A DNA stretch of 64,000 bases from Candidatus Puniceispirillum marinum IMCC1322 (GTDB taxonomy: Bacteria > Pseudomonadota > Alphaproteobacteria > Puniceispirillales > Puniceispirillaceae): contig NC_014010.1 of assembly GCF_000024465.1 (NCBI RefSeq), forward strand, positions 1,860,001 through 1,924,000. The letters run 5' to 3'. The notes beneath the pieces are model-generated. The model saw only the letters and a program-made list of their open reading frames with translations. It searched no databases and was not told the origin of the DNA. The position numbers and the translations under genes are program-made. Within the stretch, counting starts at the first letter, position 1; every line of letters begins with the position of its first letter. Of this stretch, positions 1 through 64,000 are shown in pieces.

Positions 1-803
1 CGGATCACAATAGTGTCGGAAAATTTAATCTGAGACGTGGCAACATCAAGAATGCGCACGCTGATCTCGCCGACGACCTGCTTTGATTCTTTGATTCGGT
101 TATTGGTTTTCATTTTTTTCTGATAGATATTAGTATTGAGTTCACGCATGATCATCACCACCAGATAATCTGTGCCGACCTTGTTCCCCAAGCGTGCCAA
201 TTCTCTGGTCGCCATTCCGGATGTAGCAATGTAATTAAGCTCGGTCTGCGTATCAGCAAGGTTATTTCGATCTATCATCGCAAAACGGCGCGTCTGGGTG
301 AGGTAGTCAACCACCGCATTTTGAATGGCAAGAGCTGTTGCGTCGGCCGCACGCCGATCGGACACGTTATCATCCACATATAGCCCAGAAACCGCCATAC
401 GCAGGCGGTTCAGTTGTTTTGATTGTTTCAGTTTTGAGATGCGAACTGCCAGTTGAACAACGTAGTTATTTCCCAGAGACGCATCGCGCCCCGAAGATAG
501 AACATCATAGCCATCTACGACGCCCTTAGTTGCTGTGGTGATGTCTTTAGAAAAAGCGGAGGCAGCGGTGTAGGATTCAGCCTGATTAGTCTCGGTGCTA
601 ACAGTCGCCATCTCAAGCCGGCTTTGTGAGGCTACTTCTACACCATTCACCATGCTGACGGCTGATTGCAAGCCATCTAAAATGGCATCACCAAGGGTTA
701 AACCCATACCTTCTACATTTACCTCAACGATCTCAACACGCGCGACAGCTGCGTTTGGAACGGCCATATATATTGCGGTTAAAAGTAAAAATAACTTTAA
801 CAT
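1..803 (-). CDS. Exported CsgG/FlgT-like protein, partial at window edge
   Basis: The minus-strand frame is open from an ATG at 803 to the window edge, so the C-terminus is missing (at least 267 residues). It begins with a hydrophobic signal peptide of about 21 residues ending AVA, so the product is probably periplasmic or outer-membrane associated. Residues 28-125 resemble the N-terminal domain of FlgT-like proteins (EGMGLTLGDAILDGLQSA). Residues 135-267 look like a CsgG/LpoB/TolB-N type alpha/beta domain, with the pattern RRFAMIDRNNLADTQTEL followed by a hydrophobic strand LVVMIM. It lies 66 bases downstream of another exported protein on the same strand, probably in one operon. The fold assignment is by eye. 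Function is inferred only as an envelope-assembly component. Confidence 0.7.
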   Translation of the reverse strand, partial: MLKLFLLLTAIYMAVPNAAVARVEIVEVNVEGMGLTLGDAILDGLQSAVSMVNGVEVASQSRLEMATVSTETNQAESYTAASAFSKDITTATKGVVDGYDVLSSGRDASLGNNYVVQLAVRISKLKQSKQLNRLRMAVSGLYVDDNVSDRRAADATALAIQNAVVDYLTQTRRFAMIDRNNLADTQTELNYIATSGMATRELARLGNKVGTDYLVVMIMRELNTNIYQKKMKTNNRIKESKQVVGEISVRILDVATSQIKFSDTIVI

Positions 804-869
804 TAATCAAAGCTCTCGCGCTCTTATAGTCAAACTCATTACAAAATTAATTTAGTTAAATAGCATTTA

Positions 870-2009
870 TTAGTTTACACCTTTTGCGTTTAACCGACTG
901 ACAATCTCATTTGCCGTAAAGTCTCCAGCCGTGATTAAAGCATTACGAACAGCTGTGTTATCTTCGGGCCCCCCCGCTTGGGCTTGTACCGGGCCTATTG
1001 CCGCAACTTTCTTTGGAAGACGCTTGGCCAAGCTAAGTACCTCACCATTTATTGAAACAACAACATTATAGCCTTCAACACCTGACGCGCGTGGCTGGTT
1101 GATATCAATTGTACCAATAGCCAGATATTCCACCTCACAATCGCGTGCTGCTGTAATCACAGATTTACGTGTTTCACGAGACATTTTCCCATTGAGCGCC
1201 AATTCTTCTTCGACAATTTCTAGTTCTTCACCACCGCATTCATTGACAAGGTCCACATAGTCGATGGGCTCATAATTTGCGAGCGACAATACCTCTGCCA
1301 TTTTGGTACTAAAATCAGCAGAAGGCACCACATCATATTCACGTATGACTGAGGTGGTTTCGGTGCCACGATTCACAGTTTTGCCTGAACTCTGGCTACT
1401 GTTTTTAGACTCGCTTAGCGTGCTTTCCACGGCAGTTGTATCATCTTGAGCTTCTACAATTTCAACGCTTTTCAGTGAACGAGAACTAGAATTTTTTTCA
1501 ACATCGGCATCATAGGTCGTAGTGTCACCACCGGCTGTATAAGTTGCTTGTTTTGCGGCGAATATCCAAACCATGTAAGCACCATCACCATCACCACCAC
1601 CTGATGCTTGAGTAAACAAGCCATCAACTAATGACTGATTTATTGTTAACAGCGCTTCGGCATTCACTATTTTAGATTTCTTATCAACTTTGTGACTAAG
1701 CTCTTTTCCAAGAATGTAATTATCCAAATTACCCAGGATTTCCGACCCACGCGCTAGATATTGTTGCATTCGCCCAGCTTCCATGCAGGTGCTGATATAT
1801 TTATTCCAAGCGGCGAGTAAAGCTTGTTGGCGGGCTTCTTCTATGTCTTCAGGTTTTGGTTTTTTTGAAAAATTACTTTTGGGCGTGTAAACAATTGAAG
1901 CCGATCCATAGAAAGGCTGATCTGAAAAGCAGCTTGCTAGGGTCTGATGACTAAAAAAACTTGTTAAACCAAAAAATAAAACACTAGCTAAAACAAGCGA
2001 ACGTAACAT
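870..2009 (-). CDS. Exported protein, FlgT/CsgG-like architecture
   Basis: This 379-residue protein has a clear signal peptide (hydrophobic residues 4-22, likely cleavage after LAS near residue 26). An N-terminal helix-rich segment (EEARQQALLAAWNKYIS) recalls the repeated N-domain of FlgT/LPP20-like proteins. The middle (about 165-225) is Ser/Thr-rich and probably a flexible linker. The C-terminal 150 residues form an alternating alpha/beta pattern (VEYLAIGTIDIN) like the CsgG/LpoB family. Cysteines flank the mature N-terminus and the C-domain and could form disulfides. It is first in a minus-strand pair with the partial gene ending at the window edge, and is divergent from the plus-strand envelope operon across a 391-base AT-rich spacer. 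No specific family is recognised with certainty. Confidence 0.75.
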   Translation of the reverse strand: MLRSLVLASVLFFGLTSFFSHQTLASCFSDQPFYGSASIVYTPKSNFSKKPKPEDIEEARQQALLAAWNKYISTCMEAGRMQQYLARGSEILGNLDNYILGKELSHKVDKKSKIVNAEALLTINQSLVDGLFTQASGGGDGDGAYMVWIFAAKQATYTAGGDTTTYDADVEKNSSSRSLKSVEIVEAQDDTTAVESTLSESKNSSQSSGKTVNRGTETTSVIREYDVVPSADFSTKMAEVLSLANYEPIDYVDLVNECGGEELEIVEEELALNGKMSRETRKSVITAARDCEVEYLAIGTIDINQPRASGVEGYNVVVSINGEVLSLAKRLPKKVAAIGPVQAQAGGPEDNTAVRNALITAGDFTANEIVSRLNAKGVN

Positions 2010-2400
2010 GACTAATCACCCTATAGATATTAAACAACTTCAATAATCTTTAAACTAATCTCAAAATTTTGTTTATGAGCGTTAGACATAAAGTTAATAA
2101 ATAAATAATTAAAACCTTAATTAGTTTTGATAAATTTTCTGACGCTTTGCAAGATTTTATTTAATGTGAATTTTTGACTTAATTTATATTTTTATTTTTT
2201 CTATGCAAAATAGACGGAGCTAAACAAGCGATATAACTAACGGATTGTACAAAACGCGTTCAAATTTTCTCATGAATGGTGGACGCTACATAACAGTCTC
2301 ATAGCAAGCTAGATGTTAAGAATATTAATTTGAGTTTTCGAAAAGAAAAAACACGTTTGATATAAACGCAAAGTAAATTGGTGAGATTAGGCTTTTTGCC
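2010..2400. promoter_or_regulatory. AT-rich divergent intergenic region
   Basis: This 391-base spacer separates the minus-strand exported-protein genes from the plus-strand envelope operon. It holds no convincing coding frame. It is very AT-rich with long T and A runs, and it should contain both promoters. A TTGACT hexamer at 2174-2179 could be a -35 element for the plus strand, but no good -10 lies at standard spacing, so I do not assign one. Confidence 0.4.
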
Positions 2401-3330
2401 ATGCTAAAGCAGGGATGGACGATGATACGCAATCTTATTTTCAGAATAATCAAAGTGACTAGCCTTGTGTTGACCTTTTTAACCTTGTCTCTAGCAGGTC
2501 TATGCGTTTTAGCGCCCTCCATATCAGCTGAGGAATACGACCAGGTTATTGTACTTAGCAAGATGATGAGCGTTAAAGAGGATGACAAAAACCAAGCTAT
2601 TACCGATGCACTTCCAATTGCGCTATCGATGGCATTAACTGAAATTGGAATAACACCACTAGACGCAAGGTTTGCTAGTGCCACATTTTTAGAAGATGAC
2701 CAAACATCACCAGAGATGATCGAGGCACTACAACGTTACGATGCTGAGCGCACTGGGCGGCTACTTATTTTAGAAGTGTCTGTCACACCCGATATGTCCA
2801 ACCCAGAATTAATGACCCCAATTGTTTCGGTAATCGATGTTAAATCGGGTCTTATTCCAGCTATTGTTTCGACACTTCCAGTTTTAGTTCCGCTCGATCA
2901 CGCTAGCATAAATGCAGCCGCTACAGCCCTTGCCCGTTCTGTTGCTATGCGAATGGATGAGAATGGATATATTGTCAAACCAAGCAAAATCAAACCTTGG
3001 GGAGGTGTGGCGAGAAAAGTACGCCTTGCGCTTGAAGGTTTTAACGGATGTGAACAGCAAGTGCTTTTGACAATCATGGAAGAAGAGTTTCCCGGGTTTC
3101 TGGGAATAGAGTTACAAAAAGCGCCCAATCCAGACTATTCGATTTATAATTATCACACCACTGCAACTAAACAACGACTCAATAAGTGGGTACGGCTTTT
3201 GATGGCCGAAAATCAGGCCAGCATGTCCAGTAGCACTTCTGAAAAGGTGCGGCTTTATGCACAAAAGGAAGGTTTGCGTCTCCAAAAAATTAAAAACACT
3301 GTAATTTTCAGGGCTGAATGTGGTGGTTGA
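2401..3330 (+). CDS. Exported protein, tandem paralog 1 (CsgG/DUF2066-like layout)
   Basis: The protein has up to 309 residues and a signal peptide or anchor (hydrophobic residues about 12-40, ending ISAEE). An internal ATG at 2422 is preceded by CAGGGA and may be the real start. Residues 45-175 form an alpha/beta domain with an N-terminal helix ITDALPIALSMALTEIG. The C-terminal 100 residues contain EEEFPGFLGI followed by YHTTATKQRLNKWVRLLM. The same C-terminal pattern recurs in the next gene (MRNEFPGFVDI and YHTSADLQKLGTWVDISL), so the two are tandem paralogs. The C-domain resembles the small beta-alpha units of DUF2066/FlgT-like envelope proteins. It heads a plus-strand operon that continues to 9299. 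Function unknown. Confidence 0.8.
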   Translation: MLKQGWTMIRNLIFRIIKVTSLVLTFLTLSLAGLCVLAPSISAEEYDQVIVLSKMMSVKEDDKNQAITDALPIALSMALTEIGITPLDARFASATFLEDDQTSPEMIEALQRYDAERTGRLLILEVSVTPDMSNPELMTPIVSVIDVKSGLIPAIVSTLPVLVPLDHASINAAATALARSVAMRMDENGYIVKPSKIKPWGGVARKVRLALEGFNGCEQQVLLTIMEEEFPGFLGIELQKAPNPDYSIYNYHTTATKQRLNKWVRLLMAENQASMSSSTSEKVRLYAQKEGLRLQKIKNTVIFRAECGG

Positions 3331-3383
3331 GGTTGCTGGCGCTAAATTACAGAAGCGGTTACATGAAAGAGGACAAAATTAAA

Positions 3384-4292
3384 ATGATTTCTAAATCAAA
3401 AAAAATCAGAAACACTGTTTCTCTTTATCGATATATCTGCGTTACTTTGCTGTCCTTGTTTTTACTCCCTGGATTGAGCTATACGGCTAATGCAGGTGAA
3501 CAAATTTTCGTGTTCTCCACGAAGAATGCCAATCAAAATACCCAGACACGAGCGTTGACAACTATTAAATCACGTCTCAGCCGTGCAGGCTTTTTTGTTA
3601 GAGATAATGTATCCCTTCTCAGCTCTATAGGCATTGTCGCAGACAGTCCAAAGGCGTTTGTCCTGCGGCGTAGCGAAACCCTGGCACAACTCGTTGGCAA
3701 TTCCACCCTGATATTTGTTGACAGCACGATCATCGATGCCGAGCTTTCCCGTGAATTGCGGATGAGTGCCGAACTCTACAGCACCGCAAGCAATAGTTTT
3801 TTGACAAGTTGGTCAGTACCAAACACTATCTTGACTATTCCTAACGATTGTAGTCAGGCATGTTCTAATGGCCTTCTAGCTGATGAGGCAGAAAGAATGG
3901 CTGACACGCTCGGAGCAAGCCTTGTGCAATTATTACAACGACCAACGGGCGCAAGTGATCTTAATGGGAATACCATTGCAATTCTGGATGTTGAAATAAT
4001 CGATTTTACCAATGCTGAAGTGATGCAGTTGGTTGATCTTATGCGCAACGAATTTCCGGGCTTTGTTGATATCACGCGCGTGCAATCGTCAGGGCCACGA
4101 TACCGTATGCTTTATCATACGTCTGCCGATCTTCAAAAACTTGGTACATGGGTAGATATATCACTTGAAGAAATTGGCCTAAAGATCGATACTGATGTAC
4201 AGCGCATTATCACCGAAAAACGTATCGATATTCGTCGTATCGACCCGGCCACAAGCAAGGGTAGTACTGGCAACACGCTCAAATATAACTAA
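3384..4292 (+). CDS. Exported protein, tandem paralog 2
   Basis: The start at 3384 gives 302 residues with a standard signal peptide (charged MISKSKKIRN, hydrophobic core, cleavage near ANAGE). A GAGG lies upstream, though spacing is long. In-frame starts at 3363 and 3318 (overlapping the previous gene) are also possible. The mature N-domain has an alpha/beta pattern with RLSRAGFFVRDN and TLIFVDSTIID. The C-domain carries the FPGF...YHTSADLQKLG pattern shared with the preceding gene. A Cys pair (DCSQACS) sits near residue 190. Being adjacent and homologous, the two probably act in the same complex, as a heteromer or as successive ring components. No known family name can be given. Confidence 0.78.
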   Translation: MISKSKKIRNTVSLYRYICVTLLSLFLLPGLSYTANAGEQIFVFSTKNANQNTQTRALTTIKSRLSRAGFFVRDNVSLLSSIGIVADSPKAFVLRRSETLAQLVGNSTLIFVDSTIIDAELSRELRMSAELYSTASNSFLTSWSVPNTILTIPNDCSQACSNGLLADEAERMADTLGASLVQLLQRPTGASDLNGNTIAILDVEIIDFTNAEVMQLVDLMRNEFPGFVDITRVQSSGPRYRMLYHTSADLQKLGTWVDISLEEIGLKIDTDVQRIITEKRIDIRRIDPATSKGSTGNTLKYN

Positions 4293-4398
4293 ACGCTAAA
4301 TAGTTAATTTAATGGCAAGTATCGCCGCTCCATTGACGCCAAAATTAGTCCAAAATTTTTCATATATCTCTTGAACATATAATTTAAGGAGAGTGAAT

Positions 4399-4800
4399 GT
4401 GATTGATGATGGTGCCAACCCACTTGCCGAGGTTGCTTTAGCCCTTGCAATGGCCTTTTTCAGCTTAATGGTCTTGACGTTGTTTGCCGTTGTGCATCAA
4501 CCAGAAGCGACAATTGTAGATAGTATGGTCGTACAAAAGTCCGTTAGTGAGGCTGTATCGGAACCGCCACAACTTGTTATTCTTCATGCAAACGGGTTGT
4601 TTGATGAGATGTTGCGTCCAATCGATGCTGATGGTTTGCCGGTTGGAAAGCCAATAACTCTGGGCGTGCAGGCAGACTTAACCATGTCGGAAATGATGCG
4701 CTTTAAGCAAGCCCATCCGTCACTAGACCTTAAAATTAGTGAATTGACGCCTGAATGGTCTGACCTTCTCAACGCTAAATTAGGTGGCTCAGATGAATAG
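4399..4800 (+). CDS. One-TM ExbD/MotB-like inner-membrane protein
   Basis: This small protein (about 133 residues) has a short acidic N-terminus, a single TM helix at about residues 10-33 and a periplasmic tail. The pattern is that of ExbD/TolR/MotB stators, and the tail ends in an alpha/beta stretch (LTMSEMMRFKQAHPSLDL) like the TolR/ExbD periplasmic domain. The GTG at 4399 is preceded at seven bases by AAGGAG; the in-frame GTG at 4393 overlaps that site. The conserved membrane Asp of ExbD/MotB is not obvious in the helix, but Asp and Glu precede it (DDGANPLAE). The likely partner is the MotA/TolQ/ExbB-like protein at 11136-11720 in the facing operon. The family call is inference from topology. 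Confidence 0.6.
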   Translation: MIDDGANPLAEVALALAMAFFSLMVLTLFAVVHQPEATIVDSMVVQKSVSEAVSEPPQLVILHANGLFDEMLRPIDADGLPVGKPITLGVQADLTMSEMMRFKQAHPSLDLKISELTPEWSDLLNAKLGGSDE

Positions 4801-5680
4801 AAACTTGTTTTGGTGCGAGCCAAAAATTCTACAAAGTATGAATAGGGCACCTGCCAGTCTCGCCTATTATTTCATTCTGATTTTTGGGGTTGCTATTGGC
4901 TTGACGGCCATGGCATCCGCCAGTCTGGCTGCGGATCCAAAAAATGCAGTGAAAAGCATTATCATTCAAGAAGCTGAAAAATCAGCGTATGTTTCAGCTA
5001 GTCTGGCTTTGGCTGTTGCCCATGTTGAGTCGCGTTTTCAGTCAGACGCTCTAAGTCCAAAAGGTGCCATAGGCGTGATGCAAATTATGCCGCGAACAGG
5101 GCGAACTGTATTTGGCCTTACGTCTCAGCAGCTATATGACTCCAAAATCAATATCCGGGCTGGTATAAAGTTTCTTGACCAGCTGATCAAACAGTATGAT
5201 GGCCGAATTGATCTAGCTCTATCGCATTATAATGGTGGATCAGCAGTATCAAAAAATGGAAAGCGACAGATCATACCCTATACAAAAGGTTACGTTCTAA
5301 AGGTACTGGATGCAGCCAAAACATATGCAGATCAGGACATGTCCTCTCAAAGGCAGGAGATAAGACACGTAGCTGATAAACCAGCTTATATTTCCCCCAA
5401 TATCTCTCAGAGCATGGCTATACAGAGCGCTGACGTGAACAGAACTATCAATGATATTGATTTCTGGCTACGAACCGCCGAGACAGCACGTTACCGTCAA
5501 ACTTTGCCACATTATGCATTATCGCCAAGTAGGCGGCTTATCAAGCAGATGGAGAATAACCGCAAGAATTTCCGAAACCGGTTGAGGCCTAAAGGGTTAA
5601 CGCGTTACGATGATGAAATCGAGAAGATTTGTATGTTTCGTAAAGTTGCCCAGGCGCGGGTTAAGTGGGAGTGTATTTGA
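4793..5680 (+). CDS. Exported lytic transglycosylase, SLT domain
   Basis: This is a peptidoglycan lytic transglycosylase, cleaving the MurNAc-GlcNAc bond to give 1,6-anhydromuropeptides. From the ATG at 4793 (295 aa, AGGTGG upstream) a hydrophobic segment at residues 24-46 ends in ASLAA. An in-frame ATG at 4838 would give a more classical signal peptide. The SLT domain spans about residues 55-170, with catalytic Glu79 in the motif HVESRF, then GAIGVMQIMP and the ALSHYNGG motif. The C-terminal 120 residues are basic and not recognised. It starts inside the stop region of the ExbD-like gene and is followed by a TGATG overlap. Such enzymes commonly open the murein for trans-envelope machines, which fits this operon. 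Confidence 0.92.
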   Translation: MNRNLFWCEPKILQSMNRAPASLAYYFILIFGVAIGLTAMASASLAADPKNAVKSIIIQEAEKSAYVSASLALAVAHVESRFQSDALSPKGAIGVMQIMPRTGRTVFGLTSQQLYDSKINIRAGIKFLDQLIKQYDGRIDLALSHYNGGSAVSKNGKRQIIPYTKGYVLKVLDAAKTYADQDMSSQRQEIRHVADKPAYISPNISQSMAIQSADVNRTINDIDFWLRTAETARYRQTLPHYALSPSRRLIKQMENNRKNFRNRLRPKGLTRYDDEIEKICMFRKVAQARVKWECI

Positions 5681-7410
5681 TGTTTGATCCAGTGGGAATT
5701 CTGAGATCATGGCCAGAGTTCACCTTGGAACCGCCCTCCGAGTACCTTATTAATTGTTTTAGGTGCATTGGTGATGCGGTGACCGCCGCGGGTCGACCTA
5801 TCCATGACAGATCAACTGTGATCAACCTGACAACATCCATCGCTAGCCGGTCTTATGGTCCTGAACTCTACCGTGCTGTTCATCTGCTTGCCGCCTTAGC
5901 TACAACTGAAACTTCAATTGACCAGCTACTCTTACCAGAAAGCCCAATAACTGGATCTAGAGTGATAGCGCTATTACAAAACGGTAAAGAAGCTGACGGA
6001 TTGGTCATTGAGACGCATCTGTTGTGTTTTGGCATTCACGGCAATAGCGGCGAACAGATGAAAATCAGTGCGCGCCAGTTACCTGCCGCAGTTGCATTAA
6101 TCGAATTTCTAATTGAGTCTCTTGGCTTTGAAGTAATCTATCAAGCATATGAGAAATTGAGCCAAAATTTGGATAGCGCAACAATTAGTGCCGTCACCAA
6201 AAAATTATCTGCAGCTCTATATCAGTTTTTAGGCGAGCATCTGCCAAGTGCTAGTAATCGGCAAATGGTGCAATTGCTGTCAAATTATATATCCAACGCG
6301 CAAAAAGGTATCACCTCAATTAATCCTGAGGATGTAACAGATGAGCTTATTTATGATTTTTGGTGTGCGCATGCCCATGATGACAGTGTATCCTTCCGCC
6401 TCTTTTCCACCGCCGCACAGGCATGGGTGACTTACAGAAACGCTTTGAACTTAGCCTCCACGGATGCATTTTCACTGCATGTTTCAATAGATCAAATGCA
6501 GGAAGATGGCCAAATCGATCAAGTTCACCATCATCAATCACAAAGTCACATGGACGATGAAGATTATCCCAAATCTGGTGCGTCGAGCCTCGCTGAAATT
6601 GTTCTCGACATCAATACACCGTCGCAATGGCTTCATGACTTGGTTTCTCCACCTTGTGACAACATCAAACTTTTTACCAAAGTTGAACAAGATTATATCG
6701 CCTTTCCTCTAATGGCAGGTTCAGCGGCATCGGCCTTGCTTTTGACATGCTTGCGGGTTGCCGTGTTCAGCCCGTTACAGAATAAGATTGTACAGACAAA
6801 ACGGAGCAAGAGTAATAAGGACGGCACTAGAGAAGGTGACGATACTAGCCCTTTCGAAAAGGTCACAGACGACGCATATTCAGACATTATTAAGCAATGG
6901 AAAGAGATGGTTGCTGTTGCCTCTGGGTTGCGTGATACCGCTTATTACAGATTATGGGAGGCTAAAGATCCCCAGTTTTTTACTTATTTTGTAGATGCAG
7001 GAACCGAAGATGAACGTCATATACTTAGCGAAATTAGCCTAGAGCAATCTGAAAAGATGGCTGATTCAGCAATGATAGGAAACTACGCTGAGATGATAGC
7101 CAATGCAGTATTTACAACATTGGAGACAATGCCGGCATCACACCTGCTTTGTGCCAAAAAGTCCAAAATGAAGGAAATAGCCCATCGATACCGACGCAAA
7201 GGCCTGGTGCCAATTCATTCAACGGATAACGCCATATATAAAGACTGGCTTAATGCATTGTTGATTGGTGGTGAGCGTTTGGGCAAAATACACAATTTTT
7301 TGCGAGACCTATCGAGCCTGGCCGATAGCAAAATAGCGCAGTTGCAAATCAACTTCAAACAAGACAAACAGAATTTTAGGAACCAGATGAGGTCCCTATA
7401 TGAGGTATGA
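5680..7410 (+). CDS. Unknown 576-aa protein with one TM and His/Asp-rich linker
   Basis: Not recognised. The start ATG overlaps the upstream stop (TGATG) and has GGGAG at suitable distance. Residues 1-280 are helical and soluble-looking. Residues about 283-300 form a His/Gln/Asp-rich linker (HHHQSQSHMDDED). A single hydrophobic segment at about 340-362 (LMAGSAASALLLTCLRVAVF) is probably a TM helix. The C-terminal 200 residues are helical and charged, ending in a coiled-coil-like stretch. No nucleotide-binding or catalytic motif was seen. It is translationally coupled to the lytic transglycosylase and lies three bases before the next gene, so it belongs to the envelope apparatus. The histidine cluster could bind metal; that is speculation. 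Confidence 0.75.
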   Translation: MFDPVGILRSWPEFTLEPPSEYLINCFRCIGDAVTAAGRPIHDRSTVINLTTSIASRSYGPELYRAVHLLAALATTETSIDQLLLPESPITGSRVIALLQNGKEADGLVIETHLLCFGIHGNSGEQMKISARQLPAAVALIEFLIESLGFEVIYQAYEKLSQNLDSATISAVTKKLSAALYQFLGEHLPSASNRQMVQLLSNYISNAQKGITSINPEDVTDELIYDFWCAHAHDDSVSFRLFSTAAQAWVTYRNALNLASTDAFSLHVSIDQMQEDGQIDQVHHHQSQSHMDDEDYPKSGASSLAEIVLDINTPSQWLHDLVSPPCDNIKLFTKVEQDYIAFPLMAGSAASALLLTCLRVAVFSPLQNKIVQTKRSKSNKDGTREGDDTSPFEKVTDDAYSDIIKQWKEMVAVASGLRDTAYYRLWEAKDPQFFTYFVDAGTEDERHILSEISLEQSEKMADSAMIGNYAEMIANAVFTTLETMPASHLLCAKKSKMKEIAHRYRRKGLVPIHSTDNAIYKDWLNALLIGGERLGKIHNFLRDLSSLADSKIAQLQINFKQDKQNFRNQMRSLYEV

Positions 7411-7413
7411 TCA

Positions 7414-7983
7414 ATGACATATGGCAATGAGACGAACCCTGACCAAAAGAAAATTGAAGCTGCTTTCGAGATGCTTGTTTCAGCGCAAAATGCAGTTAGC
7501 CATATGATGGCACATAATAAGGTGCGTGATCATATTTCTATGCGCGACTTGCTTCGTATCGCTAAAGGGCCAAAGAGTGAGGCGGATCATGCGTTGTTAT
7601 TGCGCGTCAATGATGACTTCATGGCGAGACGCCAATTAAGGGTCATTTTACAAAGCCAATCCCTTGCCTCACAGCCGCAACAAGCTGCTGCTGCCAGCAC
7701 TCGTAAAGATGCAATACAATGGCGTTCTGGGAAAGCATTTGACCTAAATTTGATCGCCTCTTCAAAAAATGACGGGTTGTTCTATCTGCAACTGAAACTA
7801 AAAGACAGTGAAGATATGGCGCGTATTTCCAAAGCCGAAGTCCTGTTTGCCGAAAGTTCTGGACAGTTTTTTTCGCTTCCGCTTCCAAAAATCATGGATG
7901 GCATAGCGCAACTCATGATAAAGCATGGCCACCCAATGTTGGACGCATTTCATGATCCGGAGGCGGAGTTTTTCATACGGTGA
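7414..7983 (+). CDS. Unknown 189-aa cytoplasmic protein
   Basis: Not recognised. The protein has no signal peptide or TM. Residues 1-85 are helical (KKIEAAFEMLVSAQNAVSHM). A Gln/Ala-rich linker (SQPQQAAAAS) follows at about 88-98. The C-terminal 90 residues look like a small alpha/beta domain (KAFDLNLIASS, LFYLQLKLKDS). It begins three bases after the 576-aa protein, and its stop overlaps the GTG start of the Lon-like membrane protein by four bases. Tight coupling on both sides suggests it forms a complex with one or both neighbours, perhaps as a cytoplasmic adaptor. Confidence 0.72.
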   Translation: MTYGNETNPDQKKIEAAFEMLVSAQNAVSHMMAHNKVRDHISMRDLLRIAKGPKSEADHALLLRVNDDFMARRQLRVILQSQSLASQPQQAAAASTRKDAIQWRSGKAFDLNLIASSKNDGLFYLQLKLKDSEDMARISKAEVLFAESSGQFFSLPLPKIMDGIAQLMIKHGHPMLDAFHDPEAEFFIR

Positions 7984-9299
7984 ATTTGCACAAGCTTATT
8001 ATTCCCACGACTCGGCACGCTGTTCAGCTTCTTTCAATCACGATAGAAGATCCGAAAATAAAATCTGTGGTCTGTTTGAATGACAGTTTTCAGGCGTTAC
8101 CAATCAGTGCTGAATATGATCAATTCGTCCGCCGACCAACTGGAATTATTGAAAAATTACTAGGCCCAGCCGCCTATCGAATTGATGTTAGCGCTCCAAT
8201 CACCCAAGGCGATAGCTGGCAACTCGGCCTATGTCTTGCGCATATTCTTCATCATCATGAAATGTTTACTGGCATTCATGGTGGAGATGGTGATCTGGTC
8301 ATATGGGCAACTGGCGCCGTAGATTCCAAATTCAGAATTAATCCGGTTGATCATGTCGCAGCCAAAATTGCGGCATCACGGGATCTTCTTGAAAAAGAGA
8401 TCTTAGATGGAAAAAAACTTGTTTTAATTACTGCCCATGAAAATCTATCTACCCTACGTGAGCATATTCCAGATGATTGGAATGCGTATGGTGTAACTTC
8501 TATTGCTGATGCCTGCGCCGCAATTGGCATCGACATGCCAATGGATTCCTTATCAAAAGCATCCCCGACAGCATCCCCAACAGGAGCTGTAAAACCAAAG
8601 CGCCGAAGTCAGACGACAATTTATCTTATGGGTGTGCTGGCGGCCGCAATCCTTTTAGTAGGTGTTAACATACCCTTTCAATCGCTACGTGATAGCTATC
8701 GATATGAGGCAGAGGGAGATTTGCGCGCCCTGCGTATGGAAATGCGAAAAGTTAGCCGACAAAAAAATTGGGTTGCCACCAATGCTTACTATTTTTTTGA
8801 GGTTTTCTATCTGCTGAAAAAATCGAGACAGCTAGAACAGTCTTTAAAAATCGCTTTTCAGGTTTTGGAAGACGGGACAAATGACCCGCTATGTGACTCT
8901 TCAAATACCATGGCTGTAAATAGTGGCAATTTGCCGTCTCTCCCAGATCAGGGCTGCACTGTTAAATTTGAGGTAACAAGCAATGCAGAAACCAATGTAC
9001 GAATATGGCTTGCGCTGATCAGCCACAAAGAAGCAACTGAACCGCTAATTATGATGAAACATGGCGCCGACTTAAAACCTGGCCAGCGATTTGTTACGCC
9101 ACCGATAACCGTCCATAATGATACCACTCGGCTAGTTACTGCGATTTCTGACCGATCTGACAAAGCATGGCTCAAATGGCTAGAAAATTTGCTCAAGGCT
9201 ACCTCAGTTGAACGAAAAGAGTTAGAAATTGATCGGCTAACATCAACCGGAATTGGTGTTTTTCAAACAAGTTGGCAGCCTTATCTCGAATTAGATTGA
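7980..9299 (+). CDS. Membrane protein with Lon (S16)-like domain and periplasmic beta domain
   Basis: This 439-aa protein starts at GTG 7980, overlapping the previous stop. Residues about 65-205 match the layout of the Lon protease proteolytic domain: QGDSWQLGLCLA aligns with the Lon Ser motif (Ser79), WATGAVDSKFRINPV with the TGE/ALDxxGRVxPVGG strand, HVAAKIAAS with the Lon EKxxAA motif (Lys129), and KKLVLITAHENL with the VxxPxxN strand. A basic linker leads to one TM helix (about 212-232). The periplasmic part (250-439) has a helical segment, then a beta-rich domain (CTVKFEVTSNAETNVRIWL). A Ser-Lys dyad looks present, but no AAA module accompanies it. The fold assignment is mine by eye. A degenerate, non-proteolytic version is possible. 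Confidence 0.65.
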   Translation: MNLHKLIIPTTRHAVQLLSITIEDPKIKSVVCLNDSFQALPISAEYDQFVRRPTGIIEKLLGPAAYRIDVSAPITQGDSWQLGLCLAHILHHHEMFTGIHGGDGDLVIWATGAVDSKFRINPVDHVAAKIAASRDLLEKEILDGKKLVLITAHENLSTLREHIPDDWNAYGVTSIADACAAIGIDMPMDSLSKASPTASPTGAVKPKRRSQTTIYLMGVLAAAILLVGVNIPFQSLRDSYRYEAEGDLRALRMEMRKVSRQKNWVATNAYYFFEVFYLLKKSRQLEQSLKIAFQVLEDGTNDPLCDSSNTMAVNSGNLPSLPDQGCTVKFEVTSNAETNVRIWLALISHKEATEPLIMMKHGADLKPGQRFVTPPITVHNDTTRLVTAISDRSDKAWLKWLENLLKATSVERKELEIDRLTSTGIGVFQTSWQPYLELD

Positions 9300-9306
9300 T
9301 AGTCAT

Positions 9307-10464
9307 CTAGCTACATTGGCCATTATAAAGTCTGATCCGACCAGTAAGAGGTTGGCCATTATGTGTAACCTGATCAAGAAACAAACCATCATGAGCTAGA
9401 AGATATTCTGCTTTGATCTGGCCACTTATGTTCTGGTGACGCATGTTCTTTTTATTCTGGGTCATATTGCGTAATCGAGCCAAAAGTCTGATGTCGGTAT
9501 TCTTTCTAAATATCCTAATAAATTTCCCGCCTTTAATGTTATGACGCAAGCCAGCCAACAAATTTACCTCTTGAGCCGTAATCGGTTGTTCAAACGAGCG
9601 TAACAGGGGTGAATGTATTTCTCTGTTAAACCGACGGCTTGCCTGACCAGAGGGGACAGCAACCTGTCCTTTGTGATCAATATGCCCGACAATCATTCCA
9701 AGACATTGTGTTAGTGTATGATAGATCTGCCTGTGTGAAGATTGATTTGCTGGCCAGAGAAACTCCAAGGAAGGTGCTTCCTCTCCCATATCAATTTGCC
9801 GGCGTGCAATAGCCATATCATCAGAGGAGAGGTTCACTTGTATCGTCGATGGTTTCTGCACCGCCATTGATTTATTCACTAATGGCGCTTCAGCGGGGAG
9901 AGTGGCTGGTATTTTGGTTTTACGCAGCGGCTGAATTTTTGAAGTTTCCCTTTTGCTTTTTGCAGAATTCTTTGTGGAAGTTATCACGGGGGAAGGTATT
10001 AGGGTTGCTGGTGAAACTGTCGGTGATGTTGCTGGTGAAATTACCGGGCTAGCCAATACAGCGACTATCGGTTTAGCCCTTTGCTTTTCTGTTAACAATG
10101 CGCTTTTGAGAAGCGTGGAACCAGCCAAATTCTTCTTTTTCATCTGTTCACCAGCAAGCTTTTGTACGATAGGTTCGGTTTGTGCGGCGTTGGATGGGTT
10201 CGGTGAATCCACTTCCTCCCAGAGTGTCTGAGGTGGTTTTGGTAAGGATGCAAGCTGCAAAATTGGCTTTTTTGTTGGTTTACCTTGCGCATCTGCGGTG
10301 TTCAGATTCAGTTTAATATCAGGCGTTTTAAGCGTTTTTTTGATCGGTTCTGCAATCGTTTGGTCTGATGAAACTAGGGGATGGTCTGACAGTGCCAAAG
10401 ATGTGACAACTGCCAGACTCAGGAGGAACCCTAGATTAATCCAAATAGACAAACGAGACCCCAT
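9307..10464 (-). CDS. Membrane-anchored protein with Pro-rich linker, TonB-like layout
   Basis: This 385-aa protein has an N-terminal TM anchor (residues 8-26), a long Pro/Ser/Lys-rich linker including repeated SPV/SPA/SPT units (about 135-165), and a globular C-terminal domain (about 215-385) that is basic and holds two or three Cys (TQCLGMIVGH, LYNGQCS). Anchor, extended Pro-rich arm and C-terminal domain is the arrangement of TonB/TolA-type energy-transducing proteins, but the C-domain has no recognisable TonB motif. It begins one base after the preceding anchored-linker gene and is last in a seven-gene minus-strand operon. It converges with the Lon-like gene, leaving 7 bases between them. 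Confidence 0.7.
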   Translation of the reverse strand: MGSRLSIWINLGFLLSLAVVTSLALSDHPLVSSDQTIAEPIKKTLKTPDIKLNLNTADAQGKPTKKPILQLASLPKPPQTLWEEVDSPNPSNAAQTEPIVQKLAGEQMKKKNLAGSTLLKSALLTEKQRAKPIVAVLASPVISPATSPTVSPATLIPSPVITSTKNSAKSKRETSKIQPLRKTKIPATLPAEAPLVNKSMAVQKPSTIQVNLSSDDMAIARRQIDMGEEAPSLEFLWPANQSSHRQIYHTLTQCLGMIVGHIDHKGQVAVPSGQASRRFNREIHSPLLRSFEQPITAQEVNLLAGLRHNIKGGKFIRIFRKNTDIRLLARLRNMTQNKKNMRHQNISGQIKAEYLLAHDGLFLDQVTHNGQPLTGRIRLYNGQCS

Positions 10465-10465
10465 A

Positions 10466-11125
10466 TCATATGCCCGCCTTTTCCAAATAAAGCATATTAA
10501 GCTGTTGAATTATTTGCAACATATCAGCTGCACGCTCGGCGCGTGTCATGAAAGTTGGTGTTTGTTCAACAGGGTTTTCTTCAGCCACCACCTCACTAAC
10601 GTCATCATTTGAAAGGATGTTTTCAGGCTGTTCGCGTTTTTCGAATGCCTTAAAGGCCATCGCTATTTCCTTGTCATTCATCTGAACGGATGCTTTAGTG
10701 CTGGCTGCCGTTTTTGTCGCGGTTTTTACGTCAGTAGTTTCTTCAGGTTTTAGCTCAGATTTGGGCGTGGTTTTTACTTCACGTTTAACCGTCTGACTCT
10801 CATTTAAAGCGTCCAAGATCATCTCTTTGACTTTGTTTACATCAAGTTCAATGTTTTGTTTCGGCATATCCGCACTGATGATTTTTTCATGGGGTTCTGC
10901 CGGGTCAAGGGTTTCAAGTTTGTCACTTGTTGCCTTTGCGACGGCTTTGGCAAAAGTCTTGCCAGATTCAACAACACCCTGATCAGCTATTTGTGTAGTA
11001 ACTTCAGGCTTGCTCCATACATCCAATTTCACAGCTGCCCATTGGGCGAATGACTGGTTTGGTTCGCTAGACAACAAATAGCCAAGCGCAGCCAGTACGG
11101 TGATGTTAAAGATTAAATATCGCAT
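10466..11125 (-). CDS. Membrane-anchored or exported linker protein
   Basis: From the ATG at 11125 (AAGGAA six bases upstream) the product is 219 aa. Hydrophobic residues 3-18 form a signal peptide or uncleaved anchor (YLIFNITVLAALGYLLSS). The rest is charged, rich in Lys/Glu/Thr/Val, low in hydrophobics and probably extended. The C-terminal 35 residues (RAERAADMLQIIQQLN) are predicted helical and could be a docking helix. It sits between the ExbB-like channel gene (10 bases upstream) and the TonB-like gene (1 base downstream), which suggests a stator or linker subunit of the same machine. No family recognised. Confidence 0.7.
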   Translation of the reverse strand: MRYLIFNITVLAALGYLLSSEPNQSFAQWAAVKLDVWSKPEVTTQIADQGVVESGKTFAKAVAKATSDKLETLDPAEPHEKIISADMPKQNIELDVNKVKEMILDALNESQTVKREVKTTPKSELKPEETTDVKTATKTAASTKASVQMNDKEIAMAFKAFEKREQPENILSNDDVSEVVAEENPVEQTPTFMTRAERAADMLQIIQQLNMLYLEKAGI

Positions 11126-11135
11126 GAGAATTTCC

Positions 11136-11720
11136 TTAGACAATAGGGTTTGCAATAAGTGGATTTGTTGATCCACATTTGTGGTTTTCCAGTTTGTTTT
11201 CTGAGACCACCAATAGTGATGCATTGGCAACAATCAACACAGTTCGCAATGCCGCAGATAGAGGCAGGCCAATGACTGATGTCATAAAGGCAAGACTAAA
11301 TTGGCTGGTAAGATTGGCGATAACCTGATTTATATTTTCTGGTGTTAAGCCGCCATCTGAAAGTTGGCCAATTCCCAGGCTAATACCTAGCAAAGTAAAT
11401 GTTAGCGCAAGGGTGGCGATGCCATTACAAGATTGCTGGCCAGCCTGAAGCCATTTCAAACGTCGACTGTCCCGTTCGGCAACATTCTGGATTGATGTTG
11501 TTTCATACAGTTTCACCAGTGCTAACAAGCTTGCAAAAACCAAAGACCCAAGAAGCAAGAGAAATGGCAAGCCTAAGACGTTGAGTGCCCAGCGAAGGAT
11601 ATTGGCCGAAGTGTTTCCACTGAGAATGACACTGGCTGCCAGGCTGATAACCACTACCCCTAGCATCAGACTAAGTGCTTTCAGTCCATGAGTGACTTTA
11701 ACTATGGGCATCAGTCTCAT
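11136..11720 (-). CDS. MotA/TolQ/ExbB-type proton channel subunit
   Basis: This 194-aa protein has four predicted TM helices at about 14-34, 42-70, 98-120 and 140-172. The last two contain the family signature: FTLLGISLGIGQL followed by an amphipathic loop and the GLPLSAALR segment, matching the MotA/TolQ/ExbB pattern LLGTVxGL...GLxxAIP. The large cytoplasmic loop of ExbB is short here (about 72-96). In this family such proteins form a pentameric proton or sodium channel around a dimer of one-TM partners and convert ion-motive force into work across the envelope. Its start overlaps the previous stop (ATGA). Candidate partners are the ExbD-like protein at 4399 and the two anchored proteins downstream. 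Confidence 0.8.
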   Translation of the reverse strand: MRLMPIVKVTHGLKALSLMLGVVVISLAASVILSGNTSANILRWALNVLGLPFLLLLGSLVFASLLALVKLYETTSIQNVAERDSRRLKWLQAGQQSCNGIATLALTFTLLGISLGIGQLSDGGLTPENINQVIANLTSQFSLAFMTSVIGLPLSAALRTVLIVANASLLVVSENKLENHKCGSTNPLIANPIV

Positions 11721-12100
11721 CTACTTACCCGCGCATTCATTAGATTGCTTGTTGTCAGCCCAATTGTTTCCAACCAATGGACAGCTAAAGGACGCTGGCT
11801 TTCGCTTGCCGCATGCACCAAAAATGATAATTCATAATGCTTAAACGCCTTCAATACGATTGCTTTCCGGCTGGTTTGCAGTGACTTGTCATTAAGTGCA
11901 ATTCGTTCCATGTCAGCCATCCGTCTTTTGGTAAAGCTTGTGCGCTCCCATCGTTCCTGTGTGGACATGGCCGGATCAAGAATTTGCGCCACGGCAACGG
12001 CACGCTCACGCTCCATGTTTTCGATAGATCCTGCTTGGGCTGAGGTGATGGCACCAGTACTTCCAACCAGCATCATGAATATTAGAAATTTAGCTTTCAT
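11717..12100 (-). CDS. Small exported protein
   Basis: The ATG at 12100 has GGAGAC upstream and gives 127 aa with a good signal peptide (MKAKFLIFMMLVGSTG, cleavage after AQA near 23). The mature part is about 100 residues, all helical and Arg/Glu-rich (MERERAVAVAQILDPAM, RWERTSFTKRRMADMERIAL), with no Cys. It is coupled to the ExbB-like gene by an ATGA overlap. Function is unknown. A periplasmic helical accessory subunit of the ExbB-like machine is inferred from position. Confidence 0.72.
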   Translation of the reverse strand: MKAKFLIFMMLVGSTGAITSAQAGSIENMERERAVAVAQILDPAMSTQERWERTSFTKRRMADMERIALNDKSLQTSRKAIVLKAFKHYELSFLVHAASESQRPLAVHWLETIGLTTSNLMNARVSR

Positions 12101-12169
12101 AATTGTCTCCAATATGTTGTGAAATGTCATTCGACTTGAGATTTTGTGAATTTTTGAAGTGGCTAAGCA

Positions 12170-13051
12170 TCAATATGCAACAAACATTCGCACATTATGT
12201 TTTGGTGAAGTGAAGGTTTGCCCTAAGGTATCCGCTTGATCCTGCCATGCTAGTTCGGCGACTTTCTCAGAAAAGCTCATGGCATCAAGTGTAAGCAATT
12301 TCGCCATATGCCCAATGACTTCTTCTTCCATTTTCAGTATGGCTAGCTCAAATTCAGCGTCCATTACCATCTGCGCCAGCTGGTCTGTTTTGGACATTGG
12401 TTGACCATCGTTAATCTGCTGTTGATTGGCTGGATGATTTGCAATTGCAGCGCGTAGATCTTCGACTGCAGAACGATTTTCGGCGTAGTTTTCACCAAAT
12501 TTGCTCTCTGGTAGATTAGAGGTAAAGAAAAGTTCATCCCGCAATTTGGTCTCAACCGCGTTAGAGCGATCACGTGCCTCATCAATCGCCAACCTAAGTT
12601 GCCGGGTATCGCGGTTGCGCACTTCTTCACGTTTTGATTGTTGCATTAATCGTTCGTAAAGCCGCCGTTTTGTATCCAATTGCTGGCGCTTAAGCTGGAG
12701 TTGGTTACCCATGGTTTCCAAATAATTTCGTTTGCCAACGATGATCTGGTGTTCAACCTCAAGGGCTTCTTCGCCTTCATAAAGATGCTGGTTATCTTGA
12801 AGGTTTGAAATATTGGCAATTTCAGCCCCAATTTGCTCATCGAGGGTGCTCATATCATTCGCCAGCAAGGAATTAGCAAAATCCTGTTCGATAGCACGCT
12901 CCAGATGTTTGGTAGGCAACATTAGGATTTTCTCGCTGATCTGTGGTTGCCAGCCATTACTGGCGAACGAAATTGATGGACTTGTGAATAAAACGAAGTT
13001 ACTCAACAAAGTGGTAATCAAAAGCCAACGTGGTTTCATTGCTACAATCAT
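12170..13051 (-). CDS. Exported coiled-coil protein
   Basis: This 293-aa protein starts at ATG 13051 (GGAGAT upstream) with a signal peptide of about 30 residues ending SFAS. Residues about 50-200 carry heptad-like patterns rich in Leu, Gln, Glu and Arg (NQLQLKRQQLDTKRRLYERL), so a long periplasmic coiled coil is expected, similar in style to TolC-adaptor hairpins or CpoB/YbgF coiled coils. The C-terminal 100 residues are helical. It could be a spacer or bridge through the periplasm. No family is identified. Confidence 0.75.
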   Translation of the reverse strand: MIVAMKPRWLLITTLLSNFVLFTSPSISFASNGWQPQISEKILMLPTKHLERAIEQDFANSLLANDMSTLDEQIGAEIANISNLQDNQHLYEGEEALEVEHQIIVGKRNYLETMGNQLQLKRQQLDTKRRLYERLMQQSKREEVRNRDTRQLRLAIDEARDRSNAVETKLRDELFFTSNLPESKFGENYAENRSAVEDLRAAIANHPANQQQINDGQPMSKTDQLAQMVMDAEFELAILKMEEEVIGHMAKLLTLDAMSFSEKVAELAWQDQADTLGQTFTSPKHNVRMFVAY

Positions 13052-13074
13052 CTTTATCTCCTACTCTCAAAATT

Positions 13075-13620
13075 TTACTTCTGTTGCCAATACCAAGACC
13101 GACGGATTTCGTCTTTGACGATTGGCCTGGCATTTAATGTTGATAGGGCAAATTGTTCTGGCCGCTCATGCTGAAATAGCAACGCATGCATCGTGTCAGT
13201 AAAGGAGCTGCCGTCAGTAAATATCAAATCACTTGACCCAAATCGCGTTTGAAAACCTCCAAGTGCAAGACGTGATTGCGCAACGTCGCCTCCTTTGAGA
13301 TAGTTCTGCACAGCTAGAGCCGTGACTTGCATTTGCTCACGTTTATCAATCAACATTTCAGAGCCGCCAAGTGCGGTTACGCAGCTCATAAGCATGTCGG
13401 CGCTGCTTAGATAGAGAGCCTGGTCACGGCCAGCAGATGCCGCTATGTCTTGGGCTTTGCCTTCAGTTGCACAATCTTTAAACGCGATTGCTGCCTGCAT
13501 ATCGATTGCCCGGTCAACCACACTTGCAGTTGGGGTTTTATTCTGAGCAGTTGTCACGGGGCCACATGCTGTCAAAAGGGCAATACCCGTGATACTGGCT
13601 AAAAAGGTAAGTGATTTCAT
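13075..13620 (-). CDS. Outer-membrane lipoprotein, unknown
   Basis: From the ATG at 13620 (AAGGAACTGACA upstream) the product is 181 aa with a lipobox LLTAC; Cys18 would be lipidated. The residue after Cys is Gly, not Asp, consistent with transport to the outer membrane. The mature protein is mostly helical, with two further Cys (FKDCATEG, LMSCVTALGG) that may pair. Helical repeats resembling TPR-like packing are possible but not clear. It lies between the glycine-zipper protein and the coiled-coil protein in the minus-strand envelope operon. Confidence 0.8.
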   Translation of the reverse strand: MKSLTFLASITGIALLTACGPVTTAQNKTPTASVVDRAIDMQAAIAFKDCATEGKAQDIAASAGRDQALYLSSADMLMSCVTALGGSEMLIDKREQMQVTALAVQNYLKGGDVAQSRLALGGFQTRFGSSDLIFTDGSSFTDTMHALLFQHERPEQFALSTLNARPIVKDEIRRSWYWQQK

Positions 13621-13660
13621 TGTCAGTTCCTTGTTGAAATTGATAAAATATCGCCTCAAT

Positions 13661-14158
13661 TTATTGCACCAAACTAAAGTTGGTTGACACATTTAGGCGA
13701 ACCCGTTCGTTCCTCCGATAGGGACGATTAGAAGTGAATTGAAGTTGTTTTCCACCAGTGCGCACATGTATCATGTAGTGGCTTGGATATTGCTCTGTGC
13801 GGCTGGTATAGTAGGTCTCATTAAAGCACTGTTGGCGGTTATTCGAATTTGTTGCCTGTAGCACTCCAGCCACAGCGCCAAGGGTTCCGGCACCATCGCG
13901 ATCACTTAATTTGTTGCCAATTGCTGAACCAATAAGTCCACCAACAACAATTTGACCAAGTGAAGTGTTTTGCGAACTGTGTGGTTTATTACAACGAATT
14001 AATGATTTTGGTTCCTGCACAGTTCGCGTTGCAAAAATTGCTTCGGAACGAGTTACATAACCTTCCTGAATTTCTGAAAAATGCTGAGCACAAGCAGCAT
14101 CTACACCAATATTTGCAATTAGTAATCCTATGCCTAACTTGCTCATCAAATATTTCAT
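13661..14158 (-). CDS. Glycine-zipper outer-membrane protein (17-kDa antigen/SlyB-like)
   Basis: This 165-aa protein has a signal peptide ending ACAQ near residue 25. Residues 68-99 are a glycine-zipper 2TM segment (GGLIGSAIGNKL, then DGAGTLGAVAGVL), the Rickettsia 17-kDa surface antigen/SlyB type domain that inserts in the outer membrane. The C-terminal 55 residues (Tyr/Arg-rich, MIHVRTGGKQLQFTS) look like the beta domain found after such zippers. It is the first gene of the seven-gene minus-strand operon running to 9307, so the operon apparently encodes outer-membrane, periplasmic and inner-membrane parts in order. Confidence 0.82.
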   Translation of the reverse strand: MKYLMSKLGIGLLIANIGVDAACAQHFSEIQEGYVTRSEAIFATRTVQEPKSLIRCNKPHSSQNTSLGQIVVGGLIGSAIGNKLSDRDGAGTLGAVAGVLQATNSNNRQQCFNETYYTSRTEQYPSHYMIHVRTGGKQLQFTSNRPYRRNERVRLNVSTNFSLVQ

Positions 14159-14338
14159 TAAAGCCTCCTCACATTATCTTTGCGAAGCTATGAAAATATT
14201 TGAGAAGTTTTTGTAATTAGTTATGAGAACAAAAATTATTATTAAGCATTAATAATAAAGTTAGCGTTTATTTAGTTATTTTTTATTTGAACATTCAATT
14301 TTTTTATTCATAATTTAAACCTAATAAAGGAGGTTGTG

Positions 14339-14524
14339 ATGATATATGAAATAGAAGCTTTCGATGAAGATGCTGGTTTCTTCAGTAACGCTAATGACAA
14401 GCTAGCCAAAGAATTTAATAAAATTGCCAAAAAACGTGTAAATGACGGTTGGACTCTTCACTCCTATGACACTGTTGGTCAAGGAAAGACAATTTATTGT
14501 ACCTCTGTCTGGTATAAAGAGTAA
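14339..14524 (+). CDS. DUF4177-like small protein
   Basis: This 61-aa cytoplasmic protein starts at ATG 14339, five bases after a perfect AAGGAGG; a GTG at 14336 is too close to that site. The pattern IYEIEAF...LAKEFNKIAKKRVNDGWTLH followed by a strand ending VWYK matches the DUF4177 layout (strand, helix, GWEL-type turn, strand). Function is unknown for the family. It is divergent from the glycine-zipper operon and 53 bases upstream of an exported protein. Confidence 0.7.
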   Translation: MIYEIEAFDEDAGFFSNANDKLAKEFNKIAKKRVNDGWTLHSYDTVGQGKTIYCTSVWYKE

Positions 14525-14577
14525 CAGCTCAAGTGGCTATCAGTATATGTGCAGCCAGATTTTAGAAGGTTATTAAA

Positions 14578-15225
14578 ATGTCGAATTTTATGTCCAACAC
14601 TATTCATGTCACTTTATTTTCACTCGTAATTTTATCTTCTCCATCTCTGGCAATTGAAAAACTAAATGCTGGTGATGTTGTCAGATCAGCGTGTGAAAAA
14701 ACCCCTATTTATTCCAAACCCTCAGCCTTTAGCATACCTTCAGGTAACTTATCATTTGGAGATAAAATTACTATTGCAGGCCTTGAAGGACAGTTTGAGT
14801 TACCAGACTCTGATTACTCATCAAAAAAAGCGCTTGAACGTAAAGAGCGAAATGCTGCTGGCGAAAATAGTACGCCTAAAGCAGTTAAAAAAGAAGACTA
14901 TGTCAGGTTTACATTTGCAAAAATCGGCGAGTCAAAATTTATTTCAACCTCATGTTTGGTTAGCGAAGAAAATTTTGCCGAACAGACAATAGAACGTTCA
15001 GAGGAGAAAGTTGCAGCTTTGGCATCTGGAAAAGCAAAACGCAATTTTTCTGAAGATGAAGATGAGGGAGACCTGCGTGCTGTTAGGGGGGCTGCTGGAG
15101 GTGCCAAAGGCGGCAAGGCCAATTTTGAGCTTGCTGACTCTCTCATTAGTCAATCTCAAGGCGTATATAGCTATCAATTGTTGATGGACTTTAGAAAAGC
15201 TGGCGGTCTAGGAGAATTCAAATGA
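14578..15225 (+). CDS. Exported protein, possible SH3-like N-domain
   Basis: This 215-aa protein has a signal peptide ending SLAIE near residue 26. Residues 30-75 (VVRSACEKTPIYSKPS, GDKITIAG) resemble a bacterial SH3-like domain with one Cys. A second Cys (STSCLVSEE) lies near residue 127 and may pair with the first. The C-terminal half is charged, with a Gly/Ala/Lys-rich patch (RGAAGGAKGGKANFEL). Its stop overlaps the start of the M48 metalloprotease by four bases, so the two are translationally coupled. No specific function. Confidence 0.72.
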   Translation: MSNFMSNTIHVTLFSLVILSSPSLAIEKLNAGDVVRSACEKTPIYSKPSAFSIPSGNLSFGDKITIAGLEGQFELPDSDYSSKKALERKERNAAGENSTPKAVKKEDYVRFTFAKIGESKFISTSCLVSEENFAEQTIERSEEKVAALASGKAKRNFSEDEDEGDLRAVRGAAGGAKGGKANFELADSLISQSQGVYSYQLLMDFRKAGGLGEFK

Positions 15226-16172
15226 GAAATTATATTTTAACACTTTTCTTAAGCATTCTTTTAGCTGGAACAACTATTTCTGCTGAAGCTCAGCTTAGTG
15301 GACTGCTTGGCGGTAAAGATAAAAAAAATCCGATAGGCAATCTGCTTGGTGGAGGTGATGGAGATGACAAGGCAGGTACTGGCAAAGGTTTAGGGGGTTT
15401 GCTAGATGGTTTAAGTGGAAAAAACACCTCGGGTAAATCAAACAGTTCTGGTGCATTAGGTACCATTGGCAATGTTTTTGAATCTGCAAAAAATACTAAC
15501 CTTGGGCCTGTTGGACGATATGTGCTTGGCCGTGATCTAGCCGCTCGGATGCTTGGGAACTACAAAGTCTCAAAGTCAGACGATATGCGAGTTACTTATT
15601 TGCAAAATCTAGTCGCCAATCTTCTCATTGCCAGCCGTTTGGGAAGTAATTTTAAAGATCCAACAGTTGTGCTTTTGGATTCGGAAATCATCAACGCTTT
15701 TGCGGCTCCAGGTGGGTTTGTCTTTGTATCCACAGGCATGCTTGATTTTGTTGAAAATGAAGATGAGTTAGCATTTGTTCTGGCACATGAAATTTCTCAT
15801 ATCGAAATGGATCACGGGCTAAATGCAATTAAACAAAATGAAGGCTCTAAGCTTTTTCAAAGTGCCACCGAAGATATGGGTGCTGGTGGGCTTTTTGATG
15901 ATTTGCTGGCGTTTGGAGAGAATGGATTTGGAAAGGATTTGGAAGCAGAAGCCGATATCAGGGGGGCACAAATTGCAAGTTCCCTAGGTTATGATTGGAA
16001 AGCTGGAGTTAGTGTTATTCAAAGACTTGATAGCATAACCAGTAGAAAGCATGCCACAGGCTATCCCAAAGATAGAGCTGCCAATCTCAAAAAGGGTTCA
16101 AACGCATATTCTGTTAAGGCGGATGATATGACCGCAAGAACCGCTAGATTTAACAAAGTAATGGGTCAGTGA
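15222..16172 (+). CDS. Exported M48-family zinc metalloprotease
   Basis: This 316-aa protein has a signal peptide ending AEAQ near residue 24. It then has an unusual Gly/Lys/Asp-rich low-complexity segment (about 25-85) and an M48 peptidase domain. The zinc motif HEISH is at 189-193, and the third ligand is in EAEAD (Glu241, Asp245). The domain opening (LQNLVANLLIASRL and AFAAPGGFVFVSTGML) is typical of BepA/YfgC and LoiP. Known members degrade misassembled outer-membrane proteins in the periplasm. There is no TM and no TPR domain in cis, but a separate TPR protein follows immediately, so the BepA-like protease-TPR pair may here be split over two genes. Confidence 0.9.
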   Translation: MRNYILTLFLSILLAGTTISAEAQLSGLLGGKDKKNPIGNLLGGGDGDDKAGTGKGLGGLLDGLSGKNTSGKSNSSGALGTIGNVFESAKNTNLGPVGRYVLGRDLAARMLGNYKVSKSDDMRVTYLQNLVANLLIASRLGSNFKDPTVVLLDSEIINAFAAPGGFVFVSTGMLDFVENEDELAFVLAHEISHIEMDHGLNAIKQNEGSKLFQSATEDMGAGGLFDDLLAFGENGFGKDLEAEADIRGAQIASSLGYDWKAGVSVIQRLDSITSRKHATGYPKDRAANLKKGSNAYSVKADDMTARTARFNKVMGQ

Positions 16173-16211
16173 TATCTCAAAAAGAAGAATTATTTTTGAT
16201 ACAGGTGTGTA

Positions 16212-17894
16212 ATGAGTGATCCGGAAACATCACAAAAAGATAATGATGTTGAAAGCACTGAGCAGCTTAAACATCTAGTACTGGAGCAAACTTATATTCT
16301 CAAACGACTGGCTGCAACGTTTGCACCGGAAGTTGAAGAAGAAAGACAGCGCCGCCTTGTTAAGCTATTAGTCAAAAGCGCTTCGATAGTGGCAATTGGT
16401 GTATCGGCATTAGTAGGAAGTTGGGAATTTGGGGTATATTTGAAAGAAACGTGGGATGTACGAAGTATGGCCAATGATTACGCCCAGGTTGGCGTAAGGC
16501 TTTATTATGATGAAAACAACTCAGCTGTAGCAAAAAAATTTATTGGAAAGGCTCTAGAATTACAGCCTGGAAATGCTGAATATCTTTTCCTTGACGCTTA
16601 TATCGATGGCATGTCCTCAGTCAGGGATTTGTTTAATCTGGATAGGCCATATGATGCCAGTGAACTTAACTCTGCATATGAAGCTCTTGCGAAATCAGTT
16701 TTTTTAGAACAACAACAGCCTGATAGTGCCGAGCCTTATATTTTGCGAGGTCAAATTTATGCGGCTCTCAAGGATAATGAGAGAGCTCTAGAAACTCTTA
16801 ACCACGCAATTACTATCGAACCAGAAAATGATTTTGCACTGATGCGCTTGGGGGTTATTAATTATAATGCCGGCAATGTGGAGCAAGCTGAATACCATCT
16901 TGATGAAGCGCTTAGTATAAATTCAAATTCAAAATGGGCTCTTTTGTGGAAAGGCGTTATAGCTAGTGATGGCCGCGAATTTGAAAAATCTAAGCGTCAT
17001 TTCTCTGAAGCCCTAGATATTGATCCACGTTTTGATATGGCGCACTATAATCTTGGTTGGGCTTATCTTGGAGCAAAGAAAAAAGACTATGAGAATGCCG
17101 AAAAATCTTTCAGGAAAGCTTTATCATTAAATCCTGATTTCAAAGAGGCCTTTTATGGTCTTGGTATGGTTTTTGGTTATCAAAATCAGTATAGCGTTTC
17201 AAAAGAATATCTATCAAAAGCCATAGATATAGATGATAGGTTCTTTACCGCATGGAAATGGAGGGGCATTGTAAATGATGAGCTTGGTTTGTACGATCAA
17301 GCCCTAACTGATTTTTCAAGTGCTATTTCAATAAATCCATCAAACTCAGATATTTATATGCGAAGAGCTAGGGTTAGTTTGAAAACTGAAGCTTATGATG
17401 AGTCTTTGGTAGATCTGTTACTTGCCAAAAAATACAATCCCAAAAACGCAAGAATATACCTATATCTTGGTCAACTTTACCTAAAATTAAACCAACTTGA
17501 TGCTTCACGCGATGCCATCGAAACAGCGTTATCACTGAAAAAGAATTACAGTGACGCTTATTCTTTAAAAGCCGACATTTTAATTGCTGAAGGTTTGTTT
17601 GAAGAAGCAATTATGGCTCTTAGCAATGCTGTTGATAGCACCAAATACAGACGTGAAAGATTTTATATCAAACGTGCAAATCTCAAGTTCAAATTGGAGC
17701 TTTTTGACGAAGCATACGAGGATTATGTATTGGCCAGAGATGACAATCCAAATAATTCAGAGGCTTGGCTTGGTGAATTTAACGCTTTGATAAAGCGTAA
17801 TGATAAAGGCCAAGCTGAAAAGGCATTAAAGGAATATATCAAACTCAAGCCAAGTGATGACAAAATTCAAAGTTATAAAAAATTGTTGGATTAA
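16212..17894 (+). CDS. Membrane-anchored TPR protein
   Basis: This 560-aa protein has a cytoplasmic N-terminus of about 50 residues, one TM helix (about 55-77) and about ten tandem tetratricopeptide repeats over residues 105-555. Repeat examples are ALETLNHAITIEPENDFALM and AEKSFRKALSLNPDFKEAFY. It has no catalytic motif. TPR arrays are scaffolds for protein complexes. It follows the M48 protease by 40 bases on the same strand and precedes the ion-channel gene. Which side of the membrane the repeats face is not decided by sequence; the charged N-terminus suggests the periplasm. Confidence 0.88.
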   Translation: MSDPETSQKDNDVESTEQLKHLVLEQTYILKRLAATFAPEVEEERQRRLVKLLVKSASIVAIGVSALVGSWEFGVYLKETWDVRSMANDYAQVGVRLYYDENNSAVAKKFIGKALELQPGNAEYLFLDAYIDGMSSVRDLFNLDRPYDASELNSAYEALAKSVFLEQQQPDSAEPYILRGQIYAALKDNERALETLNHAITIEPENDFALMRLGVINYNAGNVEQAEYHLDEALSINSNSKWALLWKGVIASDGREFEKSKRHFSEALDIDPRFDMAHYNLGWAYLGAKKKDYENAEKSFRKALSLNPDFKEAFYGLGMVFGYQNQYSVSKEYLSKAIDIDDRFFTAWKWRGIVNDELGLYDQALTDFSSAISINPSNSDIYMRRARVSLKTEAYDESLVDLLLAKKYNPKNARIYLYLGQLYLKLNQLDASRDAIETALSLKKNYSDAYSLKADILIAEGLFEEAIMALSNAVDSTKYRRERFYIKRANLKFKLELFDEAYEDYVLARDDNPNNSEAWLGEFNALIKRNDKGQAEKALKEYIKLKPSDDKIQSYKKLLD

Positions 17895-17978
17895 TAGCGT
17901 CACGGTTTCTCAGGTTCGTGAGTAAGACCTATATGTAATCACTTAAAATATAATTTTATAAACTAAATCGATTTGCTG

Positions 17979-19838
17979 ATGAATAAGATAAAATTTTATG
18001 TAAATAGCTTGCTTGGATCAGGCGCCAACAGCTTGTTAGTTTGGTTGGCTGCTGTATCTTTTATTTTCGTTTTTATTGTTAGTCTAGTTACCTGGCTATT
18101 AGGCTATGGTGGTGATGAAACCTTTGGTGATTTGCTCTGGAATCTGACTATGAGAGCACTTATGCCTGAGTCAATTGATGCTGGTATAGGTTCCTTACCA
18201 TATCTGCTAATTCTTTTATTGCTTACGCTTTTTGGGATTTTTGTTCTTTCTATATTGATAAGCTTTTTATCAGCAATCATAGATGCCAGAGTACGTGAGG
18301 TATCTAAAGGTATTCAGACATTTCCGTTTGATGGTCATACCGTTATTTTGGGTTGGTCTTCGCGCGTCCCAGCTATTGTTGAAGAACTGGTTCTCGCTAA
18401 TGAAAGTGAAACCCAATCAAAGATTATGATTGCTTCAAATCTTGAGCATGACGAACTAGAAACAATTATTAAAAGGTTTATTGGTTCAACAAAGAACACA
18501 CAGTTATTCTGGCGTAGCCGAAAACTTGATACATTTGAAACATTCAAAAATCTAAATATTAAAGGTGCAAAACGTATTTTGATATTGGGTGACGATACAG
18601 AATCAACTCTTCATCTTGCCAGGCTGAAAACCACTATATCTTTGTTTAATTACTTCGATAGAACAGGAATTGAAATTCCGTCAGTACTAGTTGAGTCTAG
18701 TGATGAAAATGAGTCGGCCAGTTTGATTGCAGGATCAAAAAATAGAGTAACACCAGTTATTGTATCAGATCTGCCAGCTCGTTTAATTGTCGAGACAATT
18801 TTTCAACCCAATCTCCCAAAAGTATATGAGGAGTTATTAAGTTTTGAAGGCAATGAAATTTACATATCAGATCTTGTTTCGGATTTGGGTTTAGCTGGAT
18901 TAAGCTTTGAAAATGCATCATCAAAATTTTCCACCTGCATTCCGATAGGGCTATTAAGTGCAAATGAAGACGTATTCATTAACCCCACAAAAGATAAAAT
19001 ATTAGAGCCCACCGACAGCTTAATCATTATTGCTGAGGATGACTCGTTAATTAAAGTTGATGAGTCCAATGGCTCCAAACAATATCAAATTGATACAAAA
19101 AATAAGTCATTAATTTCTAATACTCAGAAAACACGTGAAAAATTAAAAGTTCATTTAGTGGGCTACTCTCATTCAACAGACGAAATTGTCGAAAAACTAA
19201 TTCAGTCTAACCGTTGCGAATTAACTTTGCTTTTGGAAGATAAAACAAGAGTTGAAAATGAAATTTTGGCAAAACTCGAAGCCTGTAACGCAAATGTCTT
19301 TTCAGGAAGTATAGCCAATTTTGATGATTTGTATTCGTTTGGTGTTTCAGGCGCCGATACTGTGATTATTTCAAACTCTAATCTGGATCACCCTGCTAAT
19401 TCTGATTTGGATATTATGCGTTCGATTTTGAGCATGCAAAAAATAACTGAAAATGCAAAAAGTCCACACGTGATTGCCGAACTAAATGCATCAGATTCGC
19501 GTGATATGATGGCTGAGCTTTTCGATTTAGATTTTGTCGTAAGTGATAAAATTGGAAGTAAAATTTTCGCACAATATGTTGAGAACCCCCATTTGATTGA
19601 TATCATCAATTCCTTGGTGTGCTCTGGTAATCATAAAATAATTATTCGCCCACTTAATACTGAAAACATTTCTGATTTCACTTTTGGTTATTTACGCAAA
19701 ATTTCAGATACAATTGGTATGGTATTAATCGGCATCCGGTTTAATGAAGATGGCAAAGTTATTTCAGTGCTAAACCCCGGCGATAACACTCAAATCCCTT
19801 ATAAATCTGGGCTAATAGAAGGGGTGTTTATTGAATAG
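17979..19838 (+). CDS. CASTOR/POLLUX-type ion channel with tandem RCK-like domains
   Basis: This 619-aa protein starts at ATG 17979; the upstream TTG at 17973 is less likely. Two TM helices (about 19-41 and 74-100) enclose a pore-like loop (WNLTMRALMPESIDAG). Two Rossmann/RCK units follow, beginning HTVILGWSSRVP (about 120) and KVHLVGYSHSTDEIVEKL (about 390). This is the architecture of the CASTOR/POLLUX/DMI1 family and its bacterial relatives, in which the cytoplasmic RCK ring gates a cation pore. The glycine-rich nucleotide loop is degenerate, as in this family. It lies 84 bases after the TPR gene on the same strand. Ion selectivity cannot be read from the sequence. Confidence 0.82.
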   Translation: MNKIKFYVNSLLGSGANSLLVWLAAVSFIFVFIVSLVTWLLGYGGDETFGDLLWNLTMRALMPESIDAGIGSLPYLLILLLLTLFGIFVLSILISFLSAIIDARVREVSKGIQTFPFDGHTVILGWSSRVPAIVEELVLANESETQSKIMIASNLEHDELETIIKRFIGSTKNTQLFWRSRKLDTFETFKNLNIKGAKRILILGDDTESTLHLARLKTTISLFNYFDRTGIEIPSVLVESSDENESASLIAGSKNRVTPVIVSDLPARLIVETIFQPNLPKVYEELLSFEGNEIYISDLVSDLGLAGLSFENASSKFSTCIPIGLLSANEDVFINPTKDKILEPTDSLIIIAEDDSLIKVDESNGSKQYQIDTKNKSLISNTQKTREKLKVHLVGYSHSTDEIVEKLIQSNRCELTLLLEDKTRVENEILAKLEACNANVFSGSIANFDDLYSFGVSGADTVIISNSNLDHPANSDLDIMRSILSMQKITENAKSPHVIAELNASDSRDMMAELFDLDFVVSDKIGSKIFAQYVENPHLIDIINSLVCSGNHKIIIRPLNTENISDFTFGYLRKISDTIGMVLIGIRFNEDGKVISVLNPGDNTQIPYKSGLIEGVFIE

Positions 19839-20105
19839 AGTATATACTTTGTTTTCTGGGTGAAATAATCCATCAACATAATTTCAATTCTCTTATTTGT
19901 AATGCCTTTTTAATCTTAAAAATTGATTTAAGGGCGTCTTTCAGTCTTAGGTTTAGTTGTTGAAGGTTTTAGTAAATAACGATTTATAAGGCCTATGTTG
20001 AGGAAAATTAGAGCATAATTGCCGCCATCAAGTAAGGCATTATAAACATCACAATAAACTGAGCCAAAGAAACCTACTTCGCTTTTTAGGCTCATTATCA
20101 ACTAG

Positions 20106-20363
20106 TTAAAAGATCTTTGAAAAACCAAAGGATACTGAAAATTTAGGCTTAGATATGCACTGTTTTTTGTCTTGAAGAGCCTTGATATGACGGCGACGTG
20201 CTGGCGCGTCCTCACCTAGGTTTGATGCAAAATCCATTTCAGCCTGTAAAGCGGCACAATCCAGCAATTCGTCTCCTGCCTTTGTTAGAAGTGACCGGTC
20301 TTGGGAAGCACATGCGCTCAAGAATGTTAGGATTACTAATGTTGGAACAGCTATTAACCGCAT
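20106..20363 (-). CDS. Small lipoprotein
   Basis: From the ATG at 20363 the product is 85 aa with a lipobox FLSAC (Cys18) after a short hydrophobic signal. The mature part is 68 residues, helical and charged (ALQAEMDFASNLGEDAP), with two more Cys (LLDCAAL, KKQCISK). An upstream in-frame start would add an implausible second hydrophobic segment. It stands alone between AT-rich spacers of about 270 bases on each side, in which I see no gene or RNA structure. Confidence 0.65.
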   Translation of the reverse strand: MRLIAVPTLVILTFLSACASQDRSLLTKAGDELLDCAALQAEMDFASNLGEDAPARRRHIKALQDKKQCISKPKFSVSFGFSKIF

Positions 20364-20643
20364 TGTTTCAACCTGCTGTGTTTGATTGATAATTATAAAT
20401 GCTAACACTAATGAGTAAACTATTACCAATAATAACAGCTTGGCTGATTGCTATAACCATAGCTATGTAAAATAAGTGGACATAAAACCCACGCAACCAC
20501 ATCAAGCTTATAGCCAACTATCCAATCCACCAGCCTTTTAGATCAGGCCATCCTGAAATAGGAAACAGCATCAGTAACCCGGAACGAATGTGGGGTCTAA
20601 CATGTCATCAGCTAAAATGAGAAGATTATTCAAATACTAAATA

Positions 20644-21270
20644 TTAGGTGGATTGCGGGTAGGAAATGACCGACAGATAGCGCGCTGGCAACACATTCAG
20701 GATTTCGGGGCCGTGCGGGGCGTCGGCATCAAAAAACAGTGTATCCCCTGGTTTGAGTACATAAAGGTTGTCACCATGCCGGTAGCTGACTTCACCTTCA
20801 AGCATATATAGCATTTCAACACCCTCATGCTGAAAGGTTGGGAATATGTCTGATTCCTCATTCAAGGTGATCAGATAGGGTTCGACCATGACACCGCTAG
20901 CATTCGAGCCTATATGCCCAAGAAGGTTATATTGATGGCCAGCCCGCGTGCCTGCACGTTCCATCTCAACCCCTTCACCTGCCTTTGTATGAATCGCTGT
21001 GCGGCTTTCTTCAAAGCGCCGGAAAAATGAGGTCAAGGTGACGCCTAGTGCATTAGACAAGGTTTGCAATGTTGATAAGGATGGCGAGGTATTGCCATTT
21101 TCGATCTTTGACACCATACCGATCGAGATACCAGTTAGGTGCGCAAGTTCAGCAACAGTTATATTTTGTTGTTTCCTATGTGCTCGCACTTCGCGGCCAA
21201 TTGCCAGCTCTAGTATTTTTTCTCGTTCATCCTTGAGCCTATGCGGATCTTGATTCAAATTGGCTGGCAC
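20644..21270 (-). CDS. XRE-family regulator with C-terminal cupin
   Basis: This 208-aa protein starts at GTG 21270, preceded by GAGG five bases upstream. Residues about 23-80 are a Cro/CI-type helix-turn-helix (VAELAHLTGISIGMVSKIE). Residues 125-205 are a cupin-2 barrel (FQHEGVEMLYMLEGEVSYR, then GDTLFFDADAPHG). XRE-cupin regulators sense a small ligand through the cupin, often an amino acid or amine. It is last in the glxB-glxC-glxD-glnT operon, 42 bases after glnT, so it most likely controls that operon. Candidate operators are the palindromes upstream of glxB. Confidence 0.93.
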   Translation of the reverse strand: MPANLNQDPHRLKDEREKILELAIGREVRAHRKQQNITVAELAHLTGISIGMVSKIENGNTSPSLSTLQTLSNALGVTLTSFFRRFEESRTAIHTKAGEGVEMERAGTRAGHQYNLLGHIGSNASGVMVEPYLITLNEESDIFPTFQHEGVEMLYMLEGEVSYRHGDNLYVLKPGDTLFFDADAPHGPEILNVLPARYLSVISYPQST

Positions 21271-21312
21271 GTGATCCTCGTTCGGTAATGAACATGAATA
21301 AGCAAAATTCGA

Positions 21313-22620
21313 TTAAACATCCAACGTATTTTCCTTTTCCCAGCTAGAAAAATGCGACACATAGGCGTTCCATTCCTGCATTTTCATTTTGATATAGGCT
21401 GCTGAAAAGTCGTCTCCCATGGCTGTTTTGAGACCTTTATCCTTATCATAGGCACGTATCGCATCAAGCAGGTTAAGGGGTAGTTTTGGCGCCCCCGTGA
21501 CCTTATGCCCTTCAGCATACATGTCGATATCCCAGCGCTTGCCTGGATCTGCGGATGTGCGGATACCATCAAGCCCAGCTGCAATAATGACGGCTTGCAA
21601 CAAGTACGGATTGGCGGCGCCGTCAGGCAAGCGAAGTTCGAAACGGCCAGGCCCCGGTACCCGCACCATATGTGTCCGGTTATTGCCTGTCCATGTGACC
21701 GTATTAGGCGCCCATGTGGCACCGGACACCGTACGCGGGGCATTGATACGTTTATAGCTATTGACGGTAGGGTTGGTAATGGCAGCAAGGGCGCTGGCAT
21801 GTTTCATGATACCACCAAGGAAATTGCGGCCTTTGTCAGATAACCCCAATTCCTTGCTGTCATCTGCAAATATATTGGTCTTGCCAGCCTTATCCCAGAC
21901 TGAAATATGCGCGTGACAACCATTGCCAGTCAGACCCTCGACAGGCTTGGGCATGAATGTCGCACGATACCCGTGTTTCTCGGCGACGGATTTGGTCATG
22001 AATTTGAAAAAGCTATGCTTATCGGCGGTGTTTAAGGCGTCATCAAAGTCCCAATTCATCTCGAACTGGCCATTGGCGTCTTCGTGATCATTCTGATAAG
22101 GACCCCAGCCAAGTTCGAGCATATAATCACAAATTTCAGCGATCACATCATAGCGACGCATAACCGCTTGCTGATCATAACATGGCTTTGATGCGGTATC
22201 GAATTCGTCAGATATTTGCGACCCGTCAGGCGTAAGCAGGAAGAATTCGGCCTCAACCCCCGTTTTTACATGCATACCCTCGGCAGCTGCTTCTTGAACA
22301 AGGCGATTCAGCACGTTCCGCGGTGCCTGGTCAACCAACGCATCTTCCATAACACAATTACCAGCAACCCAGGCAACATCGGGCTTCCATGGCAGCTGAA
22401 TAACCGACGCAGGATCAGGAACAGCGAGCATATCAGGGTGCGCTGGCGTCATATCGAGCCATGTCGCAAAACCAGCAAAGCCCGCACCATCTTTCTGCAT
22501 ATCAGCAATCGCCTGTGCTGGTACCAGCTTGGCGCGCTGTCCACCAAACAGATCGGTGAAAGAAATCATGAAGTATTTGACGCCTTTTTCCTGTGCAAAG
22601 GCAGAAAGATCAATTGCCAT
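21313..22620 (-). CDS. glnT: Type III glutamine synthetase GlnT / gamma-glutamylmethylamide synthetase
   Basis: This 435-aa ATP-dependent glutamate-amine ligase is of the short GlnT type. The N-terminal beta-grasp is KYFMISFTDLFGGQRAKLVP. Catalytic-domain landmarks are the metal-binding GVEAEFFL, the ATP/glutamate region QNDHEDANGQFEMNW, the HxH motif in GNGCHAHISVWD, and RFELRLPDGAANPYLLQA. In methylotrophs the close homolog GmaS joins methylamine to glutamate, and GlnT-type proteins adjoin glxBCD/mgsABC, as here. It is 53 bases downstream of glxD with GAGAGG before the start. Glutamine synthetase versus methylamide synthetase activity cannot be separated from sequence alone; the neighbourhood favours the amine role. 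Confidence 0.9.
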   Translation of the reverse strand: MAIDLSAFAQEKGVKYFMISFTDLFGGQRAKLVPAQAIADMQKDGAGFAGFATWLDMTPAHPDMLAVPDPASVIQLPWKPDVAWVAGNCVMEDALVDQAPRNVLNRLVQEAAAEGMHVKTGVEAEFFLLTPDGSQISDEFDTASKPCYDQQAVMRRYDVIAEICDYMLELGWGPYQNDHEDANGQFEMNWDFDDALNTADKHSFFKFMTKSVAEKHGYRATFMPKPVEGLTGNGCHAHISVWDKAGKTNIFADDSKELGLSDKGRNFLGGIMKHASALAAITNPTVNSYKRINAPRTVSGATWAPNTVTWTGNNRTHMVRVPGPGRFELRLPDGAANPYLLQAVIIAAGLDGIRTSADPGKRWDIDMYAEGHKVTGAPKLPLNLLDAIRAYDKDKGLKTAMGDDFSAAYIKMKMQEWNAYVSHFSSWEKENTLDV

Positions 22621-22673
22621 TATATTGTTTCCTCTCTTTTGTCTGTATCGCGCTACTATTAAACGCGCCGAAT

Positions 22674-24014
22674 TTAAAAACTACCTTTGCCAGGTACCCA
22701 GTTTGTACCTGCCAAAGGTACGCCAGTCATAGCGGAAGCCTCAATAGTCAACGCACATAAATCTTCAGGTTCCAGATTATGAACGTGGCTTTTTCCGCAG
22801 GCACGCGCAATTGTTTGGGCTTCCAAAGTCATGACCTTTAGATAATTGCTAAGCCGCCGACCGCCTAGAGCAGGATCAAACCGTGCCATTAATGCCGGGT
22901 CCTGGGTGGTGATGCCTGCGGGATCCATACCCTCATGCCAGTCATCATAAGCACCAGCTGTGGTGCCAAGTTCGTTATATTCGGACTCCCATTGCGGGTC
23001 ATTGTCACCAAGCGCGATCATCGCGGCCGTGCCGATCGATACGGCATCAGCGCCAAGTGCCAAGGCCTTGGCGACATCGGCACCGTGGCGAATACCGCCA
23101 GAAATGATAAGCTGGACTTCGCGATGAAGCCCCATATCCTGTAAAGCCTGAACCGCCGGGCGGATACAGGCAAGGGTAGGCTGGCCAACATGTTCAATAA
23201 AGACGTCTTGTGTTGCGGCGGTGCCGCCCTGCATACCGTCAAGTACAATGACATCGGCACCAGCTTTAACCGCAAGCGTCGCATCGAAATAGGGGCGGGC
23301 ACCGCCAATTTTTACATAAATAGGCTTTTCCCAATTGGTGATTTCACGCAATTCAAGAATTTTGATTTCCAGATCATCCGGGCCTGTCCAGTCCGGATGA
23401 CGACAAGCTGAGCGTTGATCGATACCTTTGGGAAGATTGCGCATTTCGGCCACGCGATCACTGATCTTCTGGCCAAGCAACATACCACCGCCCCCCGGTT
23501 TTGCGCCCTGACCGACAACAATTTCAATAGCATCACAACGGCGCAAATCATCTGGATTCATACCGTAGCGTGACGGCAGATATTGATAGATCAATGTTTT
23601 TGAATGACCGCGTTCTTCTTCGGTCATGCCGCCATCACCCGTGGTGGTTGACGTGCCAGCCGCAGATGCGCCGCGCCCCAAGGCTTCCTTTGCACCGCCC
23701 GACAAGGCACCAAAACTCATGCCAGCGATGGTGATCGGAATATCAAGATGGATCGGTGTCTTGGCAAAACGTGTCCCCAAAGTGACGTTGGTGTTACAGG
23801 TTTCGCGGTATCCCTCGAGTGGATAGCGTGAGATTGATGCGCCCAGAAACAGCAAATCATCAAAATGCGGAACAGCGCGTTTGGCACCACCGCCACGAAT
23901 ATCATAGATGCCTGTAGCAGCGGCCCGCCGAATTTCGGCATTGGTCGCATCGGAAAAGGTGGATGACTTGATCGGTACAGTCCGAGGTATCATGTTTTCA
24001 TTTCTATCAGTCAT
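22674..24014 (-). CDS. glxD: GlxD/MgsC, FMN-binding glutamate synthase-like subunit
   Basis: This 446-aa protein corresponds to the central FMN barrel of glutamate synthase. Seen are GTSTTTGDGGMTEEERGHSK, AKPGGGGMLLGQKIS, KPIYVKIGGARPY, the phosphate-binding VLDGMQGGTAATQ, and SGGIRHGADVAKALALGADA. Where GltB has its 3Fe-4S cysteine loop this protein has AGAYDDWHEGMDPAGITTQ with no cysteines, as I recall for the GlxD/MgsC family. With GlxB and GlxC it would form N-methylglutamate synthase or a related three-subunit amidotransferase. It starts 11 bases after glxC. Not a full GltB: the amidotransferase and GXGXG domains are separate genes. Confidence 0.93.
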   Translation of the reverse strand: MTDRNENMIPRTVPIKSSTFSDATNAEIRRAAATGIYDIRGGGAKRAVPHFDDLLFLGASISRYPLEGYRETCNTNVTLGTRFAKTPIHLDIPITIAGMSFGALSGGAKEALGRGASAAGTSTTTGDGGMTEEERGHSKTLIYQYLPSRYGMNPDDLRRCDAIEIVVGQGAKPGGGGMLLGQKISDRVAEMRNLPKGIDQRSACRHPDWTGPDDLEIKILELREITNWEKPIYVKIGGARPYFDATLAVKAGADVIVLDGMQGGTAATQDVFIEHVGQPTLACIRPAVQALQDMGLHREVQLIISGGIRHGADVAKALALGADAVSIGTAAMIALGDNDPQWESEYNELGTTAGAYDDWHEGMDPAGITTQDPALMARFDPALGGRRLSNYLKVMTLEAQTIARACGKSHVHNLEPEDLCALTIEASAMTGVPLAGTNWVPGKGSF

Positions 24015-24025
24015 AACAACAAATC

Positions 24026-24709
24026 CTAATATGCTGACGCATTATCAATATTGAAATTGTAAAGCTGGCGGGCAGAACCATAACGTCTGAATTCTTCAGG
24101 CGCGCAGGTGGCACCTGACTTTGCAAGCAGATCTCTTAATATCTCTATATGCTCAGCGCGCATTTCCTTTTCGATGCAATCAGCACCAAGGCTTTTAACC
24201 GCGCCACGTACAAAAAGACGGGCTTCGTACAATGAATCGCCCAGAGCCTCGCCAGCATCACCCAGAACCACCAAATTACCTGATTGCGCCATAAAGGCAG
24301 ACATATGACCAATATTGCCATGCACAACAATATCAATGCCTTTCATCGAAATGCCACAGCGCGACGAGGCGTTTCCCTTAATGACGAGCAAGCCCCCATT
24401 GCCGGTAGCACCTGCATATTGGCTGGCATCACCCTCAATGATGACCATGCCTGACATCATGTTTTCGGCAACACCAGGGCCAGCCGAACCATGGATATTG
24501 ATCGTCGCCTGTTTGTTCATGCCGCCACAATAATAGCCGGTGGATCCTTTGACAGTGACCTCAATCGGTGCATCAAGACCAACAGCGATGGCGTGACTAC
24601 CCTTGGGGTTGGTGATCTGCCAATGTGTCTGATTGGTGGTATTGGCTTGTGCATGCAGCGTTTCATTAAGCGCGCGCAGGCCTTGGGTTTCAAGATCAAA
24701 TATCTGCAT
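24026..24709 (-). CDS. glxC: GlxC/MgsB, GXGXG (glutamate synthase domain 3) subunit
   Basis: From the ATG at 24709, one base after the glxB stop, the protein is 227 aa. It is the right-handed beta-helix GXGXG domain of glutamate synthase, with repeated turns such as GSTGYYCGGMN, GSAGPGVAENMMSG, GDASQYAGATGNGG and GNIGHMSAFMAQSG. A longer in-frame extension upstream lies wholly inside glxB and is not credible. The C-terminal tail (about 180-227) is helical. It pairs with GlxB and GlxD in the three-subunit N-methylglutamate synthase-type enzyme. Confidence 0.93.
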   Translation of the reverse strand: MQIFDLETQGLRALNETLHAQANTTNQTHWQITNPKGSHAIAVGLDAPIEVTVKGSTGYYCGGMNKQATINIHGSAGPGVAENMMSGMVIIEGDASQYAGATGNGGLLVIKGNASSRCGISMKGIDIVVHGNIGHMSAFMAQSGNLVVLGDAGEALGDSLYEARLFVRGAVKSLGADCIEKEMRAEHIEILRDLLAKSGATCAPEEFRRYGSARQLYNFNIDNASAY

Positions 24710-24710
24710 C

Positions 24711-25607
24711 TTAATATGTCCAAAAATAAACGGTTGCGGGTTCTGGTTCCCAAACACGGGCATTATCGATATCGGGCAAATTGACCAAAGCACGATATTC
24801 CGATCCAAAGGCGACATATTGATCGGTTTCAGCCATAACAGCCGGCTTGCATGCAATCGGATCGCGAACAACACCAAAGCCGTCTTTGGTGCCAACAACA
24901 AAGGTGAAAAAGCCATCAAGATCGTCAAGGCTGCTTTCGAGAGCTTCGCCAAGGGTTGATCCCTGTTGCATTTTGTAGGTCAGATAGGCGGCAGCCACTT
25001 CGCTATCATTTTCGGTTTCAATATGGACACCTTCACGAACCAGTTTACGGCGCAAGCTATTATGGTTGGACAGCGATCCATTATGAACAAGACATTGATC
25101 TGCCCCGGTGGAAAAGGGATGCGCGCCCATTGTGGTGATGGCAGATTCGGTCGCCATGCGGGTATGGCCGATGCCATGCGAACCAGACATTTTGCCAATT
25201 TGAAAGCGTTTGGCCACATCACGCGGCAGGCCAACCTCCTTATATATTTCGATGCTGTCGCCCGCACTCATGATGCGGATGGCCGGATTGATTGTCGCCA
25301 GCTCTTCTCGGGCCGCGGCTATTGATGGGGCAGGCAAATGCAAAACAGCATGCGTATCTTTGGCATCCAACGACACAGTGCATCCAAGCGTTTTTGAAAG
25401 ATCAGCAGACAATGTTGCAAAGTCTGCCACGGGATTATCCGACTGAATTGTCAATTTGCCATGTTCTTTGCTGTTCTGGCCATAAATCGCAATACCAGCA
25501 CTGTCAGGCCCACGATCAGTCATTGTAACCAGCATATCGGTAAGCATGGCGCCAAGATCAGCTTCAAGTTTTTTGTCTTTAAGAAAAAGGCCGACGATAC
25601 CACACAT
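24711..25607 (-). CDS. glxB: GlxB/MgsA, class II glutamine amidotransferase subunit
   Basis: The start at 25607 gives MCGIVGLF, where removal of Met exposes the catalytic N-terminal Cys2 of class II (Ntn) amidotransferases; upstream in-frame starts would destroy this. The 298-aa protein also shows DRGPDSAGIAIYG, GIGHTRMATES (the RMAT substrate loop), VHNGSLSNHNSLRR and ENDSEVAAAYL. It hydrolyses glutamine and channels ammonia, or in the MgsABC system supplies the glutamyl or nitrogen transfer step. It is the first gene of the operon. The upstream region 25608-26003 is shared with a divergent acetamidase. Confidence 0.94.
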   Translation of the reverse strand: MCGIVGLFLKDKKLEADLGAMLTDMLVTMTDRGPDSAGIAIYGQNSKEHGKLTIQSDNPVADFATLSADLSKTLGCTVSLDAKDTHAVLHLPAPSIAAAREELATINPAIRIMSAGDSIEIYKEVGLPRDVAKRFQIGKMSGSHGIGHTRMATESAITTMGAHPFSTGADQCLVHNGSLSNHNSLRRKLVREGVHIETENDSEVAAAYLTYKMQQGSTLGEALESSLDDLDGFFTFVVGTKDGFGVVRDPIACKPAVMAETDQYVAFGSEYRALVNLPDIDNARVWEPEPATVYFWTY

Positions 25608-25656
25608 ATTTTCAATCCATTGAATTAAACAAATATTGAACGATAATACTATTATC

Positions 25657-25672
25657 ATATTTTATAAAATAT
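25657..25672. promoter_or_regulatory. Perfect 16-bp palindrome upstream of glxB
   Basis: The sequence ATATTTTATAAAATAT reads identically on both strands. Its inner edge is 50 bases upstream of the glxB start codon. It may be an operator for the operon's own XRE-cupin regulator or overlap the -10 element. In AT-rich DNA a perfect palindrome of this length can arise by chance. Confidence 0.35.
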
Positions 25673-25763
25673 AAAGAAACAAATTTTCATTTCATTAAAA
25701 TTTAAATTCAGCTTTGACAAAGCAAAACAGATAATTATTTTCGAATTTTAGGGCTATAAATGG

Positions 25764-25784
25764 TTGTAAACTCACAGTCTACAA
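25764..25784. promoter_or_regulatory. 21-bp imperfect palindrome, candidate operator
   Basis: Arms TTGTAAACT and AGTCTACAA (8 of 9 pairs) flank a CAC spacer. It lies about 220 bases upstream of the acetamidase start and 157 bases upstream of glxB, so it could control either side. The dyad of about two helical turns is typical of a dimeric repressor site. The regulator is unknown; the XRE-cupin protein at 20644 is the only nearby candidate. Confidence 0.4.
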
Positions 25785-26003
25785 TTTTAACGCCATTCAA
25801 GCCTTCTAGCGCAAAAATAATAGATCAAATCAAGTAAGCTGATGTTCGTGAAATCGTGGCTGTCCCAGATATCGTGACAAGCGAAGCCATTTTATGGCTA
25901 ATATATTACCAAAAGCATACCGTAAAATTTCAAAAAAGACTGGTTCGGAAAGATAATCAGACTTAGCATTTAACTGCAAATAACGTTTATTATGGAGAGT
26001 CGT

Positions 26004-27329
26004 ATGTATGATGATGTCCACAAAATACAAAACAAGCAAAGAAGTATTGTAGTCCAAAGCTTTACCAATAGTGTGCTTGATCCAGACCAGCCTATGCTTG
26101 GCCCCATCGAGAGTGGTGGTACTATTATTGCTAATACGGCACCAGGTTGCTGGGGGCCAATGATCACACCGCGGCTTCGCGGGGGCCACGAAGTTACAAC
26201 CCCTGTATTTGTTGAAGGCTCTGAACCGGGTGATGCGGTAATAATTCGCATCCGCGACATCACCGTCACGTCAATCGCTACGGCGTCGGGGCATGACTCC
26301 TCACCTGAAGGCTTTTGCCTAGGTGATCCTTATGTTGCCGCACGTTGTCCAAACTGTGATGTGGTATGGCCTGAAACACATATCGAGGGAGTTGGGCAAA
26401 GCTCTGTCAAATGTGATAATTGTGGTAATGCTGTAACACCGTTTGAGATTGTTCATGGCTATACCGTAACGTTTGATAACACACGTGAAGTTGGCGTCAC
26501 TCTGAACAGAAAGGCGGCGAATATGGTTGCTGAACGCGCTGATCATTTCGCAGCTCTACCTGATGGCTCCCGACAGCATTCAATTCTTAATTACGCCCCT
26601 GCCGATATGCCCGCCGTGATGGTAAGAATGCGGCCTTTTCTTGGCCAGTTAGGAACCACACCATCAATTGCTATGCCAGACTCTCATAATGCTGGTGATT
26701 TTGGCGCTTTTCTTGTGGGTGCCCCTCATGCTTATTCCATATCACATGAAGATTTGATCAAGCATAAGACTGACGGACATATGGATATTGATGCTGTCAG
26801 ACCCGGTGCGGTTCTTGTTGCGCCTGTTAAAGTAAAAGGTGCCGGCGTATATATGGGAGATATGCATGCTGCTCAGGGTGATGGAGAAATTGCAGGACAT
26901 ACGATGGATGTTTCAGGTAGCGTAACGCTTCAAATTGAAGTCCTGAAAAATTACGCTATCGATGGCCCCGTACTTTTCCCACTGGTCGAAGACCTGCCGC
27001 CATTAGCAAAGCCTTATACCGAAGCAGAAAAGATAAAAGGTGAAAAATTAGCTAAGTCATGGGGTATGGATGCCCTTGAACAATTGGCACCGATATCCGT
27101 AATCGGAACAGCCGCTACAATGAATGAAGCTATCGAAAACGGCTTGGATAGGGCTGGTAAATTACTGGATATGAGTGTGCCAGAAGTTCGCAATCGTGCC
27201 ACTATTAATGGCGCTATCGAGATTGGTCGTGCACCGGGCGTAATTCAAGTAACATTCCTGGCGCCTTTGACAAAGCTGGACGGGGCAGGACTTGGCGATA
27301 TTGCACGCCAGCAATATGATCTAAAATAG
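26004..27329 (+). CDS. Acetamidase/formamidase family protein with zinc-ribbon insert
   Basis: This FmdA/AmdA-family amidohydrolase would hydrolyse short-chain amides to acid and ammonia. The ATG at 26004 has GGAGAG five bases upstream and gives 441 aa; the ATG at 25992 lacks one. Seen are GGTIIANTAPGCWGPM, VEGSEPGDAVIIRIRDI, AMPDSHNAGDFGAFLVG, and the metal-site region YMGDMHAAQGDGEIAGHT. Between them, at about residues 107-145, is an insert with CPNC and CDNC pairs spaced like a zinc ribbon or rubredoxin knuckle, unusual for the family. It is divergent from glxB and convergent with the amidase gene 4 bases away. Confidence 0.9.
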   Translation: MYDDVHKIQNKQRSIVVQSFTNSVLDPDQPMLGPIESGGTIIANTAPGCWGPMITPRLRGGHEVTTPVFVEGSEPGDAVIIRIRDITVTSIATASGHDSSPEGFCLGDPYVAARCPNCDVVWPETHIEGVGQSSVKCDNCGNAVTPFEIVHGYTVTFDNTREVGVTLNRKAANMVAERADHFAALPDGSRQHSILNYAPADMPAVMVRMRPFLGQLGTTPSIAMPDSHNAGDFGAFLVGAPHAYSISHEDLIKHKTDGHMDIDAVRPGAVLVAPVKVKGAGVYMGDMHAAQGDGEIAGHTMDVSGSVTLQIEVLKNYAIDGPVLFPLVEDLPPLAKPYTEAEKIKGEKLAKSWGMDALEQLAPISVIGTAATMNEAIENGLDRAGKLLDMSVPEVRNRATINGAIEIGRAPGVIQVTFLAPLTKLDGAGLGDIARQQYDLK

Positions 27330-27350
27330 CCTTTATGTTAATGGAAGGCT
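27328..27350 (-). terminator. Weak hairpin between convergent acetamidase and amidase genes
   Basis: Arms AGCCTT and AAGGCT (6 bp) enclose an 11-base loop. On the minus strand the stem is followed by ATTTTAG, so it could end minus-strand transcription from the amidase operon. The stem includes the amidase stop codon region. The T run is short, so this is tentative. Confidence 0.25.
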
Positions 27351-28640
27351 CGGCTCTATATCAAGTTTGCTGGAGATGCCCCGTGCATGTGCCAGCAAGC
27401 GTTGATCTTGCCCTAACCCACCAATCAACTGAAAAGCCAAAGGCATGTTTGCCTCGTCACTGCCATAAGGAATTGAAATGGAAGGCGTGCGCAAAAGAGA
27501 CCACATGCGACTAAATAGCGGATCACCAGTCGCGGCAATACCTGCTGGCGCAGATGACGGTGCTGCGGGCGTCATTAGAGCATCATATTTTTGGAATATT
27601 CTAGCTAGCGTCTGCCCAGCCTGATTACGCGCTAATAAAGCTGTTTCATATGTAGTTCGTGTTATATTAAGTCCAGTTTCAACCAAATCAGCAAATGCTG
27701 GGCTTAACTGGTCGTGATGCCGTGAATATTCAAAAATCCGTGCGCGCGCCACTTCAAACGCCATAACAGTCTTGTGATGTTCGGTTAGGTTGATCAGTTC
27801 ATCTGGACAATCAACGTCTTCGATAATGATGCCCTTAAGTGCAAGCGTCTTGGCTGCTAATTCACAGGCCTCACGCATAACCAACGAACCTTCCTGCCAA
27901 AGAGGTCCACGGAAAAAACCTATCCGTGTGGGCGACGAAAAGGGTTCGGCAAGTTTCACATCTGGCTCCGCATGTAACACATTCAAAGTTAGCATTAGAT
28001 CATCAACTGAGCGCGCCATTAACCCTAATGAGTCAAGACTAGAAGACAGGCTCATAACCCCGCTACCATCCAGTGATCCTTGTGTTGATTTATAGCCGAA
28101 AACCCCACAATAAGCAGCCGGACGTGTAAGCGAGGCTGCAGTTTGCGATCCCAGCGAAAAAGCAGCCATTCCGTCAGCCACCGCGGCGGCTGAACCGCTT
28201 GATGACCCACCTGGCGTATGCTTCAGTCCATGTGGGTTTCGGGTAGGACCTGGGGAAAAATAGGCAAATTCTGTTGTTACCGTTTTGCCTAATGGAACAG
28301 CACCCGCACGATTTAGCAATTCAACACAACTTGCATTACGCCTTGGCTGAAAACCTGCATAGATAGGACTGCCCCATGCAGTTGGCAGATCAACCGTATC
28401 GATGATATCCTTGATCGCATAAGGTACGCCATGCAATGGCCCCTTCTTTGGCATTTTATCAGCCGCACGCGCGCACGATAGTGCACGCTCTGGGTCAAAA
28501 TCTATAAAAGCCTTAATTTCTGTATCACGTGCACTGATACGCGCAAGGTAATCACTCATTATTGACTCGGCTGTTCGTGAACCAGATCTAACAGCATATG
28601 CAATTTGTGAAGCTGTCATCTTGCTGGCATCATCACTCAT
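27333..28640 (-). CDS. Amidase-signature family hydrolase
   Basis: This 435-aa enzyme hydrolyses a C-N amide bond using the Ser-cisSer-Lys triad. Visible are the Lys in VPYAIKDIIDT, the Gly/Ser-rich signature GGSSSGSAAAVADGMAAFS with the cis-Ser, and the nucleophile region GSQTAASLTRPAAYCGVFG. Length is usual for GatA-like amidases, but it is not GatA: there is no gatB or gatC. It overlaps the upstream DUF1116 gene by ATGA. The substrate is unknown; context with a second amidase, oxygenase and aldehyde dehydrogenase suggests catabolism of an N-acyl or amide compound. Confidence 0.92.
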   Translation of the reverse strand: MSDDASKMTASQIAYAVRSGSRTAESIMSDYLARISARDTEIKAFIDFDPERALSCARAADKMPKKGPLHGVPYAIKDIIDTVDLPTAWGSPIYAGFQPRRNASCVELLNRAGAVPLGKTVTTEFAYFSPGPTRNPHGLKHTPGGSSSGSAAAVADGMAAFSLGSQTAASLTRPAAYCGVFGYKSTQGSLDGSGVMSLSSSLDSLGLMARSVDDLMLTLNVLHAEPDVKLAEPFSSPTRIGFFRGPLWQEGSLVMREACELAAKTLALKGIIIEDVDCPDELINLTEHHKTVMAFEVARARIFEYSRHHDQLSPAFADLVETGLNITRTTYETALLARNQAGQTLARIFQKYDALMTPAAPSSAPAGIAATGDPLFSRMWSLLRTPSISIPYGSDEANMPLAFQLIGGLGQDQRLLAHARGISSKLDIEPSLPLT

Positions 28641-29863
28641 TTTGCATCTTCCAACGCAGATAATGCAGAATTAAAAGCTGCCATTGGCGGATCAAAAATA
28701 CCCCCGCCAATGCGCCCTAATTCCCCTTTGCTGTCGATTATGCCAAGTGCAATAACCATAGCTGCTCCATAGTCATGAACACTTCGCGCTGTAATTCCGA
28801 TTGGAGGCTTTGCCACTGTAAAATCGAAATGCTCACACCCACGAAGGGCTGTTATCCGGTCGGCAAAATCAGCAGGAAGAAAATTTCCAAGCGCTTTCAT
28901 TTGTTCTGGGGAATGGGTGATATTCATTGCGCCCAAGCCAAGTGCTTCAACTACTGCACTGTCTCCAATTGCACCTAGCTTTCGTGTTTCGTCAAGCCCA
29001 TCTGTAATATGGCCATTTGGAGGTGCGGCTGGTGCCGTAAACCAAAGACCAGGCAAGCCAGCAACCTGTAATCCAACATCGACGCCATTACTTCCCATCG
29101 CCGTTATCATACTGGAACCATCAATACCAGTTGCAGCCATCATGATGCATTTCGATGCAGCCATCCAAAGATTTAAAAACATACTTGGCGACTGGTTCAA
29201 AAATGCGCGCACTTCCTCATTGGCAATACCACCTTTGCTTCGACTATCAATTTCATTGACCAGAAACTGTGTTGCAGCAATGGTTCGGCCATGACAGTCG
29301 TCACCTTCAGCCAATCCAGCCGAAGCAAACGGGATGAGTTCTAAGCCTTCACCCAAACCTGCCGCAAGACAATCAAGCACGGGGCCATTAATCCACCGCA
29401 TATGGGCAACGGCTGCATCAGAACATTGGCCCAGTCTCATTGCAGCGCCGTTACCTCCATTTATGGGCGTCAGACAAACGGTGCGTCCATGATTGCCATC
29501 ATAGACATAGTGAAGTGGCATATGCGGTGTAACCACACCAGCTAATGGCGTGACCACACCATAATCCTGCGCTGGACGAAGCTCTATCTCACCTGCCATG
29601 AGCATGTTAATGGCCTGATCCAAATTGTCTGCTATTCCTTCAAAAACCGCACCAACAGCTGCCGAATTTAGTATCGGTTTGCATATAGATTCAACGCTAC
29701 TAAAGGCAGGGCCTGCATGCAAAAACACATTGTCATCCAGACCGGCATGGTTTGCAGCCGTATCGAATCCTGTCCAGAAGGGCTGAACTACGGACAAGCG
29801 ATCAAAGGCAAATATATCAGCTTTATGCTGTGTCATCGACTGATGACTGTCTGAGTTTTTCAT
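28637..29863 (-). CDS. DUF1116 family protein (YlbE/AllG-like)
   Basis: About 408 aa from the ATG at 29863 (ATGA overlap with the oxygenase stop); an ATG at 29869 is equally possible. The pattern LLHAGP-like start (FLHAGPAFSSVESICKP), NGGNGAAMRLGQCS, MRWINGPVL, DDCHGRTIAATQFLV, SMITAMGSNGVDVGLQVAG and WFTAPAAPPNG follows DUF1116 proteins such as E. coli YlbE. YlbE homologs are linked with FdrA in oxamate carbamoyltransferase activity of allantoin breakdown. No fdrA is in the window, so the partner and reaction here are open. It is coupled on both sides (oxygenase upstream, amidase downstream). Confidence 0.85.
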   Translation of the reverse strand: MKNSDSHQSMTQHKADIFAFDRLSVVQPFWTGFDTAANHAGLDDNVFLHAGPAFSSVESICKPILNSAAVGAVFEGIADNLDQAINMLMAGEIELRPAQDYGVVTPLAGVVTPHMPLHYVYDGNHGRTVCLTPINGGNGAAMRLGQCSDAAVAHMRWINGPVLDCLAAGLGEGLELIPFASAGLAEGDDCHGRTIAATQFLVNEIDSRSKGGIANEEVRAFLNQSPSMFLNLWMAASKCIMMAATGIDGSSMITAMGSNGVDVGLQVAGLPGLWFTAPAAPPNGHITDGLDETRKLGAIGDSAVVEALGLGAMNITHSPEQMKALGNFLPADFADRITALRGCEHFDFTVAKPPIGITARSVHDYGAAMVIALGIIDSKGELGRIGGGIFDPPMAAFNSALSALEDAK

Positions 29864-31215
29864 GCCCATTCAGCCTCATACGCCTTCAGCTTTTCACGGA
29901 TATATTCAGTGCGCTCAGCACCTTGCATAACATCAGCAGACATATAAATCGCGGCCACCTCATGTGCAACTTCACGCAATACAGCTTCATCATCACGGCC
30001 TTCTACCAGAGGAACACGAAGCATCGTATCCCCCCCATAGGTCGGAATAGGACTCGCCTGATGGGATGATGGTTGAATGACATCACCGCCATCTTCGACT
30101 TCTTTGATAGCCATGCGCAGTTTTCGCCTTACTTTAGCAACGCCGCGGTCGGTAAAACCCATATTTTCCCGCGCATGAATATTTTTTGGTCCCTGTGATA
30201 CCCACGCATCATAGTCACCTGGATCCCTTTGCCGCTGGTCATAAGATCTATCGGCGCCTTGGCCATAAAAATCTGTCTTGCCAAAACCAACCTCATCTCG
30301 GTTTGTCATGCCTTTTGGATCATCTCCCTTGCGGAAATGGCGCCATGCAATGACGCGGGTGTTTTCATCATCAATAGGCACCACCCAACGGGAAAGGCCG
30401 CAACGTCCAAAATATAGTGAGTCATCTGGCGTTGGAAAGTGACCGCCATTCTGGGTAAAAGACGGTAGCACCTTGTCATGCACTCTTAGCCAGATAATAT
30501 CCCCCACACGTCTGGTGTTTGTATAAAAATCCCCAATTTCTGTTGAGAAATATTCGATACGAGGTAATTCGGCAAAAGCATCAATGAATTGAGACCGCAC
30601 AGCCTTAGTATGGAGATAAACCGTATGGAAAGGATCCCACGCATTTTCCATAACCTGTAACCAATTACAGGGTGAATCAATTAGATAGGGCAGCATTTCG
30701 TCACCTTCTTCATCAAAGGTGTCATAAAACGGAAATGGCGGCATTTTGTCTGGCGGCCCCATATAGGTGAAAGCAAGACCTTTATATTCAACAACCGGAT
30801 AAGCGCCCAAACATACTTTTTCTTTAATTTTACTCGCCTTTGGTTCGCATGGCGTTTCCAATATTGTTCCGTCAATATTATATTTCCAGCCGTGATAACT
30901 ACAGCGGATACCGCCTTCCTCAATAATACCAAACTCAAGTGACATATTACGGTGTGCGCAATGTAGATGCACCAATCCCAACTGCCCACCCTTCTCACGA
31001 AACAAAACCAAATCTTCACCAAGAATACGGATGCGGTAAGGCTTTTCGTCAAACTGGTTTGTCATTGCCACAGGCATCCAGAAACGCCTCTGATATTCGC
31101 CGCAGGGAGTACCTGGGCCAACTTCGGCTAAAATCGGATCAGGTGCCTCAGACCAAACACCCTGTTTGCTGTGTCCACGGAAATTACCTTCAGGTAAATT
31201 GATACTATCTGTCAT
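29860..31215 (-). CDS. Rieske oxygenase alpha subunit (phthalate/phenoxybenzoate dioxygenase type)
   Basis: This 451-aa oxygenase component inserts O2-derived oxygen into an organic substrate. The Rieske 2Fe-2S ligands are Cys86-His88 (HLHCAHRN) and Cys105-His108 (IRCSYHGW). The mononuclear iron site is in the segment ENAWDPFHTVYLH (Asp194, His197, His202). The C-terminal catalytic domain is of the single-component phthalate 4,5-dioxygenase/phenoxybenzoate dioxygenase class, which draws electrons from a flavin/2Fe-2S reductase. Such a reductase is encoded at 33796-34755. It is closely related to the oxygenase at 36609. Gene order aldehyde dehydrogenase, oxygenase, DUF1116, amidase looks like one operon. 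Confidence 0.93.
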   Translation of the reverse strand: MTDSINLPEGNFRGHSKQGVWSEAPDPILAEVGPGTPCGEYQRRFWMPVAMTNQFDEKPYRIRILGEDLVLFREKGGQLGLVHLHCAHRNMSLEFGIIEEGGIRCSYHGWKYNIDGTILETPCEPKASKIKEKVCLGAYPVVEYKGLAFTYMGPPDKMPPFPFYDTFDEEGDEMLPYLIDSPCNWLQVMENAWDPFHTVYLHTKAVRSQFIDAFAELPRIEYFSTEIGDFYTNTRRVGDIIWLRVHDKVLPSFTQNGGHFPTPDDSLYFGRCGLSRWVVPIDDENTRVIAWRHFRKGDDPKGMTNRDEVGFGKTDFYGQGADRSYDQRQRDPGDYDAWVSQGPKNIHARENMGFTDRGVAKVRRKLRMAIKEVEDGGDVIQPSSHQASPIPTYGGDTMLRVPLVEGRDDEAVLREVAHEVAAIYMSADVMQGAERTEYIREKLKAYEAEWA

Positions 31216-31239
31216 AAAATTCTCCTTTTTAGCTTTAGG

Positions 31240-32715
31240 CTACATTAGTGGCTCAAATGGATTTGGTGTTGAAGCTGTGCCCAGCCAAACTGCCTTTTCC
31301 TGCATAAAATCCTTGATTGCATTAGGGCCAAGCTCGCGCCCATACCCTGATTTTTTTACGCCACCAACTGGTGCGCATGCACTAACAGAACGGTAGTGAT
31401 TTACATAAACGGTTCCAGCGTCAATTTGGCTGGCAATATTGTTAGCAAAGGCTATGTCGCCACTCCAGACCCCTGCAGCAAGGCCAAAGGCACTGTCATT
31501 GGCCAATGAAACAGCCTCCTTAGCTGTATCAAAACTTGAAACACATAATACGGGTCCAAACACTTCCTCCTGCCATATTGTGGCATCAACCGACACATTT
31601 TCAAGAATAGTTGGCGCGACAAAATAGCCATTATCAAAACCATCAACTGTCTGAGCATACCCCCCAGTGACGATAGTTGCACCTTCATCAAGCGCAGTAG
31701 CAATCATTGCTAAAACTTTTTCAAATTGCGGCTTGTTTGCAATGGGGCCAACGTCTGTATGATAATCCATCGGATCGCCAAATTTAAGTTTGGCAATCCT
31801 ATCTAGTAATTTGTTAATAAACTCGTTCTTGATAGATTGATGAATTATCAACCGTGATCCAGCCACACATGTCTGGCCATTAGATAGAAAAATGCCTGAC
31901 ATCACACCATTGACAGTACTTTCAAGATCGGCATCAGCGAATACTAATTGAGGCGACTTTCCCCCAAGTTCAAGAGTCGTAGGTTTGACATGCTGTGCTG
32001 CAACGCCCGCAACTTTTGCACCACCAATTTCAGATCCGGTAAAAGTTACCTTTCGTACCTTTTCCGCAGCTACAAGCGCAGCTCCAACCTCATTGCCAAA
32101 CCCGGTCAAAACATTCACCAATCCTGCCGGGGTCACCGGTGCAATCAATTCGGCAAAAACGACGGTAGATGCCGACGCCATTTCTGATGGTTTGATGATT
32201 ACTGCATTGCCTGCCGCCAGCGCAGGTGCCAGTTTCCATGCTGCGATCATTAACGGTGAATTCCAAGCTGTTATTGCGGCAATCACTCCATAAGGCATCA
32301 ATTCCAGCCGGGCGGTAATGTCTTTAATATCCAGCATCAATTTGTCGGGCGCAAGCTTCTCAAGATCATTAGCAAAATGCCTGTACCAACCGCCAAGGGT
32401 TGACATCTGGCCATTCACTTCGCGAATACGTTTACCGTTATCATTGACTTCAACCTCAACAAGCTGTTCAAAATTTTGGTCAATTCGATCTGCAATAGCA
32501 TGAAGAACATTAATGCGTGTAGTGCTATCAGCTCGCCATTCGGGCTTCTGGTAAGCGTTGTAAGCAGCGTTTACGGCCAGTTCAACATCGACTGCATTTC
32601 CCCGCGCAAACCGCGCCCATATCTTACCGGTGGCTGGGTTGACACTATCAATCCAGTCATTATTTTGCGGCTTAACAGTCTCACCATTTATGAAATGCGA
32701 AAAGTATCTCATCAT
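31240..32715 (-). CDS. NAD(P)-dependent aldehyde dehydrogenase
   Basis: From tandem ATGs at 32715/32712 the product is about 491 aa, the standard length. An upstream extension adds 18 residues without family similarity. Key motifs are AITAWNSPLMIAAWKLAPAL (cofactor site), TFTGSEIGGAKVAG, the general base in LELGGKSPQLVFADAD, the nucleophile in SNGQTCVAGSRL, and EEVFGPVLCV. It oxidises an aldehyde to an acid, probably an aldehyde released by the oxygenase or amidase steps. It is the first gene of the minus-strand operon, 24 bases before the Rieske gene, and divergent from the alpha/beta hydrolase. Confidence 0.95.
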   Translation of the reverse strand: MMRYFSHFINGETVKPQNNDWIDSVNPATGKIWARFARGNAVDVELAVNAAYNAYQKPEWRADSTTRINVLHAIADRIDQNFEQLVEVEVNDNGKRIREVNGQMSTLGGWYRHFANDLEKLAPDKLMLDIKDITARLELMPYGVIAAITAWNSPLMIAAWKLAPALAAGNAVIIKPSEMASASTVVFAELIAPVTPAGLVNVLTGFGNEVGAALVAAEKVRKVTFTGSEIGGAKVAGVAAQHVKPTTLELGGKSPQLVFADADLESTVNGVMSGIFLSNGQTCVAGSRLIIHQSIKNEFINKLLDRIAKLKFGDPMDYHTDVGPIANKPQFEKVLAMIATALDEGATIVTGGYAQTVDGFDNGYFVAPTILENVSVDATIWQEEVFGPVLCVSSFDTAKEAVSLANDSAFGLAAGVWSGDIAFANNIASQIDAGTVYVNHYRSVSACAPVGGVKKSGYGRELGPNAIKDFMQEKAVWLGTASTPNPFEPLM

Positions 32716-32946
32716 GCAATCGCTTTCGTTGACTCGAACCATCCCATTGGCAAAACGCCTCTGGCACAATCAAAATTTATGGCATTATTCTTGTGCTTCA
32801 AAGACCCGAAAGAATAAACACGTCGGCATTTATCATTTCCTAGTACAAAACATCTGGCAAAAAGTTTGTTTGTCCCTGCTTGAATTTGTGTCAGCCTGTG
32901 GCTTGGTAATTTTGTAAAATAAATAATTTTAAGGATTGGTGACATT

Positions 32947-33744
32947 ATGGATTTCCTAAAACTTGCTGATGGTAATCTTGCTTATGAGACGTCTGGCTTA
33001 TCTGATGGTGATGTTCTTCTATTTTGTCATTCACTTGGAGCCAACCAGTGCCTCTGGGACAGGCAAATAGCATTGTTTGAAGATAGTCATAAAATTGTTA
33101 GGCTTGATTTGCGTGGCCATGGCCAATCTGATGTCTTTACTGCCCCCTATTCCATTGAGATGCTTGCTAAGGATGTACTGCATCTGCTTGATCATCTTGA
33201 TATTCGCCGTTGCTCTCTTATTGGTCTTTCCCTTGGCAGTATGATCGGCTTGTGGTTGGCCGCACATGAACCACATAGATTTAACCAAATGATTCTTGCA
33301 GGTGCGAGCGCTTCGGTTCAAAAAAGCGCACCTTTTGACCAACGAATTGCAAGAATTCAGGAACATGGGCTGGACTCCATGTTTGATGAACTCAATGAGC
33401 GTTGGTATGCCCCTAATTTTGTAGCCAACAATTCAAACGTGGTAAATGCAGTTCGAAAAATGGTAAATGCCACAGCAAAAGTTGGATATATAGGCGCTAC
33501 AATGGCTGTCAGGGACTTTGATATAATGGACAAGCTTTCTGAAATTGACACTGAAATGTTACTGATCACTGGTGCCGAGGACAAAGCTACACCGATAGCA
33601 GAAGCAGAAGCCATTGCAGCGACATGTGTTAACTGCAAGCTTTTTGTTATCGAAAATGCATCACATTTAGCAATCGTAGAGCAACCTGAGCTATTTGATA
33701 CAGCTATTGTTAACTTCATCAATAAGGTGCCCTTATCTGTTTGA
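32947..33744 (+). CDS. Alpha/beta hydrolase, PcaD (3-oxoadipate enol-lactonase)-like
   Basis: This 265-aa cytoplasmic hydrolase has the nucleophile elbow GLSLGS, an acid in GAEDKATP, and a histidine in ENASHLAIVEQP. The oxyanion region FCHSLGANQCLWDRQ and the DLRGHGQSD motif place it near 3-oxoadipate enol-lactonases and related esterases. The substrate is not decided by sequence. It is divergent from the aldehyde dehydrogenase operon across 231 bases and followed by an (AT)10 repeat. Confidence 0.88.
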   Translation: MDFLKLADGNLAYETSGLSDGDVLLFCHSLGANQCLWDRQIALFEDSHKIVRLDLRGHGQSDVFTAPYSIEMLAKDVLHLLDHLDIRRCSLIGLSLGSMIGLWLAAHEPHRFNQMILAGASASVQKSAPFDQRIARIQEHGLDSMFDELNERWYAPNFVANNSNVVNAVRKMVNATAKVGYIGATMAVRDFDIMDKLSEIDTEMLLITGAEDKATPIAEAEAIAATCVNCKLFVIENASHLAIVEQPELFDTAIVNFINKVPLSV

Positions 33745-33763
33745 TATATATATATATATATAT
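33744..33763. repeat. (AT)10 dinucleotide repeat
   Basis: Twenty bases of alternating AT begin at the last base of the hydrolase stop codon, in the spacer between convergent genes. It is self-complementary and could form a cruciform or act as a simple transcription end. Length variation here would not alter either protein. Confidence 0.8.
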
Positions 33764-33795
33764 CTATGTAAATACAGAAAAATTGTTTTCATCCC

Positions 33796-34755
33796 CTATA
33801 TGTCAAGAACAAGTTTGCTAGATCGGCATCCAGCAACACATAAAGCAACATGCGAGGTCTGCTCATCAGGCATAAGAACAACATCATTATGAACTGGCTC
33901 GCCTTCCAGATACCCAACAACACAAGTGCCACAAACACCTGCTTCGCATGATTTTTCCACGTCGATATTTACTGTCCCTAGAACATCAAGAATAGATTGT
34001 CCCTGCTCAACGTGCACCGTCAAACCTTGACTGCTTATCACAACATCGAAGCCCTCACTATTGGTTGAGGTGTCTTCTTTTAGGACGCTGGCAGGATTAA
34101 AATCTTCAGTAATTAGTGACTCGCCTTTGTCACCTGCCATCGATTCCATTGCTGCCATCAGGCCTTTTGGCCCACAACAATAGAACTGCGCACCTTTATG
34201 GGCATCGAAAACCCCTGCAAGATTTAAAGATTTTGAACGATCACCTTCGTCAAAATGAATATGCAAATCATCCCCTAGCCGATCCGCCAGAAGTGCAGTA
34301 AAAGCTGTGCTTTCTGGATGTCGGGCACAGTAATATAATTTGAAAGGTAAATTATGGTGTTGGCAATAATCCGCCATCGACATAAACGGAGTAATGCCGA
34401 TGCCCCCAGCAACAAACACCTGTAAAGGCGCACTCTCAACAAGTGCGAAATTATTACGGGGCTCAGAGACTTCAATCACGTCTCCAACGCGCAGCTTTTT
34501 ATGAATATAAGCCGAACCTCCACGTCCCATATTTTCAAGTAGAACAGCGAACATATAGCGGTCCAAATCAGCCGGATCATTTATAAGAGAATATTGTCTT
34601 ACAAGATCGTTTTTGAGAAAAACATCAATATGCCCTCCTGCTGAAAAAGGCGATAATGAGTCTGCTGTTGCTGATACTAACTCAACGCTAATAACATCAT
34701 TAGCTTCTTGTCGCATACTCTTTACCAACGTCTGTTGCCTGCTATTCACGTTCAT
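33796..34755 (-). CDS. Phthalate-dioxygenase-type reductase (FMN/NAD/2Fe-2S)
   Basis: From the ATG at 34755 (GAGGAATT upstream) this 319-aa protein has the three-domain order of PDR/VanB reductases. A flavin barrel carries RQYSLINDP. The NAD domain carries VAGGIGITPFMSMA and the CCGPKGLM motif. The C-terminal plant-type ferredoxin has the ligands CEAGVCGTC and a final Cys in HVALCVAGC. It transfers electrons from NADH to a Rieske oxygenase. Both oxygenases in the window (29860 and 36609) lack their own reductase, so this one may serve both. It is divergent from the DMT transporter. Confidence 0.94.
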   Translation of the reverse strand: MNVNSRQQTLVKSMRQEANDVISVELVSATADSLSPFSAGGHIDVFLKNDLVRQYSLINDPADLDRYMFAVLLENMGRGGSAYIHKKLRVGDVIEVSEPRNNFALVESAPLQVFVAGGIGITPFMSMADYCQHHNLPFKLYYCARHPESTAFTALLADRLGDDLHIHFDEGDRSKSLNLAGVFDAHKGAQFYCCGPKGLMAAMESMAGDKGESLITEDFNPASVLKEDTSTNSEGFDVVISSQGLTVHVEQGQSILDVLGTVNIDVEKSCEAGVCGTCVVGYLEGEPVHNDVVLMPDEQTSHVALCVAGCRSSKLVLDI

Positions 34756-34833
34756 AATTCCTCTTTGCAATTTTTTTGATTCCAATCTATCTTCGTGATC
34801 AATAAATACAATTATAAGTGAAGAACTGACTGT

Positions 34834-35826
34834 GTGCAGACTGATTTCAAATCCTGTTATCACTTTAAATTATATTCTCAGGAGTCCATTATTTCTTCGC
34901 GTCATGCGTTATCAGCAATTTTTTTAGTTTTGATTTTAGGCGTTGTGCGCGGCAGTGTCCCAGCTATCTCTAAATTAGTAACCCTTGGTAATATTGACCC
35001 CATAATATATGCGGGATCGATTACGCTTGGAGGTGGCCTCCTGCTTTTTTGCATAAATACGGTAATGGGCCAGACGATTGCTCCAACTAGTCATATGATA
35101 AAGTTTTCAATTATTGGTGGATTGATTGGGATCGCTTTTCCACACATTATATTTTTTATAGGCATAAAGAGTGTTGATGTAGGCATTGCGTCAGCTATGA
35201 TAAGCGGTATTCCCATTCTCATTTATTTACTTTCTATAATATGCCGACAGGAAATTTTTTCCCTACGACGTTTGATTGGTGTTGCCTTCGGATTTGGCGG
35301 TGTGGCGTTAATAGCAATGGGGGCGTTAACAGAAAATATGTTGCTATCAGCTCCGTTTCTTGGTCTTGCACTTATCCTATTATCAACTTTTTTCTACGCT
35401 ACTAACGTGATTTACATTTCAATTTTCTTGCCCACAAATATTCCAAAAATTCAGGCTGCTTCGTGGATGATGATTTTTGGTTCAGCACCCATTTGGGCTT
35501 ATGTTCTTCTTGGGTATGACACGGGAATTATAATCGAGAATGTTACAAATAGCGCCTTTCGCTATGTTCTGGTTCATTGTGTTATTTCGGGTGCTGCTTA
35601 CTGGTTGTCCTTCCAGATCATTGCCAACCATGGGCCCGTAATCTATAGCGTTGCAGCCTATTTGATGGTTGTTTTTGGCATAATTATAGGGGTTCTGGGA
35701 TTTCAAGAAAATTACACAAATGCTGACCTCAGCGGCGTTGCGTTGATCTTGATTGGTGTGCTGATTGTAACTTTGAAAAGCCATCAAAAACTCACAGATC
35801 CTAAACTTGAACCACCACAGACATAA
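34834..35826 (+). CDS. EamA/DMT-family membrane transporter
   Basis: This protein of up to 330 aa has about ten TM helices and two internally related EamA halves (GLIGIAFPHIIFFIGIKSVDVG in the first; GPVIYSVAAYLMVVFGIIIG in the second). Members of the family export amino acids, amines or metabolites. The start is uncertain: GTG 34834 is used, but the first 25 residues are not membrane-like and a later start is possible. It ends inside the convergent SDR gene (43-base overlap). The substrate is unknown. Confidence 0.85.
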   Translation: MQTDFKSCYHFKLYSQESIISSRHALSAIFLVLILGVVRGSVPAISKLVTLGNIDPIIYAGSITLGGGLLLFCINTVMGQTIAPTSHMIKFSIIGGLIGIAFPHIIFFIGIKSVDVGIASAMISGIPILIYLLSIICRQEIFSLRRLIGVAFGFGGVALIAMGALTENMLLSAPFLGLALILLSTFFYATNVIYISIFLPTNIPKIQAASWMMIFGSAPIWAYVLLGYDTGIIIENVTNSAFRYVLVHCVISGAAYWLSFQIIANHGPVIYSVAAYLMVVFGIIIGVLGFQENYTNADLSGVALILIGVLIVTLKSHQKLTDPKLEPPQT

Positions 35827-36506
35827 ATTGTTTGGCCTGTTAAAAATGCCGCTTCCTCAGACATTAAATAGTTAGTCATATTGGCAATATCATCAGGTTT
35901 GCCAAAGCGGCCTAGGGGAATCTTATCCAATTTGCTCTGACGTACAGCGCTTCCTTCCGGATTATTTTTTATGAATAAATCTGTCTCAACAGGCCCTGGT
36001 GCAATAGCGTTACAACATATATTGTACTTACCTAGTTCTAAAGCCCACGTTCTCGCGAAACTTGAAACGGCCGCTTTTGATGCTGAATAGGCGGTACGTG
36101 TCGCAAACCCCAAGATCAACTCAGATGAAATATTAACAACCCTGCCTGATTTATTCTGAATCATAGATGGAACAACAGCAGCAGTAAGCTCAGCGACTGC
36201 TGTGGCATTAATTGTCATAACAGACTCGTAAATGTCCAAATCAAAATCTTCAAGTAGATTTGGTGTTGCAATCCCAGCGTTGTTAATCAATCCATATATT
36301 GGGCCGTAATCTCTGAGCGATTTAAAAACATTGATTCTCTGATATTTATCGCTGAAGTCACAGGCAATATGGTCAACCCCAGCCATATTCGGTGAAGTTC
36401 TGCAAACAGCTAATACAGAATAATTTTGTTTAATTAAACGAGCACAAATCGCAGCGCCTATTCCTCTACTACCTCCTGTAATAATTACCTTTTTTTTATA
36501 TGACAT
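35784..36506 (-). CDS. SDR-family NAD(P)-dependent oxidoreductase
   Basis: This 240-aa classical short-chain dehydrogenase has the cofactor motif TGGSRGIG, the NNAG motif (LINNAGIATP), a catalytic Ser in NISSELILG, the YxxxK motif YSASK, and IAPGPVETDLF. It interconverts an alcohol and a ketone. The start at 36506 faces the oxygenase-ABC operon across 102 bases. The substrate is not predictable. FabG is unlikely given its isolation from fatty-acid genes. Confidence 0.94.
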   Translation of the reverse strand: MSYKKKVIITGGSRGIGAAICARLIKQNYSVLAVCRTSPNMAGVDHIACDFSDKYQRINVFKSLRDYGPIYGLINNAGIATPNLLEDFDLDIYESVMTINATAVAELTAAVVPSMIQNKSGRVVNISSELILGFATRTAYSASKAAVSSFARTWALELGKYNICCNAIAPGPVETDLFIKNNPEGSAVRQSKLDKIPLGRFGKPDDIANMTNYLMSEEAAFLTGQTIYVCGGSSLGSVSF

Positions 36507-36608
36507 AAAACTTCACTCATTAACTATGATGTATTTTCTATATATTAAGCACTAAAAGTTATTAAAAATTAGCTAAAATATTCCTACGACGCAACATTTT
36601 TTATTGAT

Positions 36609-38066
36609 ATGCAAAACGATTTTGATCTAAGATTAAATTTAACGAATAGATTATGGTTAATTGTAAAGCGATTGGAGATGTTGGTGGAAGATTATCGTGA
36701 TATCAGCAAGGAATGGCGTCAAAGGTCGAAAGAAAAATTTGGTGGTTACAATCTTGCGGATCGGCCATCACATGACCCTGAATTAACAGAAACTGGTCCA
36801 AGAACCCCTGGCGGGGAATATTGGCGCCGATTTTGGTTTCCAATTTGTCTTTCTGACGAAGTTACAAACCGGCCTCTTCGCAAACGCATTTTAAGTGAAG
36901 ATTTAGTAGTTTATCGTGATCAAGAAGGTAATTGTGGTCTTCTTCATCTACATTGTAGTCATCGCAACATGTCTCTCGAGTTTGGAATAGTTGAAGAGCG
37001 AGGTTTAAGATGTGCATATCACGGTTGGCTTTACGATTATGACGGAACAGTTATTGAAACTCCCGGAGAACCAAAAGGAAGCCCTATTTGTGAAAAGGTT
37101 AAACAAGGAGCTTACCCGGTCAAAGAATTTAAAGGTTTAGTTTTTGCTTACATGGGCCCAATGGCTGAAATCCCGCCATTCCCAATTTATGATACCTTTG
37201 AACTTGATGGACATGAATTGGTTCCTTACAGATTAAGTTACCCATGCAATTATCTTCAAGTTGCAGAAAATACGATGGACCCAATTCATACGGTTTATCT
37301 TCATACATTAGTTGGTGAGACCCAATTTGAAGAATCTTGGGGTATCACGCCGCTTTTAAAATTTCATGATAGCGACACCAGTCTTTACACAACTTTGACA
37401 TATCGCGTTGAAGATATGATTTGGGTAAGGACTCAGCAAACAGTATTCCCTACTTTTTCTCATGTGGGTGCTTTTTGGGAGACAGGACTCAAAGAAAAAT
37501 ATTTTGTTCGGTCCAGCATCACTAAATGGACTGTGCCCATTGATGATACTGAGTGCATGATAATTGCCTGGCGACATTTTGGCCCCGCAATTGACCCCGA
37601 TAACAAAGGGAAGCGTGATGAAGTAAAGATTGAATCAGTCGATTTTGAAGGTCAAACAGCAGCACGCGATTATAATGAAATGCAACGAAACCCCGGTGAT
37701 TATGAAGCACAAGTTTCAATTGGCCCGATAGCTCGGCATGCTACAGAGAACTTAGGCAAGACTGATCAAGGTGTGATGATGCTTCGTAACCGTTTGCGGC
37801 GAGGCATTAGAGATGTACAAAACGGTACATTAATTACCCATTACGATGCGGAAAAAGACATAAAAAACCTGTATACCCAAGACACGGTTATGCCCATTCC
37901 CCAACGTGATGACATTGATGATGACACATTAATGGCAACAGTTGCAGACGAGGTCATGCGTGTTATTACGGAAGGCGATAAATATTCAGAAAAAGAGCGT
38001 GAAGATTTTATCATACAGAATCTTAAAAAAATCAAAAGCGACCCACGATTTGTAGTTAAGGTTTAA
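36609..38066 (+). CDS. Second Rieske oxygenase alpha subunit
   Basis: This protein of up to 485 aa is a paralog of the oxygenase at 29860. Shared blocks include GGEYWRRFWFPICLSDE, HLHCSHRNMSLEFGI and the iron-site segment ENTMDPIHTVYLH. Rieske ligands are Cys116-His118 and Cys135-His138. The first 22 residues lack a counterpart in the paralog and the ATG at 36609 has no ribosome-binding site, so the ATG at 36678 may be the true start. Its stop is two bases before the ABC permease start, so oxygenase and importer are co-transcribed; the importer probably brings in the oxygenase substrate. Codons are more AT-rich than in the 29860 paralog. Confidence 0.92.
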   Translation: MQNDFDLRLNLTNRLWLIVKRLEMLVEDYRDISKEWRQRSKEKFGGYNLADRPSHDPELTETGPRTPGGEYWRRFWFPICLSDEVTNRPLRKRILSEDLVVYRDQEGNCGLLHLHCSHRNMSLEFGIVEERGLRCAYHGWLYDYDGTVIETPGEPKGSPICEKVKQGAYPVKEFKGLVFAYMGPMAEIPPFPIYDTFELDGHELVPYRLSYPCNYLQVAENTMDPIHTVYLHTLVGETQFEESWGITPLLKFHDSDTSLYTTLTYRVEDMIWVRTQQTVFPTFSHVGAFWETGLKEKYFVRSSITKWTVPIDDTECMIIAWRHFGPAIDPDNKGKRDEVKIESVDFEGQTAARDYNEMQRNPGDYEAQVSIGPIARHATENLGKTDQGVMMLRNRLRRGIRDVQNGTLITHYDAEKDIKNLYTQDTVMPIPQRDDIDDDTLMATVADEVMRVITEGDKYSEKEREDFIIQNLKKIKSDPRFVVKV

Positions 38067-38068
38067 TA

Positions 38069-38923
38069 ATGGAAAATCGTTGGATCGCCTATCTGTTACC
38101 ACCCTTCTTTTTAACACTTCTGTTAGTAGCAGGCTCACAATATGTCTTTATCGAAAATAGTTTCTATGAAGATTTAGGTCTTGGCCGAACAGGTAACACA
38201 TTAACGTTTGTCAACTATTTTAACTTTTTTACGGATCCTTTCTATTTAAAGACTTTTTGGGTGACAATAAAGGTATCGGCACTGGCAGCGATGTTTACTT
38301 TATTCCTAGGCTTTCCAATTGCTTATGTGATTGCAAGGATGAAGTCGCGGCTAGCAATGTTGTTGTTGGCTGGGATAGTGGTTTCAACGTTTGTAACTAT
38401 TGTTATTAAGGTTTTTGGCCTGATTATCATTTTTGCTGCTGATGGAGTGTTGAATACCACACTACTTCAGCTAGGCTTAATTGACAGAGCCTATAGCATA
38501 ATTGGAACCCAAGAAGGTGTTGTTGTTGGTCTGATGCACTTTACGATCGGCTTTAGTGTTCTTTTACTTTACAGTGTAGTTATTACCGTACCACCTTCAC
38601 TCGAATATGCTGCGCAAATCCATGGGGCTTCCCGCTGGCGAGTGTATCAACGCGTGATCATTCCACTCTGCACGCCAGGTTTTGTAGTTGGTGGTTTGAT
38701 GATTTTTAACATGTGTATGGGTGCCTTCACTTCAGCAGCGTTGTTGGGGGGTGGTAGAGTTCTGACTTTACCAGTGTTAGTTCAGCGAACTGTGATGATG
38801 GAGGTTAAGTATTCAACGGCTGCTTCAATTGCGTTTGTATTACTGGTTTCGGTAATTTTAATAAACCTCATATCGCTAATGGCTATTCGCAGACTCAGAT
38901 CTGCAAAGCTTGTGATAGCCTAG
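38069..38923 (+). CDS. ABC importer permease, PotB-like
   Basis: This 284-aa inner-membrane permease has six predicted TM helices and the EAA coupling loop EYAAQIHGASRWRVYQRVII. The N-terminus MENRWIAYLLPPFFLTLLLV is like PotB/spermidine-putrescine type permeases. It forms a heterodimer with the next gene's product. It begins two bases after the Rieske oxygenase stop and is followed by GGAGG and the second permease 9 bases later. Confidence 0.93.
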   Translation: MENRWIAYLLPPFFLTLLLVAGSQYVFIENSFYEDLGLGRTGNTLTFVNYFNFFTDPFYLKTFWVTIKVSALAAMFTLFLGFPIAYVIARMKSRLAMLLLAGIVVSTFVTIVIKVFGLIIIFAADGVLNTTLLQLGLIDRAYSIIGTQEGVVVGLMHFTIGFSVLLLYSVVITVPPSLEYAAQIHGASRWRVYQRVIIPLCTPGFVVGGLMIFNMCMGAFTSAALLGGGRVLTLPVLVQRTVMMEVKYSTAASIAFVLLVSVILINLISLMAIRRLRSAKLVIA

Positions 38924-38932
38924 GAGGGCAGG

Positions 38933-39766
38933 ATGCAGAGCAAGCTTGAAAAGTTTATATTGTTTGTTTGGTGTGGGTTTTCATATGTATTTTTACTCTC
39001 TCCAATGGTCGTGGTTATGGGCGCGTCATTGCATGGTGGCGAGTTTTCTGCAGCTATTAAATTTCCACCGACCGACCCTTCTTTTCAATGGTATGCAAAA
39101 ATTCCATGGCAACAATTTGAAGCTTTAGGCCTTAGCCTTATTGTAGCAACTTTTGCCACTTTTCTGGCAGCGCTCATCGCTATTCCTGCTGCCCTTGGAT
39201 TGGTTCGTAGTAATTTCAAGTTTAAATTTTTAGTGAGCACAGTCTTTAGGGCACCGCTTCAAATTCCAGCTATTGTATCTGGCATAGCATTTTTACAACT
39301 ATATTATCTGGTCTATGATAACAGTAGCCTTATGCTCGCCGGCACTATTCCCGGGATGTTAATTGGTCACGTATTTATTGCGACACCGTTTTTATTTGGA
39401 ACGATCGTTGCTGTTCTTCAACGCTTTGACCTTCGACTTGAAGAAGCCTCCTACAGCTTAGGTGCTGGAAAATGGAGAACACTACACAGAGTTACGTTGC
39501 CTGTAATTATGCCTGGGATTTACTCAGGTGCTCTTTATGCTTTCATGGTCTCTTTTTCCGATGTTCCAATGTCGATCTTTTTGACGGCTCCAGGGTTCGT
39601 TACTTATCCAGTTGAGCTTTTTTATGCGTTAGAAAATGATTTTGACCCCAGTATTCTAGCTTCCTCATCAGTAGTCATAGTATTTTGTCTTTTGATGCTT
39701 TTGGTAGTTCAAAAGGTGGTTGGATTAGAAACATTACTTCGGTCTGGTGGAGGTAGTGCGCGATAA
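38933..39766 (+). CDS. ABC importer permease, PotC-like
   Basis: This 277-aa permease has six TM helices and an EAA loop (EEASYSLGAGKWRTLHRVTL). It is preceded by a strong AGGAGG. With the PotB-like subunit it makes the membrane channel of a type I importer for small cationic or carboxylated solutes. The conserved PxVxxG-like loop (SPMVVVMGASLHGG) near residue 25 matches PotC-type subunits. Confidence 0.93.
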   Translation: MQSKLEKFILFVWCGFSYVFLLSPMVVVMGASLHGGEFSAAIKFPPTDPSFQWYAKIPWQQFEALGLSLIVATFATFLAALIAIPAALGLVRSNFKFKFLVSTVFRAPLQIPAIVSGIAFLQLYYLVYDNSSLMLAGTIPGMLIGHVFIATPFLFGTIVAVLQRFDLRLEEASYSLGAGKWRTLHRVTLPVIMPGIYSGALYAFMVSFSDVPMSIFLTAPGFVTYPVELFYALENDFDPSILASSSVVIVFCLLMLLVVQKVVGLETLLRSGGGSAR

Positions 39767-39803
39767 ATATATCGTTAAATATAACAAAAAACAGGAGTTT
39801 AAA

Positions 39804-40874
39804 ATGAAAAGAATAATAAAATCATTGCCGAAATGGGCTTTGGCTATAGGGATAGTTTCAAGTTTCGCCACGCCATCATATGCTGGTGAGTTTGATGGGG
39901 TAACACTTAAGGTTGCTACTTGGGGTGGCTCTTGGAAAGCAAACATGGAAAAAATTATTGTCCCAAAATTTGAGGCTTTGGGCGGTAAAATCGAGTTTGT
40001 AACAGGAAGCCCTGCCGCAAGTTTTGCAAAGCTGGTTGCTGGTAGGGGGCGTGCACCATTTGACGTCATGGAAGTGCTTGATGCGCAAGTTGGAGACTTT
40101 GCCCAGGTTGATTACCTGCAACCTATTAATCTAGACCTTATTCCAAACAAAAAAAACATACAGTCTTTTCAGTATAATAATACTTATGTAGGTAGCTGGT
40201 TCACGCAAGAAGTGATCTGTTATGATACAGAAAAGTTTAGCGAGTTAGGAATACCAGCTCCAAAAACCTATGCTGATCTTGCGCATCCCGCTTTACAAGA
40301 CAAGGTTTCATTACCTGACATTAACTCTGGCGCTGGTTTGGCTAATTTTGGTGGGGTTGTGTTTGCCGCTGGTGGCGATGAAGAAAATATTCAGCCAGGA
40401 CTTGATTTAATGGCAAAAATCAATGCTACCAAGTTTTGGAAACGTGGTGGTGAGACAAAAACACAGTTTGAGACTGGTGATATTTATGCAGCCGTTGTCC
40501 ATGTGGGTTGGTGTGCAAGAGCAGCTCGCGCCGGATCACCTGTTATGTCTGTACACCCAGAAATCAAGCCTGGTGTTAAAGGCTTGGCAAAAGAAGGCTG
40601 GTTGGGAATCATGAAGTCTAGCGATAACGTTGCAGCAGCCCATTGGTTTATCAATGAATATTTAACCACTGATTTTCAGTATGAATATGCAATCAATAGT
40701 GGAGTTTTCCCTCTTAACCAAGAAGCAATTGATAAAATGAAAACTGATGAAATTAACGTAAGGTTAATGGAAATGGACTCGGGTAATATTTCTAAAATGC
40801 TTCGTATTGATTACAATAAAGTAGACAAGACAGCTTGGATAAATGGTTGGAATAAGACGCTTACAACCAACTAA
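39804..40874 (+). CDS. ABC importer periplasmic solute-binding protein
   Basis: From the ATG at 39804 (CAGGAG upstream) the 356-aa protein has a signal peptide ending SYAGEF near residue 27. The mature protein follows the PotD/family-1 iron-polyamine binding pattern: LKVATWGGSWKANMEKII, FDVMEVLDAQVGDFA, SWFTQEVICYDTEKFSELGI and WINEW-like KTAWINGWNKTL. It delivers the substrate to the PotB/PotC-like permeases. An in-frame extension to 39747 overlaps the permease and is unlikely. The ligand is not known; an acidic residue distribution like that of PotD cannot be asserted by eye. Confidence 0.93.
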   Translation: MKRIIKSLPKWALAIGIVSSFATPSYAGEFDGVTLKVATWGGSWKANMEKIIVPKFEALGGKIEFVTGSPAASFAKLVAGRGRAPFDVMEVLDAQVGDFAQVDYLQPINLDLIPNKKNIQSFQYNNTYVGSWFTQEVICYDTEKFSELGIPAPKTYADLAHPALQDKVSLPDINSGAGLANFGGVVFAAGGDEENIQPGLDLMAKINATKFWKRGGETKTQFETGDIYAAVVHVGWCARAARAGSPVMSVHPEIKPGVKGLAKEGWLGIMKSSDNVAAAHWFINEYLTTDFQYEYAINSGVFPLNQEAIDKMKTDEINVRLMEMDSGNISKMLRIDYNKVDKTAWINGWNKTLTTN

Positions 40875-40923
40875 TGTAGAATCCAAATGAACTAAATAAA
40901 CGTCACTGGTTAGGGTTGAATAA

Positions 40924-41991
40924 ATGTCAGGTGTTAAGCTAACGAACATTGTCAAAAGTTATGGCGCGTTAAAAGCTGTAGATAATGTATCCCTGGATAT
41001 TAAAGAAGGTGAGTTTCTTACGTTTCTCGGCCCTTCAGGCTGTGGTAAGACAACAACATTGAGATTGATATCTGGCTTTGTTCAACCAACCAGTGGCGCA
41101 ATTTATTTTGGTGATAAGGATGTAACAGGCGTAGCGCCTCAACATCGGCAAATAGGAATGGTATTTCAAGACTATGCTCTATTTCCCCATTTGACTGTAT
41201 TTGAAAATATCGCGTTTGGACTTGTCGAACGTAAATATGAAAAGCCTGCAATAAAAAAGCGAGTGGATGAATTGCTTGCGTTGATTGAACTTGAACAAGT
41301 TGGTCATCGTTATCCAAGTGAAATTTCTGGTGGCCAAGCTCAAAGAGTTGCCGTTGCCCGAGCAGTAGCGCACCCACCAAGTGTTCTTCTCATGGATGAA
41401 CCTCTTGGCGCGCTAGACCTTAAATTACGTGAAACTATGCAAACTGAGCTTAGGCGTATTCAACAAGAGTTGGGTATCACAGCTGTATATGTGACTCATG
41501 ATCAATCCGAGGCGATGAATATGTCCGATCGGGTCGTAGTAATGAATTCAGGTGTCATTGAACAGATTGGCGCACCAAAAGAGATTTATAATAAGCCATC
41601 ATCTGTCTTTGTGGCCAACTTCATTGGTCAAGTTAATATTATCAATGGACTAGTCACAACGCAAAAAAGCAATCTGACAACCCTAGACTGTAATGGTCTA
41701 TCACTCACTGGTCTTTTTGATGGAAAACTATCCAAGGGTGAGGCTGTTCATATGGCTGTTAGGCCAGAGGATATACTTATTTCTAGCAAGGCCAAAACAG
41801 GCTCTTATAACAGCCTGAAAGGTGTTCTTTCGAATGCCTTATTCTCAGGCAATGTGATGAAAATTACTGTTGATCTTGAAAATGGTGATGTCATAAAGGT
41901 TGAAAGTCAGCCAAAGACAAACGTTCATGAAGTGGGTGACACAGTCCATGTTAACTGGCAACCTGAAGATTGTAACATCCTTCTGAACTAA
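40924..41991 (+). CDS. ABC importer ATPase, PotA-like
   Basis: This 355-aa ATPase has Walker A GPSGCGKTT, Q-loop region MVFQDYALFPH, signature SGGQAQRVAVARA, Walker B VLLMDEPLGALD, and the H-loop in YVTHDQSEAM. A C-terminal TOBE domain (about 280-355, with VRPEDILIS) is typical of PotA/MalK-type importers. It completes the permease-permease-binding protein-ATPase set and is followed closely by two unknown paralogous genes. Confidence 0.96.
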   Translation: MSGVKLTNIVKSYGALKAVDNVSLDIKEGEFLTFLGPSGCGKTTTLRLISGFVQPTSGAIYFGDKDVTGVAPQHRQIGMVFQDYALFPHLTVFENIAFGLVERKYEKPAIKKRVDELLALIELEQVGHRYPSEISGGQAQRVAVARAVAHPPSVLLMDEPLGALDLKLRETMQTELRRIQQELGITAVYVTHDQSEAMNMSDRVVVMNSGVIEQIGAPKEIYNKPSSVFVANFIGQVNIINGLVTTQKSNLTTLDCNGLSLTGLFDGKLSKGEAVHMAVRPEDILISSKAKTGSYNSLKGVLSNALFSGNVMKITVDLENGDVIKVESQPKTNVHEVGDTVHVNWQPEDCNILLN

Positions 41992-42010
41992 GCTAACCAA
42001 AGGCACGATA

Positions 42011-42628
42011 ATGCAAAGAATAGCTGTAAATCCGGGTTCGGTTGAATGGTCCGGTGAAAATCCAGGAATATATCTTAAAAGCGATCCAGATAAGGATTAC
42101 TCCGTTGTTGCTGTATTTTTCCGTATAGTTTTGTCTCCACATGGCCGTGGAGTTGGCGCAGTTATTTTGGGCGCGCCTGCAAGCGCATCAGCTTATCCGG
42201 ATGTTCCAAATATGTGCCTTACTGATAACCGTCCCATGATGGAATATTTGGTTGCTAATTTTGTATCAAAATTTCCTACTTTTGCGGGTCAAAAAGGCCT
42301 TGATTCTATGAGTTGGCACGACGTTACTGATAGCAAGCAGGATAATAGAAATATGCCGCATAGCTTTTCTGAAGAGCTTTTATCGGACGCTGTTCGGTTG
42401 CAAATGACCTGGAAAGGCATCAAGGCTCCAATGGCTGTCGAAGTGGGACCAGAGGCATCAGCAACCAAGGCACATGATATGTATGCCGTATTCGCTGAGG
42501 CAACAGATGCATGCATAACGATCAACGGGACCAATTTACCGGGACAAGTTGCAACACGTCAGTTCTTTGGACAGACCATGAGCACAGCTTTTCTAGCCTT
42601 ATCCGAAACCTGGGTTACGCCCCTTTAA
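42011..42628 (+). CDS. Unknown protein, tandem paralog A
   Basis: Not recognised. This 205-aa protein is soluble and without signal peptide. It shares its N-terminus with the next gene (VEWSGENPGIYLKSDP versus IDWTGENPGMLLKTDP), the block FFRIVLSP versus FFRIVWSP, and the C-terminus AFLALSETW versus AFLYFSETW. So the two are tandem duplicates that may form a heterodimer. It lies 19 bases after the ABC ATPase and is likely co-transcribed with the importer and oxygenase. A substrate-processing or sensing role is inferred from context only. Confidence 0.82.
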   Translation: MQRIAVNPGSVEWSGENPGIYLKSDPDKDYSVVAVFFRIVLSPHGRGVGAVILGAPASASAYPDVPNMCLTDNRPMMEYLVANFVSKFPTFAGQKGLDSMSWHDVTDSKQDNRNMPHSFSEELLSDAVRLQMTWKGIKAPMAVEVGPEASATKAHDMYAVFAEATDACITINGTNLPGQVATRQFFGQTMSTAFLALSETWVTPL

Positions 42629-42646
42629 TTTAAACGGACAACTATT

Positions 42647-43267
42647 ATGCCAATCGTTCCCCACGTCAGAACAGGTGCCATTGACTGGACGGGTGAAAAC
42701 CCGGGTATGCTGTTAAAAACAGATCCAGACGGTGACTGGTCGGTACTTGTGCTATTTTTCCGAATTGTATGGTCGCCTGTTGGGCCCGGCAATATGTTAT
42801 TGCTATTCGAAAACCCGTCATCTGCAACTGGCCTGCCAGAAACCTGCAATGTTATCATGTCTGACAATGAAGCGTTACGCGACTATATAAAGACTGGTTT
42901 CATTGAAAAGCTGGGCACCTTTGGTGGTGCTCCTGCCTACAGTTCGGCATCACAGCTAACCATCGATAACGTTGTAGCACAAGGCGACCCAACTGGAGAT
43001 TTTTATAGCGAAACGATCACTGGAGGTGGACAGGAAATAAAACTTGTCTGGGAGAACCTTGGTAAACCGACTGCACTCGAGCTACCACCAGAATTGACAG
43101 GAACCGGCGAACATACAATGTACAGCCTCCTTGTTGATGCAAAAACGGCGTATGTCGAGGTTAACGGACGCCGGCTTAAAGGTGAAACTGTCCCGCGTGA
43201 GCAAGCTAGCTTGACGTTATCCTCGGCCTTCTTATATTTCTCTGAGACGTGGATATTTCCAGACTAA
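42647..43267 (+). CDS. Unknown protein, tandem paralog B
   Basis: Not recognised. This 206-aa paralog of the preceding gene is colinear over its whole length, with conserved WTGENPG, LFFRIVWSP, the central acidic region, and the MYSLLVDAKTAYVEVNGRRL strand pair near the C-terminus. The predicted secondary structure is mostly beta with a few helices. It is the last gene of the plus-strand operon that starts with the Rieske oxygenase. It converges with the HbpS-like gene 40 bases downstream. Confidence 0.82.
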   Translation: MPIVPHVRTGAIDWTGENPGMLLKTDPDGDWSVLVLFFRIVWSPVGPGNMLLLFENPSSATGLPETCNVIMSDNEALRDYIKTGFIEKLGTFGGAPAYSSASQLTIDNVVAQGDPTGDFYSETITGGGQEIKLVWENLGKPTALELPPELTGTGEHTMYSLLVDAKTAYVEVNGRRLKGETVPREQASLTLSSAFLYFSETWIFPD

Positions 43268-43307
43268 ATGCCGACTGTAAAACAGCGATGCTATCTGCGC
43301 TACTTAA

Positions 43308-43721
43308 TTAAACAGCTTGGATTGCATCTAGCCCTGCCTTTGCAACAGCAAGATCATCGTCACCTGACCCCCCGCTTACACCAATACCGCCAAGATGTTC
43401 GCCATCAAGATTGATTGGCAAGCCACCCGGCAAGTTAGTATACTGGCCACCAGTTGCAAACGCGACGCCCACTTCAAACTCTGCAGGTAATGCGCCAGAG
43501 GGATGCTGTCTTTCGGCGGCAACGCGCGCTTTCGCATATGCAGGGCCAGAGGCCAGATCTGCGGCACCATCGGTTCTTGCAAAACAGATTAATCCACCTG
43601 CTGGATCCATAATAGCAATACATTGTGGCACGCCCATTTCATCTGCCTTTGCAACAGCTGCCTCCATCATTTTACTAGCAGCAAGATAATTAATCCGGTT
43701 TGCGGTTAGAATATAACTCAT
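43308..43721 (-). CDS. GlcG/HbpS family protein (DUF336)
   Basis: From the ATG at 43721 (AAAGAGAT upstream) the product is 137 aa. The HbpS/GlcG fold is recognised by CIAIMDPAGGLICFARTDGA, the PGGLPI segment (YTNLPGGLPI), and the terminal GGIGVSGGSGDDDLAVAKAGL. Members bind heme or small metabolites; GlcG accompanies glycolate oxidase, and others accompany aromatic or cobinamide pathways. It is downstream of and co-directional with the formamidase gene (34 bases), so it is probably an accessory to amide or nitrile metabolism. Confidence 0.9.
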   Translation of the reverse strand: MSYILTANRINYLAASKMMEAAVAKADEMGVPQCIAIMDPAGGLICFARTDGAADLASGPAYAKARVAAERQHPSGALPAEFEVGVAFATGGQYTNLPGGLPINLDGEHLGGIGVSGGSGDDDLAVAKAGLDAIQAV

Positions 43722-43755
43722 AATAAATATCTCTTTCATGTTTAGTATATTGTGA

Positions 43756-44697
43756 TTAAGCCAGTTGCTTCAGAACCTCTTTTGAAACTTTGCAAATATA
43801 GCTATATTTCGGATTCACCATCTGCGTGCATCGTGCTTCAGCAACCTGCCCTAATAGCATATAGGCCTCTTCATAGCTCATCCCAAAATCAGCATTCAAC
43901 CAATATACCATTTCCTCAAAGGCCGTACGCATCGCATCTTCAAGTGGCCGTGCACAACCAACGGTGCAGATATGTGTTGGCGTCTCGATGCGGGGCCAAG
44001 ACATTTCCTCCGGTTGTTTGCAAACGTCTACTTCAATCGTCAGATGTGCTGCGATTTCGATAGCCCCCAAACCATTACATTCGCCGTCGCCTTGTATGGC
44101 ATGACAATCACCAAGATACAGATAGGCACCCTCGTGATGAACAGGAAGCATCACAATATTGCCGTCTGTAACCTCCTGCACATCAAGATTGCCACCTACT
44201 TGGTCACAATCCACAGTCATAAGGCCGCCATTTACTGGTGCTGTGGCGATACAGCCAATCATTGGCCGCACAGGTAATTTCACCTTATCTGACCAATGCA
44301 CAATACCGTTTTTGACAAGTACGTTATGGTTTTTGATGCCAAATTCTTTCTGCCGGCACCAATCCGGGAAAATACCTACACCGGGCCATACAGCCGTAGT
44401 ACCTATTCCCTCTACAGCCACTTCATGGACAGTTATTTTCAACATGTCACCTTTACGTGCACCCTTAACCTTGATTGGACCAGTAACAGGATTAACAAAG
44501 GGAAATGTTACATCATCTTCGGTCAGCTTCTTGTCAAGACTGGTAAGTACGCCACCATTGATATTGATTTCCGTTTCAACTTCAAAAACTTCACCTGGTG
44601 AAATTGTGCCGATAAATTCGTCTGTTGCAGCAAACGCAAACTTAAGGTTGTCGCGGTGGAACAGTTGTTTCCCATCTTCTGTTTTACTGACTGTCAT
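43756..44697 (-). CDS. Acetamidase/formamidase family protein
   Basis: This 313-aa FmdA/AmdA-family enzyme lacks the zinc-ribbon insert of the homolog at 26004. Landmarks are GEVFEVETEININGG, VKGARKGDMLKITV, GCIATAPVNGG, NLDVQEVTDGNIVMLPV, and the metal region YLGDCHAIQGDGECNGLG. It has AGGAGAAG before the start. It hydrolyses formamide or short amides to ammonia and the acid. A nitrile hydratase upstream on the same strand would produce amides, so the pair may form a nitrile to amide to acid route, with the MetX-like hydrolase between. Confidence 0.93.
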   Translation of the reverse strand: MTVSKTEDGKQLFHRDNLKFAFAATDEFIGTISPGEVFEVETEININGGVLTSLDKKLTEDDVTFPFVNPVTGPIKVKGARKGDMLKITVHEVAVEGIGTTAVWPGVGIFPDWCRQKEFGIKNHNVLVKNGIVHWSDKVKLPVRPMIGCIATAPVNGGLMTVDCDQVGGNLDVQEVTDGNIVMLPVHHEGAYLYLGDCHAIQGDGECNGLGAIEIAAHLTIEVDVCKQPEEMSWPRIETPTHICTVGCARPLEDAMRTAFEEMVYWLNADFGMSYEEAYMLLGQVAEARCTQMVNPKYSYICKVSKEVLKQLA

Positions 44698-44748
44698 CTG
44701 ATCTTCTCCTGTAAATTTCCTATAACACCACTCAATAAGATGAACAGT

Positions 44749-45765
44749 TTATGACGCTAATAACTCTTTGTGCGCTTGGTCAATAAAGGCACTGTCTTCA
44801 GGGTTGAGGCCGGGGCCGCCAGCAATATGACCCCAATCAGACGGAATGGGTCGCAACTCTACATTGGACATAAGGTCTGCTTGTATTTCATTGTCGGCGA
44901 CTGGAAAATAAAGATCAGTTTGACAGGGCATTAAGATTGTTTTTGCTTTTATGGCGCCACAGGCAGCCGCATAATCCCCGTTATAAATGTCGTTATCCGC
45001 AATGTTGGCAACCTGCCAAGTATGTAACATTCCCAGAAGATCATTAGCGTCAAAGGCCAAAAAATTAGGTTCCCAGAATTCAGCCATATGATCAGTAGCT
45101 GTTTCCTGTCCAAGCTGGCGATGCAACTTCCTCCGATAAAATGCTTGCGACGGCCCCCAGCCAGCCCAAATTCGTGCTAAAGCCCTGATACCAGCTTCTG
45201 GATTAAACTTATAATAGCCTCGCTCAAAAGCTGGGTCAGCTAGCAATCCGGCCTTTACCCCTTCAAGAAACACCCAATTATGCGGGGATGTTGCCGCACT
45301 GCCACACCATGAAATCATTCGTTCAACACGATCTGGGAAAATCGCCGCCCAATGGTTTGCCTGCTGGCCACCCATAGAAAATCCACTGACAAGCGCCAGA
45401 GATTCAATGCCATATTGCTGTTCGAGCATCAATTTCTGTGCATGAACATTGTCCCAATGGGTGATGTTGGGAAAATCAGCTCCCGCAAAGGGGGCTTGTG
45501 TGTTTGATGGAGATGATGACAGGCCGTTGCACATCATATCCACAGCAATAATAAAATATTCAGTAGGATCCAGTGCTTTACCTTGCCCGATTATTCCCTC
45601 GTAATCAGCATGCTTGCCACCATAGAATGTGGGTAACAAAATTGCATTGCTCCGCGCCGAGTTAAGCGTTCCAAAAGTCTTGTGTGAAATCTGTAGATTT
45701 TGCAGAACAATGCCACTCTGCAACTCGAATTCACCCAATTTTGCAACCGAACCTGACACTGACAT
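44749..45765 (-). CDS. MetX-like alpha/beta hydrolase
   Basis: From the ATG at 45765 the product is 338 aa; a TTG at 45777 is less likely. It belongs to the homoserine acetyltransferase-like branch of alpha/beta hydrolases: nucleophile elbow GFSMGG, Asp in CQTDLYFP, His in SDWGHIAGG, and the LPTFYGGKHADYEG oxyanion segment. True MetX enzymes have GGSMGG and different substrate loops, so methionine synthesis is not assigned. It lies between the hydratase genes and the formamidase, all on the minus strand, which suggests action on a related acyl or amide intermediate. Confidence 0.85.
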   Translation of the reverse strand: MSVSGSVAKLGEFELQSGIVLQNLQISHKTFGTLNSARSNAILLPTFYGGKHADYEGIIGQGKALDPTEYFIIAVDMMCNGLSSSPSNTQAPFAGADFPNITHWDNVHAQKLMLEQQYGIESLALVSGFSMGGQQANHWAAIFPDRVERMISWCGSAATSPHNWVFLEGVKAGLLADPAFERGYYKFNPEAGIRALARIWAGWGPSQAFYRRKLHRQLGQETATDHMAEFWEPNFLAFDANDLLGMLHTWQVANIADNDIYNGDYAAACGAIKAKTILMPCQTDLYFPVADNEIQADLMSNVELRPIPSDWGHIAGGPGLNPEDSAFIDQAHKELLAS

Positions 45766-45944
45766 AAAAACCACCAAACAGATTTTTTAAAACATAAAGT
45801 GTATTTAATTTTATATCATAAAAACCCTGTTTTCCGAAGGTTTTGAAGCAATATTTTAAAAATTATTGGCTGATTTCAAGCCTTTTTATAGCAACCCTAA
45901 TAATGGATTTTACGGCTAGATATACGCGCCGGAATCTGTGTTAT

Positions 45945-46583
45945 CTATGAAGCATTAACCGGGAGTGTAGGCAATGCGACCCCAATCATTGTGTCCCGTG
46001 TAATCAGGGGTTTTAGTTGATCTGCAGACATATGCTCTGTTCCGTCTGGGCGTAGTGGCATAACCATATAGCGTATATCAGCCGTACTATCATAAACCCT
46101 TATCTTTGTGGTTTCATTCAAGTCTAGCCCAAATTCAAGCAGGACATCCTTTGGTTCCTGAACGATGCGTGATCTAAAGGCTGCGCTTTTGTACCACTCT
46201 GGTGGTGGCCCCAGCATGAAACGGGGATAACAGGAACATAAAGTGCAAACAACGACATTATGGATATCAGGTTGGTTTTCAACAATACATAAATCGGGCA
46301 TGCCACTTACATCATAACCTGAGTTTGAAAGCGCTTCCTTTGGATTTTTCAAAAGCGCATCCTTGAACTGTGGTGTTGTCCAAGCGCGTGCAATAATTTC
46401 AGCCCCAACAGAAGCCGATTGCGATGCGGTTTGATCCATTTGCTGACGCATCATTGACTGCGTGATAACACCCTTTGCAATCAATAAATCACGTAGAGCT
46501 GACTCCCAGATTTCACCATCTGTTGGCACGTTATTGTCTGCATCCGGCTCGGTTGGATGATGATGATGATGATGATCGGTCAT
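45945..46583 (-). CDS. Nitrile hydratase alpha / thiocyanate hydrolase gamma subunit
   Basis: This 212-aa metal-binding subunit has the claw motif VCTLCSC (Cys113, Cys116, Cys118). The Thr between the first cysteines points to the cobalt type. The flanking LGPPPEWYKS, RSRIVQEPKDVLLEFGL and IRYMVMPLRP blocks are family hallmarks. It hydrates nitriles to amides, or thiocyanate to carbonyl sulfide and ammonia in SCNase. Arg rather than Trp follows CSCYP, which together with the split beta subunit leans toward SCNase-like enzymes; this is not decisive. The N-terminus carries six consecutive His (residues 4-9). It overlaps the preceding gene by ATGA. Confidence 0.93.
   Translation of the reverse strand: MTDHHHHHHPTEPDADNNVPTDGEIWESALRDLLIAKGVITQSMMRQQMDQTASQSASVGAEIIARAWTTPQFKDALLKNPKEALSNSGYDVSGMPDLCIVENQPDIHNVVVCTLCSCYPRFMLGPPPEWYKSAAFRSRIVQEPKDVLLEFGLDLNETTKIRVYDSTADIRYMVMPLRPDGTEHMSADQLKPLITRDTMIGVALPTLPVNAS
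46557..46574 (-). repeat. (CAT)6 repeat encoding a native His6
   Basis: Six tandem CAT codons encode His4-His9 of the hydratase alpha subunit. Slippage here would change the histidine count without shifting the frame. The histidines could help load cobalt, as His-rich stretches do in some metallochaperones; that is inference. Confidence 0.8.
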
Positions 46584-46873
46584 TGCGTCTCCTTTACAGG
46601 CTCTATCCAGGTTTCCATCAAATCGGCAAATACTTCATCCACGCCTTCGCCACCCCATAAATGGGCATGCGAAAAGCAGACTCTATAGACCGAAATATCA
46701 CCACTCTTTGTGTCAAAGAAAGATAGCTTTTCTGGATTCGCATAGGCCCCTAAAATGGCAGTGATTTGTCCAGTTTTTCCTTTCAGATACATTGGCACAC
46801 GGTGGTGCTTATGCATCTGGCAATTTACAACGTGAACATAATCAGCAACTTTGAAAATATGCTGGCTAGTCAT
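46580..46873 (-). CDS. Split nitrile hydratase beta, C-terminal half (SCNase alpha-like)
   Basis: This 97-aa protein starts at ATG 46873 with AGGACG upstream. It matches the C-terminal SH3-like barrel of nitrile hydratase beta: FKVADYVHVVN, HRVPMYLKGKTGQITAILG, and VYRVCFSHAHLWG. In thiocyanate hydrolase this half is also a separate subunit. It lies 2 bases after the beta N-half gene and overlaps the alpha gene start, so the order is beta-N, beta-C, alpha. Confidence 0.9.
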   Translation of the reverse strand: MTSQHIFKVADYVHVVNCQMHKHHRVPMYLKGKTGQITAILGAYANPEKLSFFDTKSGDISVYRVCFSHAHLWGGEGVDEVFADLMETWIEPVKETQ

Positions 46874-46875
46874 CT

Positions 46876-47295
46876 CTATTCGTCCTTATCGACAGATGTC
46901 TTCACATTCTGGGCAAGCATTTTTTCGGCCCCAATCTGCAAAGTCTCAATCCTAGCATCCCATTCCTTCTGAGAAAAAAGTCCCTTTTCGATACACAGAC
47001 TGGCCATACCCTTTAGCCAGCGGTCATAATAGGAAAGTTCAAGATACTCTTTATGCACAAACTGCTCACTTGCGCGGCGCATAGCATGGATATTCATAAT
47101 CCCTAATTTCGGGCTACTCAGCAGCATCATTATCGCATCAGCGCGCTCTTCATAAGGTTTCATAGGGGAATCTTCGATCTTAATTGTCCTGTCGATTCCA
47201 AACATGGTTAGCCTATCGGCGAAACCACCAAGGTCATGCGCCAGATTCCCGTCTGCATCGACATTATGTGGGGTAATATCTTTACTCTTGCTCAT
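46876..47295 (-). CDS. Split nitrile hydratase beta, N-terminal half (SCNase beta-like)
   Basis: From the ATG at 47295 the product is 139 aa. It matches the helical N-terminal domain of nitrile hydratase beta: HDLGGFADRLTMFG, MNIHAMRRASEQF, YLELSYYDRWLKGMASLCIEKG. Starts further upstream lie inside the molybdoenzyme gene. The start overlaps the end of the molybdopterin oxidoreductase gene by 14 bases, so the hydratase is translationally linked to it. Confidence 0.88.
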   Translation of the reverse strand: MSKSKDITPHNVDADGNLAHDLGGFADRLTMFGIDRTIKIEDSPMKPYEERADAIMMLLSSPKLGIMNIHAMRRASEQFVHKEYLELSYYDRWLKGMASLCIEKGLFSQKEWDARIETLQIGAEKMLAQNVKTSVDKDE

Positions 47296-49396
47296 AAGCT
47301 TTGATCCAAACAGCATTATCGTGAAAGGCGACGCCCCCGATGGGCGCAACAGGGTCAGCCCCAGTCAGGCTATTGATTCCGACTCCACCAACAAAACTAT
47401 GGTTCGGCCAAAGGCTTTCAACAATCAACACGCCAGGTTGCAGACCTTCAAAATGAAGTGCATGTATGACAACCCTGCCGCGATTATTGCCTATTTCGCA
47501 AAGCGATCCATCCGCTATACCTATTTTTTTGGCATCTGCTGGATGGATCATAACTTGCGGACGTCCTTCAAGCTGGCGCGATGTTTTTGTTTCCGTAAAG
47601 CTCGAATTCAGAAACTGCCTAGCTGGCGCGGTGACCAGACGGAATGGCATTTGCGGTGTTTCAGTCTCTAAGACATCCCAATGATCTGGCATATTAGGCA
47701 TGCATTGCAAAACTTCCTTATCCACATAGCCTTTTGGCAAAAACTCTTGCCAGTCAACAAAAAACCTGAATTTACCATCATCAAAAGCAAAGCCGTCAAG
47801 ATAGTGCGATTTATTGAAATCTGGCTGACAATCTTGCCAGGGATGCTTTTTCATATGTGTCATGTCAGAACGACCCGAGGCAATCAGCGTTTCGTCAAGC
47901 AATGTCGCAGCGTCTTTTTTAAACCCATCCGAACTAGACCCAAGGCGGCAACCCAGAGCTGAAATTACATCATGATTGGACCAACATTCACCTGGCGCTT
48001 CAACGGCCTTGGCACCAAGCATCGCATATTGATGTCCACCACCTTGATACAGATCGTCATGTTCAAGAAACATTGTTGCTGGCAAAACAATATCTGCAAA
48101 AGTTGCCGTTTCAGTCATAAATTGCTCATGGACAACCAGAAACAGATCTTCCCTGCTAAGTCCGGCTAACACCCGATTGCTATCTGGCGCAACGACCGCA
48201 GGATTGGTGTTCTGAATCAGCATGGCATGAACCGGCCCCCCGTCCTTTAACGCGGCTGTATCTCCGGTAAGTATTTCGCCAATTCGTGACTGGTCAAGCA
48301 TGCGTGGCGGGGATGGCATGTCCAAGCCCTCTATAAGAGTCTTATTCCAGCCATAAATATTCGTATTATTATGAAACGCCCCCCCGCCTTTATGTTGCCA
48401 AGCGCCAGTCACTGTGGCTATGCACAAGGCAGCATGCATATTGACCGCGCCATTGCGTTGCCGTGCAAAACCATAACCAAGTCGAAAATAGGTACGGGGC
48501 GTTGACCCAACCAGCGTGGCAAATGCTTCGATTTCGGACACATCAAGACCGGTGATTTCACTAGCCCATTGAGGTGTTTTAGATTGCAAATGTGCCGCAA
48601 ATTCTTCTGGTTGATCAGCATATTCGGCTAGATAATCAAGATCGGCAAGGCCATCCCGAAATAGTATGTGCATAACAGCACAGGCCAGAGCCGCATCGGT
48701 TCCAGGCCGAATGATCAACGCCATATCAGCTTGTCGAGACGTTGCGTTATGGTACACATCAATATGGACAATTTTTGCACCACGCGTTTTGCGGGCTTTT
48801 ACCGCATGTCGCATTACATTAACCTGCGTACTAACCGGATTGGTGCCCCACAAAACAACACAATCAGATTCAGCCATTTCCCGTGGGTCAACGCCTGCAA
48901 TAAGGCCTGTTCCTGCTTTGAAGCCTGTCCATGACGGTGTCACACAGATTGTTCCATGCATCCCCGAATAACCCTTGGCACGGCTAAGGCGGTTGATCCC
49001 ATCACGCATCAACAAACCCATGGTACCGGCAAAATAATATAGCCATATCGACTTTGCACCATGTGTCGCCTCGATCGAGGTAAAACGGAATACTATCTCG
49101 GCAAGTGCTTCATCCCAGCTAATTTTTTCAAATTTGTTTTCACCCTTGCGCCCTATGCGACGCAAAGGCGTGGTCAATCTTTCAGGATGATAAAGTCTTT
49201 CTTTATAGCGGGAAACTTTAGCGCAGATCACCCCGTCTGTATATGTTTGGTCAATAGCACCTCTTACCCTTAAAACCTCTTTTGTATCGCTAATCTGCAC
49301 CTCAAGCCCACATGCCGAAGGGCAGTCGTGGGGACATACTGTTTTGAAATTGATATTTGTCTCTAAAGACTTTTCTGAATGTCGAATTTTAGTCAC
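47282..49396 (-). CDS. Molybdopterin oxidoreductase, BisC/DMSO-reductase superfamily
   Basis: This 704-aa protein starts at GTG 49396. The N-terminal 4Fe-4S ligands are Cys21, Cys25, Cys29 and Cys58 (VCPHDCPSACG, GVICAKV). Molybdopterin-binding blocks follow: WGTNPVSTQVNVMRHAV, IIRPGTDAALACAVMHIL, LIQNTNPAVVAPDS and ETATFADIVLPATMFLEHDD. The C-terminal molydop-binding domain has MIHPADAKKIGIADG and WPNHSF. It has no Tat signal, so it is cytoplasmic. Membership in a formate-dehydrogenase-like or thiosulfate/sulfoxide branch is unresolved. Coupling to the hydratase genes is unusual and suggests processing of a product or cosubstrate such as a sulfur compound or formate. Confidence 0.92.
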   Translation of the reverse strand: MTKIRHSEKSLETNINFKTVCPHDCPSACGLEVQISDTKEVLRVRGAIDQTYTDGVICAKVSRYKERLYHPERLTTPLRRIGRKGENKFEKISWDEALAEIVFRFTSIEATHGAKSIWLYYFAGTMGLLMRDGINRLSRAKGYSGMHGTICVTPSWTGFKAGTGLIAGVDPREMAESDCVVLWGTNPVSTQVNVMRHAVKARKTRGAKIVHIDVYHNATSRQADMALIIRPGTDAALACAVMHILFRDGLADLDYLAEYADQPEEFAAHLQSKTPQWASEITGLDVSEIEAFATLVGSTPRTYFRLGYGFARQRNGAVNMHAALCIATVTGAWQHKGGGAFHNNTNIYGWNKTLIEGLDMPSPPRMLDQSRIGEILTGDTAALKDGGPVHAMLIQNTNPAVVAPDSNRVLAGLSREDLFLVVHEQFMTETATFADIVLPATMFLEHDDLYQGGGHQYAMLGAKAVEAPGECWSNHDVISALGCRLGSSSDGFKKDAATLLDETLIASGRSDMTHMKKHPWQDCQPDFNKSHYLDGFAFDDGKFRFFVDWQEFLPKGYVDKEVLQCMPNMPDHWDVLETETPQMPFRLVTAPARQFLNSSFTETKTSRQLEGRPQVMIHPADAKKIGIADGSLCEIGNNRGRVVIHALHFEGLQPGVLIVESLWPNHSFVGGVGINSLTGADPVAPIGGVAFHDNAVWIKAYEQE

Positions 49397-49416
49397 GATT
49401 TTTTATACCAAAAATT

Positions 49417-49797
49417 TTATCCATTCTGGCGCTTTGCAATAATGGTCAGTGCATCATAAACAGCTTCAAGGTAGCTCATGAACTCAGATTCTTTTGCCTT
49501 AGATATTTTGAAGTTTTGATGAATCGAGGCGTGCATTTTGCGGTTATGATAAATCGTCGCATCAGAAAAAGTGAAAAACTCGATTAGTTCCCCCACATCT
49601 GTTATTGAATCATCCATTCTGGCAAGACAATGTTTGAAATTTGGATTTATAACATCTTGAAGGTCTTGTTTGCGAATTACGGGATTGGTTATTTTAATTT
49701 GTTCAATTAAATGACCAATTTTTTTAAGCAAGGGATATTTTTTATCCCATATTATATCGTAATTTGAACCCGTGCCAATATGTAGCTTTTCGACCAT
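49417..49797 (-). CDS. Hypothetical 126-aa protein
   Basis: Not recognised. The protein is soluble and helical (YPLLKKIGHLIEQIKI, EFMSYLEAVYDALTII), with no signal or catalytic motif. It sits 20 bases upstream of the molybdopterin oxidoreductase on the same strand, so it may head that operon. Its AT-rich codon use differs little from neighbours. It is probably real, because the frame is long and uninterrupted in an AT-rich stretch. Confidence 0.6.
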   Translation of the reverse strand: MVEKLHIGTGSNYDIIWDKKYPLLKKIGHLIEQIKITNPVIRKQDLQDVINPNFKHCLARMDDSITDVGELIEFFTFSDATIYHNRKMHASIHQNFKISKAKESEFMSYLEAVYDALTIIAKRQNG

Positions 49798-50021
49798 ATT
49801 TATGCTCTAAATAGTATGTCTGAGTATAACCTTACAATACCATCTAGCGTGGCTTTAGCAATAAAAAACTAATATTTTTAGTGCTTTATTAGCGATGAAG
49901 ATACTATAGTTTCATACTTTAACGTATTGTTTTCTGAAAAAGCCAACTCAAGATAAAACTTGATTTTAACATTGTAAGAAACTCTAACTCTAATAGTTAC
50001 TTAACATTTAAATTATTGAGA

Positions 50022-50275
50022 TTATGACAGTCTTTGACCAATACCAGACGTAGTCCAGCCACCAATGGCATCAACATTGTCTGAGGGCATTCCCCTATAC
50101 ACAGCCTATCCCGCAGTGAATGTCTAAATGAATGAACAACACAGCCTTTTGGTGTGTGTGGTTTCAGCCACTTATTAATTGCGGCACTTGCAGAATTAGA
50201 ATTCACTTCACCTTCATTGATATATCAAGGGAAAGTATATCTTTCACTAGCCTGTTTCACAATGACTTGTTCGAA
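50022..50275 (-). pseudogene. Decayed tyrosine integrase, C-terminal fragment
   Basis: Read on the minus strand, this is the C-terminal catalytic part of a phage or island tyrosine recombinase. SERYTFP, a stop (TGA at 50227-50225, where CGA Arg is expected in FPRY), YINEGEVNSNSASAAINKW, then VVHSFRHSLRDRL with the HxxR box. Near 50081 a one-base shift is needed to continue as DNVDAIGGWTTSGIGQ. The active-site Tyr region is absent. So there is one nonsense mutation, one frameshift and truncations at both ends. It lies just outside the tct/tcu island. The rest of 49798-50374 is AT-rich or low-complexity DNA with no other gene seen. Confidence 0.8.
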
Positions 50276-50374
50276 AGGGGGGTGGGGCCTAGATTGGGTT
50301 GGGCGTTGCGCCTTGGACCGGGCTGGCTTGATGGGTTGGTGGATCCGTTGAGGGAGGCAGCATATAAATGATCG

Positions 50375-51748
50375 CTAGCTATGTGGCAGGCTTAGTTCAA
50401 AACTTGTCCAGCCCGCGCGGCTGGTCAGGGTGACTTTGCCATCATGAAGCACACAGATTTCATGCACAATAGCCAGACCAAGGCCTGCGCCTGAATTTGG
50501 CTCGGCCTGCGCAAATCTCTCAAAAATGAGGTTTTGTTGTTTTTTTGGTATCAGCTTGCCGTCATTGCCAATTTTAATATGGACTTCTTTGTTTGTGTAC
50601 GAGGTTGATATCGAAATTTTACTGATCTCGGCGCCACCGTGGCGCAACGCATTATCAATAATATTTTCAATCGCCTGCCCCATCAAAATACTGTCCAGCT
50701 GAATGGCAGGTATGTCCTTGCCGGGGTTAAATGCAAACTCCACATTGCCACTTGTGACACGTTTTGGATTCATCTCGGCATAGTGACTGAGGGCTTTGTC
50801 AACAAGATGATTAACATCTGACGAGCCTACCGCCAACGCCGCCCCACGCAAACGTTCGTAAGACAGTAACTGTTCCGATAACCGCACGGCTTGCCGCGAT
50901 GCTGTCAAAAGTTCGCCTGACCGGTGCCTTGCATCGGCTATCGTCTTGGCATCTGTTGCGACTTCTGCCAGTGCAAGGATGCTGGCCAACGGGTTACGTA
51001 GCTGATGCGCCGCATTAGAGATAAAACGATCCTTTTGTTCCTGATTAGCAGTGACTTTTTCAAAAAGTTCATTGATCCGCATCACCACGCCTTTTACCTC
51101 GTTCGGGACACGACGTCGGATCGGACTCAAATCCTGTGATGATCGTTTGGTAATTGCATGTTCCAGCGCCAGTAGGGGGCGAAGGCCAAGACCCACGCCA
51201 AAGAAAACCACAAAACAGACCGTGACAATCAGAATTGCGGCCAGCAAAGCGCCCTGGAAAGCAAGCTCCTGCGCAAAGGCGCGACGCTGTTCCAGATCTT
51301 GCCATACGGTCACCACGACAAACCCGGATATCTGGTCAATGGTGGCGCGTTCCTTTAGCTGTGCAACACGCATCTTGCGGTCTCTATAGACGCTTTCAAA
51401 CATCACCGGTTCGTTGACCTTGACGTTCATGCCAGCTGGTGCGACTGGCGGCGGGGAATATCCGGAAACAAAGCTGCCATCAGGCCCACGAACATGCGAT
51501 TTAAAAGGGGCGCCACTTGCCTCGGCAAAGAGGGCTGTTGTCGCTGGCGATAGTGTATCGCCGCCAGAAATAACCACATCACGAGAGATGGCAAGCGCAA
51601 GTACGGTCAGGTTACGGTCAAAAACGGCTTCTGCAGAAAGCGTTGACTCACGATATTGCCAGCTAAGCGCCAAACTCGCCACAAATAGCAAAGGCAACAA
51701 AATCAGCACCATCAATCGCAACCGCAGTGAATTTGCAAACAACTTCAT
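50375..51748 (-). CDS. tctE: TctE-like sensor histidine kinase
   Basis: This 457-aa inner-membrane kinase has two TM helices (about 11-30 and 168-190) framing a periplasmic sensor of about 135 residues. A HAMP linker follows, then HisKA with the phospho-acceptor in SNAAHQLRNPLASI, and an HATPase domain (N box NIIDNALRHGG, G box GAGLGLAIVHEI). It is adjacent to tctD (ATGA overlap) and divergent from tctC, the arrangement of TctDE systems that sense external tricarboxylates and induce the Tct transporter. Confidence 0.93.
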   Translation of the reverse strand: MKLFANSLRLRLMVLILLPLLFVASLALSWQYRESTLSAEAVFDRNLTVLALAISRDVVISGGDTLSPATTALFAEASGAPFKSHVRGPDGSFVSGYSPPPVAPAGMNVKVNEPVMFESVYRDRKMRVAQLKERATIDQISGFVVVTVWQDLEQRRAFAQELAFQGALLAAILIVTVCFVVFFGVGLGLRPLLALEHAITKRSSQDLSPIRRRVPNEVKGVVMRINELFEKVTANQEQKDRFISNAAHQLRNPLASILALAEVATDAKTIADARHRSGELLTASRQAVRLSEQLLSYERLRGAALAVGSSDVNHLVDKALSHYAEMNPKRVTSGNVEFAFNPGKDIPAIQLDSILMGQAIENIIDNALRHGGAEISKISISTSYTNKEVHIKIGNDGKLIPKKQQNLIFERFAQAEPNSGAGLGLAIVHEICVLHDGKVTLTSRAGWTSFELSLPHS

Positions 51749-52413
51749 TCGGTGACCTGCATCAGATAGCCAAGGCCACGAGCAACCTTGATTTCGACAC
51801 CATATATGGTCAGCCGTTTGCGTAGTCGTGATACATAAACCTCGATGACACTCTCATTCACATCTGCCCCTATACCATAGACGTAATCCAGCAGATTTGC
51901 CTTTGAAACAAATCGACCGGAACGGTCAAACAAACATTCAAAAATGCTAATTTCGCGTCGAGGCAAGCCAAGGTCTTTGCCCTCGAAGCTAACCGAATGG
52001 CCACGCCGGTCAAATACCAGTTTGCCAATTTGTTCATGTTGGTTGTTATTACGCTGGCGTCGTAGCAATGCTCGAACGCGGGCGTCAAGTTCGTCCATCT
52101 CAAACGGCTTGACAAGATAATCGTCCGCACCAGTATCAAGGCCGATTATGCGCTCTTGGGTCGTGTCACGTGCGGTTAGAATTAAAACTGGTGTTGTAAC
52201 ATTATCGCGTCGGGCTTGGCAAAGTAGGTCGAGGCCGTCGCGTAATGGCAGGTTGATATCGAGTATCGCAAGATCGAAATCTTCCTGTTTCAGAAAGGCC
52301 AGTCCCGTTTCCCCGTCATGCGTCATGTTGACAGCATGCCCATTATCCTTGAGCCGGTGTGACAGGGCTGTAGCCAGTGTCTCATTGTCCTCGATGATTA
52401 ATATTCTCATCAT
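51745..52413 (-). CDS. tctD: TctD-like OmpR-family response regulator
   Basis: From the paired ATGs at 52413/52410 the product is about 222 aa. The receiver domain has IIEDN, the phosphorylated Asp in LAILDINLPLRDG, and a Lys in DYLVKPF. The C-terminal winged-helix DNA-binding domain has LPRREISIFECLFDRSGR and VEVYVSRLRKRL. A start further upstream would extend into the promoter region. It probably activates tctC-tctA from the divergent promoter region 52414-52542. Confidence 0.94.
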   Translation of the reverse strand: MMRILIIEDNETLATALSHRLKDNGHAVNMTHDGETGLAFLKQEDFDLAILDINLPLRDGLDLLCQARRDNVTTPVLILTARDTTQERIIGLDTGADDYLVKPFEMDELDARVRALLRRQRNNNQHEQIGKLVFDRRGHSVSFEGKDLGLPRREISIFECLFDRSGRFVSKANLLDYVYGIGADVNESVIEVYVSRLRKRLTIYGVEIKVARGLGYLMQVTE

Positions 52414-52484
52414 TAGCACCAATGCAATGTAAGCTGGCAAATGAAAGGTTAGTGCAAGCTTAGTTCTCTAAGGTCTATCGCCAA

Positions 52485-52518
52485 TGTAACGAAAGTTACG
52501 CATTCTTGAGATTCAAGA
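52485..52518. promoter_or_regulatory. Inverted repeats in the tctD-tctC divergent region
   Basis: Two dyads lie upstream of tctC: GTAAC-GAAA-GTTAC at 52486-52499 and TCTTGA-GAT-TCAAGA at 52504-52518. They precede the tctC ribosome-binding site GGAGG. They are candidates for regulator binding. OmpR-type proteins often prefer direct repeats, so another factor is possible. Confidence 0.3.
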
Positions 52519-52542
52519 GTAATCAATTTGTTGGAGGATACA

Positions 52543-53631
52543 ATGAATAAACTATTGAAATCTGCTCTGGGCGCAGGAACTGTGCTTGGCTTGATGGTTG
52601 CGGGCGTTACGTCTGCCGCCGCAGTCGATTTTTCAGGCAAGACAATCGAATGGACGATTCCGTTTTCCGAGACAGGTGGCTCTGCCAAATGGGCTAACTT
52701 CTTTGCCCCAATGTTGAGTGAAAACCTGCCGGGCAAGCCGAATGTTGTTGTGAAATTTATGCCAGGTGCTGGTTCAACCAAAGGTGCTAACTGGTTCCAA
52801 GACGAAAAGCACACAGATGGAACAGTGATGTTTGGTTCTTCGGGTTCAACACAATTCCCATATCTGCTTGGCGACCCGCGCGTACGCTATGAATATGCTG
52901 ACTGGAACCCAGTTATGGCATCAGGCACAGGCGGTGTTGCTTATTTGAACGCTGAAGCGGGTGCCAAATTTGATGGTACAGCTAATAATCTTAAAGGCAT
53001 GACATTTGTTTATGGTAATCAGGGCGCGACCCGTCTCGATCTGATTCCGGCACTTGCATGGAAAATGCTTGGCATGAAAGTAGAACATGTCATGGGCGTA
53101 AAGGGTCGTGGTGATGGCCGCAAGATGTTTGAAGCTGGCGAAGCCACAATCGACTATCAGACATCATCTTCATATTTGAAAAGCTCGGCAATGCTTGTAA
53201 AAGAAGGCAAAGCTGTTGCGATGATGACATGGGGCGCTATTGACGCAAATGGCAATATTGTCCGTGATCCTACATTCCCTGATATGCCTACTTTCAAGGA
53301 AGTTTGTGATGCGACTGACGGTTGTGAAACTTCGGGTCCTGCATGGGATGCATGGAAGTCATTCTTCATCGCCGGTTTTCCATCACAGAAGATCGCCTTC
53401 CTTCCTGCGGGTACACCACAGGACGTGATTGATGCCTACACAACGGCTTTCGCAAAGATCAAGGCGCGTTCAGACTTTGCCGAAATTTCAGCCAAGCGCC
53501 TTGGTAAATATCCAATGTTTATTGGTGCAGAAGCTTCAAAAGCGCTTCAGGGTGCCATCACTGTTTCACCATCAGCCAAAACATATGTAACCGACTGGCT
53601 ACAGGCTGAATTTGGTGTTTCGCTTAACTAA
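52543..53631 (+). CDS. tctC: TctC/Bug-family periplasmic binding protein
   Basis: From the ATG at 52543 (TTGGAGGATACA upstream) the 362-aa protein has a signal peptide ending TSAAAVD. Residues of the Bug fold are KTIEWTIPFSETGGSAKWA, NVVVKFMPGAGSTKGANWF, GSSGSTQFPYLLGDP and LPAGTPQDVIDAY. It differs from typical Bug proteins in being longer (usual mature length about 300), with a Cys pair near residue 260 (EVCDATDGCETSG). It binds a di- or tricarboxylate in the periplasm and hands it to TctAB. Confidence 0.93.
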   Translation: MNKLLKSALGAGTVLGLMVAGVTSAAAVDFSGKTIEWTIPFSETGGSAKWANFFAPMLSENLPGKPNVVVKFMPGAGSTKGANWFQDEKHTDGTVMFGSSGSTQFPYLLGDPRVRYEYADWNPVMASGTGGVAYLNAEAGAKFDGTANNLKGMTFVYGNQGATRLDLIPALAWKMLGMKVEHVMGVKGRGDGRKMFEAGEATIDYQTSSSYLKSSAMLVKEGKAVAMMTWGAIDANGNIVRDPTFPDMPTFKEVCDATDGCETSGPAWDAWKSFFIAGFPSQKIAFLPAGTPQDVIDAYTTAFAKIKARSDFAEISAKRLGKYPMFIGAEASKALQGAITVSPSAKTYVTDWLQAEFGVSLN

Positions 53632-53649
53632 ACTACTTTAAACTATCAT

Positions 53650-53677
53650 CCCACAGATTTATTAAAGTGTCTGTGGG
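53650..53677 (+). terminator. Intercistronic hairpin between tctC and tctA
   Basis: Perfect 8-bp arms CCCACAGA and TCTGTGGG enclose a 12-base loop. No T run follows, so complete termination is unlikely. Such hairpins after binding-protein genes protect the upstream mRNA or attenuate downstream permease expression, which fits the need for more TctC than TctA. Confidence 0.6.
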
Positions 53678-53705
53678 GTGCTGTATTTGATAGGTTGAGT
53701 TGGCA

Positions 53706-55736
53706 ATGGACGTTTTTGTAGCTGCATATCCTGCCTTAGTTGACGCATGGCAAATGATACTCCAGCCATCAGTCATCGGGTATTTGTTGCTTGGCGTTGT
53801 GATGGGGCTGGCCATTGGCATTTTCCCCGGTCTGGGCGGCATTGCTGGCCTGTCTCTGATGCTTCCTTTCATGTTTGGCCTGGATCCCATTTATGGTCTG
53901 GCATTGATGATTGGTCTAGTTGCCGTTGTTCCGACATCAGACACTTTTGCCTCGGTTCTGATGGGTATTCCGGGTTCATCGGCTAGTCAGGCAACTGTGC
54001 TTGATGGATTTCCGATGGCCAAAAAGGGGCTTGCCGCGCGGGCATTATCTGCGGCTTTTGCCTCTTCTTTATTTGGCGGCATTATCGGTGCCTGTTTCCT
54101 GACAGTCTTTATTCTGGTTGCACGACCAATTGTACTGGAATTTAAATCTCCTGAATTACTTATGGTATCTGTCTTTGGTCTGTCGATGGTTGGTATTTTG
54201 GCTGGCCGTGTGGCGCTAAAAGGTATTGTGGCAGCTGGTCTTGGTATGCTGGTTGCGACGATTGGCGAGGGACCTTTCAATGGTGAATTGCGGATGTCGA
54301 GCTATGAGACACCCTATCTCATGGATGGCTTCAAGCTGGTGATTGTTGGCCTTGGCATTTTCGCCGTTCCGGAAATCATCGCCTTGTTGCGCAAGGACAA
54401 AGCCATCTCGGAGCGCAACAGCCTTGGCGCAGGGTGGTTTGACGGCATAAGGGACTGGTGGGTTAACAAATGGCTATCGGTTCGCTGTTCACTGATTGGT
54501 GTCATTGTCGGGGTAATCCCCGGTCTTGGCGGTTCTGTGGTTGACTGGATTGCTTACGGCCATACGGTGCAGACAACCAAAGACAAGTCAAAATTTGGGT
54601 CTGGTGATGTGCGCGGCGTCATAGGGCCGGAAAGTTCCAATAATGCCAAAGAAGGTGGTGGTCTTGTGCCAACATTGCTGTTTGGTATTCCGGGTTCCGG
54701 ATCAATGGCAATCTTCATTGGCGCTCTGTCTTTGCTGGGTTCTGGCGAGCTTGAAGTTGGTCAGGTGATGTTGAAGAATAACCTGAATTATACCTATTCG
54801 ATTGTCTGGCTTTTGGCACTTGCGAATGTTTTTGGCACTATTTTATGTATCGCGCTGTCGGGTCAGATTGCCCGTATCACAAATATTCGTTTTGCCCTGA
54901 TCGCGCCATTTGTTTTTATGATTATTTCTTTTGCCGCCTTCCAGTCAGGTCAGAATCTGATGGATTTGGTGGCCTTATTCGGTATTGGCCTTCTGGGTAT
55001 TATGATGCGGCGGTTTGACTGGTCTCGGCCAGCCTTTCTCATCGGTTTTGTATTGGCTAATCCTGTTGAAAACTATGCCAATAATGCAACACAGATTGCT
55101 GGTATCCGTTTTAATCAGAGTCTGGATGCAGGCCTGTCCTATGTAGCCAGTCCTATTGTCATTACCTTGGCTGTTATCACTGTTATTTCGATTATTGTTG
55201 GCCTGCGCCAGGCGAAAAATATTCTGGCCGAAGGGCAGGTGGAATCAGGTGGCAAACGTGCCCCGATGATCTTTTTGCTTGGTCTGATGTGCTTTGTGGG
55301 TTTTGCCCTGATCAATACAGCCAGTATTCCTGACTATGCCTGGGTTGATGCGGTGTTCCCTGTTTTCGTCTCTTCGATTACATTAATTGGCGGTATGGTC
55401 ATTCTGGTTCAGATGATGCTTAAGCCTGAAAATGATGTTGTATTTGCTGATCGTGAGCGCAGCGGCGAAGACACTGATATGGCATTCAAGCTGTGGCCTA
55501 CTTTGGGCTGGTTTGCCGCCTTGCTTGTGATGACCTCATTGCTTGGATACATTATTGCACTTGGTATATTTTTGCTGACATTCTTCCGTCTTCGGGCGCG
55601 TCTTGACTGGTTTCGCGTTTTTGGATTTGCCGGTGCTGGCGTATTTTTCATGTGTTTTATGGCATCCTTGCTAAACCGTGATTTTCCACCTGGTTTGCTG
55701 CAACATCTTGTCAATTTGCCCTGGCCTCTGAGATAA
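53706..55736 (+). CDS. tctA: Fused TctA-TctB tripartite tricarboxylate transporter membrane protein
   Basis: From the ATG at 53706 the product is 676 aa. Residues 1-500 are TctA, about 11-12 TM helices with the two signature loops GIFPGLGGIAGLSLMLPF and GVIPGLGGSVVDWIAYG plus LFGIPGSGSMAIFIGA. Residues about 515-676 contain four further TM helices and the acidic loop of a TctB small subunit (VLVQMMLKPENDVV-like loop, then YIIALGIFLLTFFRLRARLDW). TctB is normally a separate 150-aa gene; here it is fused to the C-terminus. With TctC it imports a tricarboxylate driven by ion gradient. Confidence 0.93.
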   Translation: MDVFVAAYPALVDAWQMILQPSVIGYLLLGVVMGLAIGIFPGLGGIAGLSLMLPFMFGLDPIYGLALMIGLVAVVPTSDTFASVLMGIPGSSASQATVLDGFPMAKKGLAARALSAAFASSLFGGIIGACFLTVFILVARPIVLEFKSPELLMVSVFGLSMVGILAGRVALKGIVAAGLGMLVATIGEGPFNGELRMSSYETPYLMDGFKLVIVGLGIFAVPEIIALLRKDKAISERNSLGAGWFDGIRDWWVNKWLSVRCSLIGVIVGVIPGLGGSVVDWIAYGHTVQTTKDKSKFGSGDVRGVIGPESSNNAKEGGGLVPTLLFGIPGSGSMAIFIGALSLLGSGELEVGQVMLKNNLNYTYSIVWLLALANVFGTILCIALSGQIARITNIRFALIAPFVFMIISFAAFQSGQNLMDLVALFGIGLLGIMMRRFDWSRPAFLIGFVLANPVENYANNATQIAGIRFNQSLDAGLSYVASPIVITLAVITVISIIVGLRQAKNILAEGQVESGGKRAPMIFLLGLMCFVGFALINTASIPDYAWVDAVFPVFVSSITLIGGMVILVQMMLKPENDVVFADRERSGEDTDMAFKLWPTLGWFAALLVMTSLLGYIIALGIFLLTFFRLRARLDWFRVFGFAGAGVFFMCFMASLLNRDFPPGLLQHLVNLPWPLR

Positions 55737-55737
55737 A

Positions 55738-56805
55738 ATGACACTGTCCCCGCGTCATCTACTGTGTTTGCCTGGTGATGGCATTGGCCCCGAAATCATG
55801 CGCGCTACACTAGCCGTTCTGGATGCTGTGACACCTATATTGACCAGACCCATTATGCTGGAACATGCCGAGATTGGGTTTGCCTCACTCGGTACGCATG
55901 GTACGACAATTACCAATGATTTAATCGCGCGTACGAAACAGGCTGATGGCGTTATTCTGGGGCCGGTATCGCATAATGAATATCCGCCTGTTGATGAGGG
56001 CGGATTGAATCCGTCTGGCGTGTTGCGCAAGGCACTTGATCTATATGCGAATATGCGGCCAGCCAAATCATGGCATGGGCTTGTCCCCCATAATGGCAAA
56101 TCCATTGATGTGCTGGTAGCGCGTGAAAATATCGAAGGGTTTTATGCTGACCGAAATATGTATGAAGGTAGCGGTGAATTTATGCCCGTACCGGGGGTGG
56201 CATTGGCTATCCGCCGGATCACCACTGAAGCATCACGTAATATCGCGCTGGCAGCGTTCGAGGCGGCACAAAGGCGGCCAGTCAAGAAGGTAACCGCCAT
56301 TCACAAGGCAAATGTGATGCGATTATCCGATGGTGTGTTCCTTGATGCTGTGCGCGCGGTAGCAAAATTCTATCCAGAAATTACCTATGATGAGGTGCTG
56401 ATTGATGCGGCCGCGGCTTTGCTGGTGCGTGAACCGGAACGGTTTGATGTAATTGTGACAACAAATATGTTTGGTGACATCATCTCGGATCTGGCTTCTG
56501 AGCTGTCGGGCAGTCTTGGTTTGGCCGGATCGTTAAATATCGGTTCCAAACATGTGGCGGCGCAAGCGCAACATGGGTCTGCCCCTGATATAGCTGGACA
56601 AGACAAGGCCAACCCGACATCACTGATACTATCTTTGGCGATGTTACTGGATCATTTTGGCGAGGCAAAAGCGGCTAGTAGCATAACCACGGCAATCGCT
56701 ACTGTTCTTGCTGATCCATCATCATGTACAATGGATATTGGTGGTACATTGGGTACCACGGAATTTACCACGGAATTGATAGCCTACATCAAGGCCAAAG
56801 AGTGA
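55738..56805 (+). CDS. Isopropylmalate/isocitrate/tartrate dehydrogenase family enzyme
   Basis: This 355-aa beta-decarboxylating dehydrogenase carries out NAD- and Mg2+-dependent oxidation of a 2-hydroxyacid with a 3-carboxylate. Motifs are LPGDGIGPEIM, GPVSHNEYPPVDEGG, LDLYANMRPAKSW, the active Tyr region ARENIEGFYADRNMYEG, TAIHKANVMRLSDGVFL and VVTTNMFGDIISDLASEL. It is not a housekeeping LeuB by context: there is no leuCD, and it sits in the tct/tcu island one base after tctA. It likely acts on a substituted malate such as an oxalosuccinate or methylmalate relative. Confidence 0.92.
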   Translation: MTLSPRHLLCLPGDGIGPEIMRATLAVLDAVTPILTRPIMLEHAEIGFASLGTHGTTITNDLIARTKQADGVILGPVSHNEYPPVDEGGLNPSGVLRKALDLYANMRPAKSWHGLVPHNGKSIDVLVARENIEGFYADRNMYEGSGEFMPVPGVALAIRRITTEASRNIALAAFEAAQRRPVKKVTAIHKANVMRLSDGVFLDAVRAVAKFYPEITYDEVLIDAAAALLVREPERFDVIVTTNMFGDIISDLASELSGSLGLAGSLNIGSKHVAAQAQHGSAPDIAGQDKANPTSLILSLAMLLDHFGEAKAASSITTAIATVLADPSSCTMDIGGTLGTTEFTTELIAYIKAKE

Positions 56806-56808
56806 AAA

Positions 56809-57897
56809 ATGCAAACAGGAATTCCTTTCATTTTCATGCGCGGCGGTTCATCGCGTGGTCCTTATTTCAATCAGGCGAATTTGCCAGAGGATCGTGATAC
56901 GCTAAGCGAAGTATTGCTGGCCGCAATAGGGTCGGGTCACCCGCTGAATATTGATGGTATCGGTGGCGGTAACGCGGTCACAACAAAGGTGGCGATGCTG
57001 TCACGCTCGCATGATGACTGGGCTGACATAGACTATTTCTTTGCCCAAGTCAGTGTCGAAGACCGGCTGGTTGATTACAAACCGACCTGCGGCAATATCA
57101 TGACCGCGGTTGGTCCGGCAGCATTAGAGATGGGATTGATGCCAATGACCGAGGGTGTCACAGAAATCAGGATCAGGGCGGTGAATACGGGCGCCCGCGT
57201 AGTGGCCAAAGTTCAGATCAGAAATGGTCAGGTAACCTATGAAGGCGACGCCAGCATAGACGGGGTACCGGGCACCGCCGCACCGGTTGAGCTGAATTTC
57301 ATGGATGTTGCCGGATCATCAACAGGGGCGTTTTTGCCGACAGGAAACCTGCAGGATGAATTTGACGGCATTCCGGTTACCTGTATGGATGTGGCCATGC
57401 CAATGGTGATTGCGAGGGCAGTCGATTTCGGGCTGAAGGGCACAGAAAGCAGGGACGAGCTTGATGCCAATAAGGATTTCTTTGCAAAGATGGAATCGGT
57501 GCGTCTGGCGGCTGGCCTGGAGATGGGACTTGGCGATTGTAGCCAAAGCGTGACGCCAAAATTTGGTCTGGTCGCGCCTGTTGCCGATGATGGTGCCATT
57601 GGAACGCGCTATTTTATGCCATGGTCAACGCACCCGACAATGGCTGTTACTGGCAGCCAATGTTTGGCGTCATGCGCTTTGACACCGGGTACGGTAGCTG
57701 ACGGGATGATGGCTTTGCCTAATGAACGTCCGGCGCGTGTTACATTGCATCATCCAATGGGCAAGATGGAAGTCATGGTCGATTTCGATCTTGAAGGGGA
57801 AACGTTTAACCATAAATCTGCTGGCATGGTGCGTACCGCACGAAAGCTGGCCGAAGGAACATTATTTGTGCCAGCCAGCATATGGGGCGGGGCATGA
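56809..57897 (+). CDS. PrpF-family isomerase (oxalomesaconate tautomerase/aconitate isomerase-like)
   Basis: This 362-aa protein has the PrpF/GalD diaminopimelate-epimerase-like fold in two halves. Motifs are IPFIFMRGGSSRGPYFN, GIGGGNAVTTKVAML, the active Cys in KPTCGNIMTAVGPAALEMG, and ASCALTPGTVADGM. PrpF converts trans- to cis-2-methylaconitate or related; GalD tautomerises 4-oxalomesaconate. It sits 3 bases after the dehydrogenase gene and overlaps the next by ATGA. In this island it could isomerise an aconitate-type product of TcuA. Confidence 0.93.
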   Translation: MQTGIPFIFMRGGSSRGPYFNQANLPEDRDTLSEVLLAAIGSGHPLNIDGIGGGNAVTTKVAMLSRSHDDWADIDYFFAQVSVEDRLVDYKPTCGNIMTAVGPAALEMGLMPMTEGVTEIRIRAVNTGARVVAKVQIRNGQVTYEGDASIDGVPGTAAPVELNFMDVAGSSTGAFLPTGNLQDEFDGIPVTCMDVAMPMVIARAVDFGLKGTESRDELDANKDFFAKMESVRLAAGLEMGLGDCSQSVTPKFGLVAPVADDGAIGTRYFMPWSTHPTMAVTGSQCLASCALTPGTVADGMMALPNERPARVTLHHPMGKMEVMVDFDLEGETFNHKSAGMVRTARKLAEGTLFVPASIWGGA

Positions 57898-58871
57898 AAA
57901 TAGCCATTCTTGACGATTGGTTTGATACGTTACGCAACTTGCCATGTTTTGCAAAACTCGGCGGTCTGGATGTCACAGTTTTCACCGACCACCTAGCCGA
58001 CATAGATGCCCTGGCTTCGCGATTGAAACCGTTTGACGCCATAGTCCTGTTTCGTGAACGCACGGCCATACCAGCCAGTTTGATTGCGCAATTGCCGAAT
58101 TTGAAACTCATTTCGCAACGCAGTGTCTATCCGCATATCGATATCGAAGCCTGTAGCGCCCATAATGTGCTGGTATGTTCGAATATGCATGCGGGGACGC
58201 CATCCTTTGCGGCGTCCGAACATAGCTGGGCACTGATCATGACGGCAATGCGTGATATCCCGCAACAAATGGCAAGTCTGCAAAATGGTAACTGGCAGAT
58301 GGGTGTGGGCAAATCGCTGCATGGACGTTGTCTTGGGCTCTATGGTTATGGGCGCATTGCCAAACAGGTGGCACATTATGCCGCCGCATTTGGAATGGAT
58401 GTGCAATGGTGGGCATCCGAAGATGGGCGAGAGCGTGTGCGGGCAGATGGCCAAAACCTTGCGGCCAGTCGGCATGATTTTTTTGCTACGTCCGATGTGG
58501 TCAGCATTCATGTCCGTTTAAAGCCTAACACCATAGGGATCATAACCGCGCCTGATCTGGCGGCAATGCGCGCCGACAGCCTGTTTGTAAATACGTCACG
58601 TGCTGGTCTTATCGAGGCGGGAGCGTTACGCGCTGCGCTTGATCTGGGCCACCCCGGCAAAGCCGCGATTGATGTGTTTGATGAAGAGCCCATTACCTGG
58701 CGTAATGATCCCTTGGTTACGCATCCCCGTTTAATTGCCACCCCACATATTGGCTTTGTGACTGAGGATGAATTTGAAATTCAGTTTGCCGATATCTTTG
58801 ACCAGATTGTAGCCTATGCTCAGGGTGAACCCATCAATATGATCAACCCCACCGTTTGGGCGCACGCCTAA
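57894..58871 (+). CDS. D-2-hydroxyacid dehydrogenase family protein
   Basis: From the ATG at 57894 (ATGA overlap, GGGGCGGGG upstream) the product is 325 aa. NAD-binding is LGLYGYGRIAKQVAHYA. Active-site residues are Arg in FVNTSRAGLIEAGAL, Glu in DVFDEEPITW and His in ATPHIGFVTEDEFE. It reduces a 2-oxoacid or oxidises a D-2-hydroxyacid. It belongs to the phosphoglycerate-dehydrogenase-like branch without an ACT domain. It ends by overlapping the convergent AbrB transporter gene by 4 bases. The substrate is inferred to be a branched oxo- or hydroxyacid of the tricarboxylate route. Confidence 0.92.
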   Translation: MKIAILDDWFDTLRNLPCFAKLGGLDVTVFTDHLADIDALASRLKPFDAIVLFRERTAIPASLIAQLPNLKLISQRSVYPHIDIEACSAHNVLVCSNMHAGTPSFAASEHSWALIMTAMRDIPQQMASLQNGNWQMGVGKSLHGRCLGLYGYGRIAKQVAHYAAAFGMDVQWWASEDGRERVRADGQNLAASRHDFFATSDVVSIHVRLKPNTIGIITAPDLAAMRADSLFVNTSRAGLIEAGALRAALDLGHPGKAAIDVFDEEPITWRNDPLVTHPRLIATPHIGFVTEDEFEIQFADIFDQIVAYAQGEPINMINPTVWAHA

Positions 58872-59947
58872 CCCTTGCCAAGGCGTGCAATCATCAAAGG
58901 CATACTGAGGAAAATCAACATGACCCTGATAGTGTGATGAAAAGCGATAAAGGCCACATCAAAACCAAAAATTAACGCCAGTAACGTCACCTCATAAAGG
59001 CCGCCAGGGACAAAGGCCAACCACATCGCCAAAAGGTCTGCATCAATCACCATCGAAATGCAAACAGCAACCAGAATATATGCAGTCAAAATCAATGTTG
59101 TGGTGGCGAAGGCATCTTTTACATAAGTCAGCAATTCACGGAATGGCACCCGTGCCAAACGTGCACCAACCGCACCTCCAATAACCACCTGTGCCAGAAT
59201 GACAAACTCATTAACACGCGGAATTTCCAGAATGCCGATCATGTGCAGGGCTGTACTGAGACAAAGTGGACCAAGCAAATGTGCCATTGGCAAACGCAAC
59301 AACCGTGCTATCAGATAGCCAAATAAAGCTGTGCCGAGAAAAGATAATAGCTTCTGCCATGACAGATCGAAAAGGCTCGGCATTGCCTGTAAGGCCGTGT
59401 TCGATGCATAAACTGCGTCCTGCCCCTGAACAAATCCAAGCAATAATGGCGTCGTGCAAAATACGATAGCTACCCGTATCAAATGGAAAAGGGCGACAAC
59501 ATAGTCCTTTTCCACCAAGTCGCGTGCCACAACTATGGCTTCGGCCTGTCCACCCGGAATACTGCACAAAAAGGCTAGTTGTTTGTCATATTTGCGCACG
59601 CGCCGTAAATAAACAAACCCGATGGTGGTAACGGCAATGGTTGTGATCGCCATGATGGTAACAGTCACAAACCATTTTTCCAGATTAGACAGAATATCAG
59701 CGGTAAAATTAGACCCAATCAACACCCCAAGACCAAGGATTACGGGAATGTGAATCCAGCGTGCGACACCCATCCGGTTGCTAATTTGTGGAATGCTGGC
59801 ACCGACCGCCCATACGCCAAATAGACTGCCCATCAGATAGGGTGCCGGAAACCCAGCATATAGAAAGCCGATGCCAGTTCCCAATGCGACTACAAAGGTC
59901 AGAGCCATCTTAGTGATATCAGCCCATAATTCGCCGCGCGTGATCAT
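58868..59947 (-). CDS. AbrB-family membrane protein (putative transporter)
   Basis: This 359-aa protein has about ten TM helices in two repeated halves, each with an AbrB (former ammonia-monooxygenase-like) signature: FPAPYLMGSLFGVWAVGA in the first and LPMAHLLGPLCLSTALHM in the second, plus SIPGGQAEAIVVARDL. Members are predicted transporters of organic acids, commonly near tct genes. It is immediately followed upstream by the GntR gene (1 base), so the two are co-transcribed. Confidence 0.9.
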   Translation of the reverse strand: MITRGELWADITKMALTFVVALGTGIGFLYAGFPAPYLMGSLFGVWAVGASIPQISNRMGVARWIHIPVILGLGVLIGSNFTADILSNLEKWFVTVTIMAITTIAVTTIGFVYLRRVRKYDKQLAFLCSIPGGQAEAIVVARDLVEKDYVVALFHLIRVAIVFCTTPLLLGFVQGQDAVYASNTALQAMPSLFDLSWQKLLSFLGTALFGYLIARLLRLPMAHLLGPLCLSTALHMIGILEIPRVNEFVILAQVVIGGAVGARLARVPFRELLTYVKDAFATTTLILTAYILVAVCISMVIDADLLAMWLAFVPGGLYEVTLLALIFGFDVAFIAFHHTIRVMLIFLSMPLMIARLGKG

Positions 59948-60655
59948 TTAGTCTATTTCTAGATTTTGTGATGTGCTTAATACGGCCAGTCGCGCTTTCA
60001 GGGCTTGGCGTAGGTGCTCCTGCGTAGCTTCTTGAGCCGCATCACCATCGCCACTTATGATAGCAGCGGTGATGGCAGCGTGTTCACTCTGGATAGAGGC
60101 ACGGCGTTCCGGCAGGCTGTAGGCTGTAGCCCCAAGCAAAACCATTAATCGTGACAATCTTTGCATGGTCTCCAGCAAAAACGGGTTGCTAGCTGCGTTC
60201 CAGATCACAAGATGAAATTTGGCATTGTGCGCCGCCAGAACGCTGGGTGACGCATCCGAATTGATTAAGGAAATTTCGGTACTGGCAATCTGTGCAATCA
60301 AATCTTTTTCTGGTCTGCTGGCATGAATTGCCGTCAACCGTGCCGCAAGCCCCTCTAGATGTGCGCGCAGTTCATACAGGGATTTTATATCTGACCAGTT
60401 GAGCTTGCGCACACGCAGGCCATCTGCATCGACATGTAGTAAATTCTCAGCCTTTAATGCGGCAAGAGCTTCACGAAGCGGTGTCCGGCTGATATTCAAT
60501 TCGGCAACAAGCCCGGTTTCGGTTAGCCGCGTTCCGGGGGCTAGACCGCCCGAATTTATCGCCGCAACAAGCATATGACGTAACCGCAAGGCCGCGGGCA
60601 TGTCATTGCCATGTTCCTGAGTGACCTGATTTCCGATTTTATCCCAATCAACCAC
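59948..60655 (-). CDS. GntR-family (FadR/FCD) transcriptional regulator
   Basis: A GTG at 60655 preceded by AAGGAAAG gives 235 aa; the longer frame would run into the tcuA promoter. The winged helix has LTETGLVAELNISRTPLREAL and LKAENLLHVDADGLRV. The C-terminal FCD helical ligand domain (about 95-225) includes HNAKFHLVIWNAASNPFL with metal/ligand histidines. It is divergent from tcuA and probably represses or activates it through the palindrome at 60691-60708. The ligand is likely a carboxylic acid of the pathway. Confidence 0.93.
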   Translation of the reverse strand: MVDWDKIGNQVTQEHGNDMPAALRLRHMLVAAINSGGLAPGTRLTETGLVAELNISRTPLREALAALKAENLLHVDADGLRVRKLNWSDIKSLYELRAHLEGLAARLTAIHASRPEKDLIAQIASTEISLINSDASPSVLAAHNAKFHLVIWNAASNPFLLETMQRLSRLMVLLGATAYSLPERRASIQSEHAAITAAIISGDGDAAQEATQEHLRQALKARLAVLSTSQNLEID

Positions 60656-60690
60656 TGTCTTTCCTTGACTTAACACGCCGATTATTAATA

Positions 60691-60708
60691 TGCATACATA
60701 TGTATACA
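60691..60708. promoter_or_regulatory. Operator-like palindrome between gntR and tcuA
   Basis: The core ATACATATGTAT at 60694-60705 is a perfect dyad. It extends to 18 bases (TGC...ACA ends) with one mismatched pair. FCD-type GntR regulators typically bind short AT-rich dyads of the TNGTNNNACNA kind; TGTATACA at 60701-60708 matches that style. It lies 40 bases upstream of the tcuA start and 36 upstream of the gntR start. Confidence 0.6.
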
Positions 60709-60747
60709 AAGAATAGCATAACAAGTTCAACCCCTAGGGAACATGCA

Positions 60748-62160
60748 ATGTCTGAGCGCTGGGATGTTTTGATTATCGGTGCTGGTAATGCTGGTATCTG
60801 TGCCGCCATAACGGCGGCTGAAGCGGGGTGTAGCGTTTTGGTGCTGGAAGCTGCACCACGTGATATGCGTGGAGGAAACACACGGCATACGCGCAATTTA
60901 CGAGCCATGCATGACGAGCCAACCGATGTTCTGACCGACAGCTATTCCTTTGAAGAATATTTTGAAGATTTGATGCGCGTCACCAAAGGCGTGACGAATG
61001 AGACGCTGGCTTCTATTACGCTTAGGCAATCGGATGATCTAACGCAGTGGCTGGTGGCGCGTGGTGTCAGGTTTCAACCAGCACTTTCAGGAACCCTGAA
61101 CCTAGGCCGCACCAACGCCTTTTTTCTGGGCGGGGGGCGTGCGATGTTGAATGCGTTATGCCGCCATGCTGAATCACTTGGCGTCACTATTCATTATGAT
61201 ACGCCTGTTGCTGCCCTCACTATCGACGACGGGTTTTGTCATGGTGTTGAATTATCGGGCAGTGACACGGATATTGTGCCGCAAATAATTACGGCGAAAA
61301 AAATCATTACTACAGCTGGGGGATTCGAGGCTGATTTGGACTGGCTGGCCGAAGGCTGGGGAGATGCGGCAAAGAATTTTCTCGTTCGCGGAACACCATA
61401 TAACAAGGGTGTGGTGCTTCGCAGTCTGCTGGATCAAGGTGCCAAGATGGTGGGTGAACTTGATCAATGTCATGCCGTGGCCATTGATGCACGGGCACCA
61501 AAATATGATGGCGGCATTGCCAGCCGGATTGATGGCGTACCTTTTGGCCTGGTTTTGAACAAGCATGCGGAGCGATTTTATGATGAGGGTGAGGATTTCT
61601 GGCCAAAACGTTATGCGATCTGGGGGCGTCTTGTGGCGACACAGCCCGATCAGATAGCCTATGCCATTCTTGATGCAGATGGGGTGAAACGCTTCATGCC
61701 GTCAGTTTTTACACCTATCACCAATGACACTATCGAAGGGCTTGCCAAACAGATTGATCTAGCCCCTCAAGCTACTCGCAATAGCGTCGAAGCTTTCAAC
61801 GCCGCCTGCCCTAAAGGGCCGATTGACCAGTCAATTCTGGATGGCAAAGCAACAAATGGCCTGAGTCCCGAAAAGACAAATTGGTCAGCGCCAGTTATTA
61901 AACCGCCTTTTTATGGCTTTCCGTTGCGGCCGGGCATTACCTTTACCTATATGGGCGTCGAAGTGAATGAAAATGCGCAAATCCTTATGCAGAATGGCAC
62001 GCCAACAGCGAACCTGTATGCGGCAGGTGAGATCATGGCGGGCAACATCCTTGGACAAGGCTATCTGGCGGGTATTGGCATGACGATTGGGGGCGTCTTT
62101 GGTCGCATCGCTGGTCAGGCTGCGGCGCGCTCTTTGAATAAAGTGGGATTAGTTGAATGA
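60748..62160 (+). CDS. tcuA: TcuA, FAD-dependent tricarballylate dehydrogenase
   Basis: From the ATG at 60748 (AGGGAA upstream) the protein is 470 aa. It is a fumarate-reductase/succinate-dehydrogenase flavoprotein type: FAD-binding VLIIGAGNAGICAAITAAEA, GGNTRHTRNLRAMHDEPTDV (TcuA-specific), LGGGRAMLNALCRHAESLG, and the C-terminal NLYAAGEIMAGNILGQGYLA. Known TcuA oxidises tricarballylate to cis-aconitate with TcuB reoxidising the flavin. It overlaps tcuB by ATGA. The substrate could be a related tricarboxylate. Confidence 0.92.
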   Translation: MSERWDVLIIGAGNAGICAAITAAEAGCSVLVLEAAPRDMRGGNTRHTRNLRAMHDEPTDVLTDSYSFEEYFEDLMRVTKGVTNETLASITLRQSDDLTQWLVARGVRFQPALSGTLNLGRTNAFFLGGGRAMLNALCRHAESLGVTIHYDTPVAALTIDDGFCHGVELSGSDTDIVPQIITAKKIITTAGGFEADLDWLAEGWGDAAKNFLVRGTPYNKGVVLRSLLDQGAKMVGELDQCHAVAIDARAPKYDGGIASRIDGVPFGLVLNKHAERFYDEGEDFWPKRYAIWGRLVATQPDQIAYAILDADGVKRFMPSVFTPITNDTIEGLAKQIDLAPQATRNSVEAFNAACPKGPIDQSILDGKATNGLSPEKTNWSAPVIKPPFYGFPLRPGITFTYMGVEVNENAQILMQNGTPTANLYAAGEIMAGNILGQGYLAGIGMTIGGVFGRIAGQAAARSLNKVGLVE

Positions 62161-63299
62161 ATTTATTCCAGCTCATAAATGATACAAATATAGCTTCATC
62201 TGCGGCGCATTTGGAAACAAGCCGCATCATGCAAATCTGTAATGCCTGTCGTTATTGTGAAGGATTTTGTGCGGTCTTTCCTGCGATGGAACGCCGCCGG
62301 ACCTTTGAAGAGGGCGACACGGCATTTTTGGCCAATCTCTGTCATAATTGCGGGGCGTGTTATCATGCCTGCCAATATGCGCCACCGCATGAGTTTGCTG
62401 TGAATGTGCCACAGACATTGGCTGACAGGCGGCTGTCTTCCTATACAGATTATGCGTGGCCAACGCCATTGGCTGGGCTGTTTTCGCGTAACGGCCTTGT
62501 CGTCAGTATCATCTGTGTGATCGTATTTTCGATAGTTGTGGGCGCCATGCTGGCAATGATTGCCCCGCATTTGTTCTGGGGTGTTCATCTTGGAGAAGGA
62601 GCATTCTATCAGATCATGCCGCATAGCGTCATGGCGGGTATTCCGATGGCTATAATGGCGTTTGTCATCATGTCTCTGGTGATTGGCTGGCGGCGCTATT
62701 GGCGGGAAACGGGTGCTGTCTGGGGTGGTATGCCGAGCCTTGCTGATGCTTTCCATGCCGTGGCGACGCTGCGCAATCTGGGCGGTGACAATTCCGGCAA
62801 TGGCAGTGGCTGTTCAGCTGTCGATGAACGTGCCAGCAATGCCCGAAAATGGTTTCATCATCTGACTTTTTACGGCTTTATGTTATGTCTTGCATCGACC
62901 TCGCTTGCCACTTTGTATCATTATCTGTTGGGGTGGGAAGCACCATATGGATATTTCGAGGCGCCAGTCATTCTTGGAACTGTCGGTGGTGTCATTCTTT
63001 GTATTGGCACTGCCGGTCTATGGCGGGAAAAACGCCGCGCCGCGCCAGCCACTTTATCGCTGGCCACCATGGGTATGGATTATGCCTTTATCTGGTTATT
63101 ATTCTGGGTCAGCATGACCGGACTTATTCTGCTTGCGGTGCGCGAGACAAGTTTCATGGGCGTTGCGCTTGCTGTGCATCTTGGCCTTGTCTATGCTTTT
63201 TTCCTGATCATGCCCTTTTCGAAATTCGTGCATGGTTTATATCGCTTTGCAGCCTTACTTGCCGATGCAGGTGAACGCCAAGTTGCTTCTAGATATTGA
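62157..63299 (+). CDS. tcuB: TcuB, iron-sulfur membrane protein
   Basis: This 380-aa protein has an N-terminal soluble part with two clusters: Cys28/31/34/38 (CNACRYCEGFC) and Cys62/65/68/72 (CHNCGACYHAC). Six TM helices follow (from about residue 105), with histidines that could bind heme or quinone. It passes electrons from reduced TcuA to the quinone pool. It is the last gene of the island and its 3' end overlaps the truncated AlpA-like frame on the other strand, close to the inferred island boundary. Confidence 0.93.
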   Translation: MNLFQLINDTNIASSAAHLETSRIMQICNACRYCEGFCAVFPAMERRRTFEEGDTAFLANLCHNCGACYHACQYAPPHEFAVNVPQTLADRRLSSYTDYAWPTPLAGLFSRNGLVVSIICVIVFSIVVGAMLAMIAPHLFWGVHLGEGAFYQIMPHSVMAGIPMAIMAFVIMSLVIGWRRYWRETGAVWGGMPSLADAFHAVATLRNLGGDNSGNGSGCSAVDERASNARKWFHHLTFYGFMLCLASTSLATLYHYLLGWEAPYGYFEAPVILGTVGGVILCIGTAGLWREKRRAAPATLSLATMGMDYAFIWLLFWVSMTGLILLAVRETSFMGVALAVHLGLVYAFFLIMPFSKFVHGLYRFAALLADAGERQVASRY

Positions 63300-63485
63300 A
63301 CAATGACTATCTGTTTGACGAACGCGCTCAGGGAAATCAGGGCGATTAGCAAGCGCGTATAGATGCTTGCGACTAATGCCAAGAATAGCTGCCGCTTCTC
63401 TTGGGCGAACCAGAGTTTGATTGGATAGTGCGCGCGCGTACTCAAGAGCGCGTGACAGGCTATTTTGATTTTTATAATTAGACAT
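63255..63485 (-). pseudogene. Truncated AlpA/excisionase-like DNA-binding protein
   Basis: The ATG at 63485 has AGAAGG upstream. Residues 25-55 are an AlpA/MerR-like helix-turn-helix (LVRPREAAAILGISRKHLY, then FPERVRQTD). After about residue 58 the sequence loses similarity to AlpA proteins, which normally continue with a Trp-containing strand and final helix. That point is near 63300, where the tcuB gene ends, so the gene seems cut by the island boundary. It is on the same strand as the integrase fragment upstream, as usual for integrase-excisionase pairs. Confidence 0.6.
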
Positions 63486-63538
63486 TTCGAATTGCCTTCT
63501 AACAGTGCGTTAGAGGCAGTTCCAAAGTGCACATGTCT

Positions 63539-64000
63539 CTAACGCTGATTAACGTTATGAGACATCGCCCTTTGCCACTTGCAGTGCCGAGTGCTGTGGC
63601 CTTCCTGTGGGGATGTTAGATTGTCATGACCTAGGCATTCTTCAAGATAACGGATACTACGTTTTGATACATCATAGAATAGTTTTGTCTTACCTCCGCC
63701 TTTTAGTCGGTGATAGAGCGCCAGTGCGTCTGACAGTCTGTACTCACCAGTCGTGCAAGGCTTGGTTTCCTGCAGAACTTTAAGACCAAGCTCACGAGAA
63801 TATATCATTTCCATCCGCAAACTATCCCAATAGCTTTCAAGCCTATCAGACAGAGCGGCGGCAGACTTGGCAGCTTTTGCTTCAGATTTTGTACGAAGTG
63901 AAATCTCGATCTTCCGCTTATTGAAGCGGTGCTGAAGATCAGAGGGGATTGATCGAGAGACGTAAAAGTTTCGTTTCGCTTGTAAAAGTATGCCGGCAAC
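63539..64000 (-). pseudogene. Tyrosine integrase, N-terminal fragment (DUF6538-like), runs off window
   Basis: The frame is open from the window edge to a stop at 63539 (153 residues). It begins with a DUF6538-like arm-binding domain (NFYVSRSIPSDLQHRFNKR, then EISLRTKSEAKAAKS) and a core-binding start (TGEYRLSDALALYHRLKGGG, YDVSKRSIRYLEECLG). Similarity appears to end at about HDNLTS (near 63625), after which the frame reads through unrelated sequence. The catalytic domain is missing here. The matching kind of C-terminal sequence lies at 50022-50275 on the same strand. The gene's true start is beyond the window. Confidence 0.75.

Follow-up and report, generated by a model that had tools for sequence, protein, structure and literature searches.

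Lon peptidases make up family S16 of the MEROPS classification, and their characteristic domain is also found tethered to membranes in the absence of an AAA+ module, as in SepM of streptococci, which is grouped with YlbL of Bacillus subtilis. According to excerpts of its report, YlbL combines a membrane-tethered Lon domain, whose dyad is S234/K279, with a PDZ domain, is proposed to have one specific substrate and likely acts outside the cell; purified without its transmembrane (TM) domain, it displayed no activity in vitro (PMC6051672). In CalpL, again as excerpted reports describe it, an N-terminal Lon domain is joined to a C-terminal sensor and cleaves the partner CalpT (PMC11417357), the cognate protein being cut into two pieces (PMC11417357, PMC12751052). 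MtaLonC, a Lon-like protease without ATPase activity, degrades unfolded proteins but leaves well-folded ones intact in the excerpt available (PMC3391209), and an excerpt of another study describes the Lon domain of RadA and ComM, where it is part of DNA helicases, as a common hexamerization module (PMC11612176).

Here we describe G, a protein of Candidatus Puniceispirillum marinum IMCC1322, a member of the SAR116 clade. Profile comparison and a structural model identify its N-terminal domain as a genuine and conserved Lon-type peptidase domain, catalytically plausible and set in a new architecture. Among the PMC papers covered, no published description of G or of its gene cluster was recognised; Lon, S16, MotA, transglycosylase and periplasm are absent as whole words from PMC7159879. 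The window, that is the whole stretch of 64,000 nucleotides analysed, spans positions 1,860,001 to 1,924,000 of a genome that consists of a single contig of 2,753,527 bases. G and its parts lie at the following window positions.

7980 to 9299, + strand: G, 439 amino acids from a GTG start, a predicted inner-membrane peptidase with a Lon-like domain, a TM helix and a beta-rich C-terminal domain.
7980 to 8531, + strand: Lon P-domain of G, residues 1-184, from hhalign and from VIA-align (model range 2-184 to 2x36_F).
8214 to 8216, + strand: Ser79 of G, the predicted nucleophile by profile alignment with Lon, in 59 of 59 homologs.
8310 to 8315, + strand: Thr111-Gly112 of G, aligned with a Thr-Gly of Lon.
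8364 to 8366, + strand: Lys129 of G, the predicted general base by profile alignment with Lon, in 59 of 59 homologs.
8610 to 8669, + strand: TM helix of G, residues 211-230, with the N-terminus predicted to be cytoplasmic.
8844 to 9275, + strand: beta-rich domain at the C-terminus of G (residues 289-432), which contains the conserved cysteines C305 and C326 and is predicted to be periplasmic.

Conventional sequence scans left G without a family. Pfam (E<=1) matched none, NCBIfam returned one chance-level match and nothing else, scans of PDB sequences gave nothing meaningful, and over 11 members of the family no Pfam entry was matched by more than one. For this reason, profiles of G and Lon were compared directly. 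The G profile was composed of 55 homologs, four partial or divergent rows (L049, L066, L067 and L100) being omitted, and the Lon profile of 42 P-domains, those of 48 loci whose frame has the Lon Ser motif. Local hhalign aligned the two with a probability of 92.5, an E-value of 4.8e-7 and a score of 49, and a far lower probability of 20.5 came from aligning them globally. After the alignments had been trimmed, the local match had a probability of 89.1, an E-value of 2.3e-6 and a score of 45, to be compared with a maximum of 25.2 among 200 column-shuffled decoys and with 14.5 and 16.2 for two reversed controls. The local alignment pairs Ser79 and Lys129 with the Lon Ser and Lys, Thr111-Gly112 with a Thr-Gly of Lon and Asn155 with an Asn.

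The predicted structure points in the same direction. An AlphaFold2 model was computed from 35 sequences, namely the window protein and those of 34 of the 37 loci described below (L094, L100 and L104 were omitted). It reached a mean pLDDT of 87.3 and a pTM of 0.51, with pLDDT of 84-98 by block over residues 1-180, and its chain runs from the P-domain through the TM helix and further helices to the C-terminal domain; we think that the low pTM reflects a free orientation of the two halves in the model. VIA-align, run over the first 1000 chains of Foldseek, superposed model residues 2-184 on the human mitochondrial Lon P-domain (2x36_F) with a Z-score of 15.2 over 156 residues and an rmsd of 2.9, and gave Z-scores of 13.4 and 13.7 with the E. 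coli Lon domains 1rr9_A and 3wu6_B. The best 50 VIA-align rows are all Lon, RadA or ComM entries, the Lon-like domains of RadA and ComM scoring between 13.1 and 14.5. When Foldseek was queried with the whole model, Lon was absent from the best 50 rows, and the claim of a Lon fold accordingly depends on VIA-align and, separately, on the profile test. Foldseek's top matches of the whole protein were GH3 glucosidases, whose TM-scores were very low, and proteins of beta-sandwich type such as PDE6D. Profile alignment and fold match together are what suggest the equivalence of Ser79 and Lys129 to the Lon catalytic dyad.

The conservation of G could be followed over a wide range of sequences. From 93 HMM matches in the fetched loci we obtained 59 proteins distinct in sequence, several of them partial. 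Ser79, Trp80, Gly112 and Lys129 are each present in all 59; position 111 is occupied by Thr (33) or Ser (26), and Asn155 is found in 40, with 12 gaps. The N-domains share a mean pairwise identity of 38%, with a minimum of 19%, and only eight of their positions (T10, T11, G55, G77, S79, W80, G112 and K129) are at least 97% identical among occupied rows. The search itself did not impose the dyad: 37 genome-contig loci were found via two peptide patterns that exclude the Ser/Lys region, followed by tblastn confirmation, and Ser and Lys are both present in 27/27 non-duplicate rows from loci fetched in this way.

These results bear out most of what the original prediction had read from the bare sequence. 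The open reading frame is present on the + strand at 7980-9299, with its GTG start and 439 codons for amino acids, and so are the GDSWQLG and HVAAKIAAS motifs holding Ser79 and Lys129. An AAA module had been noted as missing, and Pfam scans of the window protein and 11 members indeed found no AAA+ match. The Lon-like character proposed for residues 65-205 was confirmed and its limits were not, the Lon fold extending over residues 1-184. Two outcomes had been named as refuting it, a predicted fold that is not Lon-like and free variation of Ser79 and Lys129 among orthologs; the former is answered by the Z-scores given above and the latter by an absence of variation.

The arrangement of G in the membrane was assessed on the 56 of 59 proteins that have at least 300 amino acids (three were too short), by seeking a hydrophobic 19-mer of at least 1.4 between residue 141 and about residue 330. 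Such a segment exists in 51 of the 56, those below the cut being L016, L017, L018, L034 and L104. An excess of Lys and Arg precedes it in 44 of these 51 homologs (N-in) and follows it in two (N-out), with five ties. Past residue 250, exactly two cysteines are found in 47 of 49 homologs of at least 400 amino acids, the exceptions being L103 with four and L104 with nine, and C305 and C326 are invariant in the 35-sequence alignment. A disulfide in the C-terminal domain is thus probable. The charge bias and the cysteine pair support a predicted topology with the Lon domain in the cytoplasm and a disulfide-bonded C-terminal domain in the periplasm, in line with the TM helix and subsequent beta-rich periplasmic domain proposed at the outset.

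Counting the window's own genome, G was matched in 12/61 relatives, 26/136 genomes of the order and 18/385 of the class. The 37 loci include Thalassobaculum litoreum (L099), a Bradyrhizobium (L104) and a Glaciecola (L105); the Bradyrhizobium copy keeps the dyad and is accompanied neither by F, the gene discussed below, nor by the cluster. Matches are free of internal stops in 27/27 cases in the order and 18/19 in the class. Damaged copies were also observed, as a partial match in G059 and an in-frame stop in G433. The genome that encodes G also has a distinct Lon frame of 807 amino acids. A scan of viral contigs with the window protein as sole query, sensitive to close relatives only, gave no confirmed match.

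The gene immediately upstream of G offers a candidate partner.

7414 to 7983, + strand: F, 189 amino acids in two domains, without hydrophobic segment, overlapping G by 4 bp; proposed substrate or partner of G.
7684 to 7698, + strand: AAAAS, residues 91-95 of F, in the interdomain loop; proposed cleavage region.

F lies directly upstream of G in 35 of the 37 loci, the exceptions being L094, where it was not matched, and L104. Two distant genomes, G251 and G355 (loci L164 and L165), carry the F-G pair in the absence of C, D, E, J and H, the neighbouring genes listed further on, which were searched for within 18.5 and 19 kb respectively. The F relative upstream of G is a weak match in both: it matches at 3e-4 in L164, and in L165 it was identified from its position together with a search at full sensitivity over five sequences. 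Downstream of the pair in L164 come an unmatched gene and then trypsin-like, OmpA and family-3 glycosidase genes.

The model of F consists of a helical domain (residues 9-82) and a beta domain (103-188) with a loop between them. The loop block 91-100 has a pLDDT of 61, between neighbours at 94 and 92, and other low blocks are 1-10 (62) and 31-40 (68). The loop also harbours an indel, residues 96-98 being present in 5-7 of 25 rows; together with the low block 31-40, this means that low confidence in the loop need not indicate a cut site. A motif of small residues is located in the loop. The F alignment combines the window sequence with 24 of the 35 F-containing loci, and over its 25 rows Ala occupies position 91 in 22 and positions 92 and 93 in all 25, position 94 is always Ser or Ala, and position 95 is Ser in 23. 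When the remaining 11 loci are included, Ala stands at position 91 in 27 of 35 and at positions 92 and 93 in all 35, position 94 is again Ser or Ala in every case, and position 95 is Ser in 29, Asn in four and Thr in two. No position of the 25-row alignment other than Ala92, Ala93 and Arg104 is invariant, and its columns have a mean identity of 30%. The Ala-Ala pair recurs in 5/5 further F sequences with varying flanks; the local matches in L164 and L165 begin near the motif and are therefore not independent of it.

A conserved small-residue motif in an interdomain loop, encoded beside a peptidase gene, is most simply read as a recognition or cut site. Birnavirus VP4 and signal peptidase are examples of Ser-Lys enzymes that cut after Ala, which may serve as a hint only. 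Conserved loop motifs may also be binding sites. Comparisons of F with PDB sequences and with PADLOC models found nothing meaningful, and its best structural matches were weak and mixed. No homology of F with CalpT is claimed: its beta domain aligns with CalpT10 (8b0u_C) over 71/76 residues with a non-significant Z-score of 4.3, at rank 15 and tied with unrelated folds, and the PDB and PADLOC sequence searches revealed no relation to CalpT. Judging from gene order and motif conservation, F is a good candidate partner of G and may be what G cuts.

Both genes belong to a larger assembly, in which C, D, E, F and G form a tightly packed run (4393 to 9299). The other members are listed here.

870 to 2009, - strand: A, 379 amino acids, exported by eye.
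2401 to 4292, + strand: B1 and B2, two related cluster proteins, exported by eye.
4393 to 4800, + strand: C, a single-TM protein, with an invariant Glu13 where the TM begins, that resembles ExbD by eye only.
4784 to 5680, + strand: D, a protein with a lytic transglycosylase (SLT) domain, Pfam SLT 8.8e-23.
5665 to 7410, + strand: E, 581 amino acids, no Pfam match, a hydrophobic 19-mer of 1.86 at residue 345.
9307 to 11233, - strand: H and I, two envelope proteins, both bearing a hydrophobic segment at the N-terminus.
11136 to 11720, - strand: J, a 194-amino-acid membrane protein, weakly ZorA/MotA/ExbB/TolQ-like.
11717 to 14158, - strand: K, M, N and O, exported by eye; N is lipoprotein-like by eye and O has a weak glycine-zipper match below its cut-off.

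The cluster is common to most related loci and, in one direction, also to many loci beyond SAR116. Within the order sample, J was matched in 29 genomes (weakly in G062, at 9.5e-4), 22 of which also have G; among order genomes at least 90% complete, G occurs in 12, J in 11 and both in 11. J is located away from G on the contig in some SAR116 relatives, for example at about 17 kb in G042. For the class sample, G is present in 18 genomes, E in 17 and both in 16, the mismatches being G251 and G355, with G and no E, and G258, with E and no G on a contig that ends in F. These overlaps (22, 11 and 16 genomes) were counted by hand from the lists of matched genomes. Promoter and terminator scans gave results at or below chance.

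The original prediction had set G inside an ExbB-type system, and this part is weakly supported. J matches the PADLOC ZorA model in 16/17 members at E<=0.1 (best 1.6e-5) and the NCBIfam ZorA models in 8 and 3 of 17 (best 5.2e-4), and has no match to Pfam MotA_ExbB. Comparably weak matches of J connect it to unrelated membrane families: PADLOC KwaA (3/17, best 1.8e-4), NCBIfam NhaC (1/17, 2.5e-4) and Pfam DUF4389 (2/17, 0.0019). Profiles of TolQ, MotA and ExbD were built from close relatives (17/20, 9/9 and 18/21 loci usable) and hold little diversity. With these low-diversity profiles and 100 decoys each, J scored 11.0 against TolQ (decoy maximum 22.5) and 18.4 against MotA (19.3), and C scored 11.7 against ExbD (19.7); Pfam ExbD had no match in the C copies of the window, L092 and L105. 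As their profile scores lie below the decoy maxima, J and C are not called ExbB or ExbD. A proton-driven motor in the cluster is possible, judging from the sequences.

The Lon fold, the conservation of the dyad, the predicted topology, the linkage of F to G and the conservation of the F motif were all computed. Starting from them, we infer catalysis by G, the role of F as substrate, the cut site, the trigger and the output. G would be an ATP-independent, membrane-tethered Lon-type Ser/Lys peptidase that, upon an envelope signal, cuts F in its Ala-Ala-(Ser/Ala) loop, a proposal to which we give an even chance. The periplasmic domain would sense an envelope event, perhaps the state of peptidoglycan, a signal that suggests itself because the operon encodes a lytic transglycosylase. 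The TM helix would relay this signal, and a shift in the oligomeric or conformational state of G would switch on the cytoplasmic peptidase. Cleavage at the loop would part the helical N-terminal domain of F from its beta domain, and the cut F could then pass the signal onward, possibly through E. By analogy, such cleavage might be compared with the cutting of CalpT by CalpL.

The same peptidase evidence, namely dyad, profile and fold, would equally suit an active G with another substrate, such as E, the cytoplasmic tail of a membrane protein of the cluster or an unfolded protein near the membrane, F being instead an adaptor or inhibitor that docks by its loop. MtaLonC, which in the excerpt available (PMC3391209) degrades unfolded proteins but leaves well-folded ones intact, provides a precedent for the last of these substrates, and a loop held against the active site could be an inhibitor. 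We nevertheless consider this unlikely, though worth keeping in mind, since a small-residue motif between two folded domains of F suits a linker to be cut and since E is not found where F-G stands alone.

More doubtful still is that the Lon domain of G cuts nothing and serves for oligomerisation or regulation, like that of RadA and ComM. The counterpoint to cutting is that the Lon fold is a hexamerisation module in these proteins, with Z-scores nearly the same as those of Lon, as the excerpt that names it a common module would have it (PMC11612176). Moreover, YlbL was inactive in vitro when purified without its TM domain, at least in the excerpted report (PMC6051672), so that a dyad alone is no proof of cutting. 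Against a non-cutting G stands the retention of Ser79 and Lys129 in 59/59 homologs, with a Lon-like Thr/Ser111 and Gly112, despite a mean identity of 38%. That G is a relic or a broken protein we hold to be very improbable: the two damaged copies, G059 and G433, are outweighed by stop-free matches throughout the order and in 18/19 cases in the class, with the dyad kept throughout.

Should G cut F, the pair could constitute a previously undescribed outside-in module, in which a periplasmic sensor, one TM helix and a cytoplasmic Lon peptidase share one chain and a dedicated two-domain partner is cut upon an envelope signal. This wider claim is tentative, and we place it a little short of an even chance. 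If true, it would parallel regulated intramembrane proteolysis with a Lon peptidase as the cutting enzyme, and would bring the CalpL-CalpT logic to the membrane with no need of a nucleotide messenger. The module would then be part of an envelope machine, as yet uncharacterised, in SAR116 and other Alphaproteobacteria. An ATPase-free Lon domain would serve as a membrane signalling protease with its active site inside and its sensor outside, opposite to the layout proposed for YlbL. Since a candidate substrate is named and its proposed cut region is narrowed to five residues, the idea could be tested by one expression experiment. G and F would also offer a way into an envelope gene cluster of marine bacteria that is uncharacterised.

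Comparison with known systems clarifies what would be new in this architecture. G resembles LonA and archaeal LonB in the fold of the P-domain and in the positions of Ser, Lys and Thr-Gly, and differs from them by having no AAA+ match. With RadA and ComM it shares the fold, but the Lon dyad is retained in G and no ATPase was matched. The neighbourhood recalls Zorya ZorAB, TolQR and ExbBD through a weakly ZorA-like J and a C with an acidic residue at the TM start; against TolQ, MotA and ExbD profiles, J and C score below the decoy maxima. G shares with YlbL, as far as the excerpted report describes it, a membrane-tethered Lon domain with a Ser-Lys dyad and no AAA+ module. An assignment to YlbL and SepM was rejected, as Pfam found no PDZ match in G and its Lon domain is predicted to be cytoplasmic (44/51 N-in). 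In LonC the P-domain is likewise independent of ATP hydrolysis, but the protein has, according to the excerpt, a large N-terminal AAA-like part and no TM helix (PMC3391209), whereas in G the P-domain is N-terminal and the TM helix follows it.

A further close parallel is the CalpL/CalpT/CalpS system (CRISPR-Lon, Lon-SAVED). PADLOC CARF_LON was matched by 4/35 G members (best 1e-4), CRISPR-Lon by 1/35 (0.052), SAVED_LON by 1/35 (0.062) and one unrelated model also by 1/35 (0.07), the window's own G matching no PADLOC model. G was rejected as a CalpL, since Pfam scans found no SAVED match and its C-terminal part consists of a TM helix and a beta-rich domain. In the excerpted descriptions, CalpL has, like G, an N-terminal Lon domain, together with a C-terminal sensor domain and a cognate protein, of which the C-terminal domain of G and the protein F would be the putative counterparts; unlike CalpL, G carries a TM helix and a predicted periplasmic domain where CalpL has SAVED, and it is surrounded by an envelope cluster.

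Within the envelope gene cluster surrounding the Lon-like protein G, the gene E (window 5665-7410) encodes a protein of 581 aa which found no match in Pfam, NCBIfam or PADLOC, and its co-occurrence with G across the class genome sample is tight. Further upstream, the adjoining B1 and B2 (window 2401-4292) encode related proteins, matching each other at 1.9e-7. Outside the conserved cluster, the window ORF 15222-16172 contains a HEISH metallopeptidase motif, judged by eye to be M48-like, and was unmatched in the examined stretches of 11 related loci.

The genome G414 carries two different G homologs, at loci L062 and L068/L166. In G433 the cluster copy, which seems to be identical with locus L100, is interrupted by in-frame stops, both in E and in the part of G that encodes the Lon domain. 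In Glaciecola sp. KUL10 (L105, 3324-7767), the cluster includes a fusion of a protein kinase with an FGE-sulfatase domain, and also an FHA-domain protein, both encoded upstream of E, F and G, where F is the proposed substrate or partner of G. Caspase-like genes flank other copies:

L090, 10272-13208: caspase-like (Peptidase_C14) protein, also carrying an FGE-sulfatase domain
L099 (Thalassobaculum litoreum), 2301-3710: caspase-like (Peptidase_C14) protein

Homologs of G are also encountered away from the cluster. At L104 of Bradyrhizobium sp. CCBAU 51627 (9917-11842), where a search for the cluster genes matched none, an orphan Lon-like domain retains the Ser/Lys dyad within a protein of 641 aa; the stretch following the domain appears repetitive by eye, and a search for a TM helix gave no clear one. 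L164 (8002-14061) and L165 hold the F-G pair without the cluster. Downstream of the pair, L164 presents an unmatched gene followed by trypsin-like, OmpA and family-3 glycosidase genes, and these surroundings constitute a second envelope context for the F-G pair.
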